From: Galbibacter orientalis DSM 19592
Lineage (GTDB): Bacteria > Bacteroidota > Bacteroidia > Flavobacteriales > Flavobacteriaceae
Assembly (NCBI RefSeq): GCF_000260115.1
Contig: NZ_JH651379.1
Span: 806,001 to 870,000, forward strand
Direction: 5' to 3'
DNA length: 64,000 bases
Shown here in pieces: positions 1 through 64,000 of this stretch (position 1 is the stretch's first letter; each line of letters starts with the position of its first letter). The position numbers and the translations under genes were made by a program. The notes beneath the pieces are model-generated. The model had not been told where the DNA came from, ran no database searches, and saw only the letters and a program-made list of their open reading frames with translations.

Positions 1-2
1 AA

Positions 3-464
3 CTTATTATTGGTCGTGTACAAGGAAAAACTGTAGGAGGTGGAGTAGGACTTATTGCAGCCTGCGATTATGCTATTGCAACAGAAGCAGCAGCTATTAA
101 ATTATCTGAGTTAACAATTGGGATTGGTCCTTTTGTAATTGCCCCAGCTGTAGAGCGTAAAATGGGTGTAGCTGCCTTAGCAGAACTTACACTTGCTGCC
201 ACCGAATGGAAAAATGCGTATTGGGCAAAAGAAAAAGGGTTATATGCCAAAGTTTTTGAAACTATTACCGAAGTGGATAATGAAATCGAGACCCTAACGA
301 ACAAATTAGCAGCATATAACCCTGAAGCTTTAAGTACTTTGAAAAAAGCTTTATGGGAAAACACCAATCACTGGGATTTGCTACTTATAGATAGAGCAAA
401 AACATCTGGTAAATTGGTGCTTTCCGATTTTACTAAAAAAGCTTTAGAAAAGTTTAAAAAGTAA
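3..464 (+). CDS. Enoyl-CoA hydratase/isomerase family protein, C-terminal part (5' end cut by window)
   Basis: The reading frame is already open at base 3 and runs to a stop at 462-464. The first visible residues, VQGKTVGGGVGLIAACDYAI, are the crotonase-fold signature: GGG(V/L) builds the oxyanion hole and CDYAIA follows it. The remaining ~120 residues match the helical C-terminal trimerisation part of the family. Such enzymes hydrate or isomerise enoyl-CoA esters in fatty acid or branched-chain/aromatic amino acid breakdown. The exact substrate cannot be told from the fragment. Its end overlaps the tail of the convergent gene at 454-801 by 11 bases. Glutaryl-CoA dehydrogenase at 920-2098 is nearby but on the other strand, so a shared pathway is only suggested. 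Confidence 0.85.
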   Translation, partial: LIIGRVQGKTVGGGVGLIAACDYAIATEAAAIKLSELTIGIGPFVIAPAVERKMGVAALAELTLAATEWKNAYWAKEKGLYAKVFETITEVDNEIETLTNKLAAYNPEALSTLKKALWENTNHWDLLLIDRAKTSGKLVLSDFTKKALEKFKK

Positions 465-801
465 TTTCATTACTAGATAATGCTCTAGTTACATTAGCTT
501 CTATTGTTGGGAAGCTACTAAAAAACTTACGTCCATCTTTTCTTTGTAGCACAGCTATTTGCTCTCCACTTTCATTAGCCTCTACTTTTTTAACAATAAC
601 TTCATTGTTAAAAACAGATTTATAATTTGGTACACCACCTCTTTTTATAATGATATTTTTTCTAGGAAGATCAATATGCTGATAGGTACTTTCAGAAGTA
701 CTGTTAATTGTTAAAACATCTCCAACTTTAACCTCTTTATCTTGCGCTTGTGATACAAAAGCAAAAAATGAGAATACTGCAATAAATAGCCTTTTTTTCA
801 T
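454..801 (-). CDS. Small exported protein of unknown function
   Basis: About 115 residues. I chose the ATG at 799-801 (MKKRLF...) over a TTG two codons upstream because it gives a standard signal peptide: MKKRLF, then a hydrophobic stretch ending FVSQAQ, with cleavage likely after AQA or SQA. The mature part is beta-rich and polar with no cysteines and no motif I recognise. It mentions nothing that fixes a role; it could be a small periplasmic or surface protein. It converges on the enoyl-CoA hydratase gene with an 11-base overlap. Unknown function; confident only that it is a real secreted protein. Confidence 0.65.
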   Translation of the reverse strand: MKKRLFIAVFSFFAFVSQAQDKEVKVGDVLTINSTSESTYQHIDLPRKNIIIKRGGVPNYKSVFNNEVIVKKVEANESGEQIAVLQRKDGRKFFSSFPTIEANVTRALSSNEITF

Positions 802-919
802 AGTCAAACAATTTAATTGTTAATATATACTCGTTATATTAACAAATATACAAAATATGACCATTATTTTTAATTCGGAAATTCTTAAATATTTACTAAA
901 TATTGGGCATTATTCAACC

Positions 920-2098
920 CTATTTAAAGGCTTGTTCTCCTGTGATATCCGCCCCTGTAATGAGAAGGTGAATATCATGGGTTCCCTCATAGGTAATAAC
1001 GCTCTCTAAGTTCATCATATGGCGCATAATGCTATACTCTCCTGTAATCCCCATAGCTCCTAATACTTGTCGAGCTTCTCTAGCTATATTTAGTGCCATG
1101 GCTACATTATTACGTTTTGCCATAGAAATTTGTGCAGTACTTGCTTTTCCTTCATTTTTTAGCTGTCCTAAACGGAGCGCTAACAACTGAGCTTTGGTAA
1201 TTTCGGTAACCATTTCTGCTAATTTTTTTTGCTGAAGTTGAGTTGCAGCAATAGGTTTTCCAAATTGAATACGCTCTTTTGCATAACGCAATGCGGTGTC
1301 ATAACAATCCATTGCTGCTCCAATTGCACCCCATGCAATTCCGTAGCGAGCAGAATCTAAACACCCTAGAGGAGCGCCGAGTCCGCTTTTTTCTGGCAGA
1401 AGATTTTCTTTGGGGACTTTTACATTATCAAAAATTAATTCCCCAGTAGCCGATGCCCTTAAAGACCATTTATTATGGGTTTCTGGCGTAGAAAACCCTT
1501 CCATACCTCGTTCTACAATGAGACCGTGGATTCTCCCTTCTTCGTTCTTTGCCCATACCACAGCAAGATCTGCAAATGGAGCATTAGAAATCCAGAGTTT
1601 GGCACCATTTAAAAGATAATAATCTCCTGCATCTTTAAATTTGGTTTCCATTCCTCCCGGATTAGACCCATGGTTAGGCTCTGTAAGTCCAAAGCATCCT
1701 ATAAACTCTCCTGAAGCTAATTTAGGGAGGTATTTTTTCCGTTGAGCTTCTGTTCCATACTTCCAAATAGGATACATTACTAAAGAGGATTGTACAGAGG
1801 CTGTGGAGCGTACACCACTATCTCCTCTTTCAATTTCTTGCATAATTAAACCGTAGCTAATTTGGTCGAGACCAGCGCCTCCATATTCTTCTGGAATATA
1901 AGGACCAAAAGCCCCTATTTCTGCCAAACCATTAATAATTTGTTTTGGAAACTCAGCTTTTTGTGCAAAGTCTTCAATAATAGGAGAAACTTCCTTTTTA
2001 ACCCAACTTCGGGCAGCATCTCTAACTAATTTATGTTCTTCAGAAAGTAAATCGTCTAAATTATAATAATCGGGAGCTTCAAAAAGGTCTGGTTTCAT
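920..2098 (-). CDS. gcdH: Acyl-CoA dehydrogenase, probable glutaryl-CoA dehydrogenase
   Basis: 392 residues, normal length for the acyl-CoA dehydrogenase family. FAD-binding motif CFGLTEPNHGSNPGGM lies near residue 135, and the C-terminal segment TYEGTHDIHLLITGADITGEQAF carries the catalytic glutamate (E of YEGTHDIH, near residue 370) in the context typical of glutaryl-CoA dehydrogenase rather than of short-chain enzymes. The reaction is oxidative decarboxylation of glutaryl-CoA to crotonyl-CoA in lysine and tryptophan degradation, in the cytoplasm with electrons passed to ETF. A saccharopine dehydrogenase-family gene at 47680-49050 is another possible lysine catabolic step, but it is far away. 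A -7 promoter element TATATTTG lies 27 bases upstream, so the gene is probably monocistronic. Confidence 0.85.
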   Translation of the reverse strand: MKPDLFEAPDYYNLDDLLSEEHKLVRDAARSWVKKEVSPIIEDFAQKAEFPKQIINGLAEIGAFGPYIPEEYGGAGLDQISYGLIMQEIERGDSGVRSTASVQSSLVMYPIWKYGTEAQRKKYLPKLASGEFIGCFGLTEPNHGSNPGGMETKFKDAGDYYLLNGAKLWISNAPFADLAVVWAKNEEGRIHGLIVERGMEGFSTPETHNKWSLRASATGELIFDNVKVPKENLLPEKSGLGAPLGCLDSARYGIAWGAIGAAMDCYDTALRYAKERIQFGKPIAATQLQQKKLAEMVTEITKAQLLALRLGQLKNEGKASTAQISMAKRNNVAMALNIAREARQVLGAMGITGEYSIMRHMMNLESVITYEGTHDIHLLITGADITGEQAFK

Positions 2099-2125
2099 GG
2101 TTTATTTTATAAGAATTGTTTCTCT

Positions 2126-2133
2126 CAAATATA
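2126..2133 (-). promoter_or_regulatory. -7 promoter element of gcdH
   Basis: On the minus strand the octamer reads TATATTTG, an exact match to the Bacteroidota TAnnTTTG -7 consensus, 27 bases before the gcdH ATG. I see no clear TTG -33 box. Confidence 0.5.
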
Positions 2134-2378
2134 ACCAAAGAAATATAACATATGAACGATGTATTGTTATATTTTATAGTTCTTTACATATGGAGTTAAA
2201 TTAATCTTTACTCGAAAATCGAGATTTATACGTCCTAGCGCTTGCTTAGTACTATTATAGTGATGCTTATAACATTGTTAATAGTTAGTTATATGCTCTA
2301 TAGCGGGTTGCTTTCCTATTTTCTGAAGATAAAAAATAATGACTTAGGATAACATAGGTAGTTAGGAAAAAGAGACTT
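2134..2378. other. Intergenic stretch without a recognisable gene
   Basis: Between the gcdH promoter and the small membrane protein gene I see no credible ORF. A short hairpin CTCGA-AAA-TCGAG lies near 2213-2225. The stretch around 2235-2310 is locally less AT-rich than its surroundings, but I cannot assign it. Confidence 0.4.
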
Positions 2379-2594
2379 CTAGAAGTTTAATACGTTTGCC
2401 CATTTTAATATAAATATAACAAAAAGAGTTCCAGCAGTACTTGTTATTATTGAGCTTTGCCAAAAATATAGCCTACCTCCCCATGTTTTCCACATTTTTT
2501 TCCCGCCTACTTTCTTAGCATAACCATTAAGAACTATATAATGAACAAAATTAATTATTATAAAAATTAAAGTTGTAATAACTGCTATCCACAT
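2379..2594 (-). CDS. Small membrane protein of unknown function
   Basis: 71 residues with two clear membrane helices: about 3-22 (IAVITTLIFIIINFVHYIVL) and about 48-66 (SSIITSTAGTLFVIFILKW). They are joined by a basic loop rich in Lys and Gly (KKVGGKKMWKTWGG), which by the positive-inside rule should face the cytoplasm, giving an N-out/C-out hairpin. No family recognised. A strong terminator at 2729-2761 separates it from the upstream polysaccharide operon, so it is probably transcribed on its own. Codon use looks like its neighbours. It is short, so a spurious ORF is not excluded, but the strong helix pattern argues for a real gene. Confidence 0.5.
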   Translation of the reverse strand: MWIAVITTLIFIIINFVHYIVLNGYAKKVGGKKMWKTWGGRLYFWQSSIITSTAGTLFVIFILKWANVLNF

Positions 2595-2728
2595 ATTCTT
2601 TTATTTATAGTTTTAATGTAAAAACTAACCAATTTAGCTCTTGTTTAACTAAATATAATAAAAATTATTAATACTGAAGGAATGGCAACATTTCTACCTT
2701 TTAAAACTTTATATAAAGTTTACATACT

Positions 2729-2761
2729 AAAAAAGAGCATCTAAAATTAATTAAATGCTCT
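2729..2761 (-). terminator. Rho-independent terminator of the polysaccharide utilisation operon
   Basis: On the minus strand the arms AGAGCAT (2755-2761) and ATGCTCT (2734-2740) enclose an AT-rich loop and are followed directly by a run of T. It sits 32 bases after the stop of the gamma subunit gene at 2793, marking the operon end. Confidence 0.75.
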
Positions 2762-2792
2762 ATTCATTATTTTAAAACTAATTTACTAGGTG

Positions 2793-3509
2793 TTATACTT
2801 CGTAATTATCCCAAGTAGCAATTTCGTTTCTTTCTTCAGGTTTGATACAAATATCTAAAGTACGCTGGTCGTATTTTAAGTTGTATTGCGCCAACACATC
2901 ATCTGGAACACCATCCCAAACATTAGGCGTATTTCCTACGTATCCAAGATATTTTATTCCTTCTTCACTTGTAAAATACCCAGTAGAAACCAAGTCTCTT
3001 AAACGAGAGAAAAAGCGTTCTCCTTGAATAAATTGTGGTTTTACATCATCTGGATATGCAATATCTTCAACAATTTCTATTTGCTGCTCCTTAGAAGCAT
3101 CTTTAAAGACTTTATTAAAGCGCTTATTACTTTCGTGGTCTATCCACATTAATCCACCGCGCAATGGCAATTGGTGGTGCGGCATATCAAAAACTATATA
3201 TGCAATAAAATCTACAACCCCAACTTCACTAGCGGCACTATATTCTCCTTCAGCAGGAATAATAATATCTGCTAAAACAGTAAGGGTAGCCAATTCATGG
3301 TCATTAAAATAAACCCCTTTTGCACGTAATTCTTCTTCGTAAGCAAGTTCTTCTTTTGTACGAGTGGTATCGTAATTATTATCGCTATCGCTTGGTGCGT
3401 CGGTTTTTGCTATCGTTGGTTCTTCGGTGTCTGTTAAACACGACGAAAACATAAATCCGGAAGTTACCGTACCAGCCACCATGGCTTTTAAACTTTTTCT
3501 TCTATCCAT
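2793..3509 (-). CDS. Gluconate 2-dehydrogenase subunit 3-like (gamma) subunit, Tat-exported
   Basis: 238 residues. The N-terminus MDRRKSLKAMVAGTVTSGF is a twin-arginine signal (RRKSLK) followed by a hydrophobic segment ending FSSC, which also looks like a lipobox. The body, with ELATLTVLADIIIPAEGEYSAASEVGVVDFI, matches the gluconate 2-dehydrogenase subunit 3 family. In FAD-dependent sugar dehydrogenase complexes this small subunit carries the Tat signal and ferries the catalytic flavoprotein across the membrane. That fits here: the GMC oxidoreductase just upstream (12 bases apart, same strand) has no signal of its own. No cytochrome c subunit is visible next door, so the electron acceptor is unknown. 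Last gene of the operon; a terminator follows. Confidence 0.8.
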   Translation of the reverse strand: MDRRKSLKAMVAGTVTSGFMFSSCLTDTEEPTIAKTDAPSDSDNNYDTTRTKEELAYEEELRAKGVYFNDHELATLTVLADIIIPAEGEYSAASEVGVVDFIAYIVFDMPHHQLPLRGGLMWIDHESNKRFNKVFKDASKEQQIEIVEDIAYPDDVKPQFIQGERFFSRLRDLVSTGYFTSEEGIKYLGYVGNTPNVWDGVPDDVLAQYNLKYDQRTLDICIKPEERNEIATWDNYEV

Positions 3510-3521
3510 GATTTTTATGTT

Positions 3522-5252
3522 TTAAATATTCATTTTTTTCATTTCCTGAGTCAGATAATCCGATGCTCTCCAAGCAAGGGCAAGAATTGTCCATGTTGGG
3601 TTTTTATCGGCTTGAGATACAAAAGCTCCTCCATCTACTACAAATAAGTTTGGCACATCGTGCGACTGACTATACTTGTTCAAAACAGAAGTTTTAGGAT
3701 CGTTCCCCATACGAGTTGTTCCCACCTCATGAATTATTCTACCAGGTGCTTCCAAGCCGTAATTATCTTCTTTCCCTGGTTTATCGCCTAATGGAATAGC
3801 TCCCATATTATGATACAATTCTTCAAAAGTATCTTGCATATGTTTTGCCTGTTTAACCTCATCGTCTGTCCAATTATAGTTAAAACGCAATACAGGGATT
3901 CCAAATTTATCAACTACATTCGGATCGATTTCACAATAATTATCTTTTTGTGGAATACTTTCTCCTCTTCCTGCCATTCCTACGGTTGCACCATAAAATT
4001 TATGAACATCTTCTTTTAGACCTACACCATAACCTCCAGCTTTTTTCTTCTCTCCAAATCTTCCATTAAGATTTTCCATTCCCATTCCAGCTCCATAGGA
4101 TGGCATTCCCATTCCACCCCAATATTCTATATGGTATCCTCTAGAAAATCCAAGATCTTTTTTATCGTTTAACCACCATGGTACATATAAATGCATTCCA
4201 CCAACACCATCTTCGTTATAACGTTTACGCTCCATTAATTCTGGTATGATAGCCGAACGACCAGCACCAGTAGAATCGTGTAAGTATTTTCCAACTACGC
4301 CACTAGAATTTGCCAATCCGTTAGGGAATCTTTCCGATTTTGAATTTAATAGAATTCTAGCAGAACCACAAGCACTAGCCGCCAATATTACAACTTTTGC
4401 TTTTACGGTATATTCTTGATTATCATATTTATTTACGTAGGATACTCCTGTTGCTTTTCCGCTTTCGTCTGTTAAAACTTCTCTAACCATTGCATTTACA
4501 TACAAGTCTACGTTATCATATTCTAATGCAGGTTTTACTAATACAGAAGAAGAAGAAAAATCTCCATAAATACTACAAGAACGAGAACACTGACTACAAT
4601 AAAAACAAGCCCCACGGCGATCATCAACTCTTTTAGTAAGGATTGATAACCTTGAAGGAATTACAGGAATATTAGATTTTGCTCCTGCTTTTTTCAAATA
4701 TAGTTCATGCAAACGAGGTTTTGGAGGTGGTAAGAAGAAGCCATCTGGCTCATTATGGATATTCTCTTTACTTCCAAACACTCCAATTAACTTATCAACT
4801 TTGTCATAATAAGGTTTTACATCATCATAACCAATAGGCCAATTATCTCCTTTACCATCAAAGTCTTTTCTTTTAAAATCTAAAGGACCAAAACGAAGGG
4901 AAATACGTCCCCAGTGATTTGTTCTACCTCCAACCATTCTTGAACGAAACCAATCAAATTTAGTTCCGTTTTTATGTGTGTAAGGTTCCCCATCTAGTTC
5001 CCATCCTCCATAGGCCATATCAAAATCTCCAAAAGGACGTTTTGTACCAGCACCACGACGCGGGGATTCATAAGGCCATTTAAATTGTGTTTGTTGCTCG
5101 GGGTTTGCAGGATCAAAATTTGGACCCGCTTCTAGCAATGCTATTTTAAAGCCAGCCTCAGATAGAATTTTGGTAGCCATTCCTCCTCCGGCTCCAGAGC
5201 CTACAACTAATATGTCGTATACTTTAGAAGCTTCTTTAATTTGAAAAGACAT
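3522..5252 (-). CDS. GMC-family FAD-dependent sugar dehydrogenase, catalytic (alpha) subunit
   Basis: 576 residues, usual for GMC oxidoreductases. The FAD Rossmann motif VVGSGAGGG is at residues 16-24. The C-terminal GMC domain holds HEVGTTRMG and NPTWTILALAWR, with the conserved His and Asn of the active site. A four-cysteine cluster, CFYCSQCSRSC, lies near residue 216; in bacterial FAD-glucose dehydrogenases a comparable cluster binds an iron-sulfur centre, so I infer an Fe-S cluster here. There is no signal peptide, and export is probably by hitch-hiking with the Tat-signal subunit 12 bases downstream. In a locus for mannose glycans it most likely oxidises a free sugar or a glycoside (C1 or C3 oxidation); the substrate is inferred from neighbours only. 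Confidence 0.85.
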   Translation of the reverse strand: MSFQIKEASKVYDILVVGSGAGGGMATKILSEAGFKIALLEAGPNFDPANPEQQTQFKWPYESPRRGAGTKRPFGDFDMAYGGWELDGEPYTHKNGTKFDWFRSRMVGGRTNHWGRISLRFGPLDFKRKDFDGKGDNWPIGYDDVKPYYDKVDKLIGVFGSKENIHNEPDGFFLPPPKPRLHELYLKKAGAKSNIPVIPSRLSILTKRVDDRRGACFYCSQCSRSCSIYGDFSSSSVLVKPALEYDNVDLYVNAMVREVLTDESGKATGVSYVNKYDNQEYTVKAKVVILAASACGSARILLNSKSERFPNGLANSSGVVGKYLHDSTGAGRSAIIPELMERKRYNEDGVGGMHLYVPWWLNDKKDLGFSRGYHIEYWGGMGMPSYGAGMGMENLNGRFGEKKKAGGYGVGLKEDVHKFYGATVGMAGRGESIPQKDNYCEIDPNVVDKFGIPVLRFNYNWTDDEVKQAKHMQDTFEELYHNMGAIPLGDKPGKEDNYGLEAPGRIIHEVGTTRMGNDPKTSVLNKYSQSHDVPNLFVVDGGAFVSQADKNPTWTILALAWRASDYLTQEMKKMNI

Positions 5253-5331
5253 TTTGAGTTTGTGTTTAGTTAATATTAATTACGTTTCTTTTGAAAATCT
5301 CGTAGGCAAACTACAAGGTAGTTTATTTTAG

Positions 5332-7725
5332 TTATTTATAAAGAGTTTTGTTGGGGCTATTACTCATGTGAAAGTTTAGCTCTCCCCCTTTTTCAATATC
5401 ACTATGTTTTATAAATGGTTGTTTTAACTCTTTTCCATTTAATAAAACTTTGTCTACAAAGACATTTTCTTCGGATTGATTTTCAACAATCACTTTAAAT
5501 TTATTTCCGTTCTCAAGATTTAAGGTAGCACTTTTCATTGCAGGACTTCCTAATGCATATACATCTGAGCCTGGAGCAACAGGGTAAAACCCTAAAGTAC
5601 TAAAAATATACCAAGCACTCATTTGTCCGAAGTCGTCATTCCCACCTAAACCATCTGCTTTTGGCTGGTACATTGCTTTTAAAATCATTCTAATTTTATC
5701 TTGAGATTTCCATGGAGTATCTGTCCAATTATATAGATACACTACATGATGAGAAGGTTCGTTTCCATGCACATAATTTCCAATTATTCCTTCACGAGAA
5801 ATATCTTCAGTATTCTCAAAATATTTATCTGGTAAATCCATAGAAAATAGCGAATCTAAATGTTGGGAGAAGGTCTCTTTTCCACCCATCATTTCAATCA
5901 TAGTTTTAGGTGCATGAGGCACATACAAACTATAGTTCCAAGAATTCCCTTCTATAAAACCTTGTCCGTGTGTATTTAAAGGATCAAAATCTTTTTTAAA
6001 GGTACCATCGTTTAATTTTGGACGCATGAAACCACTTTTGGCATCATAAACATTTTTATAATTTTCGGCACGTTTACTAAATTCATTATAAATAGCGTCC
6101 TTTCCAAGTTTTTTTGCTGCTTGAGCAATTGCCCAATCGTCATAAGCGTATTCTAAGGTTTTAGAAACAGAAGAACCATTTTTATCTTCTGGAACATATC
6201 CTTTTTCCATGTAATATTTTAATCCATCATAATATGGAACTTTTGCAGTATGAACGCTTGCCATAAGCGCAGCCTCCGCATCAAAACCTGTATTTCCTTT
6301 TACAATAGCATCGGCAATTACAGAAACACTATGGTACCCAATCATACACCAATTCTCGTTAGCATAATGAGACCAAACAGGTAGCATACCGTGTACACTT
6401 TGATTGTAATGCGCTACCATAGAATTAATCATATCCGAATTTCTCTTTGGCTGTAACACATTAAATAATGGGTGTAAAGCTCTGTAAGTATCCCACAATG
6501 AAAAACTAGTGTAGTTTGTAAAGTTTTCTGCTTGGTGAATATTCATATCCAAACCACGGTATTTTCCATCAACATCCATATATATTGTAGGCCCAAGAAA
6601 AGCATGATACATGGCTGTGTAGAAATTTATCATTTCATCATGATTGATTGGATCTAGTTGTACTTTATTAAGCTCTACATTCCAATTATTCTGAGTTTCT
6701 TGTTTTACCTTTTCAAAATCCCAATGAGGAATTTCTACTTTCATATTATTAATAGCACCTTCTGTACTTACAGGAGAAATGGCAAATTTAATCTTAACTT
6801 TTTCTCCTTCGGAAGTATTAAAATCGAAATATGTTTTGATATTTTCTCCAGCCATTTCAGGAAAGTTAGTACTTTGATCAAACTTTCTCCAAAAACCTTT
6901 ATAAACATTATCATTATGGTTTTCCTGTCCATATTTTGCAATTGGTTTACTAAAAGCCATAGCAAAGTATACTTTACGAGTTCTAGCCCAACCATTAGTT
7001 TGTCTGTAACCAGTAACTAGCGTATCGTTTTCAACCCTAACAAAAGTCCAAACGTTTTTTTCTTTGTAATTATAGATTCCAGATGTTAGATCTAAAATAA
7101 TATGAGACGCTTCCGATTTTGGAAATGTATATTGATGCATTCCCACGCGCGTAGTAGCAGTTAACTCTGCTTTAATATTATAATCTTCTAGCTGAACACT
7201 ATAATAACCAGCTTCTGCATGTTCATTTTTATGTGAAAAACGAGAGCGATATCCACTATCAGGATTAGTTTCTGTTCCCGGATTTAATTGAAGGTTTCCA
7301 GTAGTAGGCATAATTAAAAAATCTCCTAAATCTGAATGTCCTGTCCCGCTGAAATGGGTATGGCTAAAACCTACAATAGTGGCATCATCATATTGATATC
7401 CTGCACAATATTTATAAACATCTGGGTTGTAATGCCCATCTATTTCATAGGGAATGGTGTCTGTATCTGGACTCAATTGTACGCTTCCAAAGGGAGCCGT
7501 TGCTCCAGGATATGTATGTCCCATTTTGGCAGTACCAATCATAGGATCTACATATTGAACCAAATTTTGGAGTTCATCAGTAGCTTTAGAAGTTACCTCC
7601 TGAGAGTTTTCCTTTTTTTGACTACATGCTGCTGCAAATACTGCTACCGATACATATATCGTTCCTCTTAAAATATTCCTGTTTATAAATCTAGGGGATT
7701 TAATCATCATTGCTCTTGTTTTCAA
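5332..7725 (-). CDS. GH92 family alpha-mannosidase, lipoprotein
   Basis: 797 residues. The N-terminus has a hydrophobic segment ending FAAAC, a lipobox, so the enzyme is a lipoprotein of the periplasm or cell surface. GH92 signatures: VDPMIGTAKMGHTYPGATAP near residue 60; EGNSW near residue 592 with the probable general acid Glu; GGNDDFGQMSAW near residue 698 with the catalytic base Asp and calcium site. The family removes alpha-mannose with inversion, using calcium. Here the residue two before the base Asp is Asn, while the paralog next door has Asp, so the two probably differ in linkage preference. It starts 8 bases after the other GH92 stop. Later in-frame starts (M6, M7) are possible. Confidence 0.92.
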   Translation of the reverse strand: MKTRAMMIKSPRFINRNILRGTIYVSVAVFAAACSQKKENSQEVTSKATDELQNLVQYVDPMIGTAKMGHTYPGATAPFGSVQLSPDTDTIPYEIDGHYNPDVYKYCAGYQYDDATIVGFSHTHFSGTGHSDLGDFLIMPTTGNLQLNPGTETNPDSGYRSRFSHKNEHAEAGYYSVQLEDYNIKAELTATTRVGMHQYTFPKSEASHIILDLTSGIYNYKEKNVWTFVRVENDTLVTGYRQTNGWARTRKVYFAMAFSKPIAKYGQENHNDNVYKGFWRKFDQSTNFPEMAGENIKTYFDFNTSEGEKVKIKFAISPVSTEGAINNMKVEIPHWDFEKVKQETQNNWNVELNKVQLDPINHDEMINFYTAMYHAFLGPTIYMDVDGKYRGLDMNIHQAENFTNYTSFSLWDTYRALHPLFNVLQPKRNSDMINSMVAHYNQSVHGMLPVWSHYANENWCMIGYHSVSVIADAIVKGNTGFDAEAALMASVHTAKVPYYDGLKYYMEKGYVPEDKNGSSVSKTLEYAYDDWAIAQAAKKLGKDAIYNEFSKRAENYKNVYDAKSGFMRPKLNDGTFKKDFDPLNTHGQGFIEGNSWNYSLYVPHAPKTMIEMMGGKETFSQHLDSLFSMDLPDKYFENTEDISREGIIGNYVHGNEPSHHVVYLYNWTDTPWKSQDKIRMILKAMYQPKADGLGGNDDFGQMSAWYIFSTLGFYPVAPGSDVYALGSPAMKSATLNLENGNKFKVIVENQSEENVFVDKVLLNGKELKQPFIKHSDIEKGGELNFHMSNSPNKTLYK

Positions 7726-7733
7726 TTTCTATT

Positions 7734-10019
7734 TTATTCGTTGGATAAAGAATAAGGAGCATCGTCTTTTGCTGTTCCTCTATTTTTATTAGGAGTATTG
7801 CTCATTTCAAAATCGATTTTGGCACCTTCTAATAGCGCTTCATGACTGATATAATTTTTGCTATAATTCTGACCATTAAAACTCATTTGTTGTACATATT
7901 TGTTGCTATGGTCATTGTTTGGAGCATTGATAATTACCTCATTACCGTTTTGCAATTCTAAAGTAAGCTTTTTAAATAATGGTGTCCCTATAACATATTC
8001 GTCGGTTGCTGGACACACAGGATAGAATCCCATAGCAGAAAATACATACCAAGCAGATGTTTGTCCGTTATCTTCATCTCCGCAATAACCATCTGGAGTA
8101 GGCATATACATTCTATCCATTGTTTCTCTAACCCAATATTGAGCTTTCCATGGTTGTGATGCATAATTATACAAATAAATCATATGCTGAATAGGTTGAT
8201 TTCCATGTGCATACTGTCCCATATTTGCAATTTGCATTTCTCGAATTTCATGAATAACACCTCCATAATAGCTTTCATCAAAAACTGGAGGTAAAGAAAA
8301 TACTTCGTCTAATTTGGCAGTAAAGTTATCTTTTCCACCCATTAAATCTATAAGTCCTTGTACATCATGAAAAACAGACCATGTATAATGCCAGCTATTA
8401 CCTTCTGTAAAAGCATCACCCCATTTAAAAGGGTTAAATGGTTTCATAAATTTACCATCTTTATTTTTACCCCGCATTAAATTGGTTTCCTTGTCAAATA
8501 AATTTTTATAATTTAAGCTTCTTTTTTTGTATAAATTAATCTCTTTTTTTGGTCTGTCTAATGCTTTTGCTAGTTGATAAATTGCAAAATCATCATAGGC
8601 ATATTCTAAGGTACGCGCTGCATTTTCATTAATATCAACATCATAAGGCACATACCCTAAATCTTTATAATACGCTGCACCAGCACGACCAACAGCGGTA
8701 AGTGGACCCGCATTATTTGCTCCATGAATAACAGCTTCGTAAAGCGTTTCTATATCATATTTAGCATTTTTATTTTTGAGATAAGCGTCTGCAACTACCG
8801 ATGCTGAATTATTACCAACCATAACATTTCTAAGTCCTGGGCTTGCCCATTCTGGTAACCATCCGCTTTCTTTATATGCATTTGCTAAACCTTCTTGCAT
8901 TTGAACACTTAATTCAGGATACATTAAATTTAATAAAGGAAATAAAGAACGGAACGTATCCCAAAATCCTGTGTCTGTAAACATATACCCAGGAAGTACT
9001 TTTCCGTTGTATGGGCTATAATGTACAACATTTCCATCTTTATCGTATTCAAAAAACTTTCTAGGGAATAGTAATGAACGGTATAAGCAAGAGTAAAATG
9101 TTTCAAATTGATCTATGGTTCCCCCTTCAACTTTAAGTCTGCTTAACTCTTTATTCCAAGTTTGTTTTCCAGCTTCTTTTAACGCATCAAAATCTTTATC
9201 TTTTATTTCTTTCAAGTTAATTTCAGCTTGTTCAAAACTGATAAAAGAAGAAGCTATTTTAGCATTTACTTGCTGTCCTTTTTTAGTTTTGAATCCGATT
9301 ACAGCACCTACGTGGTCTGCTTTATTCTCTAAGGCATCTTGTAATTTATTATTACTGAAAGTATTTGTACTAGTAAATGGTGTATCAAATTCAATTACAA
9401 AGTAGTTTTTAAAATTTTCTGGAACTCCGCCACTATTTTTTGTAGTATACCCAATAAGCTTATTTTCTTCTGGGAGTAGTTTTATATAAGAACCTTTATC
9501 TAGTGCATCTATTACTACGTATGCGCTATCGGTTTCGGGGAAAGTAAATCTAAAACGCGCAGCTCTTTCTGTGGGAGTAATTTCTGTAGTTACATTATGA
9601 TCTGCTAGGTAAACACTATAATAATGCGGTTTAACAATTTCAGATTTATGAGAAAACCAACTTGCACGTTCATCTTCATTGAAAACTAATTTTCCAGTTA
9701 TTGGCATAATGGCAAACTGTCCATAATCGTTCATCCAAGGAGATGGTTGATGCGTTTGTTTAAACGCTCGAAGCTTATCTGCATCATATTCATAAGCCCA
9801 ACCGCTTCCCATTTTACCTGTTTGTGGGGTCCAGAAATTCATACCCCAAGGCATTGCAATTGCTGGATAAACGTTTCCGTTAGACAAACTCGGATTTGAG
9901 TCGGTTCCCATTAAAGGTTTGACATAATCTATTGGGTTTTCAATGGATGTTATTTGTTTTGTTTGTCCAATAGAAAGTGTACAAACAAATAATAGTGAGG
10001 TAAGGAGTAAAGTTCTCAT
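7734..10019 (-). CDS. GH92 family alpha-mannosidase, secreted
   Basis: About 761 residues. I chose the ATG at 10017-10019 because it begins a clean signal peptide (MRTLLLTSLLFVCTLSIGQ); the longer ORF adds nine residues that would precede it. GH92 motifs: VKPLMGTDSNPSLSNGNVYP at the N-terminus; TEGNSW with the probable general acid near residue 539; GDEDNGQTSAW with the base Asp near residue 650. The spacing between these two acids is 111 residues, as I recall for Bacteroides BT3990. The GNQP motif replaces GNEP of the neighbour. Together the two enzymes should strip different alpha-mannosyl linkages, for example of N-glycans or yeast/algal mannan. It follows susD after a 202-base gap holding a strong stem-loop. 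Confidence 0.92.
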   Translation of the reverse strand: MRTLLLTSLLFVCTLSIGQTKQITSIENPIDYVKPLMGTDSNPSLSNGNVYPAIAMPWGMNFWTPQTGKMGSGWAYEYDADKLRAFKQTHQPSPWMNDYGQFAIMPITGKLVFNEDERASWFSHKSEIVKPHYYSVYLADHNVTTEITPTERAARFRFTFPETDSAYVVIDALDKGSYIKLLPEENKLIGYTTKNSGGVPENFKNYFVIEFDTPFTSTNTFSNNKLQDALENKADHVGAVIGFKTKKGQQVNAKIASSFISFEQAEINLKEIKDKDFDALKEAGKQTWNKELSRLKVEGGTIDQFETFYSCLYRSLLFPRKFFEYDKDGNVVHYSPYNGKVLPGYMFTDTGFWDTFRSLFPLLNLMYPELSVQMQEGLANAYKESGWLPEWASPGLRNVMVGNNSASVVADAYLKNKNAKYDIETLYEAVIHGANNAGPLTAVGRAGAAYYKDLGYVPYDVDINENAARTLEYAYDDFAIYQLAKALDRPKKEINLYKKRSLNYKNLFDKETNLMRGKNKDGKFMKPFNPFKWGDAFTEGNSWHYTWSVFHDVQGLIDLMGGKDNFTAKLDEVFSLPPVFDESYYGGVIHEIREMQIANMGQYAHGNQPIQHMIYLYNYASQPWKAQYWVRETMDRMYMPTPDGYCGDEDNGQTSAWYVFSAMGFYPVCPATDEYVIGTPLFKKLTLELQNGNEVIINAPNNDHSNKYVQQMSFNGQNYSKNYISHEALLEGAKIDFEMSNTPNKNRGTAKDDAPYSLSNE

Positions 10020-10150
10020 AAAGTATAACTTAAGTTGTCTCCACATTGTGTGGTTTATTATATTCTTTTATAATTTAATTAACCGATTTAGTCACTAAAA
10101 TATAAAAGTATTCTTTTTGAATGTGTAATGTAAACCAATCTTCTTTAAAA

Positions 10151-10190
10151 TGATTCTCCCACTCATAAAAAAACAGAGCGGGAGTAATCA
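10151..10190 (-). promoter_or_regulatory. Long intercistronic stem-loop after susD
   Basis: On the minus strand TGATT-A-CTCCCGCTC pairs with GAGTGGGAG-AATCA (14 base pairs, one G-U, one bulged A) around an 11-base loop rich in T. It lies 32 bases after the susD stop and is followed by TTTT. Probably a partial terminator or mRNA-stabilising end that makes susCD transcripts more abundant than those of the downstream enzymes. Confidence 0.6.
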
Positions 10191-10221
10191 AACTAACTAA
10201 TTGATTATAAAGAATTATTTT

Positions 10222-11721
10222 TTACCATCCTGGGTTTTGCGTTAACTGTTTATTATTATTAATTTCTCTTTGTGGGATTGGAAATAATAAATATTTATCT
10301 GTTAACGTAGGGCCATATGAAAATTGGTGACCTACAAAGTTTTCAAAACTTCCAGTGCTAAGGTTTAGAGCTTTTCTTCTTCTTGCCATATCAAACCAAT
10401 ATTTGTTCTCAAATGAAAGTTCGTAGAAACGTTCTTTCCAAATATCTTCTTCTGTAATACTTGCATCATAAAGAGGTAAATTAGCTCTGTCTCTAATTTC
10501 GTTTATTGCTGCAAGCACCTCTGTAGTAGGTCCATAAGCTTCAAACCCTGCTTCAGCATATGTTAATAATACTTCAGCATATCTAAAAAACTTCCAACCA
10601 AGACTACTTTGCGCAGTTCTTAAAACTGCATCTTCATCAAAATATTTGTAAATATAAGTAGCACTAAAGTCTACCGTTTCATCTGGATTTTCAATAGAAG
10701 GATATTCAGTAAAATAAAACTCTTGTTCTTCTAATCGTTTATCTCCAGTTTCATGAGCATCAATAAACTGTTGAGTTGGATATAATGCTCCATATTCATC
10801 TGAAAATTGAGAAATCCCTCTTGATCTAGGCAACATCCACGCAGTTAATCCACTAGTTGCAAACCCAATTAAATATTGGTTTTGAAAGATTATCTCTCCA
10901 GTATTATTAATACTTGGATCATGTAAATTATCGTAATCTGTAAAAAGGCTATACTTTTTACTATCTATAACTTCTTTAGCTTTATCTGCAGCCAATTTAT
11001 AGTAATTATCTCCAGCCTGTAGTGGATAACCAGCCATAGTTAGGTATACGCTTGATAATAATGTTTTTGCAGCACCTAAACCAACTCTTCCAGATTCATC
11101 AGTAAATGGTAGTCCAGAATTTTCAACATCTTTAAGGTCGGTAACAATTGCATTATATACTTCTTGTTGTGGACTTCTTGCTGGATAAAGTAATTCTGAA
11201 GATGCGTCAACAGGTTCTAAAATTAGTGGAACATCTCCAAATAGTCTTACTAAATGAAAATAGTAAAAAGCTCTAATAAATTTAGCTTGCCCAACAAGGT
11301 TATCCTTATCGGTTTGTGCCATATCTATTTCAGGAATACGCGCAATTGCCAAGTTTGCATTGGCTATAGCTCTATATGAGTTCTGCCACCAATTTAACGC
11401 ATATGCATCTTCTGAGTTTGCAGTTAAATTTCGGTATGCGTTGTTAAACTGACTTTGCCCAACTTCTGTATTACATAAACCTGTTGCGAACTCAAGCATC
11501 ATAAATGGACTCTCTCCATAAGTACCAGAACCGTCACTTACAAATCTTAAAGAAGCATAAAGGGTGTTAATTGCTGATTCTGCTTGTTCTCTAGTTTGAA
11601 AATAATTGTCTTGCGTATATTCAGATTCATTTTCTTCAGTTAAAAAATCTGAACAACTACTCACGCCTAATAAAACTAGGCATAAGAGTGCGTTGATATA
11701 TATTTTTTTTGAAATTTTCAT
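10222..11721 (-). CDS. susD: SusD/RagB family glycan-binding outer membrane lipoprotein
   Basis: About 499 residues. Of two close starts I prefer the ATG at 11719-11721, giving MKISKKIYINALLCLVLLG and lipobox VSSC, so the protein is a lipoprotein on the outer membrane. Typical SusD features: N-terminal SDFLTEENESEYTQDNYF, the tetratricopeptide-like helices (FIRAFYYFHLVRLFGDVPLI), and the C-terminal RagB end LFPIPQREINNNKQLTQNPGW. SusD proteins cap the paired SusC channel and bind the incoming oligosaccharide. It begins within 20 bases of the susC stop, so the two are co-translated. With two GH92 enzymes downstream, the ligand is probably a mannose-containing glycan. Confidence 0.95.
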   Translation of the reverse strand: MKISKKIYINALLCLVLLGVSSCSDFLTEENESEYTQDNYFQTREQAESAINTLYASLRFVSDGSGTYGESPFMMLEFATGLCNTEVGQSQFNNAYRNLTANSEDAYALNWWQNSYRAIANANLAIARIPEIDMAQTDKDNLVGQAKFIRAFYYFHLVRLFGDVPLILEPVDASSELLYPARSPQQEVYNAIVTDLKDVENSGLPFTDESGRVGLGAAKTLLSSVYLTMAGYPLQAGDNYYKLAADKAKEVIDSKKYSLFTDYDNLHDPSINNTGEIIFQNQYLIGFATSGLTAWMLPRSRGISQFSDEYGALYPTQQFIDAHETGDKRLEEQEFYFTEYPSIENPDETVDFSATYIYKYFDEDAVLRTAQSSLGWKFFRYAEVLLTYAEAGFEAYGPTTEVLAAINEIRDRANLPLYDASITEEDIWKERFYELSFENKYWFDMARRRKALNLSTGSFENFVGHQFSYGPTLTDKYLLFPIPQREINNNKQLTQNPGW

Positions 11722-11739
11722 TGCTATCATTTTTTAAGT

Positions 11740-14700
11740 TTAAAAAGTAAGGTTTACTCCTAAAGTGAATGTTCGAGGTTTAGGATAATCAAAAAATGTG
11801 ATTCCTTGCGCGAAAGCATCACCATATGTGCTTACTTCAGGATCGTATCCTGTGTAGTCTGTAGCTAAAAAGAAATTTTGTACAGAAGCGTATAGTCTTA
11901 ATCTTTTTAATTTAAATTTATCTAAAACATCTTGCGAAAAATTATAGCCTAGAATTAGATTTCTACCTCTTATAAAAGATGCATCTTCTACCATTCTAGA
12001 ATCTATGGTAGATCTATAATATGCGCTTGAAGGTCTGTTTTGTGCAATCATTGTGTTTTGATTGTCTGGTGTCCATCCATCTAAAACAGTTGCATAACTA
12101 TTTGCTTGTCCTGTTCTGTCTTCTCCAGAGTGTCTAGATAAATTCAACACATCATTTCCATATGAGAATTGAAGATCTACTGTTAGGTCTATATTTTTAT
12201 ATGTAAAGGTGTTAAATAAAGCACCAAATCCTTCAGGATAACCACTTCCTATTATTTTTCTGTCAGCAGCATTTATTTGCCCATCGTCATTTAAGTCTGC
12301 ATGTTTAATATCTCCAGGTAGAAGGCCATATACTGCTGCTTCTGCAGCTTCGTCGCTCCCCCAAGTTCCTTCTCTTACTAATCCGTAAAATGATCCTACA
12401 GACTCTCCAACTCTTAGAATATTTGTGTCAGATAAAAATCCTGGTCCAGGAAAAATATCGTCGTCTTGTTCTCCTAGAGCCAATATTTCATTTTTATTGA
12501 AGGAAATATTGAAGGTGGTAGTCCATGAAAAATCTTCCGAACGAATATTAACAGTGTTTAAAGTAAGTTCTAAACCTTTATTTTCCATACTACCAATGTT
12601 AGAGTAGATGTTAGAATATCCACTAGATGTTGGCACAGGTGCATTTAATAGCATGTCTGTAGTTTTTTTGTAATAAACATCCGTCTCTAATTCTATTCTG
12701 TTATTAAACATACCCAATTCTATACCAGCATCAAATTGTGCTGTTTTTTCCCATTTTAAATCTGGATTTGCTAAAGTTCCGATACCAACACCAGGAAATC
12801 TCTCACCTCCAAGAATTGCAGTACTAGATCCTAAACTAGCAAGAGATTGGTAAACCCCAATTTCTGAGTTTCCTGTTTCTCCATAACTTGTTCTAAATTT
12901 TAGGTTGGAAATAGTCTCACTGTCTTTTAAGAAATCTTCTTCTGAAACTTTCCAAGCAAATGCAGCCGAAGGAAAGAATGCTCTTTTGTTATCTTCTCCA
13001 AACTTAGAAGACCCATCTAAACGACCCGTAATGGTGAATAAATATTTATTCATTAGGCTATAATTAACTCTTCCGAAGAAAGAATTTAGAGTCCATTGAT
13101 AAACATCTGAATCTGGTGTTAGCGGATTTGCTCCTACTTCTAAATTATTATATTGATAAAAATCGTCTGTAAAACCTCTACTTCCTGCAAAACTATAGAA
13201 GTAATCATATTGTTGCCAGCTTAAACCTCCCATGGCATTAATCCTATGGTTCTCATTGATTTCATAATCATAAGTAAGAAAGTTCTCAAACTGCCAGTAA
13301 TTAGTTCTAGTATTTCTTATAGTAGCTTCCCCTTGAAAGTTAGCACTTAAGTTGTTTAGTTCTCTACCAGAATAGAAATTATCTTGCGTATTATTAATAT
13401 TCGCTCCAATACTAGTTCTTAACTGTAGATTTTTTGCAATATCTATATTAGCATAAACGTCTCCTAAGAAAGTTTGAGTCTTTAAGATGTTTGTTCTGTT
13501 TAAAAGAATATTGACTGGGTTTTCTCCACCTTCCATGTTTGGATAATCTGCATTTGTACCATAATCTCCACTAGGATATTTTACTGGCACAATAGGAAGC
13601 GTTTCCACCATCATTCTTAAAGCTGTTAAACCACCAACACCGCCATCAACTCTGTTTTCTTCTATATGGTTGAATGTAAAACTACCTCCAACTTTTAGCC
13701 AATCTTTAACCTGACCGTCTAATACTAATCTTCCAGAATATCTTTTTAAATATGATTCTAAAAGAACACCTTCTTGATCCGAATGATTTAAATATAAACC
13801 ATATGATGTTTTTTCATCTCCTCCTGTAAACGATAGGTTATGGTTTTGAGTTATAGCAGTTCTAGTAGCTTCTTCTTGCCAATCTGTATCGTATAAAGGG
13901 TTTCCGTTAGCATCAAATAATGTACGGTCGTTTCTATAGTTCATTGGGTTTTCATATTTCCCATTTGCCCAACCTACTGGATCATATTTTTGAGCATTGT
14001 TGTAAGAATTCATTTCTACTTGTAAAAACTCTTCAGAGTTTAATACATCTAGCTTTCTTACCATTTCTCCAATACTAATAAAAGAATCAAAACTTACCTG
14101 ACCTCCAGTTTTAGAACCTCTTTTAGTAGTTACAATAATAACTCCATTAGCACCTCGTGCACCATAAATAGCAGTAGCAGAAGCATCTTTTAAAACCTCC
14201 ATCGACTTAATGTCGTTCGGATTTAAATAGTTAATCGGTCCAGCGCCAATTACTCCATCTACAACATATAAAGGAGAGTTGTTAGCGTTAATTGAGTTGT
14301 TACCTCGAATTCTAACGTTAGTATTTCCACCTGGTCTCCCTGAATTTGAAGAAACATTAACACCCGCTGCCTTACCAGCTAATGCTTGTTCAGGATTTGT
14401 AGTAGGCATTTCTTGTATTGATTCACTACTAATTGTAGAAACCGACCCTGTTAAATCCGATTTTCTTTGCGTACCATAACCAATCACAACCACTTCATCT
14501 AAAGCTTGTGTGTCACTTTGAAGTATTGCATTAATGGTAGATTGTCCCCCAACAGGAACTTCTTTTGTTTTAAAACTGATAAAACTAAAAACTAATACGG
14601 CGTCGTTAGGCACATCGCTTAGTTCATAATTTCCATCAAAATCTGTTTGTGTTCCGTTTGTTGTTCCTTTTACCAAAACATTGGCCCCAGGCAATGGACC

Positions 14701-14802
14701 GTTTTCATCAGAAACAGTTCCAGAAACTGTTTGTGCTTGTGTGTATCCAAAGCATATAAATGCTATTGGCAACACTAACCTTTTAAATAAATTAGTTTTC
14801 AT
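11740..14802 (-). CDS. susC: SusC/RagA family TonB-dependent outer membrane transporter
   Basis: 1020 residues. A signal peptide ends near FGYTQAQ. Next comes a carboxypeptidase-like regulatory domain (VSGTVSDENGPLPGANVLVKG), then the TonB box region and plug domain (ALDEVVVIGYGTQRKSDLTG; IRGNNSINANNSPLYVVDGV), then a 22-strand barrel ending in the aromatic C-terminal residue of ...RTFTLGVNLTF. It transports oligosaccharides too large for porins into the periplasm, powered by TonB. First gene of the operon. The 277-base upstream region holds three copies of a CTAAAAC-type operator, one a perfect 16-bp palindrome. No regulator gene of the PUL is in the window. Confidence 0.95.
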   Translation of the reverse strand: MKTNLFKRLVLPIAFICFGYTQAQTVSGTVSDENGPLPGANVLVKGTTNGTQTDFDGNYELSDVPNDAVLVFSFISFKTKEVPVGGQSTINAILQSDTQALDEVVVIGYGTQRKSDLTGSVSTISSESIQEMPTTNPEQALAGKAAGVNVSSNSGRPGGNTNVRIRGNNSINANNSPLYVVDGVIGAGPINYLNPNDIKSMEVLKDASATAIYGARGANGVIIVTTKRGSKTGGQVSFDSFISIGEMVRKLDVLNSEEFLQVEMNSYNNAQKYDPVGWANGKYENPMNYRNDRTLFDANGNPLYDTDWQEEATRTAITQNHNLSFTGGDEKTSYGLYLNHSDQEGVLLESYLKRYSGRLVLDGQVKDWLKVGGSFTFNHIEENRVDGGVGGLTALRMMVETLPIVPVKYPSGDYGTNADYPNMEGGENPVNILLNRTNILKTQTFLGDVYANIDIAKNLQLRTSIGANINNTQDNFYSGRELNNLSANFQGEATIRNTRTNYWQFENFLTYDYEINENHRINAMGGLSWQQYDYFYSFAGSRGFTDDFYQYNNLEVGANPLTPDSDVYQWTLNSFFGRVNYSLMNKYLFTITGRLDGSSKFGEDNKRAFFPSAAFAWKVSEEDFLKDSETISNLKFRTSYGETGNSEIGVYQSLASLGSSTAILGGERFPGVGIGTLANPDLKWEKTAQFDAGIELGMFNNRIELETDVYYKKTTDMLLNAPVPTSSGYSNIYSNIGSMENKGLELTLNTVNIRSEDFSWTTTFNISFNKNEILALGEQDDDIFPGPGFLSDTNILRVGESVGSFYGLVREGTWGSDEAAEAAVYGLLPGDIKHADLNDDGQINAADRKIIGSGYPEGFGALFNTFTYKNIDLTVDLQFSYGNDVLNLSRHSGEDRTGQANSYATVLDGWTPDNQNTMIAQNRPSSAYYRSTIDSRMVEDASFIRGRNLILGYNFSQDVLDKFKLKRLRLYASVQNFFLATDYTGYDPEVSTYGDAFAQGITFFDYPKPRTFTLGVNLTF

Positions 14803-14830
14803 AAATACAGTTAGTTTATAATTAATTTTA

Positions 14831-14905
14831 TACTAAAACGATTTATTAATTAAAGAAAAAACAATGCTAAAACTTAGCTAAGACAAATAGCTAAAACGTT
14901 TTAGC
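14831..14905. promoter_or_regulatory. Cluster of LacI-like operator sites upstream of susC
   Basis: The perfect palindrome GCTAAAACGTTTTAGC at 14890-14905 has the central CG typical of LacI/GalR-family operators. A shortened copy GCTAAAACTTAGC lies at 14866-14878, and a weaker copy with the same CTAAAACG core at 14832-14846. They sit 29-103 bases before the susC start, where a repressor or activator would act. Confidence 0.6.
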
Positions 14906-15079
14906 AATACGTTTAAAAAAATAGAAATGATTTTATCTCTATAAGTTTCAATTAATAAATTGCATAATATACCCGCTATATTACAAAAAATATGACATTC
15001 CTACAAAATAAAACATATTATTTTAAGAAATAAGTAATTTAATATATGGGTAATTCTGATTAAGAATAGAAGGCTAGAC

Positions 15080-15796
15080 CTACATTTTTAAATAGAAATC
15101 TTTTGTAAGTGCTATGTATTCTGGGGTGTATACATGCCTTTCGGTTTCTATGATTAATTCAGAATAAGTAGATGAAACGTTTTTAAATGAAAGCTCTAAA
15201 AGTGTTCTTTTTATTTCTGAAGTAGGGTTTCCTTTTACACGGGTAATACTTAAAGGGAAGAGGTTGTTAGCTTTGGCAATTTCAAGAAAATAACTTTCTT
15301 CTTTATAAGGTAAAATAACATTGAATGTTCCATTTGGACTTAATAATTTAGCAGCTCCAGAAATTAATTCTTCAAAAGGGAGTGAAAAATTAAATCTAGC
15401 TTTGTCTCTCTGCTCATTTTCTGTTGTATAATTTTCAGTATAAAATGGCGGATTGGAAAGTATCAAATCGTATGTGTCGTCTATTTCTGCAACAAACTCA
15501 TCAAAACCTGCATGGTAGCAAAATAAACGATCTCCCCATGGAGAAGCTTCTAAATTATCAACACATTGCTCGTAAGTAGCATCGTCAATTTCGAGAGCAT
15601 CTATTAATTCCGCAGTGCTTCTCTGAGCCATCATTAATGTTAATAAACCTGTTCCTGCTCCAATATCGAGAATAGAATTTGGTTCTTGAGCTAATGAAGC
15701 CCAAGCACCTAGCAACACTCCATCGGTGCCAACTTTCATTGCACACCTGTCTTGTTGGATTGTAAATTCTTTAAATTGAAATGGTTTATTTGACAT
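15080..15796 (-). CDS. trmN6: tRNA1(Val) (adenine(37)-N6)-methyltransferase
   Basis: 238 residues, Rossmann-fold SAM methyltransferase. SAM motif I is ILDIGAGTGLLTLMMAQR, near residue 42. The catalytic N6-adenine motif is NPPFY, with downstream ENEQRDKARF typical of the YfiC/TrmN6 group. The N-terminal FKEFTIQQDRCAMKVGTDGVLLGAW is also characteristic. It methylates A37 next to the anticodon of one valine tRNA. It follows rimM after 38 bases on the same strand, so it is probably co-transcribed with rimM and rpsP. A terminator is not obvious after it. Its start is the only good ATG near the expected N-terminus. Confidence 0.88.
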   Translation of the reverse strand: MSNKPFQFKEFTIQQDRCAMKVGTDGVLLGAWASLAQEPNSILDIGAGTGLLTLMMAQRSTAELIDALEIDDATYEQCVDNLEASPWGDRLFCYHAGFDEFVAEIDDTYDLILSNPPFYTENYTTENEQRDKARFNFSLPFEELISGAAKLLSPNGTFNVILPYKEESYFLEIAKANNLFPLSITRVKGNPTSEIKRTLLELSFKNVSSTYSELIIETERHVYTPEYIALTKDFYLKM

Positions 15797-15834
15797 ATAA
15801 AACGAACATTGAGACTCGCAAAATTAGTAGCAAC

Positions 15835-16359
15835 TTATAAATATAAATCTATAAGTCCTTCTGGAGTATTTACAATTATTTGTTTATTCTCGCGATCTAC
15901 TTTTTCGATAAACTCATCGTTCATCGGAATTAAAATTTGTTTGCCATTGTTCTCTACTTCAAATAGTGCTTGAGCAGTATTATCGTTTACAGAAACAATA
16001 GTTCCAACTACTCCATAATTGCTATCCTTCATGGAAAAACCAATAATTTCATGGAAATAAAATTGATTTCCAGATAATTTTGGTAAAAACGCTAAAGGTA
16101 AATAGAGTTCACTCTTTAAAATAGCATCAGCTTCGGCTTCTGTGTCTACATCTTCTAATCGCATTCTTAATAATTGCGACTTATGAAGGGAAGATTTTTC
16201 TATAAAAAAAGGAACCAGATTATTGCCATGGGCAATAAATACTGATTCCAAATTTTCGTAGAGTTTAGGTTCGTCGGTATCAAGCTTTGCTAATACCTCA
16301 CCCTTAAAGCCGTACTTTTTAACTATTTTGCCGAGATAGAAGCATTCTTCTTTTCTCAT
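15835..16359 (-). CDS. rimM: Ribosome maturation factor RimM
   Basis: 174 residues, standard length. The N-terminal RimM domain starts CFYLGKIVKKYGFKGEVLAKL, and the PRC-barrel domain follows with YFHEIIGFSMKD and ILIPMNDEFIEKVDRENKQI. RimM binds ribosomal protein S19 and helps mature the 30S head. It lies 12 bases after rpsP, the same neighbour as in many bacteria (though trmD and rplS are not present here). The Flavobacteriaceae order rpsP-rimM-trmN6 suggests one transcript from the promoter at about 17003-17030. Confidence 0.93.
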   Translation of the reverse strand: MRKEECFYLGKIVKKYGFKGEVLAKLDTDEPKLYENLESVFIAHGNNLVPFFIEKSSLHKSQLLRMRLEDVDTEAEADAILKSELYLPLAFLPKLSGNQFYFHEIIGFSMKDSNYGVVGTIVSVNDNTAQALFEVENNGKQILIPMNDEFIEKVDRENKQIIVNTPEGLIDLYL

Positions 16360-16371
16360 GAAAATAATATA

Positions 16372-16929
16372 TTAAGCGTCTGCTTTGTTTTCTTCTTCTG
16401 CATCTGCTGCAGGCTCTTCAGCTTGTGCCTCTGCTTCTGGAGCAGCTTCTTCAGCTACTTCTTCTTCAGCTGGAGCTTCTGCTTCTGCTGCTGCTGCAAT
16501 ACGCTTCTCATTAATTTCTTTTTCTGCTTCAAAAGCTTTAGCTTTAGCTTCTTCTTTAGCTTTTTCTAAATCTCCTTTTTTAGCATCAACTTTTCCAGTT
16601 TTCTCTTCAACCCAAGCTTCAAATTTCTTTTGAGCTTCTTCTTCAGTTAAAGCTCCTTTTGCTACACCTCCTAATAAGTGGTGTTTCAATAAAACTCCTT
16701 TGTAAGATAAAATTCTTTTTGCAGTATCAGTAGGTTGTGCACCATTCTGAAGCCACTTTACAGAACCATCAACATCTAAGTCTATTTGAGCTGGATTTGT
16801 GTTTGGATTGTAAGTTCCTAATTTTTCAAGAAATTTACCGTCTCTTTTTGCGCGAGCATCTGCCGCTACTACCCAATAAAAAGGTTTTCCTTTTTTACCG
16901 TGTCTTTGTAATCTAATTTTTACTGGCAT
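16372..16929 (-). CDS. rpsP: 30S ribosomal protein S16 with long acidic C-terminal tail
   Basis: 185 residues. The first ~80 are the S16 core (MPVKIRLQRHGKKGKPFYWV, KFLEKLGTYNPNTNP). The rest is an extension found in Bacteroidota S16: first a helical Lys/Glu/Ala segment (EKAKEEAKAKAFEAEKE), then a low-complexity acidic Ala/Glu tail ending EEENKADA. The antisense frame of this tail produces a spurious Ala/Ser-rich ORF. It heads the rpsP-rimM-trmN6 unit. The 5' leader is structured (see 16930-16999), suggesting translational feedback, though this is not shown. Confidence 0.95.
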   Translation of the reverse strand: MPVKIRLQRHGKKGKPFYWVVAADARAKRDGKFLEKLGTYNPNTNPAQIDLDVDGSVKWLQNGAQPTDTAKRILSYKGVLLKHHLLGGVAKGALTEEEAQKKFEAWVEEKTGKVDAKKGDLEKAKEEAKAKAFEAEKEINEKRIAAAAEAEAPAEEEVAEEAAPEAEAQAEEPAADAEEENKADA

Positions 16930-16999
16930 AATCCATTAATTAGCGGGGTTCTCGACCCCTATTATTAATAATAATTTGCTTGCCTTATGGCTTAAGCGG
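16930..16999 (-). promoter_or_regulatory. Structured 5' leader of rpsP, possible ribosomal-protein leader
   Basis: Read as RNA on the minus strand, three hairpins line up: GCUU-AA-GCC-AUAA-GGC-AAGC, then an AU-only ATTATT/AATAAT stem, then GGGGU-CGAGA-ACCCC (16945-16959), ending 15 bases before the ATG. Autogenous leaders are common for ribosomal protein operons. Whether S16 binds here is inference. Confidence 0.45.
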
Positions 17000-17002
17000 G
17001 TG

Positions 17003-17030
17003 CAAATATAAGCTATTTCTTTAATACAAA
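17003..17030 (-). promoter_or_regulatory. Promoter of rpsP-rimM-trmN6
   Basis: Minus strand TTTG (17027-17030), 16 bases, then TATATTTG (17003-17010), close to the Bacteroidota TTTG/TAnnTTTG promoter. Expected start of transcription about 65-70 bases before the rpsP ATG. Confidence 0.6.
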
Positions 17031-17413
17031 TAATAAATAAGTTAATTTTTTACAACTTAAAGAGATGCTAACTTATTGTGTATAAAACTTTAAAAGGTGA
17101 TGGAATAGTGAAATTGCTTTAAACAATAGTATTTGTGACTATTAAGAACAATTAATGTAACGTATAACTTCAACTTTTATATTCTTTGATTGATAATATA
17201 ATTGTTACTAAGATGCAGTACAAAGGATAAAATAGACGATTCATCGTAATTATATGATATTAGTAGAAAATAATGATTCTTATTGAAATTATTTTCGTAG
17301 ATTTTCTTGAGTTTAAAAAATAGATAACTCTGCTTTCACCCCATTTTAAAATATTAAAGAATTAATAGTATAAGAAAGCGTAAAGTATTTACACCCATTA
17401 AAAAAGTAAGCAC
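17031..17413. other. Divergent intergenic region, nothing recognised
   Basis: About 380 AT-rich bases between the rpsP promoter and the bicupin gene. I see no ORF, repeat or clear promoter box for the rightward gene. Confidence 0.4.
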
Positions 17414-18307
17414 ATGGAAACTTCAAAGTTAAAAGATTCAATTCTAACATTTTTTGTTGCAGTATTAATAATTACATCTGCTAGCGCACAAATAGAGAAT
17501 ACCCCATTAGGTGTTACTTCTGAAGTTCTTAAAACCCTAAAAGTGTCAGATATTGTTATCCCTGAAGGCAATAAACCCATAGAATGTAGAGGTTTACGAT
17601 TGAGACGTTTAGATGTTGTTCCAGGAGGTAAAATACCCGTACATAGTCATGAAAATCGTCCGGCAATTTTAAGTATTGTAAGTGGTGAAGGAATGGATGT
17701 AAGTAGTTATAGTATGGAGGATGAGGATGAGGAAAAGCTTGTAACGGTTCCTTATGCTACATCTTATGCAGAATTTAATGAGATTGTTCATTATGCGGTA
17801 AATTTATCTAGTAGTGATACTCTTAAGTTAATTACTTTCGATTTTTTAGATAATGGCTCGCTTTGTAACGGAAATAAATATGCTGAAAAATTAGAGCTTT
17901 TTGATAAATTAAAAACTGAAGAAAATCCGTTTTATATAAACAACTCAACTCATGTAGAAGGCGCAGAAGTAAGTACATCTATATTTTATGTTCCACTTTC
18001 AGATATTAATTTTCCAGAAGGTTCTACTGCTTTAAACGAGCGAACATTACGCACTAGAAAAATTAAAATTAAATCTGGAGACTCTCTTCCTGAGCAAAAC
18101 TATCTCAACAGACCTACTTATATATATGTATTGGAAGGAGCCTTAGAAATTCAAAAAAATAAATTCGTAAAAGAAATAATACAATCGGGTGGTGCTTCCA
18201 AATTAATTAACCATGGTAATGCAACCATTCGTAATGCTTCTACTACCCAAAAAGTAATATATATTACAATGGAACTTTGGGATCCAACAGAGGAAGATGT
18301 TCTGTAG
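17414..18307 (+). CDS. Exported bicupin protein
   Basis: 297 residues. The signal peptide is ILTFFVAVLIITSASAQ, with cleavage after ASA. Two cupin modules follow. The first (about 55-135) has GGKIPVHSHENRPAILSIVSG, which keeps the HxH metal-binding pair. The second (about 205-285) has KSGDSLPEQNYLNRPTYIYV with the same NRP motif, but its metal-binding histidines are lost, so it is probably structural. Role unknown: exported cupins include dioxygenases, isomerases and sugar-binding proteins. Dispersed repeat A lies between it and the YkgB-like gene downstream. The ATG chosen is the only start that leaves the signal peptide intact. Confidence 0.75.
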   Translation: METSKLKDSILTFFVAVLIITSASAQIENTPLGVTSEVLKTLKVSDIVIPEGNKPIECRGLRLRRLDVVPGGKIPVHSHENRPAILSIVSGEGMDVSSYSMEDEDEEKLVTVPYATSYAEFNEIVHYAVNLSSSDTLKLITFDFLDNGSLCNGNKYAEKLELFDKLKTEENPFYINNSTHVEGAEVSTSIFYVPLSDINFPEGSTALNERTLRTRKIKIKSGDSLPEQNYLNRPTYIYVLEGALEIQKNKFVKEIIQSGGASKLINHGNATIRNASTTQKVIYITMELWDPTEEDVL

Positions 18308-18310
18308 GAA

Positions 18311-18432
18311 ACTCCCTCGGAACAAGATCACGAGGTATTCAAAGGAAACAAATTAAACCCATTTCGATGCAGAGTACTTCTGCAAACTCAGCACAGGCTC
18401 TGAGGAATTAAACCCTCAATGAGGGATTAAAA
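18311..18432 (+). repeat. Dispersed repeat family A, copy 1
   Basis: Shares with copies at 27935, 60140 and 61664 the segments CGAGGTATTCAAAGGAAACA, CATTTCGATGCAGAG, AACTCAGCACAGGCTCTG and CCCTCAATGAGGGATTAAA. The copy is followed at about 18455-18500 by a degenerate second fragment of the same sequence. Confidence 0.8.
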
Positions 18433-18538
18433 GGAAAAGCTAAAAAATATTTCGTATTAATCCCTTCGGAAAACTCAGGACAGGTTTTGGAGCATTCAAA
18501 TCTCGATTATCAAGTAACAACAGGAACTCATAAGTTAT

Positions 18539-19000
18539 ATGAAGACAAATTATTGTGAAAAAATAGGATATACAATTGCGGTACTAGGTACAGCAACAAT
18601 TTTAATTTGGATAGGCTTATTTAAGTTTACGGAAACAGAAGCAAAAGCCATCGAAAATTTAGTGGCTAACCACCCGATGATGAATATTTTTTATTCATTT
18701 TTTTCCATCCAAGAAACCTCTATTATTATAGGTATAATGGAAATTATTACAGCTCTGGGATTAATTCTCTCTTTTTGGAGTAAAAAAGCAGGAGTTATAG
18801 CTGGAACATTAACAACGCTAACTTTTTTAACTACACTTAGCTTTTTATATACTACTCCTAATACTTGGAAATTTGTGGATGATTTTTTTGTTACAAATTT
18901 CTTTATACTAAAAGACCTTCCAATATTTGGGATAGGACTCATAGTATTGGGGAAAAGTTTAAATAAATCCAAGAATAGTAATCGTAGAGGCGTGTATTAA
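18539..19000 (+). CDS. YkgB/DoxX-like membrane protein (DUF417)
   Basis: 153 residues with four predicted membrane helices (about 10-27, 48-75, 80-105, 122-140). The N-terminal EKIGYTIAVLGTATILIWIGLFKFTETEAKAIENLVANHPMM is, in short pieces, the hallmark of the YkgB/DUF417 family: KFTxxEAxxI, then a conserved N/S-HP. Members are inner membrane proteins of unclear function, some linked to chlorine or redox stress resistance. Repeat A lies directly upstream, with a degenerate second piece. After the gene come a candidate small RNA and a terminator. No partner gene makes the role clearer. Confidence 0.8.
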   Translation: MKTNYCEKIGYTIAVLGTATILIWIGLFKFTETEAKAIENLVANHPMMNIFYSFFSIQETSIIIGIMEIITALGLILSFWSKKAGVIAGTLTTLTFLTTLSFLYTTPNTWKFVDDFFVTNFFILKDLPIFGIGLIVLGKSLNKSKNSNRRGVY

Positions 19001-19189
19001 ATACAGCCATTTTTAGGTATTTGAATTGTATTTAACTAAAACCTTTCAATTTTATATAATTTATTGATTGTAAAAAAATAGTTTAATAATAATGTAAAAA
19101 ATACTTCATAATGTGAAATATTTTATCTATATTAGTACGTATATATACCTCACGTCTTTATAATTTAATTTTTCAATTTTTATATAATA

Positions 19190-19292
19190 TTTGGTGGTAA
19201 AGAAACCATCCCCCCATGCTACTAACGTTGCAAGCTAAATATTGTAACTATTTTGATTAATTCCAAAGTCCAGATGTTTCTGGACTTTTTTT
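19190..19292 (+). ncRNA. Candidate small structured RNA ending in an intrinsic terminator
   Basis: Three consecutive hairpins in an intergenic region. GGUGGU (19193-19198) pairs with ACCAUC (19205-19210). GUUGCAA (19227-19233) pairs with UUGUAAC (19242-19248). AAAGUCCAGA (19265-19274) pairs perfectly with UCUGGACUUU (19279-19288) over a UGUU loop and runs into U. The last is a textbook terminator. No ORF lies inside, and the next gene starts 225 bases later, so this is either a free small RNA or the 3' end of a longer transcript. A -7-like TATTTG ends at 19193. Family not recognised. Confidence 0.45.
19265..19292 (+). terminator. Rho-independent terminator
   Basis: Ten-base-pair perfect stem, AAAGTCCAGA / TCTGGACTTT, with a four-base loop and T tract. 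It ends the candidate small RNA, or read-through from the YkgB-like gene 265 bases upstream. Confidence 0.85.
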
Positions 19293-19303
19293 GTATTTTA
19301 TTT

Positions 19304-19455
19304 CATTAATGTCAGAGAAAAAATGCAAGACCGCTTCGCTGCAAGAAAATATAGTTATTAAATCCGCTACTTGTTTATATTTTTTAATGGTAAGATTTCA
19401 TTTTAAAAACCTCATATAAGACTTGATATAACAGAAGTTTAATAAATTCTATATA
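19304..19455 (+). repeat. Dispersed repeat family B, shorter divergent copy
   Basis: Begins CATTAATGTC and contains CAAGACCGCTTCGCTG followed by AAG, nearly identical to the copy at 51363. The later part (AAAAACCTCATATAAG and TTTAATAAATTC) also matches the copies at 51363 and 62353, but an internal segment is missing. Confidence 0.7.
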
Positions 19456-19517
19456 TTTTAAAAGGATAGCAATGATTACCTTTATACAATCCACAGGAAT
19501 TTTATGAAATAGATAAA

Positions 19518-21815
19518 ATGACAAAAAGAAAGTATCGAGATATTAGTACGGAGGGGAATATTAAATTTTCTGGAATTACACTTAAAGAACCCGAAACATA
19601 TGCGGCAGGATTTAAAGCTGTGAAAGTAGCTTTGAAACATGCTTTTAAAGAAATGGGGATTACTCGTCCGTTAGGAGCACTTTCCCATATGAATCAAAAG
19701 GGAGGTTTTGATTGCCCAAGTTGCGCCTGGCCTGACCCAGAGCATCGTTCAAAATTAGGGGAGTATTGTGAAAACGGAGCGAAAGCGCTAGCAGAAGAAG
19801 CTACTACCAAGCGTGTAAATACTGATTTTTTTAAAAAATATGCTGTTGAAGAACTCTCCACATGGACAGATTATGAAATTGGAAAAAGTGGCCGTATTGA
19901 AACACCTATGTTTTTAGATACTGAAAGTTCTAATTATACACCTATTTCATGGCAGGATGCTTTTAATATTGTAGCTGAAGAGTTACAGCTACTTAATTCT
20001 CCAGATGAAGCTATTTTTTATACCTCTGGAAGGTCTAGTAATGAAGCTGCCTTTTTATACGGGCTTTTTGCACGTGCTTTTGGAACTAACAATATGCCCG
20101 ATTGTTCCAATATGTGTCATGAGTCAAGCGGCGTAGCATTAGGTGAAACACTAGGTATCGGAAAGGGTTCTGTAAAACTTGAAGATTTATATAAAGCTGA
20201 GGCTATTATGGTGATTGGGCAAAATCCAGGTACAAATCATCCTCGAATGTTATCCGCATTAGAAAAATGTAAAAATAATGGCGGCCATATAATAAGTGTA
20301 AATCCTTTGGAAGAAGCTGGTCTAACACGGTTTAAAAATCCGCAGGAAGTAAACGGATTTTTTTCAGGAACTGCTATAAGCAATATCCATCTTCCTGTAA
20401 AAATTAATGGAGATGTAGCATTATTAAAGCTAATCATGAAAAAATTAGCCATTCTGGATGAAGGTAATAAGGAGGTTTTTGATCATCATTTTATTGAAAA
20501 ATATACTGCAGGATATCAATCTTTTATAAATCATTTAAATCAATTTTCAGAAGAAGAACTTTTAAATCAATGTGGAGTCAACGAGGGTTTAATAAATCAA
20601 ACTGTTGCATTATTAGCAAAAAATAAGAAAATTATTATATGCTGGGCAATGGGACTTACACAACATAAAAATGGAGTTGAAAATATCCAAGAATGTGTAA
20701 ATTTATTATTGCTGAAGGGGAGTTTAGGGAAACCTGGTGCAGGCACATGCCCTGTTCGGGGGCATAGCAATGTACAAGGAGATCGAACGGTTGGGATTAT
20801 GCATTTTGTGAATGAAAAATTAAATGAAAATATTAAAAAAACATTTTTATTTGACGCACCAACCAAAGAAGGTTTTGATACCGTAAAAGCTATTAAAGCA
20901 ATGCATGAAGAACGTGCAAAAGTGTTTGTAGCCTTGGGAGGAAATTTTTTATCTGCAGCCTCAGATACTAATTATACAGCCACGGCATTACAAAACTGTA
21001 ATCTTACGGTGCATATAAGCACAAAATTAAATCGGTCGCATCTGGTTCCAGGAAAGAAAGCATTGATTTTACCAACGCTAGGTCGGTCTGAACAAGATAA
21101 AAAAAATGGAACTTCTCGTTTTTTAACAGTTGAAAATAGTATGGGTAAAGTTCATCAAACCAAAGGAATTTTAAAGCCTGCCTCGAGTAATTTAAAGAGC
21201 GAGCCTGAAATAATTGGAGGGATTGCAAATGCTTATTTTAAAGGAGAACATCCTGTAAATTGGCTGGAATTAAGCGCAAATTACCATTTGATTAGAGAAA
21301 AAATGGGAGCTGTACTTTCTGGTTTTAAAAAGGTCTCAGAAAAAAGTGAAGCAGGAGGTTACTATCTTCCAAATAATGTTAGAGAATTAGATTTTAGTAT
21401 GCTTCCACAGGGAAAAGCGCAATTTACCAATTGCAATTTACCGTTGCATAATTTAAATGAAAATGAATTTCTATTGATGACTATTCGCTCACACGACCAA
21501 TTTAATACTACAATTTATGGGCTTAACGACCGTTATCGAGGGATTTACAATGAGAGACGTGTTGTTTTGATGAATGAAGAGGACATGAAAAAGCATCAAT
21601 TAAAGAAACTTGATATTGTAGATTTAGTTAGTAATTATGATGGTATTGAACGTATTGCAAAACAATTCTTAGTAGTTCCGTATAAAATTCCGAAGCAAAA
21701 TTTAGCAGCTTATTTTCCTGAAACAAATGTGTTGATTCCTATTAATCAATATGCCGATAAAAGTTATACCCCCATTAGCAAGTCTATAAAAGTAAGTATT
21801 AAAAAAGCGAAGTAA
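19518..21815 (+). CDS. FdhF/YdeP family molybdopterin oxidoreductase
   Basis: 765 residues. The N-terminal region has FDCPSCAWPDPEHRSKLGEYCENGAK in the YdeP manner (CPSC, WPDP, GEYCENGAK). The molybdopterin domain carries YTSGRSSNEAAFLYGLFARA, MCHESSGVALGETLGIGKGS and VIGQNPGTNHPRM, and the C-terminal dinucleotide-binding domain carries MTIRSHDQFNTTIYGLNDRYRG. Related to formate dehydrogenase H but without the selenocysteine context; the substrate of this family is not established (E. coli YdeP is linked to acid resistance). No fdhD or other Mo-enzyme subunit is nearby. hemW follows after 27 bases but appears to have its own promoter. A -7-like TACCTTTA lies at 19477-19484. Confidence 0.88.
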   Translation: MTKRKYRDISTEGNIKFSGITLKEPETYAAGFKAVKVALKHAFKEMGITRPLGALSHMNQKGGFDCPSCAWPDPEHRSKLGEYCENGAKALAEEATTKRVNTDFFKKYAVEELSTWTDYEIGKSGRIETPMFLDTESSNYTPISWQDAFNIVAEELQLLNSPDEAIFYTSGRSSNEAAFLYGLFARAFGTNNMPDCSNMCHESSGVALGETLGIGKGSVKLEDLYKAEAIMVIGQNPGTNHPRMLSALEKCKNNGGHIISVNPLEEAGLTRFKNPQEVNGFFSGTAISNIHLPVKINGDVALLKLIMKKLAILDEGNKEVFDHHFIEKYTAGYQSFINHLNQFSEEELLNQCGVNEGLINQTVALLAKNKKIIICWAMGLTQHKNGVENIQECVNLLLLKGSLGKPGAGTCPVRGHSNVQGDRTVGIMHFVNEKLNENIKKTFLFDAPTKEGFDTVKAIKAMHEERAKVFVALGGNFLSAASDTNYTATALQNCNLTVHISTKLNRSHLVPGKKALILPTLGRSEQDKKNGTSRFLTVENSMGKVHQTKGILKPASSNLKSEPEIIGGIANAYFKGEHPVNWLELSANYHLIREKMGAVLSGFKKVSEKSEAGGYYLPNNVRELDFSMLPQGKAQFTNCNLPLHNLNENEFLLMTIRSHDQFNTTIYGLNDRYRGIYNERRVVLMNEEDMKKHQLKKLDIVDLVSNYDGIERIAKQFLVVPYKIPKQNLAAYFPETNVLIPINQYADKSYTPISKSIKVSIKKAK

Positions 21816-21830
21816 TTTTTTCTGAAACAA

Positions 21831-21838
21831 TACCTTTG
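21831..21838 (+). promoter_or_regulatory. -7 element of hemW, predicting a leaderless mRNA
   Basis: TACCTTTG matches TAnnTTTG exactly and ends four bases before the hemW ATG, so transcription would begin at or next to the start codon. Confidence 0.5.
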
Positions 21839-21842
21839 CATT

Positions 21843-22985
21843 ATGGCTGGAATTTATATTCATATCCCGTTTTGCAAGCAAGCTTGCCATTATTGCGATT
21901 TTCATTTTTCAACTTCTATGAAAAAGAAAACAGCTATGGTAGAAGCTTTAGAGAAGGAATTAATACTCCGAAAGAATGAAATTAATGAGCCAATAGAAAC
22001 CATTTATTTTGGTGGGGGAACGCCAAGTGTACTTTCGGTAGCAGAAATTAATTTATTGATAGCCGCTGTTTATCATCATTTTGACGTGGCCGAAAATCCA
22101 GAAATTACCTTAGAAGCCAATCCAGACGATCTGGATAAAGAAAAAATTATTGCCCTTGCTCAAACACTTGTTAACCGACTCAGTATCGGGATTCAGTCTT
22201 TTTTTGAAGAAGATTTGAAGTTGATGAACAGAGCGCATAATGCGCAAGAGGCAATAAATTGTTTAGAAACTGCCACACAATATTTTAGTAACATCTCAAT
22301 AGATTTAATTTACGGCATTCAGCATATGTCGCCTGAACATTGGAAGGAAAATATTGCAACCGCATTGTCGTTTAATATTCCGCACATTTCTAGTTATGCT
22401 CTTACTGTTGAACCCAAAACTGCATTGGCAAAATTTATTGAAAAAGGGATTATAGAGGATGTTGATGACGCCTTAGCGCAACAACACTTCAACATCCTTA
22501 CCGAGACACTGGAAAAAAATAATTTTGTGCATTATGAACTGTCCAATTTTGGAAAGGAAGGTTTTTTTAGTAAAAATAATACCGCTTATTGGCTCGGTAA
22601 AAAATACCTTGGTATTGGTCCCTCAGCACATAGTTTTGACGGCAATAATAGAAGTTGGAATATAAATAATAACAGTAAATACATACAAATAATTACGGAG
22701 AATAAGTTGCCTAGCGAAGTAGAAAATCTTTCGGTAACAGATAGATATAATGAAGCGGTTATGACTGGACTAAGAACGGTTTGGGGTGTTTCTTTAAAAA
22801 AAATAACCGAGGATTTTGGTGAAAATTATGTAGCTTACCTTTTAAAACAAGCCAAAAAATATCTTGAAAAAGAACTTTTAATAATTACAGACGAGGCTTC
22901 TGGTAAGACATTAAAAGCCACTCAAAAAGGAAAATTTCTTACCGATGGAATTGCTTCAGATTTATTTATAATTGATGAAATTTAA
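21843..22985 (+). CDS. hemW: Radical SAM haem chaperone HemW
   Basis: 380 residues. The radical SAM motif YIHIPFCKQACHYCDFHF provides CxxxCxxC for the [4Fe-4S] cluster, followed by GGGTPS. The HemN-type C-terminal domain has HYELSNFGKEG and YLGIGPSAHSF. The CNKF sequence of true coproporphyrinogen oxidase HemN is absent, which supports HemW, a haem carrier that inserts haem into respiratory enzymes. Often annotated as coproporphyrinogen III oxidase-like. The stop codon overlaps the start of the cyclase-family gene (TAATG), implying translational coupling. Confidence 0.9.
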   Translation: MAGIYIHIPFCKQACHYCDFHFSTSMKKKTAMVEALEKELILRKNEINEPIETIYFGGGTPSVLSVAEINLLIAAVYHHFDVAENPEITLEANPDDLDKEKIIALAQTLVNRLSIGIQSFFEEDLKLMNRAHNAQEAINCLETATQYFSNISIDLIYGIQHMSPEHWKENIATALSFNIPHISSYALTVEPKTALAKFIEKGIIEDVDDALAQQHFNILTETLEKNNFVHYELSNFGKEGFFSKNNTAYWLGKKYLGIGPSAHSFDGNNRSWNINNNSKYIQIITENKLPSEVENLSVTDRYNEAVMTGLRTVWGVSLKKITEDFGENYVAYLLKQAKKYLEKELLIITDEASGKTLKATQKGKFLTDGIASDLFIIDEI

Positions 22986-23740
22986 TGAAGAGCATTATTC
23001 AATATAAAAACAAAAATTACACAATAGATTTTTCTGCACCTATTGATATTTCTATCCTGTTAAAAGGCGATGATAGCAATCCTAATGCATGGTATGTACC
23101 TGCTCCTGAGATTAAACCTGTAACTACCAAAGATTTTATAGGAAGTGTAAAAAGTGGGGCTTCTACTAATTTTAACAACATCTTTTTTAATCCGCATGCA
23201 CATGGAACACATACCGAATGTGTTGGGCATATTACCAAAGATTTTTATAGTGTAAACGACGTTTTAAAACAGTTTTTTTTCTTAGCTGAAGTTATTTCCA
23301 TAACTCCCGAAAAAGTAGGAGACGATTTTGTGATTCAAAAGCATCAGTTAGGAACGGTTTTAAAAGACACCACCGCAGAAGCCCTTGTTATTAGAACATT
23401 TCCTAATTCTGAAGAAAAATTATCAAAACATTATTCGCATACCAATCCGCCATATCTTTCTGAAGAAACCGCTATATTTATTCGAGAATCTGGCATTAAG
23501 CATTTGCTAATAGATTTACCATCGGTTGATAAAGAAAAAGACGATGGGAAATTATTAGCTCATAAAGCTTTTTGGAGTTATGATGAGGAATTAAGGCTAG
23601 ATGCTACCATTACGGAGTTTATTTTTATACCCAATTTGGTAGTTGACGGCTTGTATTTTTTAAACCTACAAATAGCTTCGTTTGTTAACGATGCTTCTCC
23701 CAGTAAACCTATTTTATATAAAATTTTAGATACACAGTAA
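22985..23740 (+). CDS. Cyclase-family metal-dependent hydrolase (kynurenine formamidase-like)
   Basis: 251 residues. The metal-binding motif HAHGTHTECVGH at about 61-72 is the HxGTHxDxPxH signature of the cyclase family (kynurenine formamidase, isatin hydrolase), with Glu in place of the usual Asp. Other supports are LVIRTFP and the C-terminal LYFLNLQIA. Predicted amidohydrolase with Zn or Mn; substrate unknown. Translationally coupled to hemW by a one-base overlap. A 79-base near-copy of its 3' part lies beyond the IS21 element at 26721-26799, showing that this gene or a tandem paralog was once present on the other side of the insertion. Confidence 0.85.
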   Translation: MKSIIQYKNKNYTIDFSAPIDISILLKGDDSNPNAWYVPAPEIKPVTTKDFIGSVKSGASTNFNNIFFNPHAHGTHTECVGHITKDFYSVNDVLKQFFFLAEVISITPEKVGDDFVIQKHQLGTVLKDTTAEALVIRTFPNSEEKLSKHYSHTNPPYLSEETAIFIRESGIKHLLIDLPSVDKEKDDGKLLAHKAFWSYDEELRLDATITEFIFIPNLVVDGLYFLNLQIASFVNDASPSKPILYKILDTQ

Positions 23741-23757
23741 AATGATTGTTTGGATAT

Positions 23758-23870
23758 TCCATCTCCCCCTTGAAAAACAATAAAAATATACTGATGAAAT
23801 CCTCACAGAGAGATTTAATATAGACAAGGCAAATGCCTCCACAAAAGGGGGAAATAAATCAAAAGCTTTT
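23758..23870. repeat. Fragment of GC-rich and repeat A-like palindromic sequence
   Basis: Contains CATCTCCCCCTTG, then AAATCCTCACAGAGAGATTTA (in pieces), then GCCTCCACAAAAGGGGGAAAT. Very similar phrases recur at 55809-55875. The CTCCCCC and GGGGGA parts resemble the palindromes found inside leuS. Confidence 0.45.
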
Positions 23871-23890
23871 AATAGGTGGAAATTCTTGCC

Positions 23891-23972
23891 AAACTGACCC
23901 ATGTAATCCTGCGAAAGTGACCCACTGAATCCTATTTAAAGTGACCCGGGTATTCCTGTCTAAATTGACCCA
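23891..23972 (+). repeat. Multiple terminal repeats of the IS21 left end
   Basis: Four direct copies of an AAA(c/g/t)TGACCC core spaced 23, 24 and 24 bases, one helical-turn multiple apart. One matching copy in inverted orientation (GGGTCA at 26398-26403) is at the right end, with a weaker second. They are presumed IstA binding sites. Confidence 0.75.
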
Positions 23973-24029
23973 CCTCTAGAAAGAGCATGTATTAAATAAC
24001 TTGTATGGTTATAATCAAGAAAAATAACC

Positions 24030-25574
24030 ATGGCAAACATACATTTAGACATGCGAAAAATCAAACAACTATATCGTTTACATACTCAAGGAGTTAGTAA
24101 GCGGAGCATCAGTAAACAACTTGGTATATCCAGGAATACTGTTCGCAAATACATCGAATTATTACTAAAGAGCAAGCTTACAAGTGAAGAGGTTGATAAG
24201 CTTGGTTTTGAAGATTTACGTATATTATTGCATATTGATGAGACCCACATAACGACTCGTCATGAGTATGTTTTTAAGTTATACCCAGAGGTAAGCAAAC
24301 GCCTTAAAAAGGTTGGAGTTACTCGTTACATGATCTGGGAGGACTATTATCAAAATAAAAAGGTATTTATCTCTTATTCTAGATTTTGTCATTTGTATAG
24401 AGTTTGGTCTCGTACTCAAAATCCAGTCATGCGATTTAACCATAAGGCTGGGGATAAAATGTTTGTGGACTTCACAGGAAAGAAATTAGCTATCATAGAT
24501 CCCGCTACTGGTTTACTAAAAGAAATGGAAGTATTTATTGCTGTACTAGGAGCAAGCGGCTATACCTATGTAGAAGCTTGTCGTTCACAAAAACGAGAGG
24601 ATTTTATTGGGTGCATAGTAGGTGCATTACATTTTTTCGGAGGCGTTCCTAGAGCAATAGTAACTGATAACTTAAAGTCAGCTGTTACAAAAAGTAGCAA
24701 GTATGAGCCTATCCTTAATGAGAGTTTATTGGCTATGGCAACTCATTATGATACCACGATACTTCCAACAAGAACCTATCGTCCAAGAGATAAGGCACTA
24801 GTAGAAAATGCTGTAAAGATTATCTACACAAGAGTTTTTGCTCCATTAAATGGGAATGATTATTATACCTTAAGTGCTTTAAATGAAGCTGTATTAGAAC
24901 TCACGGGGAAGCATAATAAAATTAACTTTCAAGCAAGGGACTGTTCTAGGTTAGATTTATTTACATCTTTGGAGCAAGAAGAATTATTGCCATTGCCTAC
25001 AGATAAATATCAACTACGTGCCTACCTAATGGGAACAGTATATAAGACCTCTCATATCCACATTAATAAAGATAAGCATTATTACAGCGTTCCTTATCGT
25101 TATATAGGAAAGAAGGTTCGCATCATTTATACAAAAGACACCGTTGAAATTTACTATAAGCAAAAACGGATTGCTGTTCATAAAAGAGGCTTAAAACGTC
25201 ATGGTTACACTACCGATAGCGAGCATATGCCTTCAACACATCGTTATGTAGCTGATTGGAATCCTGACACCTTTTTAAATTGGGCTGAAGGTATTGGAGG
25301 CCATTGTAAAACTTTCATCACTTTATTATTAGGAAAAAGACAACATCCTGAACAATCCTATAAATCTTGTGCTGGTGTATTAGGGCTAGCTAAAAAAGTT
25401 GGGAATGAACGTCTTGATAATGCTTGTAAACGAGCTTTAGATTATGAACGCATCAATTATCAAAGTGTTAAAAGTATTCTTGAAAAAGGATTGGATTTTA
25501 TACAGGAAGATACCAATACAGAATCTACAATCCCTAAGCATGGAAACATCAGAGGGGGCGATTATTATAAATAA
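24030..25574 (+). CDS. istA: IS21 family transposase IstA
   Basis: 514 residues. The N-terminal helix-turn-helix has KQLYRLHTQGVSKRSISKQL and SRNTVRKYIELL. The DDE catalytic triad can be read as Asp147 (MFVDFTG), Asp213 (AIVTDNLKSAV) and Glu259 (RDKALVENAVKII), within an integrase-core fold. A C-terminal beta domain (YYSVPYRYIGKKVRIIYT) is also typical. It performs cut and strand transfer at the element ends with the help of the ATPase IstB, encoded 17 bases downstream. Frame intact, no internal stops. Confidence 0.97.
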   Translation: MANIHLDMRKIKQLYRLHTQGVSKRSISKQLGISRNTVRKYIELLLKSKLTSEEVDKLGFEDLRILLHIDETHITTRHEYVFKLYPEVSKRLKKVGVTRYMIWEDYYQNKKVFISYSRFCHLYRVWSRTQNPVMRFNHKAGDKMFVDFTGKKLAIIDPATGLLKEMEVFIAVLGASGYTYVEACRSQKREDFIGCIVGALHFFGGVPRAIVTDNLKSAVTKSSKYEPILNESLLAMATHYDTTILPTRTYRPRDKALVENAVKIIYTRVFAPLNGNDYYTLSALNEAVLELTGKHNKINFQARDCSRLDLFTSLEQEELLPLPTDKYQLRAYLMGTVYKTSHIHINKDKHYYSVPYRYIGKKVRIIYTKDTVEIYYKQKRIAVHKRGLKRHGYTTDSEHMPSTHRYVADWNPDTFLNWAEGIGGHCKTFITLLLGKRQHPEQSYKSCAGVLGLAKKVGNERLDNACKRALDYERINYQSVKSILEKGLDFIQEDTNTESTIPKHGNIRGGDYYK

Positions 25575-25591
25575 TTAAATCATTATAAATT

Positions 25592-26338
25592 ATGAATGAC
25601 CAAACATTACAACAAATGAAACAACTAAGGCTATATGGCATGCATAGAGCCTTTACGACAACACTAGAAGCAAATCATCTAGCATATACTAATGATGAGC
25701 TAGTAGCGTATTTATTACAATCTGAATGGGATGATAAACACAATAGAAAAATAGAACGATTAACCAAAGCAGCCAAGTTTAGATATAAAGCTTCTGTAGA
25801 AGAGATATCTTTTGAATCCAGCCGAATGATTGACAAAAACCTATTAATTAGGTTCACATCGTGCGAGTTTATTAAAAACAAGGAAAACATACTCATTACA
25901 GGAAGCACAGGTGTTGGTAAAAGCTTTATTGCCTCAGCTATTGGATACCAAGCTTGTTCTCTAGGGTATAAAGTCAAATATTACAATATCAATAAGCTTT
26001 TTGCTAAACTCAAACTAGCTAAAGCAGACGGTTCATACATGAAAGAAATCGATAGAATAGAAAAACAGGATTTGCTCATTCTTGATGATTTTGGACTTCA
26101 AGAACTTGATACTAATAAAAGACAAGCTTTTATGGAAATCATCGAAGATAGACATGGAAAACGTGCTACTATCATAGCCTCACAACTACCAATTATGGGA
26201 TGGCATCAAATTATCGGAGAACAAACTATTGCTGATGCTATTTTAGATCGACTGGTACATGCAGCACATAGAGTGGAACTTAAAGGTGAATCCATGAGAA
26301 AAAAAGAAAAAACAATGATAAATTTTATATTTTTATAA
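25592..26338 (+). CDS. istB: IS21 family helper ATPase IstB
   Basis: 248 residues, AAA+ ATPase of the DnaC/IstB type. The Walker A motif GSTGVGKS is at 104-111, Walker B LLILDDFGL near 155, and an N-terminal helical part (MKQLRLYGMHRAFTTTL) interacts with partners. IstB binds target DNA and directs IstA to it. Starts 17 bases after istA on the same strand. Intact. Ends 83 bases before the right terminus of the element. Confidence 0.96.
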   Translation: MNDQTLQQMKQLRLYGMHRAFTTTLEANHLAYTNDELVAYLLQSEWDDKHNRKIERLTKAAKFRYKASVEEISFESSRMIDKNLLIRFTSCEFIKNKENILITGSTGVGKSFIASAIGYQACSLGYKVKYYNINKLFAKLKLAKADGSYMKEIDRIEKQDLLILDDFGLQELDTNKRQAFMEIIEDRHGKRATIIASQLPIMGWHQIIGEQTIADAILDRLVHAAHRVELKGESMRKKEKTMINFIFL

Positions 26339-26421
26339 GCACAAAACTGCTCTTTTTAGAACCTGTTTTACTATGCTCAATTTAAACAGGAATGGGTGGG
26401 TCAACTTTACAGGAATTTACA

Positions 26422-26720
26422 CTCAAGCTCTTTTTTAATCAAATTTCTAATTAAAAGCAGTTCTTGAAAATGACATGTGCTTAGAAAACAACAACTTACC
26501 TATTACTAAAAATTAGGATAATCCTCTTTTCTTATAAATTTAGAGTTGTGCAACGGTTACAACGTATATAATTAATGGCTAGTTCAAGCTTACTTAGTTT
26601 TTCTTTTTTCATTTTAATTTCTTAGCACTTATTTATTTTGGTTTTGTGCCGATTTTTGGTTTATCATTAAATTTGGGCAAATAATGTCCTTTTACGTGTT
26701 TGACAATATTACTGGAATCA
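26422..26720. other. Intergenic remnant region right of the IS element
   Basis: No gene. GTTGTGCAACGGTTACAACG at 26545-26564 is a self-complementary, GC-richer island in AT-rich DNA. The rest, to the cyclase relic, looks like decayed sequence. Confidence 0.4.
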
Positions 26721-26799
26721 TGATGAGGAATCAAGGCTAGATGCTACCATTACGGAGTTTATTTTCGTGCCCAATTTGGTAGCTAAGGCTTGTATTTTT
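26721..26799 (+). pseudogene. 3' fragment of a cyclase-family gene
   Basis: Nearly identical over about 79 bases to 23581-23660 inside the cyclase gene: GATGAGGAAT(C/T)AAGGCTAG and TACCATTACGGAGTTTATTT. The first part still encodes DEESRLDATITEFIF; then a one-base deletion and a stop break the frame. Upstream similarity fades over a few codons (YYWNHDE against AFWSYDE). It is a relic of a tandem paralog or of a duplication spanning the IS21 site. Confidence 0.8.
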
Positions 26800-26846
26800 A
26801 ATTGTGGCTATGCAGCATTAAAAACACTTTATATAAACGTATTTGT

Positions 26847-27206
26847 ATGAAATTAAGCTTAAAAATAGAAGAACTTATCATGTTCCTTTTAGGGATTTTT
26901 ATGTTTACGAATTTATCTATAAGTTGGTGGTGGTTTATTGGTTTATTTTTAGCTCCCGATATCGGAATGTTGGGTTATCTTTTCAATTCAAAAATTGGAG
27001 CTTTTGCCTATAATTTGTTTCACCATAAAGGGGTAGCATTGATTTTTTATTTTATTGGTGTATTTTTATCCTCTGAAGTGTTACAATTTATCGGAATTTT
27101 ACTGTTCTCCCATGCTTCTTTTGACAGAATTTTTGGCTACGGATTAAAATACAACGATGATTTTCAAAATACACATTTAGGAAAAATAGGAAAAACACAT
27201 GAGTGA
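26847..27206 (+). CDS. DUF4260 membrane protein
   Basis: 119 residues from the ATG at 26847 (MKLSLKIEEL); the ORF is open 15 codons further upstream, but that part overlaps decayed sequence and has no family match. Three to four hydrophobic segments: ELIMFLLGIFMFTNL, WWWFIGLFLAPDIGMLGYLF, GVALIFYFIGVFLSS and VLQFIGILLFSHASFDR. Motifs PDIGMLGY, YNLFHHK and SHASFDRxxGYGLKY are characteristic of the DUF4260 family, inner membrane proteins of unknown function. It overlaps the next gene by 8 bases, so the two are co-translated. Confidence 0.85.
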   Translation: MKLSLKIEELIMFLLGIFMFTNLSISWWWFIGLFLAPDIGMLGYLFNSKIGAFAYNLFHHKGVALIFYFIGVFLSSEVLQFIGILLFSHASFDRIFGYGLKYNDDFQNTHLGKIGKTHE

Positions 27207-27846
27207 TATTCTTCAAATACTTTTAGGATTATTATTAGGAATTTTAGGAACCTATTGGTTGGTTTCTATTTTTTGGAAACGACGTTCTTCTGAAAACACT
27301 CAGGAGCAATCAATAATTATTCTTGAAAAAATTAGAAATGTTTATAAACTGATTACTGTAGAAGGTGAATTTGCTGAAATTTATCAGTATGAAAACGTAA
27401 GAGAACATTTCTTAAAACTAATCAGCAGTAAGAAAAAAGCATTATTAGTAATTAATGCAAAAGTAAATGTAGGTTTCGATTTAAAAAAAATTGAAATGCA
27501 TGCAGATCCAAGTTCTAAGAAGATAATTCTTACTTCCTTTCCTGAGCCTGAAGTGTTAAGCATAGAACCAGATGTAAAATATTACGATATTAAAGAAGGC
27601 CTTTTTAATTGGTTTAAAACCGATGACCTTTCTACTTTACACAGTGAGGCTAAAGAACATATTTTAAAGAAAATTCCAGAAAGCGGTCTTCTAGAATCTG
27701 CAAAAAAAGAAGCGCTAGATGCAGTACTTATGATTGAAAATATGGTACAAGCTATAGGCTGGAAACTAGATTACAAGGCACTAGAAATAGATTTAATTCC
27801 TGAAAAACCTAAGGCCAAACCAAAGCTTAAAAAGAATCAAGTTTGA
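27199..27846 (+). CDS. DUF4230 membrane-anchored protein
   Basis: 215 residues. One N-terminal membrane helix (about 4-25, ILQILLGLLLGILGTYWLVSI) is followed by a soluble domain with EFAEIYQYENVREH, KKALLVINAKVNVGFDLKKI and SEAKEHILKKIPESGLLESA, matching DUF4230. Proteins of this family are single-pass, and their function is not known. The C-terminus is basic (KPKAKPKLKKNQV). It overlaps DUF4260 by 8 bases. Downstream lies a full copy of repeat A, then tyrS. Confidence 0.82.
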   Translation: MSDILQILLGLLLGILGTYWLVSIFWKRRSSENTQEQSIIILEKIRNVYKLITVEGEFAEIYQYENVREHFLKLISSKKKALLVINAKVNVGFDLKKIEMHADPSSKKIILTSFPEPEVLSIEPDVKYYDIKEGLFNWFKTDDLSTLHSEAKEHILKKIPESGLLESAKKEALDAVLMIENMVQAIGWKLDYKALEIDLIPEKPKAKPKLKKNQV

Positions 27847-27934
27847 GTTTAAAATATAACCGAGAGATTAGCGTATCTATTTATTAGGGATTACTTTTCA
27901 TCACTATTTAACTTGACATTAAATATTCTAATCA

Positions 27935-28055
27935 ACTACCTCGAGGCAAACCTACGAGGTATTCAAAGGAAACAAATTAAAACCATTTCGATGCAGAGCA
28001 CTTCGGTAAACTCAGTACAGGCTTTGGGGAATTAAACCCTCAATGAGGGATTAAA
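27935..28055 (+). repeat. Dispersed repeat family A, copy 2
   Basis: Contains ACCTCG/CGAGGT arms (27937-27959), CATTTCGATGCAGAGCACTT, and the terminal hairpin CCCTCAATGAGGG (28038-28050). It ends 100 bases before tyrS and 70 bases before the tyrS -7 box. Confidence 0.85.
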
Positions 28056-28124
28056 TCAAAGTGTGTACTTTACCTATGCGCTGTATTCTTGTATAAAACA
28101 ATTCCTCAAATAAATCTATTGTTC

Positions 28125-28132
28125 TATCTTTG
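28125..28132 (+). promoter_or_regulatory. -7 promoter element of tyrS
   Basis: TATCTTTG matches TAnnTTTG and lies 23 bases before the tyrS ATG, giving a short leader. No good -33 TTG was seen. Confidence 0.55.
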
Positions 28133-28155
28133 CGGCTGTCTAAAAAACAAAAGAA

Positions 28156-29469
28156 ATGGCTACAAATTTAGTAGAAGAATTACGCTGGAGAGGCATGGTA
28201 CACGACATGATGCCGGGAACGGAGGAACAACTTACAAAAGAAATGACGACGGCTTATATTGGTTTTGATCCAACGTCAGATTCATTACATATTGGAAGTT
28301 TAGTGCCTATTATACTTTTAGTTCACCTTTATAAAGCAGGGCATAGACCAATTGCTCTTGTAGGGGGTGCTACAGGAATGATTGGAGATCCGTCAGGAAA
28401 ATCTGATGAGCGTAATTTATTAGACGAAGCTACCCTTGCGAAAAATGTTGCAGGTATTAGAGGCGTACTTTCTAGATATTTAGACTTTAATGCATCTACT
28501 GAAAATGCACCTATGCTTGTAAATAATTATGATTGGATGAAGGACTTTTCCTTTATCGAATTTGCTAGAGACGTAGGAAAACGCATTACCGTAAATTATA
28601 TGATGTCTAAAGATTCTGTAAAGAAACGTTTGAGCGCAGATTCTGGGGTTGGAATGTCTTTTACTGAATTTACATATCAATTAATTCAAGGATACGATTT
28701 TTACCACTTGCATAAAGAATACGGATGTATGTTGCAAATGGGAGGAAGCGACCAATGGGGGAATATTACTACAGGAACCGAATTGGTTCGAAGAATGAAT
28801 GTTGATAGTGAAGGAGAAGAGCCTGCGAAAGCTTTTGCCCTTACTTGTCCGCTTATTACTAAAGCCGATGGTTCTAAATTTGGAAAATCTGAAGGAGGAA
28901 ATGTATGGTTAGATGCCGATAAAACCTCTCCTTATAAATTTTACCAGTTTTGGTTAAACACTTCGGATGAAGATGCTGAAAAATATATTAAAATCTTTAC
29001 TTTTTTAGATAAAGCAGCTATAGATAATTTAATTGCTGAGCACAAAGAAGCGCCACATATGCGTTTATTGCAAAAACGATTAGCAGAAGAAGTTACTACA
29101 TTTGTACATTCAAAAGAAGAATACGAGAATGCCGTAAAAGCTTCTCAAATTTTGTTTGGAGGTGGTGCAGACGATTTAAAGCAACTTAATGAGAAAACTT
29201 TTTTAGATGTTTTTGAAGGAGTGCCGCAAGCGGAAGTTAGTAAAAGCGAGATTGAAGCAGGATTAGATATTATTGGAGCCTTGGCGGTTAATACAGGGTT
29301 TTTAAAATCTAATGGAGAAGCTAGACGTGCGCTTAAAGAAAACTCTATTTCTGTAAACAAAGAAAAGGTAAAAGAAGATTACCAAATAACCGTAAACGAC
29401 CTTATAAATAATAAGTTTGTATTGCTACAACGCGGAAAGAAAAATTACTTTTTAATAAGAGTAGTTTAA
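28156..29469 (+). CDS. tyrS: Tyrosyl-tRNA synthetase
   Basis: 437 residues. Class I signature HIGSL near residue 47, and KFGKSEGG (KMSKS equivalent) near 235; both are needed for ATP binding. TyrRS-specific motifs include [38 protein letters not shown] and a C-terminal S4 RNA-binding domain ([19 protein letters not shown]). It charges tRNA-Tyr in the cytoplasm. It has its own promoter just downstream of repeat A and a hairpin at 29508-29549 after the stop. Confidence 0.97.
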
Positions 29470-29507
29470 GCACACTAAAGAAGTTATAAGAAAAGAATGT
29501 CAGTTTG

Positions 29508-29549
29508 AGTAGAGTCGAGAAAAGTTCTAAAACGTAACTCGACTCTACT
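29508..29549 (+). terminator. Inverted repeat downstream of tyrS, possible terminator
   Basis: Perfect 12-base arms AGTAGAGTCGAG (29508-29519) and CTCGACTCTACT (29538-29549) with an 18-base loop. No T tract follows, so it may be a dispersed palindrome that acts as a bidirectional end between the convergent tyrS and mutS-like genes. Confidence 0.5.
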
Positions 29550-29634
29550 TAATAAGACAGTTTCTTTTTCCAGTATTTGGTTAACTCATCACTTCGCCAA
29601 CTTACCAACTCAACGCCTTATCAGCTTAACATCA

Positions 29635-31404
29635 TCATACAATTCCCATATTCTCTAGTAGGAAAGAAGCGTTCATGTTTTCACAAACACCCTTTTTAAA
29701 TGTATAATCAAAGGTGAGTTCTTTTCCGTTGATAAAAGCCTCAAAAAAGTAATTTTCTACTTTGTTATTCTCTTTAGCTACCTCACATAAACTTAAGTCG
29801 TGCGTAGCAATAATTCCTGTAGAATGGGAAGCTGAGAGTTTCTCCACAAATTTACGGGAACCAATGGCTTTGTCTTTACTGTTTGTTCCTTTTAAAATTT
29901 CGTCTAAAACTACAAAATAGGTGTCGGTTTTAATTTTATCAACAATCAGTTTTAAGCGTTTTAACTCTGCGTAAAAGTATGAAGCATCATCGGTAAGAGA
30001 ATCGGCAGTCCGCATGCTTGTAATAAGCTTAATCGGGCTATATTCACTTGTAGTAGCACAAACAGGTAGGCCACAATTTGCCATAACAATATGTAAGGAT
30101 ACCGTTCTTAAAAAAGTACTTTTTCCAGCCATATTTGCCCCTGTAATAACAAAAAAGTGCTCTCTATCAATTCTTAAATCGTTATACACCAATTTATCTT
30201 CAGCAATTAAAGGATGTCCTAATTGGTTCGCCTTTACGGTAGTTTGGTTATTATTTATCTTCGGAAAAGTATAATTAGGATGGTTAAAAGCAAAATTTCC
30301 GAGCGAATTATATGCATCAAAAAAAGCAATCACTTCAAACCAACTTCCCACTTCATTTTTATTAGTTTTTATCCATTTTTCAATTCGATTTGTATTGTAT
30401 CGGTCCATTTGAAAAAAAGCATTTCCTGGCACAGAAATCAAAAGGTTGGCACGTTGTTCTAGTGCATCCAACATTTTAGAAAATTGCTTAATTGTTTTAG
30501 AAGTAGAAGTGTTATTTCTTAAAACAATTTGTTGTTTTTCTTTAAGTAAATCACTGCTAAAATTAGCTTCTTCAATTTTTGAAATTAATTGATGGTATTG
30601 CTGAAATGTATCTTGAGTTTTAGAAGCATATTCCGACAGCTTATTTACTTCTTTTACTTTTTTTCCGGCTACAATAATTCCGAAGATAAACCAATATAAT
30701 ACAACAGAACTAGGAATAACATCTAAAAAAGCAAGCGTACATATTACTAGAGAACAAATTGAAAAAACATATGGCAACCATGTCCAATTTTTACTAATTA
30801 TAGACGTATGGTTTTGGAGCCATTGTATAATTGTTTCTGCAGAAGCTTCCGTTTTTACTTGCGCTGCTGTAGCACTAAAATCTTGTCGCCAATTGGACAT
30901 CTCGGCTAATTCTTCAATAGCTTTTTGTTTCTTCGGAATCTCCTCTGTATTATTTTCAGTATAAATTTTTACAAGGAATTTTTGTCCTGCATTTGTGGCT
31001 GTTCGATTGCTGTATTGAAAGAAACTTCCTTTTCCAAAAAGGTCTATATCGTGACTAAAATCGTGCTCGTAATTTGAGTATTGTTTACCATCTTCTAAAA
31101 AATGAAACTCTTTTTTAAGGACTTTTAATTCAGTTTCATTGGTATGAATTCGTACTTGAAGTTTATTTTTTTCATATTTATAATCGCTATGTTTTGAAAC
31201 CAAAGCAATGAATAAAATAATCCCAATAAGGATGCTTGGCAATAAAACCAATGTATTTCCCCAAAAAAAGTAGATAATTGCTACAAGAGCCAAAAAAACA
31301 AGCAGCCTAAAAACACTAAGTGTGGCTAGTGTTTTTTGAACTGCTTTTAATTGTTTTTGAAAAAGCGATAGCCTTTCTATATAATGTTGCTGCGGATTTT
31401 TCAT
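29635..31404 (-). CDS. Membrane-anchored MutS-family ATPase
   Basis: 589 residues. The C-terminal third is the MutS ATPase domain: Walker A ITGANMAGKSTFLRT, signature MRTADSLTDDASYFYAELKRL, Walker B YFVVLDEILKGTNSKDK and the switch IIATHDLSLCE. The N-terminal mismatch-recognition domains of MutS1 are absent. Instead there are two hydrophobic hairpins, about residues 30-70 (LLVFLALVAIIYFFW; LPSILIGIILFIALV) and 205-245 (VFSICSLVICTLAFL; VVLYWFIFGIIVA), so the protein appears to be anchored in the inner membrane. This architecture is known in Bacteroidota, but the role is unclear; mismatch repair is unlikely. Single gene, convergent with tyrS. Confidence 0.85.
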   Translation of the reverse strand: MKNPQQHYIERLSLFQKQLKAVQKTLATLSVFRLLVFLALVAIIYFFWGNTLVLLPSILIGIILFIALVSKHSDYKYEKNKLQVRIHTNETELKVLKKEFHFLEDGKQYSNYEHDFSHDIDLFGKGSFFQYSNRTATNAGQKFLVKIYTENNTEEIPKKQKAIEELAEMSNWRQDFSATAAQVKTEASAETIIQWLQNHTSIISKNWTWLPYVFSICSLVICTLAFLDVIPSSVVLYWFIFGIIVAGKKVKEVNKLSEYASKTQDTFQQYHQLISKIEEANFSSDLLKEKQQIVLRNNTSTSKTIKQFSKMLDALEQRANLLISVPGNAFFQMDRYNTNRIEKWIKTNKNEVGSWFEVIAFFDAYNSLGNFAFNHPNYTFPKINNNQTTVKANQLGHPLIAEDKLVYNDLRIDREHFFVITGANMAGKSTFLRTVSLHIVMANCGLPVCATTSEYSPIKLITSMRTADSLTDDASYFYAELKRLKLIVDKIKTDTYFVVLDEILKGTNSKDKAIGSRKFVEKLSASHSTGIIATHDLSLCEVAKENNKVENYFFEAFINGKELTFDYTFKKGVCENMNASFLLENMGIV

Positions 31405-31531
31405 TTAGAATATTTCTGAACCAAAGTTTGCGGTGTCATTTAAAAATAAGCACATAACAAACTTGGAATATTTAGTCTCTATTGTTGAGTAAAACTAAAT
31501 AAATATTCTAAATCTAAAAGCCAAAAAAAGG

Positions 31532-31726
31532 TTATTCTTCCAACCCTCTCAAATATTGCTCTTTATAAGCCGCTTTTTGTTTTGTCTGACGTTTTGCTTC
31601 TGAAGGTTTTGTGTATTGTTTTCTCTCTCGAAGTTGTTGAAGCACTTTGGTATTTCTAAATTTACGTTTATAACGCTTAAGCGCTCTTTCAATACTCTCT
31701 CCTTCTTTTACTACAGTTTTTAACAT
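31532..31726 (-). CDS. rpsU: 30S ribosomal protein S21
   Basis: 64 residues, highly basic: MLKTVVKEGESIERALKRYK, then RKFRNTKVLQQLRERKQYTKPSEAKR in the S21 pattern. In Bacteroidota this protein helps hide the anti-Shine-Dalgarno end of 16S rRNA, and in some relatives the gene keeps a strong Shine-Dalgarno sequence for autoregulation. Here no AGGAGG lies at the usual distance before the ATG; instead an 18-base hairpin lies 18 bases upstream of the ATG with TAGG in its loop. Monocistronic by appearance. Confidence 0.95.
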   Translation of the reverse strand: MLKTVVKEGESIERALKRYKRKFRNTKVLQQLRERKQYTKPSEAKRQTKQKAAYKEQYLRGLEE

Positions 31727-31743
31727 ATGTTGATTTTAATATT

Positions 31744-31761
31744 TATACTACCTATAGTATA
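31744..31761 (-). promoter_or_regulatory. Hairpin in the rpsU leader
   Basis: Minus strand TATACTA-TAGG-TAGTATA, a perfect 7-base-pair stem with a four-base loop, 17 bases before the rpsU start codon. Confidence 0.4.
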
Positions 31762-31812
31762 ATAAAATTTCTGACAAATGTTGTTAAAGAAGCGATAAAA
31801 TTTGTACTTAAA

Positions 31813-31921
31813 CTACTTCGTAAGCCTTCCAAACAAAACCGATAGGAAGAGGCCACGAGGTTTGTAAGTAAATTCCTTTATATAAATGTCTCTAAGAGTT
31901 CGATTCTCCATAAGGGATTAA
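31813..31921 (+). repeat. Dispersed repeat family A, degenerate copy
   Basis: Keeps CTACTTCGTAAGCC, CCACGAGGT, and the end CCATAAGGGATTAAA, with the middle diverged. It overlaps the stop codon of the D-amino acid dehydrogenase gene. Confidence 0.5.
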
Positions 31922-33168
31922 AACTTTCTATCTGGATGGAAGGCAGCCAAATCCATAGATGGTTTTGTGTTATTTATAATTTCGGTAACTAATTTTCCTG
32001 TAGCAGGTCCTAAACTCCACCCCATCATTGCATGACCTGTAGCAAAAATTACATTTTTACAATAATTAGTTCGTCCAATATATGGCATTCCATCTGGAGA
32101 AACTGGTCGCAATCCGCTTTGTGCTAGGTCTTTTTCTTCAGAAGTAATTTCTATTTCTGGATAATAATTTTTAGCAGCATTCGCTATGGCCTCTACTCGT
32201 TGTTTTCGGATGGTTTTATTAATTCCAGAAAATTCCATTGTTCCTGCAAAACGTGTAAATCCATTCATGGGAGTCATAGCCACTTTTGCTTCCATTAAAA
32301 TTGCTGGAAGTGTAATATTGGTAGATTTATGCAAATCTATTCGGTAACCTTTTCCTGCTTGAAGAGGGATTTTGGCTCCAATTTTTTTAGCTATTTCATT
32401 ACTCCAAGAGCCAGAGGCTACTACAACCTCATCGGGTGTGTAGGTGTTTTTATCTGTAATTACTTTTGTTACCTTCTCATTAGAAACCTCTATATTCTCA
32501 ACGGTTTCATCCGTTTTAACAACTACCCCATTTGCCTTTAAATAGGCTAGCATTTTGGGCATTATTTCGGTAGGAGTGCTATGTGCATCACATTCATAAA
32601 AAATAGCTCCTTTGGCATCTATTTGAACATTTGGTTCTAATTTGTCTAACTCATCTTTGTCTAAATGACGAGCCTCAAGCCCTTCAAATTGAGCTTTTTT
32701 AGCTACTTCAAATTCGTCAGCACCCGCTTGCTCTGTTTTATAGAGCATCAATAAGCCCTCATGCTTAAAATGAAAACTTCCAAAATCATCAGAAGCTAAA
32801 ATATCTTTATATAATTCTCTACTGAGGACATTTATTTCTTTTATCACAGGAATCGCTTTCGCTACTTTTTCATGTGTAGACGATTTATGAAAATACCAAG
32901 ACCACTTAAAAAAATCGGTATCCCAGCGAGGCTTCATGTAAAAAGGACTGGAAGAATTAAACATCCATTTTACTCCTTTGGCTATCATTCCAGGCGTTGC
33001 CAATGGGATAATATGACTAGGAGTAATATACCCTGCGTTTACAAAGGAAGCGCCTTCAGAAACACTGCCTTTATCAATAACAGTAACCTGATGCCCAGAT
33101 TTTTGTAAATAGTATGCCGTAGAGAGCCCTATAATTCCTCCTCCAATAATAACAACGTCTTTTTGCAT
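31918..33168 (-). CDS. FAD-dependent D-amino acid dehydrogenase, probable cis-4-hydroxy-D-proline dehydrogenase
   Basis: 416 residues, DadA-like. The FAD motif VVIIGGGIIGLSTAYYLQKSG is at the N-terminus (in pieces VVIIGGGIIGLSTAYY), and the C-terminal FAD loop is SGLRPVSPDGMPYIGRT with TGHAMMGWSLGPATGKL. The family oxidises D-amino acids to imino acids. Context points to cis-4-hydroxy-D-proline giving pyrroline-4-hydroxy-2-carboxylate: the adjacent epimerase makes the D-isomer and the deaminase and semialdehyde dehydrogenase use the product. Last gene of the five-gene operon, 33 bases after the epimerase. DadA for D-alanine is the alternative, disfavoured by context. Confidence 0.85.
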   Translation of the reverse strand: MQKDVVIIGGGIIGLSTAYYLQKSGHQVTVIDKGSVSEGASFVNAGYITPSHIIPLATPGMIAKGVKWMFNSSSPFYMKPRWDTDFFKWSWYFHKSSTHEKVAKAIPVIKEINVLSRELYKDILASDDFGSFHFKHEGLLMLYKTEQAGADEFEVAKKAQFEGLEARHLDKDELDKLEPNVQIDAKGAIFYECDAHSTPTEIMPKMLAYLKANGVVVKTDETVENIEVSNEKVTKVITDKNTYTPDEVVVASGSWSNEIAKKIGAKIPLQAGKGYRIDLHKSTNITLPAILMEAKVAMTPMNGFTRFAGTMEFSGINKTIRKQRVEAIANAAKNYYPEIEITSEEKDLAQSGLRPVSPDGMPYIGRTNYCKNVIFATGHAMMGWSLGPATGKLVTEIINNTKPSMDLAAFHPDRKF

Positions 33169-33201
33169 GCCTTCTAATAAATAAATTAAACCTTAGTTGT
33201 T

Positions 33202-34209
33202 TTAAATCACCTGAAATCCGTGTGCGTATGGGTCGTCATCGTCAATAATAATATTATTATAACCATATACTTTTGCCCATCCTTGAATACTTGGAATAAT
33301 TGCTTTTTTTCCTACAAGAGTAGTTTCTTCTTCAATTCTTCCAATAAATTGAGACCCTATAAAACTTTCATGTATAAACTCATCGCCTGGTTTTAAAAGT
33401 CCTTTAGCGTGCCATTGAGCCATTCTTGCAGATGTTCCTGTTCCACATGGGGAACGATCAATAGCCTTATCGCCATAAAATACCGCATTTCTAGCAGTCG
33501 ATTTTGGATTGATAGGGTTTCCTGTCCAAAGCATATGACTTACACCATTGATAGTTTTATCTTCTGGATGTACAAATATATCCTTGTATTTTGCATTTAT
33601 CTTTTGACGTACTTCCTGACTATAATTAATAAGCTTACTTGCTGAAAAGTTATGTATTCCAGAAAAGTTTTTCTGTGGATCTACAATAGCATAAAAATTA
33701 CCACCATAAGAAACATCAAAAACCAACTCGCCTAATTCGTCACAATCAATAGTAAGTTCGGTGGCTGCCAAATAAGATTTTACATTGGTTAGCTTTACCC
33801 AATCTACTTTATTTCCTGTTTGCTGGTATTCAATTTCAATTAATCCAGCGGGGGCTTCCATTCTAATTTTCCCAGGAATTTTAGGAGTAATTAGTCCTTC
33901 CTCTATGGCAATTGTAATGGTTCCGATAGTTCCATGTCCGCACATAGGAAGACATCCACTAGTTTCTACAAAAATAATCCCGAAATCATTTTCCGGATTT
34001 ATTGGAGGATATAATAAGCTTCCGCTCATCATATCATGACCACGAGGTTCAAACATTAATCCTTTTCGAATCCAATCGTATTCTTTTATAAAATGTTGTC
34101 TTTTTTCACTCATGTCCTTCCCTTCAAGGTTAGGACCGCCGCCAGCAATTACTCTAACGGGATTGCCACATGTATGGGCATCAACACAAAAAAAAGTTTT
34201 TCTTGCCAT
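33202..34209 (-). CDS. 4-hydroxyproline 2-epimerase (proline racemase family)
   Basis: 335 residues. Both catalytic cysteines of the family are present: Cys90 in MCGHGTIG and Cys255 in DRSPCGTGTSARM. Enzymes with Thr at the second position are trans-3-hydroxyproline dehydratases, so two cysteines argue for a racemase/epimerase. The N-terminal DAHTCGNPVRVIAGG is typical of 4-hydroxyproline epimerase. It converts trans-4-hydroxy-L-proline to cis-4-hydroxy-D-proline, the first step of the pathway encoded around it. 11 bases after the DUF885 gene. Confidence 0.9.
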   Translation of the reverse strand: MARKTFFCVDAHTCGNPVRVIAGGGPNLEGKDMSEKRQHFIKEYDWIRKGLMFEPRGHDMMSGSLLYPPINPENDFGIIFVETSGCLPMCGHGTIGTITIAIEEGLITPKIPGKIRMEAPAGLIEIEYQQTGNKVDWVKLTNVKSYLAATELTIDCDELGELVFDVSYGGNFYAIVDPQKNFSGIHNFSASKLINYSQEVRQKINAKYKDIFVHPEDKTINGVSHMLWTGNPINPKSTARNAVFYGDKAIDRSPCGTGTSARMAQWHAKGLLKPGDEFIHESFIGSQFIGRIEEETTLVGKKAIIPSIQGWAKVYGYNNIIIDDDDPYAHGFQVI

Positions 34210-34220
34210 TTAAAGTCAAT

Positions 34221-35957
34221 CTATATTTTAGTAGCTTCTTCAATGTATTTGTTTACCATTTTCTCTAAAATTGGGAGGGTAACGGTTCCTTGTTCTAATA
34301 TCACTTCATGAAAATCTCTGATATTAAAATCTGCTCCCAACTCTTTTTCTGCTTTTGTGCGTAATTCCCTAATTTTTAATTCGCCCATTTTATAAGAAAT
34401 AGCTTGCGCAGGCCATCCTATATATCTATCTGTTTCTGTATTAATTTCATGCTCAGAAAGTGCGGTATTACTTTTCATATATTCAACCACTTTTTCTCGC
34501 GACCATCCTTTTGCATGAATTCCAGTATCTACAACCAATCTACATGCACGCCACATTTCATAGGTAAGTTTACCAAATTGTTCATAAGGAGTGGTATAAA
34601 TTCCCATTTCTTCAGCTAAAAACTCAGTATACAAAGCCCATCCTTCGCCGTAAGCCGACAAATAAAAACCTTTTCTAAACTCAGGAATACTGTCTCCTAA
34701 CTCTTGGTTAAGAGAGATTTGTAAATGATGACCAGGAACTGCCTCATGAGCTGTTAACGCAGGTAAATTATATAAAGAACGACTCTCTAGTTTATAAGTG
34801 TTTACCAGATAATAACCAGGCTCTGTGCTACTTTGACTTCCAGAATAGCGCCCCCCAGTATATTTAGGAGCTATGGCATCGGGAACTTTTATTACACCAT
34901 AAGGTTTTCTAGGTAATGTATTAAAAAACTTTGGGAGCTCTGCATCTATTCTCTTAGCAATATCTCTAGCTTCTTTAAGTAAATCTTTTCCAGTGGTTGC
35001 GTAAAATTGCTCGTCGGTTCTCAAAAAGTTTAAGAACTCTGGAAAACTTCCATCAAAACCAACCTCAGCAATAATTTTATCCATTTCGGTTCTAATTCTT
35101 GCTACTTCACTCAATCCTATTTTATGAATATCATCTGCAGTATACCCTGTTGTTGTAGTGTAAAAGTTAATTCTATTCTGATAAAATTCTTTTCCTCCAG
35201 GGGTTTCCGAAACTCCAATGGCATCTCGTGTGTTTGGAATATAATCTTCTTCAAAAAAAGTTTTTATTTTTTTAAATGAAGGGATTACATTTTTGGTAAT
35301 CGCAGTTTGCGCTTCTTGTAAAATAGAATCTTTTTGATGCTGTGTAAAAGTAGTAGGGAGTTTCTCAAAAGGAGAATAGAAATAACTTTCGGTATAACTA
35401 TCTACAATATGCTTATTGTAAGAGGACTCATATCCTTTAAAAATAATTTTAGGTTGAGAAACTCCTTTTTCAAGGCCTTCTTTAATCAAAGCTATATTTT
35501 GGTCTACAAAATGAGGAATATCATTTAAGACATTTAAATATGCTTTTGCATCCTCATAATCAAGTATCGGTTTTACCCGATAATTTAGGTTTAGATGAAA
35601 TCCTTGATCTGCTTGAATAGGATTCAGATACATTTCAAACTTATTAAAATCAACTATATCTTTAAGCTTGAATTGTAATAACTCAGAAGAGATTCTTTCT
35701 GTTTCTGTAAGCGATTCAGGATTTAAGCTTTCTAATTTTTGCAATTGCTGTTGCGCAAAATCAGCTTCTTTTTTATACAATTCCTTTTCATAATTTCCTA
35801 AAGGATGCTTTTCTGTACCTTCAACTTTGAAATTGTCTACCTCTTGAATGATATTTAACAACTGCATTGAAGCATCTTCCTCTTCACTTTTACAGGAAAC
35901 AAGAAAGACGCTTAAAATAAGTAACTGATAAAAAAAGCCACTGATAATTTTTGACAT
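34221..35957 (-). CDS. DUF885 family lipoprotein, putative metallopeptidase
   Basis: 578 residues. The signal peptide ends at lipobox FLVSC near residue 22, so it is a lipoprotein of the cell envelope. The hallmark LTAHEAVPGHHLQISL near residue 400 provides an HExxxGHH-type metal site, and later EGWALYTEFLAEEMGIY supplies a candidate third ligand. DUF885 proteins are regarded as putative metallopeptidases. Located inside a hydroxyproline operon (3 bases after the aldehyde dehydrogenase, 11 before the epimerase), it may release hydroxyproline from collagen-like or algal glycoprotein peptides outside the cell. That role is inference. Confidence 0.8.
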   Translation of the reverse strand: MSKIISGFFYQLLILSVFLVSCKSEEEDASMQLLNIIQEVDNFKVEGTEKHPLGNYEKELYKKEADFAQQQLQKLESLNPESLTETERISSELLQFKLKDIVDFNKFEMYLNPIQADQGFHLNLNYRVKPILDYEDAKAYLNVLNDIPHFVDQNIALIKEGLEKGVSQPKIIFKGYESSYNKHIVDSYTESYFYSPFEKLPTTFTQHQKDSILQEAQTAITKNVIPSFKKIKTFFEEDYIPNTRDAIGVSETPGGKEFYQNRINFYTTTTGYTADDIHKIGLSEVARIRTEMDKIIAEVGFDGSFPEFLNFLRTDEQFYATTGKDLLKEARDIAKRIDAELPKFFNTLPRKPYGVIKVPDAIAPKYTGGRYSGSQSSTEPGYYLVNTYKLESRSLYNLPALTAHEAVPGHHLQISLNQELGDSIPEFRKGFYLSAYGEGWALYTEFLAEEMGIYTTPYEQFGKLTYEMWRACRLVVDTGIHAKGWSREKVVEYMKSNTALSEHEINTETDRYIGWPAQAISYKMGELKIRELRTKAEKELGADFNIRDFHEVILEQGTVTLPILEKMVNKYIEEATKI

Positions 35958-35960
35958 ATT

Positions 35961-37544
35961 TTAAATAGATTTATTAGAATGTTCGCTATTAATTAAACGC
36001 ATAATCTGTAACGGATTTTCATTTTTTAAAGCATTTGGTAATAATTCCAATGGCCAGTTTTGATATGCTACTGGACGCACCCAACGCTTAATTGCACTCA
36101 CTCCTACCGATGTGTATTTAGCATCTGTGGTTGATGGAAATGGCCCTCCATGATGCATAGACGGACAAACCTCCACTCCAGTTGGAACACTGTTTAAGAT
36201 AAGTCTTCCTACTCGCTCTTTTAAAGCTTCAACAATTTCAGATTTATGAGCTAATTCGTTACTATTTCCTAAAATTGTTCCTGTAAGTTGCCCTTCTATA
36301 GCGTCTAAAACAGTTTTTAATTCTGCATCATTTTCACATTGAACAATAATGGAATAAGGACCAAAAACTTCTTGATGTAAAACAGGGTTTTTTAGAAATT
36401 CTCTACCTGCTACAGTTAGTACTTTTTGCTTTCCAAAATTTGGCGAAGCTTCAGTATCATAACTAGCAACTACAGAAGTGTTACTTTGTTCTGAGGCAGT
36501 TTTAACCCCTTTTTGATATGTTTTACATATATTAGGATGCAACATTGGTGTAGGGGCAATCTCGCTAATTTCTTTTCCTAATTCAGTAATAAAGCTTTCT
36601 AAAGCATTGCTTTTTACCGCTAACAATAAGCCTGGATTGGTACAAAATTGTCCAGCTCCTACTGTAATAGAACCTGCATATTGTTTAGCCCAAAAACTTC
36701 CTTTTTCTTCTAAAGCTGAAGGTAAAATAACAACAGGATTAATACTTCCCATCTCCGCATAAACAGGAATCGGTTCTTTACGATTATTAGCCAATTTATA
36801 AAGAGCTGTTCCTCCTTTTATACTTCCTGTAAAACCAACTGCTTTTACTTTAGGATGTTTTACCAATTGCTGTCCAACCTCAATACCACTGCTATTTACA
36901 TTTGAAAAAACTCCATTTGGCATTCCTGTTTTTTCTGCCGCTTTAATAATAGCAGATGCAACTAGTTCTCCAGTTCCTGCATGCATTGGGTGACTCTTAA
37001 CAATTACTGGGCATCCAGATGCTAATGCACTAGCTGTATCTCCTCCAGCCGTTGAAAAGGCTAATGGAAAATTACTTGCTCCAAAAACTACTACTGGCCC
37101 TATTGGAAATAGCATTTTTCGGATGTCTGGTTTTGGCAACGGTTCTCTATCTGGTTGAGCAGTATCAATAGATGCTTCTACCCAAGAACCTTCTTCTAAT
37201 AAGGTTGCAAAAGCACGCAGTTGTCCCATAGTTCTTCCGCGTTCACCACGAGCTCTTCCTTCTGGTAAACCTGATTCTGCGGTGTAAGTTTCAATAAGAA
37301 TATCTCCTAAAGCTTCAATTTCATCTGCAATAGTATTTAAAAAACTTGCTTTTTCTGCTCCAGAAAAGTTTTTATAGGTTTGAAAGGCTTCCGAAGCTAA
37401 TGTAACAGCTTCATCAATTTCACTTTCTATAGCTTCATAAAAAGTCCAATCGGTTTCTTTATTTTCCTTAGGATTGAATGTTTTGTAGGTTTTAGTACCA
37501 TTTGCAGTTAATTTACTGCCGATATAATTTTTTCCTGTAATCAT
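35961..37544 (-). CDS. NADP-type aldehyde dehydrogenase, probable alpha-ketoglutaric semialdehyde dehydrogenase
   Basis: 527 residues, typical of the 2,5-dioxovalerate dehydrogenase group. The catalytic Cys lies in GAGQFCTNPGL, the general base Glu in YAEMGSINPV, and the NAD(P) loop GFTGSIKGGTAL comes before it. It oxidises alpha-ketoglutaric semialdehyde to 2-oxoglutarate, last step of hydroxyproline degradation, which feeds the citric acid cycle. Second gene of the operon, 144 bases after the deaminase gene. Confidence 0.88.
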   Translation of the reverse strand: MITGKNYIGSKLTANGTKTYKTFNPKENKETDWTFYEAIESEIDEAVTLASEAFQTYKNFSGAEKASFLNTIADEIEALGDILIETYTAESGLPEGRARGERGRTMGQLRAFATLLEEGSWVEASIDTAQPDREPLPKPDIRKMLFPIGPVVVFGASNFPLAFSTAGGDTASALASGCPVIVKSHPMHAGTGELVASAIIKAAEKTGMPNGVFSNVNSSGIEVGQQLVKHPKVKAVGFTGSIKGGTALYKLANNRKEPIPVYAEMGSINPVVILPSALEEKGSFWAKQYAGSITVGAGQFCTNPGLLLAVKSNALESFITELGKEISEIAPTPMLHPNICKTYQKGVKTASEQSNTSVVASYDTEASPNFGKQKVLTVAGREFLKNPVLHQEVFGPYSIIVQCENDAELKTVLDAIEGQLTGTILGNSNELAHKSEIVEALKERVGRLILNSVPTGVEVCPSMHHGGPFPSTTDAKYTSVGVSAIKRWVRPVAYQNWPLELLPNALKNENPLQIMRLINSEHSNKSI

Positions 37545-37688
37545 TTTAAAACCTTTTTTTGTTTGTATTTCTCAAGGGGTTTTCCCAAGAGTGCTGTATG
37601 TTTAAAATATCAAGAGTCATTACCCTAAAAGCACTTAAAAATAAGTTTTTTTAGCATAATGACTTTCAATAAATAGGATATTATTTTT

Positions 37689-38618
37689 TTAAACCGTTGC
37701 GGTTCTTAACGCCTTATAATCTGGTAATTGTGGACGGTTTTTCATTCCATCTTCAATCACTTTTAAAACACGCTCACGTTCTTTCCCTTGTAATGGTAAT
37801 CTTGGTGCTCTTACAGTTTCTGTACCAATACCAGTTGCTACCTCAGCAAGTTTTATATTTTGTACCAATTGCGGATTAATATCTAATTCTAACAATGGTA
37901 AAAACCAACGGTAAATAGCCAATGCTTCTTGGTTTTTGCCAGCTTTTGCAAGCTCGTAAATTGCTACTGTTTCTGCAGGATAAGCACATACCAATCCGGC
38001 AACCCAACCATCGGCACCCATAAAAATACTCTCCAATCCAAGTGTATCTACCCCAGTAAGTACTTTTAAACGGTCTCCAAATCTGTTTTTTATGCGAGTA
38101 ACATTAGAAATATCACGAGTAGATTCTTTTACAGCCTGAATATTTTCACACGCTAAAAGCTCTTCAAACATATCTAAGGTTACTTCAATACCATAATCTA
38201 CAGGATTGTTATAAACCATAATTGGTAAATCGGTACTATTGGCTACTTCTTTAAAATAAGTTACCGTTTCAAAATCGTTTGCTTTGTAACGCATTGGAGG
38301 CAACATCATTAATCCGCTTGCACCATTTTCTTTTGCAATAGCAGCTGCTTTGATAGCGCCTTTGGTAGTTTGTTCTGCAACATTAATAATAACAGGAATT
38401 TTATTATCAACTATTCTTACAGTTTCTCTTATTAAAGTCACTTTTTCATCATCTGTAAGTGTACTCGCTTCTCCTAGAGTACCTCCAAGAATAATTCCGT
38501 TTACACCCGCTTCGAGTTGTGCTTTTATATTTACTTCAAACATTTTCAAATCTAAAGCGTCATTTTCGTCGAATTTGGTTGTAACCGCTGGCATTACGCC
38601 TTCCCATTTTACTTGCAT
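37689..38618 (-). CDS. DapA-superfamily aldolase, probable pyrroline-4-hydroxy-2-carboxylate deaminase
   Basis: 309 residues, TIM-barrel of the dihydrodipicolinate synthase superfamily. Schiff-base Lys in IQAVKEST, and the Tyr in IMVYNNPVDYG. N-terminal GVMPAVTTKFDENDAL and GTLGEASTLTDDEK are typical. True DapA in the diaminopimelate pathway is possible in principle, but the operon with epimerase, D-amino acid dehydrogenase and semialdehyde dehydrogenase indicates the deaminase that makes alpha-ketoglutaric semialdehyde. First gene of the operon. A reverse copy of repeat A covers its upstream region. Confidence 0.87.
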   Translation of the reverse strand: MQVKWEGVMPAVTTKFDENDALDLKMFEVNIKAQLEAGVNGIILGGTLGEASTLTDDEKVTLIRETVRIVDNKIPVIINVAEQTTKGAIKAAAIAKENGASGLMMLPPMRYKANDFETVTYFKEVANSTDLPIMVYNNPVDYGIEVTLDMFEELLACENIQAVKESTRDISNVTRIKNRFGDRLKVLTGVDTLGLESIFMGADGWVAGLVCAYPAETVAIYELAKAGKNQEALAIYRWFLPLLELDINPQLVQNIKLAEVATGIGTETVRAPRLPLQGKERERVLKVIEDGMKNRPQLPDYKALRTATV

Positions 38619-38634
38619 AACTATATAATTTATG

Positions 38635-38730
38635 TTAATCCCTTATTGAGGGGCTAATTCCCCGATACTTATATCGAAAAGAATTATGTTATTTTCTTTG
38701 AATACCTTGAGAAACTGTCTCGAGGTAATT
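38635..38730 (-). repeat. Dispersed repeat family A, reverse-oriented diverged copy
   Basis: Read on the minus strand it gives TACCTCGAGACAGTTTCTCA, GGTATTCAAAG, TTTTCGAT, GGGGAATTAGCCCCTCAATA and AGGGATTAA, matching repeat A in order. It lies right upstream of the hydroxyproline operon. Confidence 0.7.
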
Positions 38731-38851
38731 AATTACAAAGCTATGGCAATAAGTAAAAGTAAGTTTGAAGGATGTTAACCAGAATTATGCATATATTATC
38801 CCATTTTAGAGATTGTAGGAGTATTAAAGTGAATTTATGCTGAATTATGAG

Positions 38852-39214
38852 TTATGACAATTCATTTCTTACTTTTTTTGGTAGGTTTTTTACTACCATA
38901 TCGTAAGAATGATCTATTAATTCTTTTAAGAATGAAGAAGATATTTCAGAAGAATTTAGAGAAACCGTATTCCAGTGTTTTTTGCTCATATGATACCCTG
39001 GCTTAATACTTTCATATGAAGCTCTAAGTTCTAAAGCCCATTCAGGATCACATTTTAAATTGATGCTTTTATCGCCACCTTCCCACTTTTCAAGTCCGCA
39101 AAGAGCGAACATTTTTTCGCAGACCTTAAAAACTAGTGTTTGTTTATCAAAAGGAAAATCTTCTGTAACTCCTTTTTTAGAAAGACAATAATTATAAAGT
39201 TCCTCTATGTTCAT
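38852..39214 (-). CDS. MmcQ/YjbR family protein
   Basis: 120 residues. N-terminal MNIEELYNYCLSKKGVTEDF with FPFDKQTLVFKV and the central KCDPEWALELRASYESIKPGYHMSKKHWNTV are the YjbR/MmcQ signature (the conserved pattern PxxxMxKKHW-xxV). The fold resembles CyaY and has been linked to DNA binding, but the true function is unknown. Single gene; the repeat mosaic 39241-39950 lies on its upstream side. Confidence 0.9.
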   Translation of the reverse strand: MNIEELYNYCLSKKGVTEDFPFDKQTLVFKVCEKMFALCGLEKWEGGDKSINLKCDPEWALELRASYESIKPGYHMSKKHWNTVSLNSSEISSSFLKELIDHSYDMVVKNLPKKVRNELS

Positions 39215-39240
39215 AAATTCTCTTTTTTAATAGTATACAA

Positions 39241-39950
39241 TTATAGGCAGTAGGCAGTTTTTTCTTTGTAACATCGTAACTCCATAACAGCGTAACTTTT
39301 TAATTCAAAGGGGCAAAGGTGCAAAGTGGCAGAGGGACAAAGTTATAAATTTGCTAATGAGGAAATGAAATGAAGACGGAAGTCCGAAGACGGGAGTGTT
39401 CAGTTGACAGTTAAAGTATGCAGTTTTTTCTTTGTAACAGCGTATCTCCATAACAGCGTAACTTTTTAACTCAAAGGGGCAAAGGTTCAAAGATGCAAAG
39501 ATGCAAAGTTATAAATTTGCTAATTTGGAAAATGAGGAAATGAAAACCGAAGTCTGAAGTTGGGAATCGTTGTATTCAGTAAGATGTAGAACAAGTTTTT
39601 TTTCATTGTAACATCGTAACTCCATAACAGCGTAACTTTTTAACTCAAAGGGGCAAAGGGGCAAAGTGGCAGAGGGACAAAGTTATAAATTTGCTAATGA
39701 GGAAATGAAATGAAGACGGAAGTCCGAAGACGGGAGTGTTCAGTTGACAGTTACAGTATACAGTTTTTTCATTGTAACATCGTAACTCCATAACAGCGTA
39801 ACTTTTTACTTCCGTCTTCCGTCTTCCGACTCTCCTAACTTCCAACCTCTTCCCTATTCTTCTTTCCTTCTAACTTTTTACTTTGCCACTTTGCATCTTT
39901 GAACCTTTGAACCTTTACAAACTTTCAACTATCCTCTTCTCAAACAAACT
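39241..39950. repeat. Modular minisatellite mosaic (family C), about 170-bp period
   Basis: No gene. The phrase CCATAACAGCGTAACTTTTT recurs with its start at about 39282, 39448, 39622 and 39788, that is every 166-174 bases. Between the copies follow, in fixed order, CAAAGGGGCAAAG runs, AGTTATAAATTTGCTAAT, GAGGAAATGAAATGAAGACG, and GGGAGTGTTCAGTTGACAGT. The two ORFs inside are antisense readings of these repeats. Confidence 0.9.
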
Positions 39951-40643
39951 TTAATCTCTTCCTCCAAAAACTTGTAGGGCAAAATAAAGTAATGTTGCTA
40001 GGGAACCTATTGCAGCTACTACATACGTTCTAGCAGCCCATTTTAAGGAATCCTCTGCTCCATTATATTCTTCTGGAGTTACTATATTTCTATTTTTTAA
40101 CCAAGCCAAAGCTCTATTACTAGCATCGTACTCTACAGGTAATGTTACAAAACTGAATAATGTACCCATTCCAAACATTATTAATCCAATTACAGCTACC
40201 GTATAACCAAGTCCAGAAGCAGCCCCTAAAACTAAACCTCCAAAAATAACCCAAGTAGACATTCCAGAAGCTACACTTACCACAGGCACTAGTTTAGAAC
40301 GTAATTGCAACCATTCGTACCCTTTAGCGTGTTGTACTGCGTGCCCACATTCATGAGCAGCAACAGCAGCAGCGGCAGCGTTACGCTGGTTATACACCCC
40401 TTCACTTAAATTAACTGTCTTTTTAGCAGGATTGTAATGGTCTGTTAACATTCCTGGGGTAGAAATTACCTCAACATCTGTAATTCCATTATCGTGAAGC
40501 ATTTTACGAGCTATCTCTGCACCACTCATTCCATTTCTAAGATGTACTTTTGAGTAATGCTTAAATTTACTTTTCAACTTAGAACTTACCAACATACTAA
40601 TAAGTCCAAGACCTCCAATTATAATCCAATATCCTATTCCCAT
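39951..40643 (-). CDS. Membrane zinc metallopeptidase (YugP/PF04298 type)
   Basis: 230 residues. The zinc motif HECGH is at residues 97-101 (AAAVAAHECGHAVQHAKGY), preceded by DHYNPAKKTVNLSEGVY, the signature of the family. Membrane helices: about 4-22 at the N-terminus, two around 115-160 (SVASGMSTWVIFGGLVLGAA; YTVAVIGLIMFGMGTLF) and one near the C-terminus (TYVVAAIGSLATLLYFAL). A conserved LPVEYDASNRAL follows. Function unknown; predicted integral membrane protease. Located 95 bases after ald on the same strand, but a terminator lies between. Confidence 0.88.
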   Translation of the reverse strand: MGIGYWIIIGGLGLISMLVSSKLKSKFKHYSKVHLRNGMSGAEIARKMLHDNGITDVEVISTPGMLTDHYNPAKKTVNLSEGVYNQRNAAAAAVAAHECGHAVQHAKGYEWLQLRSKLVPVVSVASGMSTWVIFGGLVLGAASGLGYTVAVIGLIMFGMGTLFSFVTLPVEYDASNRALAWLKNRNIVTPEEYNGAEDSLKWAARTYVVAAIGSLATLLYFALQVFGGRD

Positions 40644-40681
40644 ATCAATTATTTTTAAAACTAAATTACAATTTAAAAAGC

Positions 40682-40709
40682 AAAAACCCCGCCAAATTTA
40701 GCGAGGTTT
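40682..40709 (-). terminator. Rho-independent terminator of ald
   Basis: Minus strand AAACCTCGC-TAAATTTG-GCGGGGTTT followed by T: nine base pairs with one wobble. It lies 30 bases after the ald stop. Confidence 0.8.
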
Positions 40710-40738
40710 AACATTCTGCCGTAAAGACAGTTCCTTGA

Positions 40739-41839
40739 TTATGAATAACTGACTTCCCATCCGAAAGCCTCTGCTATACCTTCGTATACTATAGTACCTT
40801 TTACAATATTTAATCCTTTTTGTAATGATTTATCTGCATTACAGGCTTTTTCCCAACCTAAATTTGCTAATTTTAATACAAACGGAAGCGTTACATTTGT
40901 TAAAGCAACCGTAGAAGTATAAGGTACAGCGCCGGGCATATTGGCAACACAATAATGTACCACATCATCAATTATATAAGTTGGGTCTTCATGCGTAGTT
41001 GCTTTTGTAGTTTCTATGCACCCCCCTTGATCTACCGCCACATCTACAATTACGGTACCTGGATGCATTTCTTTAAGCATATCTCTAGTAATTAAACTTG
41101 GTGCTTTTGCTCCTGGAATCAATACTCCACCTATAATTAGGTCGTGGGTTTTTATATGTTTTCTGATGTTGTATTCATTAGAAAACTCGGTAACAACATG
41201 ACTTGGCATAATATCATTCACATGGCGTAAACGTTTCATATTAATATCTAAAATAGTAACATGAGCCCCTAATCCCGCTGCCATTTTTGCTGCTTGAATT
41301 CCTACTGTCCCAGCTCCCAAAATAAGTACTTTCCCTGGAGGTACTCCAGGAACACCGCCTAATAATACGCCTCGTCCTTTAATAGGTTTCTCCAAATACT
41401 TAGCCCCTTGCTGGATTGCCATTCTTCCAGCAACTTCAGACATTGGGGTTAGCAAAGGCAAAGTACCATCTACATCCTCAACGGTTTCATAAGCTATACA
41501 CACCGCTTTACTTTTTATCATTGCTTTGGTAAGTGCTTCACTAGAAGCAAAATGAAAATAGGTAAAAACAAGCTGATTTTCTTTGATAAGATTATATTCT
41601 GGAGCTATTGGTTCTTTAACCTTAACAATCATATCGCTTTGAGCGTATACTTCTTCAATAGTATCAACAAGTATAGCACCCACATTTAAATAATCATCAT
41701 CAAAAAAACCACTCCCATCTCCTGCTGTAGATTGCACATACACTGTATGTTTGTTTTTTACTAACTCAAAAACACCGGCTGGAGTCATTCCAACCCTGTT
41801 TTCGTTATTTTTAATTTCTTTTGGAATCCCTATTTTCAC
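40739..41839 (-). CDS. ald: Alanine dehydrogenase
   Basis: 366 residues. N-terminal MKIGIPKEIKNNENRVGMTP, substrate-site residues in TYFHFASSE, and the NAD-binding ILGAGTVGIQAAKMAAGLGA are family hallmarks. The C-terminal VHYCVANMPGAVPYTSTVALTN is also diagnostic. It interconverts alanine and pyruvate with NAD and ammonia in the cytoplasm. Upstream is an unusual GGGG-rich hairpin cluster (41909-42022). An Lrp/AsnC-type regulator, the class that often controls ald, is encoded at 45421-45891. Confidence 0.96.
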   Translation of the reverse strand: MKIGIPKEIKNNENRVGMTPAGVFELVKNKHTVYVQSTAGDGSGFFDDDYLNVGAILVDTIEEVYAQSDMIVKVKEPIAPEYNLIKENQLVFTYFHFASSEALTKAMIKSKAVCIAYETVEDVDGTLPLLTPMSEVAGRMAIQQGAKYLEKPIKGRGVLLGGVPGVPPGKVLILGAGTVGIQAAKMAAGLGAHVTILDINMKRLRHVNDIMPSHVVTEFSNEYNIRKHIKTHDLIIGGVLIPGAKAPSLITRDMLKEMHPGTVIVDVAVDQGGCIETTKATTHEDPTYIIDDVVHYCVANMPGAVPYTSTVALTNVTLPFVLKLANLGWEKACNADKSLQKGLNIVKGTIVYEGIAEAFGWEVSYS

Positions 41840-41940
41840 AACTCATGTTTTTAATGTTGAGTGCAATTTCAGATTTACTTTTTAAGTATTCAAATAAAAT
41901 TGATAAAAACAGGGGGTATTCTCAATAAAAAATGATTTTT

Positions 41941-41979
41941 TTAATATACTACCCCTAAAAAATAAGGGGTGTATATTAA
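41941..41979. promoter_or_regulatory. Long imperfect palindrome upstream of ald
   Basis: Arms TTAATATAC-T-ACCCCT (41941-41956) and AGGGGTGTATATTAA (41965-41979): 15 matching positions with one bulged T and an 8-base A-rich loop. GGGGTAT-like half-sites recur at 41911 and 42016. Candidate operator or leader structure, 100 bases before the start. Confidence 0.5.
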
Positions 41980-42068
41980 AATATATTGTTTTTTTAATGA
42001 ATTATATTTTTTAATAGGGGTATGTTGAATAAATAAAAAAATATCTAAAAAGTATTCAAACTCTAAAT

Positions 42069-42164
42069 GTCATCCTCAACTTGTTGAAGGATCTTTTTAG
42101 TGTTAGTTATGAAACTTCGACAAGCTCAGTTCGACAAGCTCCTTTGACAGGCTCAGTTTAACAA
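42069..42164. repeat. Dispersed CTCAG-type palindromic repeat
   Basis: Contains GTCATCCTCAACTTGTTGAA then GGATC, followed by CTTCGACAAGCTCAGTTCGA and TTGACAGGCTCAGTT. Similar phrases are frequent between genes in Bacteroidota. Single clear copy in this window. Confidence 0.55.
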
Positions 42165-42215
42165 CTATAAATTACTTTTTAGACAGTCTTTTTTATACTT
42201 TTAGTAGCACATAAA

Positions 42216-45107
42216 TTAGCCAACTATATTTACTATTTTTCCAGGAACAATAATAATCTTCTTAGGTGTTCTTCCCTCTAATTGTGCTTGTGTTTTTTCG
42301 TGTGCCATCACCTCTTTCTCGATGTCTTCTTTACTCATATCCATCGGTAAATCGAGGGTAAAACGCATTTTTCCGTTAAAAGAAATAGGATATGTTTTAC
42401 TACTTTCTACTAAATGTTTTTCATCAAAAACAGGAAAATCTGCCGTTGAAATTGAATTTGAATTCCCTAACTGACTCCAAAGTTCTTCGGCAATATGTGG
42501 TGCATAAGGCGAAATTAAAACCGCTAATGGCTCTAAAATATCTTTGCTGGTACATTTTTGGGCAGTAAGTTCATTCGCACATATCATAAAAGTAGAAACC
42601 GACGTATTAAAAGAGAAATTCTCAATATCCTCTTCTACTTTTTTAATGGTTTTATGAAGTGTTTTCAAGCTCTCTTTAGAAGGCTCGCTGTTGGTAACTT
42701 TAAGTCCGTTATCGTTGAAATACAATTTCCAAAGTTTCTTTAAAAATCCGTGTACTCCTGTAATACCTGCTGTATTCCAAGGTTTTGCTTGCTCCAAAGG
42801 TCCTAAAAACATTTCGTACATACGCAGCGTATCGGCTCCATAATTCTCGCAAATCTCATCTGGATTTACCACATTGTACTTGGATTTGGACATTTTTTCG
42901 ACTTCGCGACCAACAATAAAAGCCCTATTATCCTCCCCCTTGCCCCCTCCAGAGGAGGGGGTATTCTCGTTACAAACTTTACCATTTTCAAGAATGAAAG
43001 TAACATCTTTAAATTCGGGACGCCAATTTTTAAAGGCTTCAATATCTAATTCATTAGAAGCGTTTACGAAAGAAACGTCTGTGTGGATTGGCGTTACATT
43101 TTTATCACCTATTAAGTTTTTAGAAATAAATGTATTACTGTCTTGTAAACGATACACAAAAGCGCTAGTTCCCAAAATCATTCCTTGATTGATAAGTTTT
43201 TTAGCAAATTCATCTACAGGAAGCAAGTTTTGGTCAAACAAAAACTTTTGCCAAAAACGAGCGTATAATAAATGGCCTGTTGCATGTTCGCTTCCGCCAA
43301 TATATAAATCTACATCCTGCCAATAATTCAACGCCTCTTTAGAAGCAAATGCTTCGCTATTATGGGCATCCATATAACGGTTAAAATACCATGAACTTCC
43401 AGCCCAACCTGGCATAGTGTTGAGCTCAAGAGCCCCTCCCTTCCTCCCCATAGGGGAGGTGTTTTCAAACGTTTGTTGAGAAACTACGTTGCCTACTCCA
43501 TCTTTTTCTAACCAATACCACTCCTTAGCATTCCCTAAAGGTGGTTCTCCGGTTTCGGTAGGTAAATACTTTTCTACCTCAGGAAGTTCAATAGGTAAAT
43601 GCTTTGCATCAATCATTTGTGGCAATCCGTTTACATAATATACTGGAAATGGTTCTCCCCAATAACGTTGACGTGAAAAAACAGCATCGCGCAAACGGTA
43701 ATTAGTTTTTCCTTTTCCTTGCCCTATTTCTTCTAAAGCTTCAATTGCCTTTTTAGTAGCTTCTTTATAACCTAATCCGTTTAAGAAATCGCTATTTCCA
43801 ATTACCGTTTTTTCTTTATCTGCAAAAGCCTCTTCGCTAATATCTACTCCGTCAAAAATATTTGGAATTTCAATGTCAAAATGCTTAGCAAAATCATAGT
43901 CCCGCTGGTCTCCACATGGCACCGCCATTACAGCTCCTGTTCCATAGCCTGCCAATACGTAATCTCCTATCCAAATTGGCACAGGTTTTTTGGTAAACGG
44001 ATGCTCGGCATAAGCGCCTGTAAACACACCACTTATGGTTTTTACATCTGCCATACGCTCACGCTCACTACGTTTTGCGGTTGCTTCTACATAGGCTTCT
44101 ACCGCTTCTTTTTGCTCGGGAGTAGTAATTTTACTTACCAATTCGTGCTCTGGTGCTAACGTCATAAACGATACTCCAAAAATAGTATCGGGACGTGTCG
44201 TAAAAACGTCAATTCTAAATTCTGAATTTTGAATTTTGAATTGAACTTCTGCACCAACAGATTTTCCAATCCAATTACGCTGAATTTCTTTTAACGGCTC
44301 TGGCCAATCTAATTTATTTAATCCTTGAAGTAAGCGCTCCGCATAAGCAGAAATACGCATACTCCATTGCTTCATTTTTTTACGAACTACTGGATGCCCC
44401 CCACGCTCTGAAACTCCGTTTACAATCTCGTCGTTTGCAAGTACAGTTCCTAAAGCAGGACACCAATTTACTTCGGTTTCCGCTAAATAGGTAAGTCGGT
44501 ATTGAAGTAGTATTTTTTGTTGTTCTTCTGAAGAATATGCATTCCATTCCGAAGCAGAAAAAGTATCTACGTTATCATCAGAAACAGCATTTACAGTTCT
44601 ATTTCCTTCAGCAGAAAATTTATTAATTAAGGTTAAAATGTTTTCAGCCTTATCTGTATCCTTATTATACCACGAGTTGAATAATTGAATAAAAATCCAC
44701 TGTGTCCACTTATAATAATCAGAATTTGAAGTACGTACCTCCCTGCTCCAATCGAATGAAAAACCTATTTTATCTAGCTGTTCACGGTAACGTGCAATAT
44801 TTTCTTTGGTGGTTTTATCTGGATGTTGTCCTGTTTGAATAGCGTACTGCTCTGCTGGCAACCCAAAACTATCATACCCCATTGGATGAAGCACATTAAA
44901 CCCTTTATGACGTTTGTAACGTGCATAAATATCACTAGCAATATACCCCAACGGATGCCCCACATGCAACCCCGCTCCAGAAGGATAAGGAAACATATCT
45001 AACACATAATATTTTGGTTTGTCGGAATTATTACTTGCTTTAAACGTTTGGTTATCTGCCCAATGTTTTTGCCATTTGGCTTCAATTTCATTGAAATTGT
45101 ACTTCAT
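42216..45107 (-). CDS. leuS: Leucyl-tRNA synthetase with two extra in-frame palindromic insertions
   Basis: 963 residues from the ATG at 45105-45107 (MKYNFNEIEAKWQKHW); the longer ORF adds 18 residues without family support. Class I motifs: PYPSGAGLHVGHPLGY and KMSKS at 738-742. The Bacteroidota-type insertion after the first catalytic part is present (NKFSAEGNRTVNAVSDDN). Editing domain TTRPDTIFGVSF and LNTMPGWAGSSWYFNRYMD are normal. Two segments look foreign: ENTSPMGRKGGA at 548-559 and ENTPSSGGGKGEDNRAF at 714-730, eight residues before KMSKS. Both are encoded by the same GC-rich palindrome. A third oddity, KIQNSEFRID near 287-298, is encoded by an ATTCAAAATTC micro-repeat. The gene is otherwise intact. 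Confidence 0.96.
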   Translation of the reverse strand: MKYNFNEIEAKWQKHWADNQTFKASNNSDKPKYYVLDMFPYPSGAGLHVGHPLGYIASDIYARYKRHKGFNVLHPMGYDSFGLPAEQYAIQTGQHPDKTTKENIARYREQLDKIGFSFDWSREVRTSNSDYYKWTQWIFIQLFNSWYNKDTDKAENILTLINKFSAEGNRTVNAVSDDNVDTFSASEWNAYSSEEQQKILLQYRLTYLAETEVNWCPALGTVLANDEIVNGVSERGGHPVVRKKMKQWSMRISAYAERLLQGLNKLDWPEPLKEIQRNWIGKSVGAEVQFKIQNSEFRIDVFTTRPDTIFGVSFMTLAPEHELVSKITTPEQKEAVEAYVEATAKRSERERMADVKTISGVFTGAYAEHPFTKKPVPIWIGDYVLAGYGTGAVMAVPCGDQRDYDFAKHFDIEIPNIFDGVDISEEAFADKEKTVIGNSDFLNGLGYKEATKKAIEALEEIGQGKGKTNYRLRDAVFSRQRYWGEPFPVYYVNGLPQMIDAKHLPIELPEVEKYLPTETGEPPLGNAKEWYWLEKDGVGNVVSQQTFENTSPMGRKGGALELNTMPGWAGSSWYFNRYMDAHNSEAFASKEALNYWQDVDLYIGGSEHATGHLLYARFWQKFLFDQNLLPVDEFAKKLINQGMILGTSAFVYRLQDSNTFISKNLIGDKNVTPIHTDVSFVNASNELDIEAFKNWRPEFKDVTFILENGKVCNENTPSSGGGKGEDNRAFIVGREVEKMSKSKYNVVNPDEICENYGADTLRMYEMFLGPLEQAKPWNTAGITGVHGFLKKLWKLYFNDNGLKVTNSEPSKESLKTLHKTIKKVEEDIENFSFNTSVSTFMICANELTAQKCTSKDILEPLAVLISPYAPHIAEELWSQLGNSNSISTADFPVFDEKHLVESSKTYPISFNGKMRFTLDLPMDMSKEDIEKEVMAHEKTQAQLEGRTPKKIIIVPGKIVNIVG
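42931..42961. repeat. GC-rich palindromic element inside leuS (copy 1)
   Basis: CCCCCTCC (42943-42950), AGA, GGAGGGGG (42954-42961), preceded by a direct partial copy TCCTCCCCC (42931-42939). It encodes part of the extra peptide at residues 714-730 of LeuS. The composition is strikingly G+C-rich against the AT-rich gene. Confidence 0.8.
43432..43459. repeat. GC-rich palindromic element inside leuS (copy 2)
   Basis: CCTCCCC (43443-43449), ATA, GGGGAGG (43453-43459), preceded by the direct copy CCCCTCCC (43433-43440). Same layout, orientation and reading frame as copy 1, starting with the same ENT codons. Confidence 0.8.
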
Positions 45108-45179
45108 TGCTATCTTTTTTATGCTGAATCTTATAAGAATTGCAAAAATACAGTTATTCAATGAATATGGAAAGTTATT

Positions 45180-45420
45180 TAATTAAAAGTGGCAAAGGGG
45201 AATAAGAGGCAGAGGTTCAGAGGTTCAGAGTTTCAGAGGTGCAAAGGGGCAAAGGGGCAAAGGGGCAAAGATACCAATTTGAAGATTTGAAGATTTGGAG
45301 ATGCGGGAATGTGGGAATGTGGGAATGTGGGAATGTGGGAATGTAAAATAAAATCTTCACGCTCCCGGCTTCGAACTTCCGACTTCTTTTAACTTTTTTA
45401 CTTTACAACATTTCAACAAA
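45180..45420. repeat. Short-unit tandem repeat mosaic (family C)
   Basis: No gene. AGAGGTTC units (about 45210-45235), GGCAAAGG units (about 45243-45268), GAAGATTT units, and five exact copies of GGGAATGT at 45305-45344. The end GCTTCGAACTTCCGACTTCT then CTTTTT matches the ends of the other mosaics. Confidence 0.85.
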
Positions 45421-45891
45421 CTATACAGAAATCTGCCTATCTATTTGTTGATTTAGGGAAATAAAAGTTTCGGTTCTAGAAACGCCTTCAATGGACTGCA
45501 CTTTATGATTTAAAACATTCATTAAATGTTCGTTGTCTTTACAAAGAATTTTAATCAGAATGGACCAATTCCCTGTAGTATAATGACATTCTAGCACTTC
45601 TGGAATTTCTTTTAATTGCTTTACAGCTTCTGGATTTCTCATAGCTTTATCCAAATAAATTCCGATAAATGCCATTGTGTGATATCCCAACATTCGAGGA
45701 TTAATAACAAATTTAGATCCAGAAATAAGTCCAGAATTTTCTAATTTTCTTAAACGTTGATGGATTGCAGCCCCAGAAATACCAATCTTTCTAGCTATTT
45801 CCAAAATGGGCTTCCGAGCGTCTTCCATTAGACTTCTTAGAATCTCTTTGTCGATTCCATCTATTTCTACGGTTTCATTAGTGAATTTCAT
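45421..45891 (-). CDS. Lrp/AsnC family transcriptional regulator
   Basis: 156 residues, usual for the family. N-terminal winged helix-turn-helix: IDGIDKEILRSLMEDARKPI, ISGAAIHQRLRKLENSGLI. C-terminal RAM ligand-binding domain with IPEVLECHYTTGNWSILIKI and GVSRTETFISL. It regulates amino acid metabolism in response to amino acids. ald at 40739 and the saccharopine dehydrogenase gene at 47680 are candidate targets by distance only. A -7 promoter TATCTTTG lies 21 bases upstream. Confidence 0.95.
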   Translation of the reverse strand: MKFTNETVEIDGIDKEILRSLMEDARKPILEIARKIGISGAAIHQRLRKLENSGLISGSKFVINPRMLGYHTMAFIGIYLDKAMRNPEAVKQLKEIPEVLECHYTTGNWSILIKILCKDNEHLMNVLNHKVQSIEGVSRTETFISLNQQIDRQISV

Positions 45892-45912
45892 CTAAAACAT
45901 TTTAAATATCAA

Positions 45913-45920
45913 CAAAGATA
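45913..45920 (-). promoter_or_regulatory. -7 promoter element of the Lrp-type gene
   Basis: Minus-strand TATCTTTG, an exact TAnnTTTG match 21 bases before the ATG. Confidence 0.5.
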
Positions 45921-46064
45921 CCTAAAACCAGTTCTAGATTGTAAGTAAAAAAGTTAAATGAGGATGTCTCATTTATAATTTTACATCCAACTATTTTTCA
46001 GACTCCATTCAAAAAAACTGGGTAGATAGACCCATGGGGAATTATAATTTCTAGCTATTTATGT

Positions 46065-47165
46065 TTATTGTTTAACGATTTCGAACAATAAAAACTGATT
46101 TATTTGCGGACTCATAGTGTTGAAATTATTATCGGAAATTAGAATTAGCGTTTTATTTCCATTAGCAAGTGTTGGTCCGTAGCAAATACCTTCAATATTA
46201 TCGATTGTATTTTTTTGCAATCCTTTTCTAATAGACTCTAAATTGAATGCTAATTTTTTTGAAACAGGCTTAATCTTACTTTCAGATAGATGCTGAGTTT
46301 CCAACGTATTCTCGCTATTAGAAGCATCTACCTCATAAATTTTTAATCCGTTTGCTTTCTTTCCCCAACCCGAAGAATATGAGCGCTCTAACATCAAAAA
46401 TTTCTTATTACCAATGGTGAATAAATCTGACAATCCGTTTACAGCAAAGTCGCCTTTTGGAGCTTTTTCAATTTTATCTAACGGATAAATAAACTGAAAT
46501 TTAGGTGTTTCGCTATTCCAATCGTAATAGGTAATTCTCACTGGAGAATACGCTTCTTTGGTTGTTGGTTCTGGGCCATCGGTTTCTAAAGGTAATTCTG
46601 TTCCCATCCAAAAACCTGTGTTGTCGTAATTTCTTGCCAAACCTTCAAATAATCCGTTATGTCTAGGTTTATAAGGACTTTCAGCATAAAAATAAGAAGG
46701 AATCTCATAGCTATTAACAAACGCTCCTGTTGTAGAAACATTAAAAATAGACGGGTCTCTTTGGTTTTTAATACTGCCCTCACTAGAAAGTAAAATATGC
46801 TGTGTTTCTGGATTATATAAAATAGACTCTAAATCTAAAAACGTATTTTCCATGAACGGATCTTCATAAGAAAAAAACGTGGTATTTGTAAAAATTACAG
46901 TATCTATTTTATCATTTTCAATTTTAATTTTTGCAGTATAAATACGAGGATTTTTAGAGTCGTCGCATACTATAAGGTAATCATCTTTAAAATTATCAAT
47001 CCCTGAAAGTCCGCCAATTTCTGTATCGTCCAATATTACTTTTGCAGGAAAAATATATTCGTCTAAAAATTTCAATTTTGTATCTGCTGTAGGTTTGTTT
47101 TTAACTGAAGAACAACTAGCTAATAAAACAACAAAACAGGTAAATAAGATATTTCTTACTTTCAT
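46065..47165 (-). CDS. Phytase-like (esterase-like) lipoprotein
   Basis: About 366 residues. I prefer the ATG at 47163-47165 to a TTG two codons upstream. Signal peptide with lipobox LLASC near residue 18. Motifs ETQHILLSSEG, GLFEGLARN, NGLSDLFTIGNKKFLMLERSYS and NIEGICYGPTLANGNKTLILISDNNF match the esterase-like activity of phytase family (beta-propeller). It is predicted to sit on the outer membrane or in the periplasm; substrate unknown, phosphate esters are only a family-level guess. It diverges from the DUF1801 gene by 74 bases. Confidence 0.82.
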   Translation of the reverse strand: MKVRNILFTCFVVLLASCSSVKNKPTADTKLKFLDEYIFPAKVILDDTEIGGLSGIDNFKDDYLIVCDDSKNPRIYTAKIKIENDKIDTVIFTNTTFFSYEDPFMENTFLDLESILYNPETQHILLSSEGSIKNQRDPSIFNVSTTGAFVNSYEIPSYFYAESPYKPRHNGLFEGLARNYDNTGFWMGTELPLETDGPEPTTKEAYSPVRITYYDWNSETPKFQFIYPLDKIEKAPKGDFAVNGLSDLFTIGNKKFLMLERSYSSGWGKKANGLKIYEVDASNSENTLETQHLSESKIKPVSKKLAFNLESIRKGLQKNTIDNIEGICYGPTLANGNKTLILISDNNFNTMSPQINQFLLFEIVKQ

Positions 47166-47239
47166 TATCAAATCTATTTATTGATATTAGGTTGCAAGAT
47201 AACTGAATTTGATTTATTTTTAAAGGTATATACTGTGAA

Positions 47240-47647
47240 GTGACCGATAAAAATAAAGATACTCCGAATAAAAAAACAGGTAACAATCTATTCCTTACCG
47301 CTAAAGAATATTTTGAATCTCAACCTGAAGAAACAAGGCAAGCGTTGTTAGAACTAAAAGAGTGCATCTTAAAAGTAGCACCAAACGCAACCGAATTAAT
47401 AAATTATAATATTCTAGCATATTCACTTATAAAAGGAGGAAAAAGAGAACAACAAATTATGATTGCTGGTTATAAAAAGCATGTAGGATTTTACCCTCAT
47501 CCAACAACAATGGAAAAATTTGAATCCGAATTAAATGGGTTTAAAAAAGGAAAAGGTTCGGTCCAATTTCCTTTAGACAGACCATTGCCAAAAGACCTTA
47601 TTGAAAAAATGGTTACCTACCGAATGAAGCTTATTAAAGAAAAATAA
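47240..47647 (+). CDS. DUF1801 family protein (iron-chaperone-like)
   Basis: 135 residues with a GTG start at 47240; no ATG lies in the right place. Motifs AKEYFESQPEETRQALLELK, KVAPNATELINYNILAYSL and KHVGFYPHPTTMEKFESEL belong to the DUF1801 fold, related to YdhG and frataxin-like proteins. GKGSVQFPLDRPLP follows as usual. Function uncertain; possible iron handling is an inference from fold relatives. The short N-terminal extension (DKNKDTPNKKTGNN) is probably disordered. Confidence 0.82.
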   Translation: MTDKNKDTPNKKTGNNLFLTAKEYFESQPEETRQALLELKECILKVAPNATELINYNILAYSLIKGGKREQQIMIAGYKKHVGFYPHPTTMEKFESELNGFKKGKGSVQFPLDRPLPKDLIEKMVTYRMKLIKEK

Positions 47648-47679
47648 GGAAGTAGCTAAAACTGTGTTTTTATGCTAAT

Positions 47680-49050
47680 TTATCCTGCTACATTATTTGG
47701 ATTATAGCCCATATAAGGAACTTCTTTTTCAATAAAAGTAATTCCATAATTTTCTAAAGCCGACAAAACAGGCTCATAAATATCTTTTGAAATAGGGATT
47801 ACAACCCCAGTAGCAGTAATTTCCTTATTTAAAATTTTTAACGCAGCAATTCCTAAAGGCAAACCAACAGTTTTAGACATTGCTGTGTAAGTTTTATCTT
47901 TCCCAAGAGCAACCATACTAGAATCTATTTGATGTTTCTTTCCGTTTAAAGTATAACCAAATTTATGGTACATTACAATCATATCTTTATCGTCGTCATT
48001 AAGTAACCAATGGTCTTCTAATATTTTCTGAAGCGCTTGAGCTGGTGTTGCATTTTCAATTCCTATTTTTTTAGAAGCGTCGAATAAATCAAGTTCTTGG
48101 AGCTTCTCCCACATAATATCATCTTGATCGATTTTTAAATAATGTCGAAGTTTTAATTCCACTGCATCCGTAGGTGAATACGGAAGAAAGGAATTTACAA
48201 ATTCTCTATAGGACATGTTTTCAGAATCTTCCAAAACAAAAGTATCGTCGGTCATTCCTAATTGAACAAACATATTCCATGCTTTCGAAAAACCAACACG
48301 ACGGATGGTTCCTCTATACAAGGTTAAAATATCATTTAAACCATAAGCACTTCTATATTTTAGAGAATCCCGATTGGCATAGCCTTCAAATTTTCCGTAG
48401 CCTTCTATCTCAAAAAATTCTGTTCTTCGGAAAAGTTTATGATATGGAATGTATTTATAATTCCCTTCTTGAATAAACATTGCAGTTCCCCCCTGCCCTG
48501 CCACGACTACATTTCTAGGATTCCAAGTAAATTTATAGTTCCATAAATTGGTATCGCTTTCTGGAGCCACCAATCCGCCAGTAAACGATTCAAATAATAT
48601 CATTTTCCCTCCTTTGCCTCGGATTTTATCTATTACCTTCATGGCGCTCATATGGTCAATTCCAGGGTCTACTCCAATTTCATTTAAAAAAATAAGTCCT
48701 TTTGCCTTAACTTCTTCATCCAAAGCTTCCATTTCTTTACTTACATAGGAAGCCGTGACCATATTTTTTTCATACAAAAGACAATCTTTTGCAACTTCAA
48801 TATGAAATCTAGCAGGAAGCATTGAGATTACTAAATCTGCTTTTTTAATTGCATTTTTGCGTTCTTCTTCCTTAAAAATATCTAATTTTATAGCGGTGCA
48901 ATTGGGTTTATCTTTTAAAAGGTTTTTAGCGTTTTCTATATTGATATCTCCAACAACAATATGTAATTGCTCTGATGCTGCTTTTTCCAATAAATATTTA
49001 AGTAAATAAGAAGTAGATTTTCCAGCACCAATTAATAAAATAGTACGCAT
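47680..49050 (-). CDS. Saccharopine dehydrogenase family protein
   Basis: 456 residues. N-terminal Rossmann motif LLIGAGKSTSYLLKYLLEK, then VISMLPARFHIEVAKDCL, NEIGVDPGIDHMSAMKVID and the C-terminal substrate domain with GLNDILTLYRGTIRRVGF. This is the form found in Flavobacteriaceae as saccharopine dehydrogenase (glutamate-forming), which releases 2-aminoadipate semialdehyde in lysine degradation. The pathway leads to glutaryl-CoA, and gcdH is at the start of the window, but the two are 45 kb apart. The partner lysine-ketoglutarate reductase is not in the window. Confidence 0.85.
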   Translation of the reverse strand: MRTILLIGAGKSTSYLLKYLLEKAASEQLHIVVGDINIENAKNLLKDKPNCTAIKLDIFKEEERKNAIKKADLVISMLPARFHIEVAKDCLLYEKNMVTASYVSKEMEALDEEVKAKGLIFLNEIGVDPGIDHMSAMKVIDKIRGKGGKMILFESFTGGLVAPESDTNLWNYKFTWNPRNVVVAGQGGTAMFIQEGNYKYIPYHKLFRRTEFFEIEGYGKFEGYANRDSLKYRSAYGLNDILTLYRGTIRRVGFSKAWNMFVQLGMTDDTFVLEDSENMSYREFVNSFLPYSPTDAVELKLRHYLKIDQDDIMWEKLQELDLFDASKKIGIENATPAQALQKILEDHWLLNDDDKDMIVMYHKFGYTLNGKKHQIDSSMVALGKDKTYTAMSKTVGLPLGIAALKILNKEITATGVVIPISKDIYEPVLSALENYGITFIEKEVPYMGYNPNNVAG

Positions 49051-49122
49051 GTGAATTTGTTTATTAATTTCACACTAATGTATTAAAATGTTATAAACAT
49101 AACAATTAAAAATAGATGAATT

Positions 49123-49512
49123 ATGCATAAAGGAATATTAATAGCAGGAGGAGTATTAGGATTTTTAGCAATAATATTAGGTGCTTTCGGGGCGCATGCG
49201 TTAAAAAGTGCTTTAGATGCAGAGGCTTTAAAAACATTTGAAACTGGTGTAAAATACCAAATGTATCATGCCCTATTATTATTATTTGTAGGAAGCTTGC
49301 CTATACTTACTTCAGGGACTAAAAATACCATTTTATATCTCGTAGTTATTGGGGTTATTCTATTTTCTGGTTCTATTTATGGTTTAGCAACCAATGCACT
49401 TACTTCTTTCGACTTTAAAAAAATAGGTTTTGTAACCCCTATAGGTGGAACTTTACTAATTATTTCCTGGGGAATTTTGATATATAACTTTATAAGGTTA
49501 AAAATAAATTAA
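49123..49512 (+). CDS. DUF423 membrane protein (YgdD type)
   Basis: 129 residues with four membrane helices, at about 3-25, 45-63, 70-88 and 103-125. N-terminal GVLGFLAIILGAFGAHALK and central TGVKYQMYHALLLLFVG are the family signature. Inner membrane protein of unknown function. Stands alone between the divergent saccharopine dehydrogenase gene and pckA, which has its own promoter. Confidence 0.9.
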   Translation: MHKGILIAGGVLGFLAIILGAFGAHALKSALDAEALKTFETGVKYQMYHALLLLFVGSLPILTSGTKNTILYLVVIGVILFSGSIYGLATNALTSFDFKKIGFVTPIGGTLLIISWGILIYNFIRLKIN

Positions 49513-49600
49513 TTCTAAGGAAGAATCCATAAATAGATTCAGATTATTTGTTAATAGTAGTAAAATCTTGAATTTTTATTAAAAATACACAACTCAAACG

Positions 49601-49628
49601 TTGTAGTAGAATATTTTTAATACATTTG
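49601..49628 (+). promoter_or_regulatory. Promoter of pckA
   Basis: TTG (49601-49603), 17 bases, TACATTTG (49621-49628): a full match to the Bacteroidota TTG/TAnnTTTG promoter. It predicts a leader of about 25 bases before the ATG at 49659. Confidence 0.75.
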
Positions 49629-49658
49629 TCTTAGCTACTAACATCAACAATTTAAAAA

Positions 49659-51272
49659 ATGACGGTGGACAAAACACTTGTTACGCAAACGATTTCGTTG
49701 AAAAATTACGGAATTATAAATGCGACAATTAATTACCAATTAAGTCCTGAAGAATTGCACCGTATCACCTTAGAAAAAGGAATGGGAAAAGAAGCTTCCT
49801 CAGGAGCTTTAGCCATAAATACTGGTGAATTTACAGGACGCTCTCCAAAAGACAGATTTATTGTAAAAGATAAAATTACTGCGGATAAAGTATGGTGGGG
49901 ATCTATAAACCTCCCTTTTGATGCTGATAAATTTGATGCTTTACAAAAAAAGGTAACCGACTATTTGTCGGAAAAAGAATTGTATGTACGCGACTGTTAT
50001 GCCTGTGCAGATAAGGATTACCAATTAAATATTAGGGTTATAAACGAGTATCCTTGGAGTAATTTATTTGCCTATAATATGTTTCTGCGTCCAAAGGAAG
50101 AGGAGTTAAAAGACTTTAATGCAGAATGGACCGTTATTAATGCTCCAGGTTTCAAAGCAAACCCAGAAACTGATGGAACACGCCAAGAGAATTTTGCTAT
50201 TTTAAACTTTACTAAAAAAGTAGTCCTTATTGGGGGTACAGGATATACCGGAGAAATTAAGAAAGGTATTTTTTCAGCACTAAATTTTTTGTTGCCTGTA
50301 TACCAAAATACACTTCCAATGCATTGTAGTGCAAATGTAGGAACAAATGGAGATACTTCTATATTTTTTGGATTATCTGGAACAGGAAAAACAACACTTT
50401 CTGCCGACCCAAAACGTAAATTAATTGGAGATGACGAACACGGATGGACAAAAGACAATAGCGTTTTTAATTTTGAAGGAGGATGCTATGCTAAAGTTAT
50501 AAATCTTTCCGAAGAAAATGAACCCGATATTTTTAGAGCCATCCAAAAAGGGGCTTTACTAGAAAATGTTAGTTTAGATTCCGAAGGGAATGTTGATTTT
50601 AAAGACACTTCCATCACTCAAAACACACGAGTAAGTTATCCTATTTATCATATTAAAAACATTCAAAAACCTTCTATAGGCTTTTCTCCAAAGAATATAT
50701 TTTTCTTAACGGCAGATGCTTTTGGGGTTTTACCTCCTATTTCCAAATTAACACCAGGACAAGCAGCATATCATTTTATTTCTGGATATACTGCTAAAGT
50801 TGCAGGTACCGAAGCAGGAGTAGACGAACCTGTACCCTCCTTCTCTGCGTGTTTTGGAGCTCCATTTATGCCGTTACACCCAACAGCCTATGCAGAAATG
50901 CTTAGTGAGAAAATGAAGGAAGCTAACGTAAATGTATGGCTTATAAATACTGGATGGACTGGTGGTCCTTACGGAATTGGGAAGCGTATGGCTTTAAAAT
51001 ACACTAGAGCCATGATTACCGCTGCAATGAATAATGAATTAGGAGAAGAAATTACTCCAGAAAAATATCATATCCACTCTGTTTTTGGTTTAGCACAACC
51101 TAGAAGTTGTCCTAATGTACCAGATGAAATATTGAGTTCTAGAAAAACTTGGAATAATGATGAAGGCTATTACAAAAAAGCCCATCAGCTAGCGGCTGCT
51201 TTTAAAGAAAATTTTGAAAAGTTTGCATCCTATGCTAGTGAAGAAACAAAGGACGGCGGTCCTTTGGTCTGA
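49659..51272 (+). CDS. pckA: Phosphoenolpyruvate carboxykinase (ATP)
   Basis: 537 residues. Walker A GLSGTGKTTLSADPKRK, metal-binding GDDEHGW (kinase-2), and substrate motifs FTGRSPKDRFIV and MHCSANVG are all present, with GWTGGPYGIGKRM near residue 430. It converts oxaloacetate to PEP, the entry to gluconeogenesis, fitting a life on amino acids and glycans. Promoter at 49601-49628, strong terminator at 51322-51350. Monocistronic. Confidence 0.97.
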   Translation: MTVDKTLVTQTISLKNYGIINATINYQLSPEELHRITLEKGMGKEASSGALAINTGEFTGRSPKDRFIVKDKITADKVWWGSINLPFDADKFDALQKKVTDYLSEKELYVRDCYACADKDYQLNIRVINEYPWSNLFAYNMFLRPKEEELKDFNAEWTVINAPGFKANPETDGTRQENFAILNFTKKVVLIGGTGYTGEIKKGIFSALNFLLPVYQNTLPMHCSANVGTNGDTSIFFGLSGTGKTTLSADPKRKLIGDDEHGWTKDNSVFNFEGGCYAKVINLSEENEPDIFRAIQKGALLENVSLDSEGNVDFKDTSITQNTRVSYPIYHIKNIQKPSIGFSPKNIFFLTADAFGVLPPISKLTPGQAAYHFISGYTAKVAGTEAGVDEPVPSFSACFGAPFMPLHPTAYAEMLSEKMKEANVNVWLINTGWTGGPYGIGKRMALKYTRAMITAAMNNELGEEITPEKYHIHSVFGLAQPRSCPNVPDEILSSRKTWNNDEGYYKKAHQLAAAFKENFEKFASYASEETKDGGPLV

Positions 51273-51321
51273 TTTTAATTTTAGAAGGGTAACCTTCGAA
51301 GCTTGCCAAATAGTTAGTAGG

Positions 51322-51350
51322 AAAGCCTCTGGAAACCCCAGAGGCTTTTT
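51322..51350 (+). terminator. Rho-independent terminator of pckA
   Basis: AAAGCCTCTGG (51322-51332), loop AAACC, CCAGAGGCTTT (51338-51348), then T: 11 base pairs, 50 bases after the pckA stop. Confidence 0.9.
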
Positions 51351-51362
51351 AATATTTATTAT

Positions 51363-51590
51363 CATTAATGTCCGAGTAAAAATACAAGACCGCTTCGCTG
51401 TAAGAGAAAAGAACAAAGACTAAATCTTAACTATTTTAAATGAGTAGTTTAAAAGAAATAACATTAGTAAACTCCTCTTTTTATTCATTTTTATTAATAG
51501 CAAGGGGGCTACTATTTTAAAAACCTTATTTAAACCTTTATATAAGTAGAGTCCAATAAATTTCGTTAACCTTTATCGGACAACAATAAT
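51363..51590 (+). repeat. Dispersed repeat family B, full copy 1
   Basis: Starts CATTAATGTCCGAG; holds CAAGACCGCTTCGCTGTAAG, ACAAAGACTAAATCTTAACT, TTTTATTCATTTTTATTAAT and TATATAAGTAGAGTC, ending CGGACAACAATAATTT. Matches the copy at 62353 along its whole length. It begins 12 bases after the pckA terminator. Confidence 0.85.
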
Positions 51591-51670
51591 TTATTATTTA
51601 AGCTCCCAAAAATCGTTTTGAAAATGTACCGTTATTAGTAATAGAAACTAAAATATTAATATAAAAAAGA

Positions 51671-51694
51671 AAGCCGTCCCTGTTAGGATGGCTT
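51671..51694 (-). terminator. Rho-independent terminator of hemD
   Basis: Minus strand AAGCCATCC-TAACAG-GGACGGCTT followed by TCTTTTTT: nine base pairs with one wobble, 20 bases after the hemD stop. Confidence 0.85.
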
Positions 51695-51714
51695 CATTTT
51701 ATATGTATGTATTT

Positions 51715-52461
51715 TTATTTTTTATTGACTTGAGCAATATATTTCTCTAAAGCCATTGTCATAGAAGGTGTTTCTGGTGTTGGAGCCTCTATATCGATAC
51801 GAAGACCAGCTTCGGTAGCTGCTTTAACGGTTGTATTACCAAAAACAGCTATTCTAGTATTATTTTGTTCGAAATCTGGGAAGTTTTTCAATAAAGACTC
51901 AATTCCAGATGGACTAAAAAATACCAAAATATCGTAATATACATCTCTTAAATCAGAAAGATCGCTGATTACTGTTTTATACAGAATTGCTCTTTTCCAA
52001 TCTACTTTTAATTCGTTTAATGTTTCTGGAACCAAAGGTTTTAAAACATCAGAAGAAGGTAATAAGAATTTTTCATCCTTATACTTCTTAACTAAAGGTG
52101 CTAATTCCTGAAAAGTACGTTTACCAACATAAATTTTACGTTTTCTGTAAACTACATATTTCTGTAAATAATAAGCTACTGCTTCCGATTGACAGAAGTA
52201 TTTCATAGAATCAGGAACTTTAAATCGCATTTCTTCTGCAATTCTAAAGAAATGATCCACAGCATTTCGACTCGTTAGAATAATTGCTGTAAACTGGGTT
52301 AAGTCAATTTTTTGCTGTCTTACATCTCTCGCATTAACTCCCTCCACATGAATAAAAGGTCTAAAATCTACCTTTATTTTTTGTTTTTCAACCAGCCTTA
52401 AATAAGGAGAATTCTCCACTTTTGGCTCAGGTTGTGAAACCAAGATTGTCTTAACTTTCAT
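51715..52461 (-). CDS. hemD: Uroporphyrinogen-III synthase
   Basis: 248 residues. The family is poorly conserved, but the pattern fits: VKTILVSQPEPK at the N-terminus, FTAIILTSRNAVDHFF, YFCQSEAVAYYLQKY, FLLPSSDVLKPLVPETL, ILVFFSPSGIESLLKNF and the C-terminal AVFGNTTVKAATEAGLRI (substrate-binding TxxA). It makes uroporphyrinogen III for haem. The DUF4271 gene is 9 bases upstream, a pairing commonly seen in Flavobacteriaceae. Terminator just downstream. Confidence 0.87.
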   Translation of the reverse strand: MKVKTILVSQPEPKVENSPYLRLVEKQKIKVDFRPFIHVEGVNARDVRQQKIDLTQFTAIILTSRNAVDHFFRIAEEMRFKVPDSMKYFCQSEAVAYYLQKYVVYRKRKIYVGKRTFQELAPLVKKYKDEKFLLPSSDVLKPLVPETLNELKVDWKRAILYKTVISDLSDLRDVYYDILVFFSPSGIESLLKNFPDFEQNNTRIAVFGNTTVKAATEAGLRIDIEAPTPETPSMTMALEKYIAQVNKK

Positions 52462-52470
52462 AAATATCCG

Positions 52471-53133
52471 TTAGTTTGAAGCCTTATCAATAAAATAAAA
52501 TTTTATTAGTATCAAATAAGGGGCTATTTCTAGCGCGCAAAGATACAAAATAAAATAAAATAAATATTTTCCTATTAATTTTTGATGATTTCTTAATGTA
52601 AGTACTGTAGAAATAGTATTAAGAGAAAGAAATGTAAGTATTATTATATAAAATACAATATTGCCCCTTAAATCGCTGTAAATGAATAAACTAATCAACG
52701 GAAGTAATACTAATGCTGAAAGATTTCTATAAGTTACTTTATGAAAATGAAAACTTTCTACAAAAGGCAATATATCAAAAATTGTTGCTATTATTTTTTC
52801 TAAATAAAACTTAAAAAGAATAAATAGAAATAAAAATGGAAGTATTAAATATGGGTTTATAGTTAACGGAAAATCTAAAAATTCTACGGTAATCCAAACT
52901 ATTAAAGAAAGGCAAACAAGCTGCGGTATAAATAAGAAAAAATTAAAAACACTTGTTGATTGATTCCCTTCTTTGCTATATATTTTTAAATATTTATAAT
53001 TAATAAAAAGCATGATAAATGCTTGAAACTTCTGTTCGTTCATTAGCTTAGCAAGTGTAAGACTTACTAAAGCTGAAAAGAGCAAAATCGTTTCAGTGGT
53101 ATGAAAGTTGGTATTTCTTAATACTTCGTTCAC
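52471..53133 (-). CDS. DUF4271 membrane protein
   Basis: 220 residues with six predicted membrane segments. GTG start overlapping the stop of the GT39 gene (TAGTG), showing translational coupling. Features: NTNFHTTETILLFSALVSL, PQLVCLSLIVWITV and C-terminal FYFILYLCALEIAPYLILIK, the last being the DUF4271 signature. Function unknown; usually next to hemD in the family. Confidence 0.85.
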   Translation of the reverse strand: MNEVLRNTNFHTTETILLFSALVSLTLAKLMNEQKFQAFIMLFINYKYLKIYSKEGNQSTSVFNFFLFIPQLVCLSLIVWITVEFLDFPLTINPYLILPFLFLFILFKFYLEKIIATIFDILPFVESFHFHKVTYRNLSALVLLPLISLFIYSDLRGNIVFYIIILTFLSLNTISTVLTLRNHQKLIGKYLFYFILYLCALEIAPYLILIKFYFIDKASN

Positions 53134-54815
53134 TAGTTATCTAACTTTATCATTTCTCCTTGAAACCCTGGATATATACCATTATGAATTATTCCCATTC
53201 TAAAATATTGTATCTCCGGAATTACAACAGTGTCTGGAATTTTTACCTGAATAGAAACTGTTTCTTCTTTTTTTATTTTAGCTGAAGAATTATCCACTAA
53301 TAGAGGGATAACCTTAATACCTCTTTTGTTAGTGTCGTAAAATACAGCTGCATATGTTAAGGAATCTGTTGGAATAGTTTCGTTATAAGGATTATACAAT
53401 TCCGCAGAGAAATTTGTAGCAACTTTATTTTTAAAAGAATCCTTATCTATTGTAATCTTCATTTTTTTGTAAGTCTTCAATGAGTCAATTATAGTTCCTC
53501 TAATTTTATGATTTTTAAATTCTCTGATTATAGAAACTGTAGAATCAATTAAATATTCATGATTTCCAGTTAGATAAGCAACCTTTTTATTTCTCACTTT
53601 AAATTCAGAGCTATCCAAATCAAATTGATTTTGTCTGGCGTGTAAATCATTAGAAGAAAATACCGTACCTCCTTCAGAATAAAAACCATACATTGCGGCA
53701 TCTCTATATGAGTTATGAAAAACTACAGGAATCCCTTTAACCTTATCTTTTAGCTCTGTTACCCACTTTTTATTACCATAAGCCTCATATTTAATAGGAG
53801 ATATGGGTTGGTAAATAAGAGCTACTCTTAAATAGAGAATTAAAATAACCGAAAAAACACTAATTCTAAAAAGCCATTTTCTATAATTCTCATGCTCATA
53901 TGCGTATCTTAATGTAAATAAAATTAGCGGAATTACAATTAAAATAACCCATTGCGCTTGTGTTTTTCTGGAGAAACTAGAAAATAAGAAAAATAGAAAA
54001 ACACCATACCCTAAAAACTTTAATGCTTTATCGAACTTGTCTTTAGAAGGAAGTTTATAAAAAGCAAAATACATTAAAGGAAAACATAAACCAGCAACTG
54101 CAATACAATTTACAAGATAATCAAGCGTAAACTTTATACGGTAAGCGCTATTTGCACGATCAAAAAGATGGTATTTTAAAGGCGCAAAATCTACTTGATA
54201 CAGCCACACTAAATGGGGAGTATATAATACCAAAGAAATAGCTGTTGCCAACCAAAATTTACTATTTTTTAAAAGCGCTAGGTTTGATAGTAAGACAAAG
54301 CCTATAAGCAATATTCCGTGGTATTTACAATACATAACGGCAGCCATACTAAATCCTAAAACCAACACCGAGATAGTGTCTTTTTTTAATAAAAAGCGCT
54401 TATAAGCCCAAACAAATAACAAGCTAAAAGTTAGCAAAGCAGTATCTGGCAAAATCATAAATCCGTATGCTACCATTAAACCTATGCTGCTAACAAAAGC
54501 CATAAAAAGCCAAGTATATTTATACTTTTTGTCTGTTTCTATAAGTTTCCATAATAAAAAAACATTTGCAGCATATAAAAAAGGAGATGCTAGTCTAACT
54601 CCCAATTCTCCATCAAAAATATTAATACCTAAATTCACCAAAAAGGCAACCATTGGTGGGTGGTCAAAATACCCCCAACTTAGATTTTGGGCAAAATACC
54701 AATAGTAAGCTTCATCAAAAATTAATCCTGTAAAAGCACTTTGAATAAGGTTTACAACCGTTACTATTATTAAAAATGAAAGGATTATTTTGTTAGAAAG
54801 GTTTTTATCAATCAT
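53133..54815 (-). CDS. GT39-like membrane glycosyltransferase (ArnT/PMT type)
   Basis: 560 residues. The first luminal loop has FDEAYYWYFAQNLSWGYFDH and PPMVAFLVNLG, with the acidic residues typical of GT39/GT83 enzymes that use polyprenyl-phosphate sugars. About ten membrane helices up to residue ~340, then a periplasmic domain. Such enzymes transfer a sugar from a polyprenyl phosphate donor to protein or lipid on the periplasmic side. The divergent neighbour at 55045 makes polyprenyl-phosphate mannose, a plausible donor. Overlaps the DUF4271 gene by one base. Confidence 0.85.
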   Translation of the reverse strand: MIDKNLSNKIILSFLIIVTVVNLIQSAFTGLIFDEAYYWYFAQNLSWGYFDHPPMVAFLVNLGINIFDGELGVRLASPFLYAANVFLLWKLIETDKKYKYTWLFMAFVSSIGLMVAYGFMILPDTALLTFSLLFVWAYKRFLLKKDTISVLVLGFSMAAVMYCKYHGILLIGFVLLSNLALLKNSKFWLATAISLVLYTPHLVWLYQVDFAPLKYHLFDRANSAYRIKFTLDYLVNCIAVAGLCFPLMYFAFYKLPSKDKFDKALKFLGYGVFLFFLFSSFSRKTQAQWVILIVIPLILFTLRYAYEHENYRKWLFRISVFSVILILYLRVALIYQPISPIKYEAYGNKKWVTELKDKVKGIPVVFHNSYRDAAMYGFYSEGGTVFSSNDLHARQNQFDLDSSEFKVRNKKVAYLTGNHEYLIDSTVSIIREFKNHKIRGTIIDSLKTYKKMKITIDKDSFKNKVATNFSAELYNPYNETIPTDSLTYAAVFYDTNKRGIKVIPLLVDNSSAKIKKEETVSIQVKIPDTVVIPEIQYFRMGIIHNGIYPGFQGEMIKLDN

Positions 54816-55017
54816 AATTATTTTCTAAATATTGGTAAAAGTACTCAATAATTGAAGTGCAAAATTCCTTAAAATCGGTTTAAAAAACTAAAAGATATTA
54901 CAAATATTTTTTAATCAACTCCCATTATGAGTATCTATAAAGTATAAATTGAACAAAATTTAGCAGATTTTAGCTTAAAACGATGTGAAATTAAACCATC
55001 AATGATAGATTAAATGT

Positions 55018-55025
55018 TATTTTTG
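55018..55025 (+). promoter_or_regulatory. -7 promoter element of the mannose synthase gene
   Basis: TATTTTTG matches TAnnTTTG 19 bases before the ATG. Just upstream, 54988-55014 is a degenerate end of repeat A (GAAATTAAACCATCAATGAT, then AGATTAAAT). Confidence 0.5.
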
Positions 55026-55044
55026 TGGCTTCAAGAAAAATAGC

Positions 55045-55776
55045 ATGCAGTCAGATAGCTTAGTAATTATCCCTACATATAACGAAATTGAAAATGTAGA
55101 AGCCATAATTCAAGCTGTTTTTGAACTTAAAAAAGCTTTTCATGTGCTTATTGTGGATGATAATTCTCCCGATGGTACTGCTCAAAAAGTAACTTCTCTG
55201 CAGGAAAAATTTCCGCAGCAATTACATTTAGAAGTACGAAAAGAAAAGTCGGGTTTAGGAACAGCCTACATTCATGGTTTTAAATGGGCATTAAAACACC
55301 ATTACGAATACATTTTTGAAATGGATGCCGATTTTTCTCACAATCCAAGAGACCTCATCCGTATTTATAATGCTTGTGTAAGCGAAAATGCTAGTGTTGC
55401 CATTGGTTCACGCTATGTAAACGGTGTAAATGTTGTGAATTGGCCATTACGAAGAATCCTACTTTCTTATGGAGCGTCGGTATATGTAAAAATAATTACT
55501 GGAATGAAAGTGCACGATCCTACAGCTGGATTTATGTGTTATAAAAGAGAAGTTATTGAAACCATTAATTTAGATGCCATTAAATTTATTGGATATGCCT
55601 TTCAAATAGAAATGAAATTTAAAGCGCATCTTCATAAATTTAAAATTATTGAAGTTCCAATTATTTTTAAAGATAGAGAGCTTGGAAAATCTAAAATGAG
55701 TGGTAAAATTATAAATGAAGCAGTTTTTGGTGTGCTCTCCCTAAAATGGAATAGCTTATTTAGAAAAACTGTCTAA
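55045..55776 (+). CDS. Polyprenol monophosphomannose synthase (GT2)
   Basis: 243 residues. GT2 motifs: VIIPTYNEIENVEAII, VDDNSPDGTAQ, EMDADFSHNPRDLIR (DxD) and IGSRYVNGV. The end GKSKMSGKIINEAVFGV is typical of Dpm1-like dolichol/polyprenol-phosphate mannose synthases. No C-terminal membrane helices, so it is the soluble type. It would move mannose from GDP-mannose to a lipid carrier for use by a GT39 enzyme such as the one at 53133-54815. The use of mannose as the sugar is from family, not shown. Confidence 0.9.
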   Translation: MQSDSLVIIPTYNEIENVEAIIQAVFELKKAFHVLIVDDNSPDGTAQKVTSLQEKFPQQLHLEVRKEKSGLGTAYIHGFKWALKHHYEYIFEMDADFSHNPRDLIRIYNACVSENASVAIGSRYVNGVNVVNWPLRRILLSYGASVYVKIITGMKVHDPTAGFMCYKREVIETINLDAIKFIGYAFQIEMKFKAHLHKFKIIEVPIIFKDRELGKSKMSGKIINEAVFGVLSLKWNSLFRKTV

Positions 55777-55808
55777 ATAAAACTTTGTATTGAAATTAGA
55801 ATCAGAAG

Positions 55809-55875
55809 AAATGAAACCCTCATAGAGGGATTTATTATAGACAAAACAAACGCCTCCACAAAAAGGGGTGAATAA
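55809..55875. repeat. Fragment of repeat A end plus GCCTCCAC-type phrase
   Basis: Contains GAAACCCTCATAGAGGGATT and then CGCCTCCACAAAAAGGGGTG, very close to 23808-23852. Both occur between genes. Confidence 0.5.
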
Positions 55876-55958
55876 AATAAAGGCTTTTAAGAAGTAGCGA
55901 TTTTTTTCTTAATTACATAATAGTCTTAAAATCAATTGTTTAACCTAAATTTATTCGT

Positions 55959-57296
55959 GTGAAGAAAACTATTATAAAAAACGCCACTATTGTAAACGAA
56001 TTTCAACTATTTGAAGGGGATGTGCTAATTGAAGGGGAGTTTATAAAAAAAATAGGGAAAAACCTTTCTGCTGAAAATGCAACGATTATAGATGCTGAAG
56101 GAAAACTTTTAATGCCTGGAATTATAGACGACCAAGTTCATTTTAGAGAACCAGGACTTACCCATAAAGGAACTATTGCTACAGAAAGTAGAGCTGCTAT
56201 TGCTGGTGGGGTAACTACTTTTGTGGAGCAGCCAAATACCAATCCGCAAACGGTTACTATTGAAAAACTAGAAGAGAAAATGGAGATTGGAAAGCAAACT
56301 TCTTTTGCTAATTATTCTTTTATGTTTGGCGGTACTAACGATAATTTAGAAGAATTAAAAAGGCTTGATAAAAATGCCTGTGCGGGTGTAAAGCTCTTTT
56401 TAGGATCTTCTACTGGGAATATGTTAGTAGATAATGAGGAGGTTATTGAAAAGATTTTTTCGAATACCGAACTTGTAATTTCTGCACATTGTGAAGATGA
56501 AACTACTATAAAAAACAATTTAGAAAAATATAAAGCGGAGTTTGGTGATGCTATTCCGATAAAATACCATCCTATAATTAGAAGTGAAGAAGCTTGTTAT
56601 TTATCATCTTCAAGAGCTATAGAATTAGCTAAAAAAACGAATGCTCGCCTACATGTATTCCATGTATCTACTGCAAAAGAAACCAATCTTTTTAGAAATG
56701 ACATTCCGTTAGAAGAAAAAAGAATTACTGCAGAAGTTTGTACGCATCACCTTTGGTTTTCGGATGCCGATTATGATGAAAAAGGGACCTTTATAAAATG
56801 GAATCCTGCCGTAAAAACTGCCGCAGATAGAGACGGACTTTGGGAGGCTTTACTAGACGATCGTATAGATGTTTTAGCAACCGACCATGCCCCACATACA
56901 TTAGCAGAAAAACAAAATATTTATACCAATGCTCCTTCTGGTGGTCCGCTGGTACAACACACCTTATCGGCACTTTTAGAAAAGGTAAAAGAAGGAAAAA
57001 TCTCTTTAGAAAAATTGGTACAAAAAATGTGTCATAATCCTGCAATTCTTTTCAATATTGAAAAAAGAGGCTATATTAAAGAAGGTTATTTTGCAGATTT
57101 AGTATTGGTTGATAGAAATAGTAGTTGGACGGTTACTAAAAACAACATTCTTTACAAATGTGGTTGGTCTCCTTTTGAAGGAACTTCTTTTAGCGCACAA
57201 GTAACACATACATTTGTAAACGGAAATTTAGCATACCAAAACGGAAAAATATCTGAAGAAAGAAATGTAAAAAGACTTACTTTTAACAGAGATTAA
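55959..57296 (+). CDS. pyrC: Dihydroorotase (Bacteroidota type)
   Basis: 445 residues, GTG start. Amidohydrolase barrel with [48 protein letters not shown] and the catalytic [10 protein letters not shown]. The usual metal pair HxH is QVH here, with Gln replacing the first His; this seems to be a feature of the Bacteroidota group. It closes carbamoyl-aspartate to dihydroorotate in pyrimidine synthesis. The DUF4296 lipoprotein gene follows after 9 bases and is probably co-transcribed. Confidence 0.88.
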
Positions 57297-57305
57297 ATTA
57301 AAGAA

Positions 57306-57722
57306 ATGAAGCAAGTAGGGTTATTTTTATTACTTTTTATTGCATTTTTAGGATGTAAGGAACCTATTGTGGATAAGCCAGAAAAGCTTATCGATAAAGA
57401 TGTTATGATTGATATTTATTATGACATTTCCATTCTTAATGCCTCAAAAGCTACTGCTGCCAATAAATTAGAAGAATACAATTTTGATCCTGAGGAATAT
57501 ATTTATAGAAAGTACAATGTAGATAGCGCACAACTATCTCAAAATAGTATTTACTATACTTCCAATCCTAATGTGCAGTTAGAAATGTTTACAGAGGTTG
57601 AAAAAAGACTTCAGAAGTTGAAAGATTCTATTGATAGCAAATTAAAGAAAACTCAAAATATAAAAGTTAAAAAAGCTGAAGAGAAAGCTGTAGAAACTCC
57701 TACTAAAGCTCCTGAAAAATAA
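57306..57722 (+). CDS. DUF4296 lipoprotein
   Basis: 138 residues. Signal peptide MKQVGLFLLLFIAFLGC with lipobox FLGC, then KPEKLIDKDVMIDIYYDISI and FDPEEYIYRKYNVDSAQLSQNS in the DUF4296 pattern. A helical, Lys-rich C-terminus (RLQKLKDSIDSKLKK) follows. Envelope lipoprotein of unknown role, regularly encoded after dihydroorotase in Flavobacteriaceae. Ends two bases from the convergent epimerase gene. Confidence 0.85.
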   Translation: MKQVGLFLLLFIAFLGCKEPIVDKPEKLIDKDVMIDIYYDISILNASKATAANKLEEYNFDPEEYIYRKYNVDSAQLSQNSIYYTSNPNVQLEMFTEVEKRLQKLKDSIDSKLKKTQNIKVKKAEEKAVETPTKAPEK

Positions 57723-57724
57723 TT

Positions 57725-58720
57725 CTAATATGCGTTTTTAGCTACTATTCTTTTTATAGTTTCCTCTAAAGGGATAAACTTTACATGAAGTTTATCCTGA
57801 ATTTTAGCATTGCTATACATAGTTTTGGTTATTAAAGAATGAGCTGCGTTTTTTGTTAATTTTCTTTTTCGCCACGGAAACAATGCTAATAGCCAATCTA
57901 AGCGCCATAACAGGCTTAATTGCCATTTTGTAAGGGCTCGGCTAGGTTGCTTCTTATTTAATGCTTCAGCAATTGTATGAAGCGTTTTTTTATAACTCAT
58001 ATTTGCCCCAATAACAATAAAACGTTCATTTACAATATTAGCTTGCATTCCTTGTACTAAAGCTTCCACCACGTTTTTAACATCTACAAAAGCTGTACTT
58101 CCTGGTGGGTAATGAGATAATCCGTTTTCTATCATTTTAAAAAAAGCAAGGCTTGGAGCTTCTTTAAAACCTTCGCCTAAAACAACTCCTGGATTTAAAA
58201 TAATAACAGGTAATCCTTCTTGTGTACCTCTCCAAACCTCCATTTCCGCACCAAACTTGGTAATTGCATACACATTATTCTCTGCTTCTGGATTCCAATA
58301 GGTAGTTTCGTCAATAGTATCCAAGGTAACCTTGTCTCCTAATGTTGCAATAGAGCTTAGATAACACAATTTTTTAACCGCATTGGCAATACATAAGTTA
58401 ACAATATTAGCTGTGCCTTCAATATTAGTTTTTCGTAACTGGCGGTATTCTGAGGGGTCAAAAGAAATAAGTCCTGCGCAATGATATACATGTGTTACAT
58501 TTTCAAAAGCTATTTCTAGCGCAGGAATATCGGTAATATCGGCAGGAATCCATTCTATTTTATCATATTGAATAGCTTTTCCTTCTGAAGAAAAGAAATC
58601 TTTTACAAAGCTAAGTTTAGCTTCATTTCTATAAATAGCCCTTATCTTTTCTTCTGAATGAGATAGCTTTAAAAGCAAATGTGCACCTATGAGTCCTGTT
58701 CCCCCAGTTACTAATATCAT
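57725..58720 (-). CDS. NAD-dependent epimerase/dehydratase (SDR) family protein
   Basis: 331 residues from the ATG at 58718-58720 (MILVTGGTGLIGAHLLLKL); the upstream five codons break the usual start of the Rossmann motif. TGGTGLIG binds NAD(P), and the SDR active site can be read as YCLSSIATLGD with Ser, then YAITKFGAE (YxxxK). Extended SDR of the dihydroflavonol reductase/3-beta-HSD-like group; substrate unknown. The repeat array 58786-59645 lies on its upstream side. Confidence 0.87.
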   Translation of the reverse strand: MILVTGGTGLIGAHLLLKLSHSEEKIRAIYRNEAKLSFVKDFFSSEGKAIQYDKIEWIPADITDIPALEIAFENVTHVYHCAGLISFDPSEYRQLRKTNIEGTANIVNLCIANAVKKLCYLSSIATLGDKVTLDTIDETTYWNPEAENNVYAITKFGAEMEVWRGTQEGLPVIILNPGVVLGEGFKEAPSLAFFKMIENGLSHYPPGSTAFVDVKNVVEALVQGMQANIVNERFIVIGANMSYKKTLHTIAEALNKKQPSRALTKWQLSLLWRLDWLLALFPWRKRKLTKNAAHSLITKTMYSNAKIQDKLHVKFIPLEETIKRIVAKNAY

Positions 58721-58785
58721 GCGACTAAAATACAACTCTTGTTTGATAAGTAAAGTAGATAAAGAGAAATTGTGAATAAAAGAAG

Positions 58786-58846
58786 TAGGCTTTAGGCTTT
58801 AGGCTTTAGGCTTTAGGCTTTAGGCTTTAGGCTTTAGGCTTTAGGC
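58786..58846. repeat. Heptanucleotide tandem repeat (TAGGCTT)n
   Basis: 61 bases, almost nine exact copies of TAGGCTT without interruptions, directly next to the family C mosaic. Confidence 0.97.
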
Positions 58847-58849
58847 AAA

Positions 58850-59645
58850 AAAAAGTTTTTCTGAAATATCACAACAATATAACTCAATAACTTATTAACT
58901 TTTTGACTCAAAGATGCAAAGTGGCAAAGGTTCAAAGTTGTAAATGCCTCAATTTGAGGATTTGAAGATTTGGAAATGAAATGAAGACGGAAGACAGAAG
59001 TCGGGAGTTGGGAGTCTTGTATTCAGTAGGATTTAGGAAGTTTTTTTCTTTGTAACAACGTAACTTTTTACTTCGGGCTTCGGACTCCTGACTTTTTCAA
59101 TCCTTCAATCTTTAAATTTTTCAATAAAAAAAGTGTTCAGTATGCAGTTTTTTCATTGTAACATCGTAACTCCATAACAGCGTAACTTTTACTTCAGGCT
59201 TCCGACTTCTCTCTTTTTCAATCAAGAGTCAGGAGTCAAGAAAAATCTATATTCTCTTCTCTTTATTCTTGTTTCCTTATAACAGCGTAACTTTTTAACT
59301 CAAAGATGCAAAGTGGCAGAGGGACAGAGTTATAAATTTGCTAATTTGGAAATGAGGAAATGAAATGAAGACGGGAGTGTTCAGTTGACAGTTACAGTAT
59401 GCAGTTTTTTCATTGTAACATCGTAACTCCATAACAGCGTAACTTTTTGACTCAAAGATGCAAAGTCGCAAAGGTTCAAAGTTGTAAATGCCTCAATTTG
59501 AGGATTTGGAAATGAAAAAAAGTCAGAAGACAGAAGTCGGGAGACAGAATGCAGAAGGAAAAAACTTTCCTAAAACATCGTAACAACATAACAACATAAC
59601 AGCGTAACTTTTTACTTTTTTACTTTACAAACTTTCAACTATAAA
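58850..59645. repeat. Modular minisatellite mosaic (family C), second large locus
   Basis: No gene. Repeats phrases of the mosaic at 39241: ACATCGTAACTCCATAACAG and CGTAACTTTTT at about 59160, 59275, 59415 and 59570; CTCAAAGATGCAAAGTGGC; AGTTATAAATTTGCTAATTT; GGAAATGAAATGAAGACGG; GTGTTCAGTTGACAGTTACA. Order of phrases is conserved. Confidence 0.9.
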
Positions 59646-60077
59646 CTATAAACTTTTAATTACATAAGTAACAATACCCCAGATGATAAGTTCGTCGTTT
59701 TCTTCGACTTTTATAGGTTTGTAACGCTTATTTTCGGGCATTAAGAAGAGTTCTCCTTTTTCAATTTTAAGTCGCTTTACCGTAAATTCCCCTTCAATAA
59801 AACACACTGCTATTTTTCCATTTACTGGTTCTATGCTTTTATCTATTATTAATAAATCGCCATCGTCTAAACCAGCACCTGTCATAGATTGTCCGCTAAC
59901 ACGTGCATAAAAAGTAGCTTCTTTATTTTTTATTAAAGCCTTATTGAGATCTATTGTTGTTTCTTTAAAATCTTCTGCAGGAGATGGAAATCCTGCTGAA
60001 ATTCCGCCTTCCACTACTTGTAATTCTAAAGAAGCATCGGCATCGGGTTTAAAAAAAATCAATTTATCGTCTTTCAT
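59646..60077 (-). CDS. umuD: UmuD-like S24 autoprotease, DNA polymerase V accessory
   Basis: 143 residues from the ATG at 60075-60077 (MKDDKLIFF); the longer frame adds 13 residues without support. Cleavage site Ala28-Gly29 (ISAGFPSP), nucleophile Ser64 (SGQSMTGAG), general base Lys101 (EFTVKRLKI). No N-terminal helix-turn-helix, so it is UmuD and not LexA. After self-cleavage UmuD' joins UmuC to form the translesion polymerase. umuC lies upstream, reversed from the usual umuD-umuC order, with repeat A between them. Confidence 0.92.
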   Translation of the reverse strand: MKDDKLIFFKPDADASLELQVVEGGISAGFPSPAEDFKETTIDLNKALIKNKEATFYARVSGQSMTGAGLDDGDLLIIDKSIEPVNGKIAVCFIEGEFTVKRLKIEKGELFLMPENKRYKPIKVEENDELIIWGIVTYVIKSL

Positions 60078-60139
60078 GTGCTTATTTTTGGTTGTATGGA
60101 ATCTACAAATAATCATTCCATTGTGTGTCTAAAAATCAA

Positions 60140-60259
60140 CTACCTCGGGGCAAGCCCACGAGGTATTCAAAGGAAACAAATTTAACTCATTTCGACGCAG
60201 AGCCCTTCGGTAAACTCAGCACAGGCTCTGGGGAATTAGACCCTCTATGAGGGATTAAA
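60140..60259 (+). repeat. Dispersed repeat family A, copy 3 (between umuC and umuD)
   Basis: CTACCTCGGGGCAAGCCCAC, GAGGTATTCAAAGGAAACAA, CATTTCGACGCAGAGC, CACAGGCTCTGGGGAATTAG, CCCTCTATGAGGGATTAAA. Same orientation as the copy at 61664 on the other side of umuC. Confidence 0.9.
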
Positions 60260-60309
60260 CATGGATATTTATCTGTCTATAATATTACCATCAAAGGTTT
60301 TGTGAAATT

Positions 60310-61572
60310 TCAACGCACCTTTATAATATCGTCTAGATTTGTAGTATAGCGAGGAGAAAGGTGTTCTTGTTTCATTTTCCATGTTCGCTTTAAATCCTGA
60401 TTTGCAATACGTATTTTTAAATTTCCATATTTATTATTAATTCCATCAATAGTTTTCATCAATTCATGATGTTTTGGATTTTCCTCTAAAAACAAATCTA
60501 ATTGTCGGGCATTTGTTGGTACCAAACCAGAAACTACCACGCCTGCTTTTTTGTATTTTATTCCTTTTTCATACATACTTTCTACTGCTTGCGTTGCATA
60601 TTTTACAAGTGTAAGTGTAGAATCTGTAGGATAGGGCAAGGTTATTAATAAACCTGGGCGGTGTTGTTGTTCTTCTTTTTTATGACGATCGCTTCTTAAA
60701 AAAACATATATAAAATTACAGCTGCTATGTTGTTTTCTAAGCTTTTCGGCACAACTTCCGGCAAAGGTAGAAATACGTTCTTTTAAATTATCCAGATCCG
60801 AAAAAGTATATTCAAAGCTTCTTGTGGTTGCAATTGCTTTTTTGGGTGCAGTAACATCATTTTCGAGTGCTAGAGTAGGCTCTCCTTGTAAATCTTTCTT
60901 TAAACGAAGTCCAACAACCCCCAAATTACTCCGTACCCAAGTATCGTCTAAAAGTGTAAAATCTAAAGCGGTTTTAACCCCTCTAACTTCCAATCGGCGT
61001 GTATTACCACGGCCAATTCCCCAAACATCTTCAATTTTTGTCCAACGGAGCGCTTTAATTCGTTTCTCTTCCGTATCTATTACATAGACCCCATTAGTAC
61101 GTTCTTTGTATTTTTTTGCAATTTTATTAGCAACTTTAGTAAGTGCCTTTGTTGGAGCAATACCAATGCTAATTGGCATCCCTGTCCATTTAAAAATACG
61201 CTCTTTAATAGCATTTCCTTCCAAAGAGAAATCAATTTTAGCATACATTTCAAACTTTAAAAAAGCCTCATCAATACTGTAGTGCTCCACCAGTGGGGTG
61301 AATTGTTTTAAAATATTCATCACCCTAGAACTCATATCGCCATATAAGGGATAATTAGACGAAAAAACATGGATGTGATGTTTCTTAAAAAAATCTTTGT
61401 ATTTAAAAGCGGGTGCACCCATTGGTACGCCAATTTTTTTAGCTTCATCGCTACGCGAAATAACACAACCATCATTATTAGAAAGTATTACAATAGGCTT
61501 GTGGTTAAGCTGAGGCTGAAAAACCCGCTCACAAGAAGCATAAAAGTTATTACAATCTACAAGTGCGTACAT
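60310..61572 (-). CDS. umuC: Y-family DNA polymerase V catalytic subunit
   Basis: 420 residues. Y-family motifs: MYALVDCNNFYASCERVF with the first metal-binding Asp6, NDGCVISRS, HYSIDEAFLKF with the Asp-Glu pair, and PISIGIAPTKALTKVANKIA. The C-terminal UmuC-type domain is present (GLVPTNARQLDLF). It copies past DNA lesions, mutagenically. A TAACTTTG element ends four bases before the ATG. The gene is flanked by direct copies of repeat A about 1.5 kb apart. Confidence 0.94.
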   Translation of the reverse strand: MYALVDCNNFYASCERVFQPQLNHKPIVILSNNDGCVISRSDEAKKIGVPMGAPAFKYKDFFKKHHIHVFSSNYPLYGDMSSRVMNILKQFTPLVEHYSIDEAFLKFEMYAKIDFSLEGNAIKERIFKWTGMPISIGIAPTKALTKVANKIAKKYKERTNGVYVIDTEEKRIKALRWTKIEDVWGIGRGNTRRLEVRGVKTALDFTLLDDTWVRSNLGVVGLRLKKDLQGEPTLALENDVTAPKKAIATTRSFEYTFSDLDNLKERISTFAGSCAEKLRKQHSSCNFIYVFLRSDRHKKEEQQHRPGLLITLPYPTDSTLTLVKYATQAVESMYEKGIKYKKAGVVVSGLVPTNARQLDLFLEENPKHHELMKTIDGINNKYGNLKIRIANQDLKRTWKMKQEHLSPRYTTNLDDIIKVR

Positions 61573-61576
61573 ACTG

Positions 61577-61584
61577 CAAAGTTA
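61577..61584 (-). promoter_or_regulatory. -7 element of umuC, predicting a leaderless mRNA
   Basis: Minus-strand TAACTTTG, exact TAnnTTTG, four bases before the ATG as at hemW. An ATACGTAT palindrome at 61604-61611 could be an SOS or other operator. Confidence 0.45.
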
Positions 61585-61663
61585 GGGAATATCCGTTTGC
61601 TTAATACGTATAAATTAGGCTTAAAATAACATTAATTATAAGAAGTAAAAAGGGAAAAAATAA

Positions 61664-61783
61664 CTACCTCGAGGTAAGCCTAAGAGGTATTCAAAGCAAA
61701 CAAATTAAACCCATTTCGATGCAGAGCCCTTTGGTAAACTCAGCACAGGATCTGGGGAATAAAACCCTTAATGAGAGATTAAA
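61664..61783 (+). repeat. Dispersed repeat family A, copy 4
   Basis: CTACCTCGAGGTAAGCC, GAGGTATTCAAAGCAAACA, CATTTCGATGCAGAGCCCTT, GGTAAACTCAGCACAGGATC, CCCTTAATGAGAGATTAAA. Its end overlaps the stop codon of the DUF456 gene at 61779-61781. Confidence 0.88.
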
Positions 61784-62282
61784 ACAACAAACTTCTAAAC
61801 TCCCATACTTTGGCTATATAAATTCCTAAAAAAACTATAGCCACTACAAACTTTAAAAAGGTTCCAGTTAAAAAACCGAGGAAAGAGCCAAAAGCAGCTT
61901 TGAGAGCGGTTTTATTATCAGCTTTATTAAGTAGCTCTCCAACAAAAGCACCTACAAAAGGCCAAATTACAATACCAAATAATCCTAAAATTGGGAAAAT
62001 AATAGAAACAATTAACCCAACTGTTGTCCCTATCATTCCGTATTTACTACCGCCAAAACGCTTGGTACCAGCAACAGGAATAATATAATCTGCTATTACA
62101 ACTCCTATAGCTACTGCTAAAGTAATTCCCAAAAGCCACCAATTGTTAGGAATGGCTTTGGTTAAATAGAGTAATAAAAGTCCTACCCAACTAATAGGCG
62201 CCCCAGGAAGTACTGGTAAAAAACTACCTAAAATACCTATAATTACAAATAAGAATCCGATTACAACAAGTAAAATGTCCAT
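61779..62282 (-). CDS. DUF456 membrane protein
   Basis: 167 residues, highly hydrophobic with glycine-rich helices: IGFLFVIIGILGSFLPVLPG (helix 1, family motif LPGxPxxWxG continues as APISWVGLLLLYL), VAIGVVIADYIIPVAGTKRFGGSKYG and PFVGAFVGELL. This matches DUF456, integral membrane proteins of unknown function. The stop codon lies within a copy of repeat A, so the repeat set the exact 3' end. The B repeat and the BlaI operators are on the upstream side. Confidence 0.88.
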   Translation of the reverse strand: MDILLVVIGFLFVIIGILGSFLPVLPGAPISWVGLLLLYLTKAIPNNWWLLGITLAVAIGVVIADYIIPVAGTKRFGGSKYGMIGTTVGLIVSIIFPILGLFGIVIWPFVGAFVGELLNKADNKTALKAAFGSFLGFLTGTFLKFVVAIVFLGIYIAKVWEFRSLLF

Positions 62283-62352
62283 TTATCTTTTTATTTATCT
62301 GACTAATATACGGAGTATTTGTTACGCATTAAGAGCCTTTTTTATATAAAAA

Positions 62353-62575
62353 TCATTACTATCCAAGTAAAATACAAGGCCGCTTTGCTATAAGAAAAAA
62401 GTACAAAGACTAAATCTTAACTATCATAAAATATGCAGTTTAAAGAAACAATATTACTAAAATCCTCTTTTTTATTCATTTTTATTAATAACATGGGTCT
62501 ATTTAAAAAACCTCATTTAAAGCTTTATATAAGTGGAGTCTAATAAATTCCGTTAACTATTATTGGTCAACAATT
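62353..62575 (+). repeat. Dispersed repeat family B, full copy 2
   Basis: CATTACTATCCAAGTAAAAT, CAAGGCCGCTTTGCTATAAG, ACAAAGACTAAATCTTAACT, TTTATTCATTTTTATTAATA, TTTATATAAGTGGAGTCTAA, ending GGTCAACAATTTATAA. Same order as at 51363. Confidence 0.85.
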
Positions 62576-62594
62576 TATAAAAATCAGATTTTTT

Positions 62595-62663
62595 AACTAA
62601 AAAAATAGTTTAAACTAAATATTTAGTTATATTTGTAATCACAATTCAACTAAAAACTTAGTT
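62595..62663. promoter_or_regulatory. Three BlaI-like operators at the blaI promoter
   Basis: Each is a 16-bp inverted repeat of AACTAA/TTAGTT type: AACTAAAAAAATAGTT (62595-62610), the perfect palindrome AACTAAATATTTAGTT (62613-62628) and AACTAAAAACTTAGTT (62648-62663). They resemble the ACTA-N-TAGT operators of BlaI/MecI and bracket the -7 box, so autorepression is expected. Confidence 0.75.
62628..62635 (+). promoter_or_regulatory. -7 promoter element of blaI-M56 operon
   Basis: TATATTTG, exact TAnnTTTG, 30 bases before the ATG, overlapping the last base of the central operator. Confidence 0.6.
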
Positions 62664-62665
62664 TA

Positions 62666-63028
62666 ATGAAGCAACTTACAAAAGCAGAAGAAGAAGTAAT
62701 GCACATATTATGGCAACTAGAGCGTGCCAATGTAGCAGCCATTATAAAAGAATTACCAGAACCAAAACCAGCTTATAATACAGTTTCTACCATTGTAAGA
62801 ATTTTGGAAAGTAAAGGTTTTGTAGATCATGAACAGGAAGGGAAAGGCTATATTTATTTTCCGCTGACTAAGAAATCGGAGTACAGCAATCAATCTATTA
62901 ACAAATTGGTAGATGGATACTTTCAAGGTTCTTTTAAGAGTATGGTATCCTTTTTTGTAAAGAAAAACGACATCAGCTTAAAAGAAATGGAGGCTATTTT
63001 AAAAGAAATGGAAAACGAAAAAGAATAA
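62666..63028 (+). CDS. BlaI/MecI/CopY family transcriptional repressor
   Basis: 120 residues. Winged helix: QLTKAEEEVMHILWQLERAN, then VAAIIKELPEPKPAYNTVST, IVRILESKGFVDHEQEGKGY. The C-terminal dimerisation part has KNDISLKEMEAILKEMENEKE. In this family the repressor is inactivated by proteolysis triggered by the adjacent M56 sensor. No beta-lactamase gene is in the window, and in Bacteroidota such pairs often serve other envelope responses. The M56 gene starts two bases after the stop. Confidence 0.93.
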   Translation: MKQLTKAEEEVMHILWQLERANVAAIIKELPEPKPAYNTVSTIVRILESKGFVDHEQEGKGYIYFPLTKKSEYSNQSINKLVDGYFQGSFKSMVSFFVKKNDISLKEMEAILKEMENEKE

Positions 63029-63030
63029 TT

Positions 63031-64000
63031 ATGACTTACATTATCCAAACCATTGCTTTTCAATTATTGTTTTTAGTTATTTATGATTTCTTCCTAAAAA
63101 AAGAAACCTTTTTTAACTGGAACAGAGCATATTTGCTGTTAACACCCCTATTATCGGTTATTCTACCGTTTGTAGAATTGGAAAGTTTTAAAACTACCGT
63201 ACCTCAAAATTATATGTTTTTACTTCCCGAAATAGTATTAACTGCTAAGGATAATTCTGTTAATGTAGTTGAAACATCATTAATTCCGACATTGAGCATT
63301 TTGGAGTGGATTTTTATTATTGGAAGTGTAATTAGTTTACTATGGTTTTTATATAAACTACTTCAAATTCAGCATTTAAAAAAAGAAGGAAAAACACGCT
63401 ATTTTGAAGGCTACAACCGCATAGAAGTTGCTAAAGAAGATGCTGCCTTTTCGTTCTTTAAAGATATTTTTATTGGAAAATCGCTCTTACAAAAAGAACA
63501 CAAACATATAATTGAGCATGAGTTGGTACATATAAAAGAAAAACATTCGTTAGATCTTATCTTTTTTGAAATCTTACGAATTGTATTCTGGTTTAATCCG
63601 CTTATTTATATCTACCAAGCCCGAATTACCGAATTGCACGAGTTCATCGCCGATGCAAAAACCGTTAAAAACAACAAAAAGGAGCATTACCAACTGTTAT
63701 TAGAAGAAGTTTTTAAAACAGACAGAATCTCCTTCATCAATCATTTTTTTAATCAATCATTAATCAAAAAACGAATCGTTATGTTACAAAAATCGAAATC
63801 TAAAAAAGTATGGCAACTCAAGTATTTAGTGCTTATTCCTATGGTTTTAAGTATGCTTTTTTATACTTCTTGTGAAAAAGAAGAAAGTATAATTACAGAA
63901 AAACAAATGTCTATTGAAGAGCAAGTAAGAGAGCTAGAAGCTGCTTTAGAAAGCTCCGATGAAGAATTATCTCCAGAATTAAGAAAACAAATATTTTCTT
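63031..64000 (+). CDS. BlaR1-like M56 family membrane metallopeptidase (3' end cut by window)
   Basis: The frame is open from the ATG at 63031 to the window end (323 codons seen). N-terminal helices: TIAFQLLFLVIYDFFL, AYLLLTPLLSVILPFVEL and ILEWIFIIGSVISLLWFLY. The zinc motif HELVH is at 163-167, followed by FNPLIYIYQARITELHEFIADA, the M56 signature. A further helix at about 275-295 (YLVLIPMVLSMLFYTSC) puts the rest in the periplasm, where a sensor or TonB-like domain may follow. Operon partner of the BlaI-type repressor, whose cleavage it should trigger. Confidence 0.9.
   Translation, partial: MTYIIQTIAFQLLFLVIYDFFLKKETFFNWNRAYLLLTPLLSVILPFVELESFKTTVPQNYMFLLPEIVLTAKDNSVNVVETSLIPTLSILEWIFIIGSVISLLWFLYKLLQIQHLKKEGKTRYFEGYNRIEVAKEDAAFSFFKDIFIGKSLLQKEHKHIIEHELVHIKEKHSLDLIFFEILRIVFWFNPLIYIYQARITELHEFIADAKTVKNNKKEHYQLLLEEVFKTDRISFINHFFNQSLIKKRIVMLQKSKSKKVWQLKYLVLIPMVLSMLFYTSCEKEESIITEKQMSIEEQVRELEAALESSDEELSPELRKQIFS

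What the first reader, a model, noticed from the sequence alone, without database searches (positions are those of the whole stretch)
42925..43470. Two in-frame GC-rich palindromic insertions inside leuS
LeuS residues 548-559 (ENTSPMGRKGGA) and 714-730 (ENTPSSGGGKGEDNRAF) do not fit the LeuS family as I know it (expected roughly GKYIVGREVEKMSKS at the second site). Both are encoded by the same kind of element: a CCCCTCC direct copy, then CCTCCCC or CCCCCTCC with a 3-base loop and its inverse, in the same orientation and frame and opening with the same ENT codons. The same CTCCCCC/GGGGGA phrases occur between genes at 23758-23870. It looks like an intergenic palindrome family that has colonised an essential gene without breaking its frame, comparable in kind to the Rickettsia palindromic elements. 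One copy sits eight residues before the KMSKS loop.
Basis: partly seen in the sequence, partly recalled or inferred. Interest (0 to 1): 0.78.

Follow-up and report, generated by a model that had tools for sequence, protein, structure and literature searches.

The report
Palindromic mobile elements inside synthetase genes
Two short hairpin-forming DNA repeats sit inside an essential enzyme gene without breaking it, and similar repeats in other essential genes flank a predicted DNA-cutting enzyme that is read as part of the host protein.

Summary
leuS (42216-45107, minus strand) has two in-frame hairpins, 42932-42961 and 43433-43459. They are the only perfect 7-bp GC-rich hairpins with a 3-nt loop in the window, against 0.017 expected. 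Both are absent from the congeners G001 and G003. The hairpin-plus-tail pattern of this family occurs at 7 places in the genome. Four are in frame inside leuS, ileS, valS and rmlD; three look like rRNA spacers. An unrelated high-copy repeat lies in no gene-sized frame in 47 clusters read from the same genome.

The genome's only DUF559 (PF04480) nuclease match is embedded in frame in ileS between two such palindromes. In Flavobacteriaceae, DUF559 domains are embedded in LeuS, RecG, MetH and IleS. GC-rich hairpins lie beside DUF559 far above background (25 of 38 loci upstream, 26 of 38 downstream, 4.6% of control windows).

My reading: these are solo ends of palindrome-flanked nuclease elements that live as translated, apparently unspliced insertions in housekeeping genes. 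The insertions are shown; that DUF559 moves them is inferred. In-frame REPs, also in tRNA synthetase genes, were known (PMC3733652). My searches found no report of the nuclease-bearing form.

The parts
42216..45107 (-). leuS, leucine--tRNA ligase, 963 aa, open throughout
   Evidence: TIGR00396 leuS_bact 931.9 bits (cut-off 548.4)
42932..42961 (-). Site B element: hairpin CCCCCTCC-TCT-GGAGGGGG, linker CAA, tail GGGGGAGG; encodes part of residues 714-730 (ENTPSSGGGKGEDNRAF), shortly before KMSKS
   Evidence: absent in G001, G003, G006; AF2 pLDDT below 50 at residues 714-724 of the submitted sequence, which lacks Met1
43433..43459 (-). Site A element: hairpin CCTCCCC-TAT-GGGGAGG, linker AAG, tail GGAGGGG; encodes part of residues 548-559 (ENTSPMGRKGGA)
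   Evidence: aligns to the CPKCGG region of T. thermophilus LeuRS
44211..44237 (-). Site C loop (KIQNSEFRI) at the entry of the editing domain. In this genome of normal length and not claimed as an insertion; in 16 family genomes the same loop holds a DUF559 domain
42115..42156 (-). Two intergenic copies of an unrelated repeat (core CTGAGC-N2-GTCGAAG, one with a mismatch), 60-101 bases beyond the leuS stop; the same family sits in frame at site A in G002, G004, G005 and G006

Best explanation
The two leuS inserts are solo ends of a G-rich palindromic mobile element. The complete element is: C-rich tail and hairpin, an open DUF559 (PD-(D/E)XK, Vsr-like) nuclease reading frame without its own start or stop, then hairpin and G-rich tail, the two ends being inverted copies. 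It inserts into loops of housekeeping proteins so that the host frame runs through, and the nuclease is made as an extra domain of the host protein. The eight G-rich ends I translated are free of stops in 4 to 6 of the 6 frames, so insertion in a suitable phase is tolerated. Shown: in-frame position, absence in relatives, genomic family, embedded DUF559, flanking hairpins, statistical association, kept catalytic motif. Inferred: that DUF559 cuts DNA to move the element, that solo copies derive from complete ones, that the loops are at the surface, and that the domain stays in the mature protein.
For: Own genome: the hairpin-plus-tail pattern occurs at 7 places, 4 in ORFs (ileS, leuS B, valS, rmlD) and 3 in what I read as 23S-5S spacers, versus 0 of 47 clusters of the control repeat in gene-sized ORFs; Fisher 1.1e-4. 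The only PF04480 match of the genome is inside a 1269-aa IleS ORF (E 5.9e-36), which continues into the palindrome. Of 60 genomes searched with this IleS (own included) only own and G002 align through; the other 58 break at 622-632 and resume at 761-770. G004 keeps what looks like a scar (GGGFFPADYI instead of the empty AYPADYI). In 199 family genomes 89 have PF04480 at E 1e-3 or better. Of 48 distinct domains extracted, 16 are in LeuS, 5 in RecG, 4 in MetH, 2 in IleS, 5 fused to HemD, 12 free, 4 other; hosts confirmed on one or two examples each. Hairpins of score 5 or more (1 per G/C pair, 0.5 per A/T pair) within 110 nt: 25 of 38 upstream and 26 of 38 downstream, versus 4.6% of 743 control windows (p 2e-13, 6e-18). 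Genomes with strong DUF559 hold CCCCTCC-N3-GGAGGGG in 28 of 68, the rest in 13 of 131 (p 5e-7; control pattern p 0.13). Catalytic motif kept in 25 of 27 embedded domains; DUF559 dN 0.11, dS 3.2 between own and G002. The same element stands at a fourth leuS loop in G025, G064 and G153.
Against: No DUF559 was seen at site A or B in the LeuS loci read (128 and 111 loci), so the step from complete to solo element is not seen there. In own and G002, DUF559 divergence (82% identity) follows the host gene (88%), which fits vertical inheritance and loss as well as movement. The association across genomes is not corrected for phylogeny or base composition, and genomes with only weak PF04480 matches were counted as lacking it. 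No target-site duplication was identified. The DUF559 tree has few strongly supported forks (11 of 45). Junction hairpins vary in arm sequence between hosts, and 12 to 13 of 38 loci have none of score 5 on one side. The selection of fetched DUF559 loci favoured large ORFs.
Confidence: 0.66

Rival explanations
1. Selfish palindromes of the RPE/REP kind, moved by an unknown machinery; DUF559 genes merely tend to be flanked by, or captured between, such repeats.
For: Repeats of unrelated sequence, with no DUF559 beside them, are also in frame in leuS (CHAEPVEAS, CHSELVSES, IASEAKQSH and so on). Known REPs behave this way (PMC3733652, passages). The G-rich hairpin occurs in 13 of 131 genomes without strong DUF559.
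Against: Hairpins beside most DUF559 loci, embedded or free, inverted to each other in the LeuS copies; co-occurrence across genomes; distinct embedded DUF559 lineages in MetH, IleS and RecG.
Confidence: 0.22
2. leuS is under diversifying selection (for example from an inhibitor or toxin that targets LeuRS), and repeats are kept because they change surface loops.
For: Four loops are hit, the leucine-specific region is hypervariable, and 18 of 130 LeuS loci read KMSKR instead of KMSKS. Repeat-motif hits are denser in leuS (37 in 228 kb) than in neighbouring ORFs (5 in 328 kb) or intergenic DNA (14 in 141 kb).
Against: Several motif families were nominated from leuS itself. A family-blind hairpin scan finds no excess (2 in leuS, 6 in other ORFs). 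ileS, valS, recG and metH are also hit.
Confidence: 0.07
3. Domesticated hairpins that act in the mRNA, for example to pause translation or stabilise the transcript of synthetase genes.
For: Position inside synthetase genes; stems of about -16 kcal/mol.
Against: Patchy presence among congeners, different families at the same site, folding not better than shuffles.
Confidence: 0.04
4. Ordinary loop-length variation of low-complexity codons with no mobile origin.
For: LeuRS loops differ in length between bacteria (general knowledge; the length differences).
Against: 0.017 such hairpins expected, 2 found, both in leuS. The same DNA motif is intergenic and in four genes.
Confidence: 0.01

Closest known systems
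Rickettsia palindromic elements (RPE)
   Same: Short palindromic repeats, many in frame within reading frames that likely encode functional proteins (PMC3733652, passages).
   Different: Different phylum; here the same palindrome type brackets a nuclease frame. Further RPE features are recalled; no RPE sequence was compared.
REP sequences and RAYT transposases (REPtrons, REPINs)
   Same: Hairpin repeats, often in inverted pairs, beside a small transposase gene; in-frame REPs are reported, including in tRNA synthetase genes (PMC3733652, passages).
   Different: The enzyme is DUF559, a PD-(D/E)XK fold, not an HUH tyrosine transposase. The genome's one Y1 transposase match has other flanking repeats.
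Inteins and homing endonucleases
   Same: A nuclease read in frame within an essential gene, with host-gene-specific lineages (comparison recalled).
   Different: Flanked by hairpins, and no splicing domain among the Pfam matches. It seems to stay in the protein.
DUF559 / Vsr-like endonucleases (VsrA of Caulobacter, PMC12907096, passages)
   Same: Same Pfam domain, assigned there to the PD-(D/E)XK superfamily.
   Different: A separate gene there; here part of IleS, LeuS, RecG, MetH and others.

Membership tests
Rickettsia palindromic elements | Palindromic repeat, in frame inside protein genes, also intergenic | tested here: met
Rickettsia palindromic elements | Sequence belongs to a described RPE family | not tested
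   No RPE sequence was compared; the phylum differs
REP (GTAG or CGTC type) with RAYT | Y1/HUH transposase gene flanked by the same repeat | tested here: not met
   The only PF01797 match (C1:1762815) is flanked by CCCGCTGGTGCGCG-type repeats, not the G-rich palindrome (read by eye)
REP (GTAG or CGTC type) with RAYT | GTAG or CGTC tetranucleotide at the foot of the hairpin | tested here: not met
   Neither leuS element contains one on either strand (read by eye in the sequences)
DUF559 (PF04480) nuclease elements | PF04480 match above the gathering score | tested here: met
   Own IleS 119.2 bits (cut-off 20.6); the window's own leuS has no such match
DUF559 (PF04480) nuclease elements | Nuclease activity and role in movement | not testable with these tools
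   Only motif conservation, 25 of 27
Intein | Intein splicing domain at the insertion ends | tested here: not met
   No intein (Hint) family among the Pfam matches of own IleS or of one LeuS, one RecG and two MetH examples

The most novel reading that the evidence does not exclude
A phylum-wide class of non-splicing, in-frame mobile elements. A DUF559 nuclease between inverted G-rich palindromes uses loops of essential enzymes as safe harbours and is expressed as a domain of its host. The solo palindromes in leuS, valS, rmlD, hemC and others are its non-autonomous offspring. The editing-domain entry loop of three paralogous synthetases (LeuRS, ValRS, IleRS) is a shared landing place.
Probability: 0.48. 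Interest if true: 0.9.

Novelty: new variant of a known kind. Interest (0 to 1): 0.78.

Why it matters
It would show that essential enzymes can carry a selfish nuclease as a translated domain without protein splicing, and it offers a concrete mover candidate for a family of G-rich palindromes. It makes testable how palindromes colonise genes: empty, scarred and filled ileS sites exist among congeners, and LeuS, RecG, MetH and IleS give separate test cases. It also warns annotators that extra domains in synthetases of Bacteroidota may be parasites rather than functions.

Tried and rejected
RAYT as mover: the only Y1 transposase match of the genome has other flanking repeats. Folding energy as proof of a special hairpin: not significant for the two leuS elements (z -0.94, -0.97) or for the ileS end (z 0.28). 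Family-blind hairpin enrichment in leuS: none (2 in leuS, 6 in other ORFs, 99 outside). Repeat-motif enrichment in leuS (37 versus 5; reversed-sequence control 3 versus 2) is kept only as suggestive, because motif families F3 to F7 were partly chosen after seeing leuS; also the leuS of L140 failed my pattern and was counted as another ORF. AlphaFold model of LeuS: mean pLDDT 69.4, catalytic part poor, used only to note that residues 714-724 are below 50; no fold search was run, so that the loops lie at the surface is not shown. The reversed-pattern control is not a true control, since the reversed pattern fits the same element. The control (16 reversed against 38 forward matches) shows that many two-mismatch hits there can be chance. 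Own leuS site C is not claimed as an insertion, since its length is normal.

Full report
Observation. leuS runs from 42216 to 45107 on the minus strand and is open over 963 codons. Two G-rich hairpins lie in it: CCCCCTCC-TCT-GGAGGGGG-CAA-GGGGGAGG (42932-42961, residues 714-730) and CCTCCCC-TAT-GGGGAGG-AAG-GGAGGGG (43433-43459, residues 548-559). A scan of the window for perfect 7-bp, GC-rich, 3-nt-loop hairpins finds these two and no other; 60 Markov copies of the window average 0.017. The intergenic stretch 23758-23870 is a different repeat.

Presence and absence. The window is G000:C1:806001-870000 of a 4.5-Mb genome. Sites A and B are empty in G001 and G003. G004 and G002 have a G-rich element at site B (FPSGRPGGA, SPSGRLGGA), as has the MAG L086. 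At site A, G002, G004, G005 and G006 have instead a different repeat (CHAEPVEAS or CYAEPVEAS). The own peptide type SPxGRxGGA is shared with L074, L080, L084 and L100, together with an unusual flank. Sampled were 130 LeuS loci (L005-L054, L071-L150); 128 gave a readable site A, and L090 was read. Other species hold CHSELVSES (L044, L128), CHSERSEES (L149) or stacked repeats (L090, L101) at site A. At site C, before the TTRPD motif, repeats such as IASEAKQSH or MTSEMLKHVQHD-HSELVSES occur. That these peptides come from REP-like repeats is partly recalled. A fourth loop (site D) carries the canonical G-rich element in G025, G064 and G153, the reverse orientation in G202, and a variant in L121.

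The family in this genome. GGGG-N2-5-GGGGAGG gives 10 matches at 7 places: ileS, leuS B, valS and rmlD in frame, and three 23S-5S spacers (the spacer assignment is my reading of the flanking sequence). In ValS about 9 extra residues (within DGSLPSEGVGEVV) stand just before ATTRPETILGD and are missing in 12 of 12 relatives read. This is the entry of the editing domain, which I take as the equivalent of LeuS site C from the shared TTRP motif. G002 has a G-rich element at the corresponding loop of IleS (VAQFKCLPPTPSQGGG...LLAWTTTPWT; own, G003, G004, G005 and G006 do not). It also has in-frame copies in hemC and in a MeaB/mutase fusion. Of the G002 places I looked at (10 loci, 9 places, and 18), four lie deep inside a gene: ileS twice, hemC and the fusion. 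A fifth in-gene match (L286) has no hairpin; the others lie between genes or at the very start of a frame. As a contrast, the repeat CTGAGC-N2-GTCGAAG has 87 matches in the own genome. I read 47 clusters (the listing was cut, and the window's own copy is not among them); none lies 60 nt or more inside an ORF of 120 aa or more except one spurious 121-aa frame. In G002, 30 loci gave none but one 129-aa frame. In 21 loci of the five other congeners three fall in a frame: a 151-aa frame twice, and the part of a 328-aa frame ahead of what looks like trpC. So for this repeat leuS is the exception.

The nuclease. Own IleS is 1269 aa. Pfam finds DUF559 (PF04480) at residues 654-755, E 9e-35, between the synthetase parts. 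It starts after palindrome-coded NSPQGGE and ends in KSPLLGRGLGGG. It is the only PF04480 match in the genome. Among 60 genomes searched with this protein (own included), only own and G002 align through; the other 58 skip residues of about 623-765. G004 retains GGGGGGGGCTTTTTCCC where the empty alleles read AYPADYI, which I read as a scar. Own IleS minus insert is nearer to insert-free G003 (94%) than to insert-bearing G002 (88%), so the insert is patchy; loss or transfer cannot be told apart.

Across the family, 89 of 199 genomes have PF04480 at E 1e-3. I fetched 40 regions, most of them because the frame was long and the rest as free copies. With the loci I extracted 48 distinct domains: LeuS 16, RecG 5, MetH 4, IleS 2, HemD fusions 5 (a sixth is labelled other), free 12, other 4. 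Hosts were confirmed by Pfam or NCBIfam for examples. In 395 genomes of the phylum, 162 match at 1e-15, with many frames of 800 to 1484 aa in the listing, which was cut. Of 25 loci read, three are MetH and several are type I restriction proteins, one of each confirmed. Hosts not were named by recalled motifs.

Ends of the element. In LeuS-embedded copies such as L335 the left end reads CCCCATCCTATCCTTCCCCAAAGGGGAAG and the right end CCCCCTTCGGGGGCTAGGGGG, that is tail-hairpin and hairpin-tail, inverted to each other. Of 40 domains with E below 1e-10, the two pieces of L362 were dropped. In the remaining 38, hairpins of score 5 or more lie within 110 nt upstream in 25 and downstream in 26, against 4.6% of 743 windows from the same loci. 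The domain tree puts MetH (100/100), IleS (100/97) and IleS plus RecG (98/95) each together, and free plus HemD types in another group (98/91); LeuS copies are not one clade, and 11 of 45 forks are strongly supported. Across 199 genomes, 28 of 68 with strong DUF559 (best E 2.3e-10 or lower) and 13 of 131 without hold the hairpin CCCCTCC-N3-GGAGGGG (p 5e-7). The control pattern gives 6 of 68 versus 5 of 131, p 0.13. There is no correction for kinship, and the genomes with weak matches only are among the 131.

Function. The catalytic motif (a recalled PD-(D/E)XK pattern) is kept in 25 of 27 embedded domains. Between own and G002 the domain has dN 0.11 and dS 3.2, the rest of IleS 0.08 and 3.0; dS is saturated. 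No intein family was matched. I therefore think the domain is kept, and the likely mode is a selfish nuclease that uses essential genes as protected, expressed sites. Movement by DUF559 is inference.

Literature. PMC3733652 (passages read) reports in-frame REPs in several species, including in tRNA synthetases, with REPs at about the same site in recB of two Xanthomonas species. PMC12907096 (passages read) describes a DUF559 Vsr-like protein of Caulobacter. Fourteen papers hold the word DUF559 (listing); none of their titles concerns insertions. Further searches (listings and starts of abstracts only, several cut at 20 papers) showed no title on a nuclease embedded in synthetases between palindromes. 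Most subscription papers are not covered.

Against the reading. No complete element was seen at sites A or B. The excess of repeat motifs in leuS used families partly chosen from leuS, and a family-blind scan shows none. Folding energies are unremarkable. The structure model is mediocre. About a third of DUF559 loci lack a strong hairpin on one side.

Noticed in passing
LeuS relatives L034-L041, L044-L048, L051 and others, region equivalent to own residues about 655-680: The leucine-specific region is hypervariable in many Flavobacteriaceae: about 30-125 residues longer than the usual form, with inserts that look unrelated to each other, between SAFVYR and IHADVSFVN.
   Followed up: partly
L042, L054, L076, L078, L083-L085, L089, L094, L106, L108, L115, L117, L119, L120, L128, L135, L141: LeuS with KMSKRW(F/Y)N instead of KMSKSKYN at the signature loop (18 of 130 loci).
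   Followed up: no
G000:C1:1762815 (L070): The single Y1 transposase match of the genome is flanked by a separate hairpin repeat, CCCGCTGGTGCGCG...ATCGCG.
   Followed up: partly
window 39220-39871 and 59138-59612: Repeats spaced about 150-175 bp containing GTAACATCGTAACTCCATAACAGCGTAAC units and CAAAG-rich stretches.
   Followed up: no
window 23794-23870 and 55811-55887: Two copies (78%) of a longer repeat; the first lies between a C-run and a G-run and somewhat resembles repeats beside free-standing DUF559 genes.
   Followed up: no
L090, leuS site A: What look like several different repeats stacked in frame at one loop.
   Followed up: no
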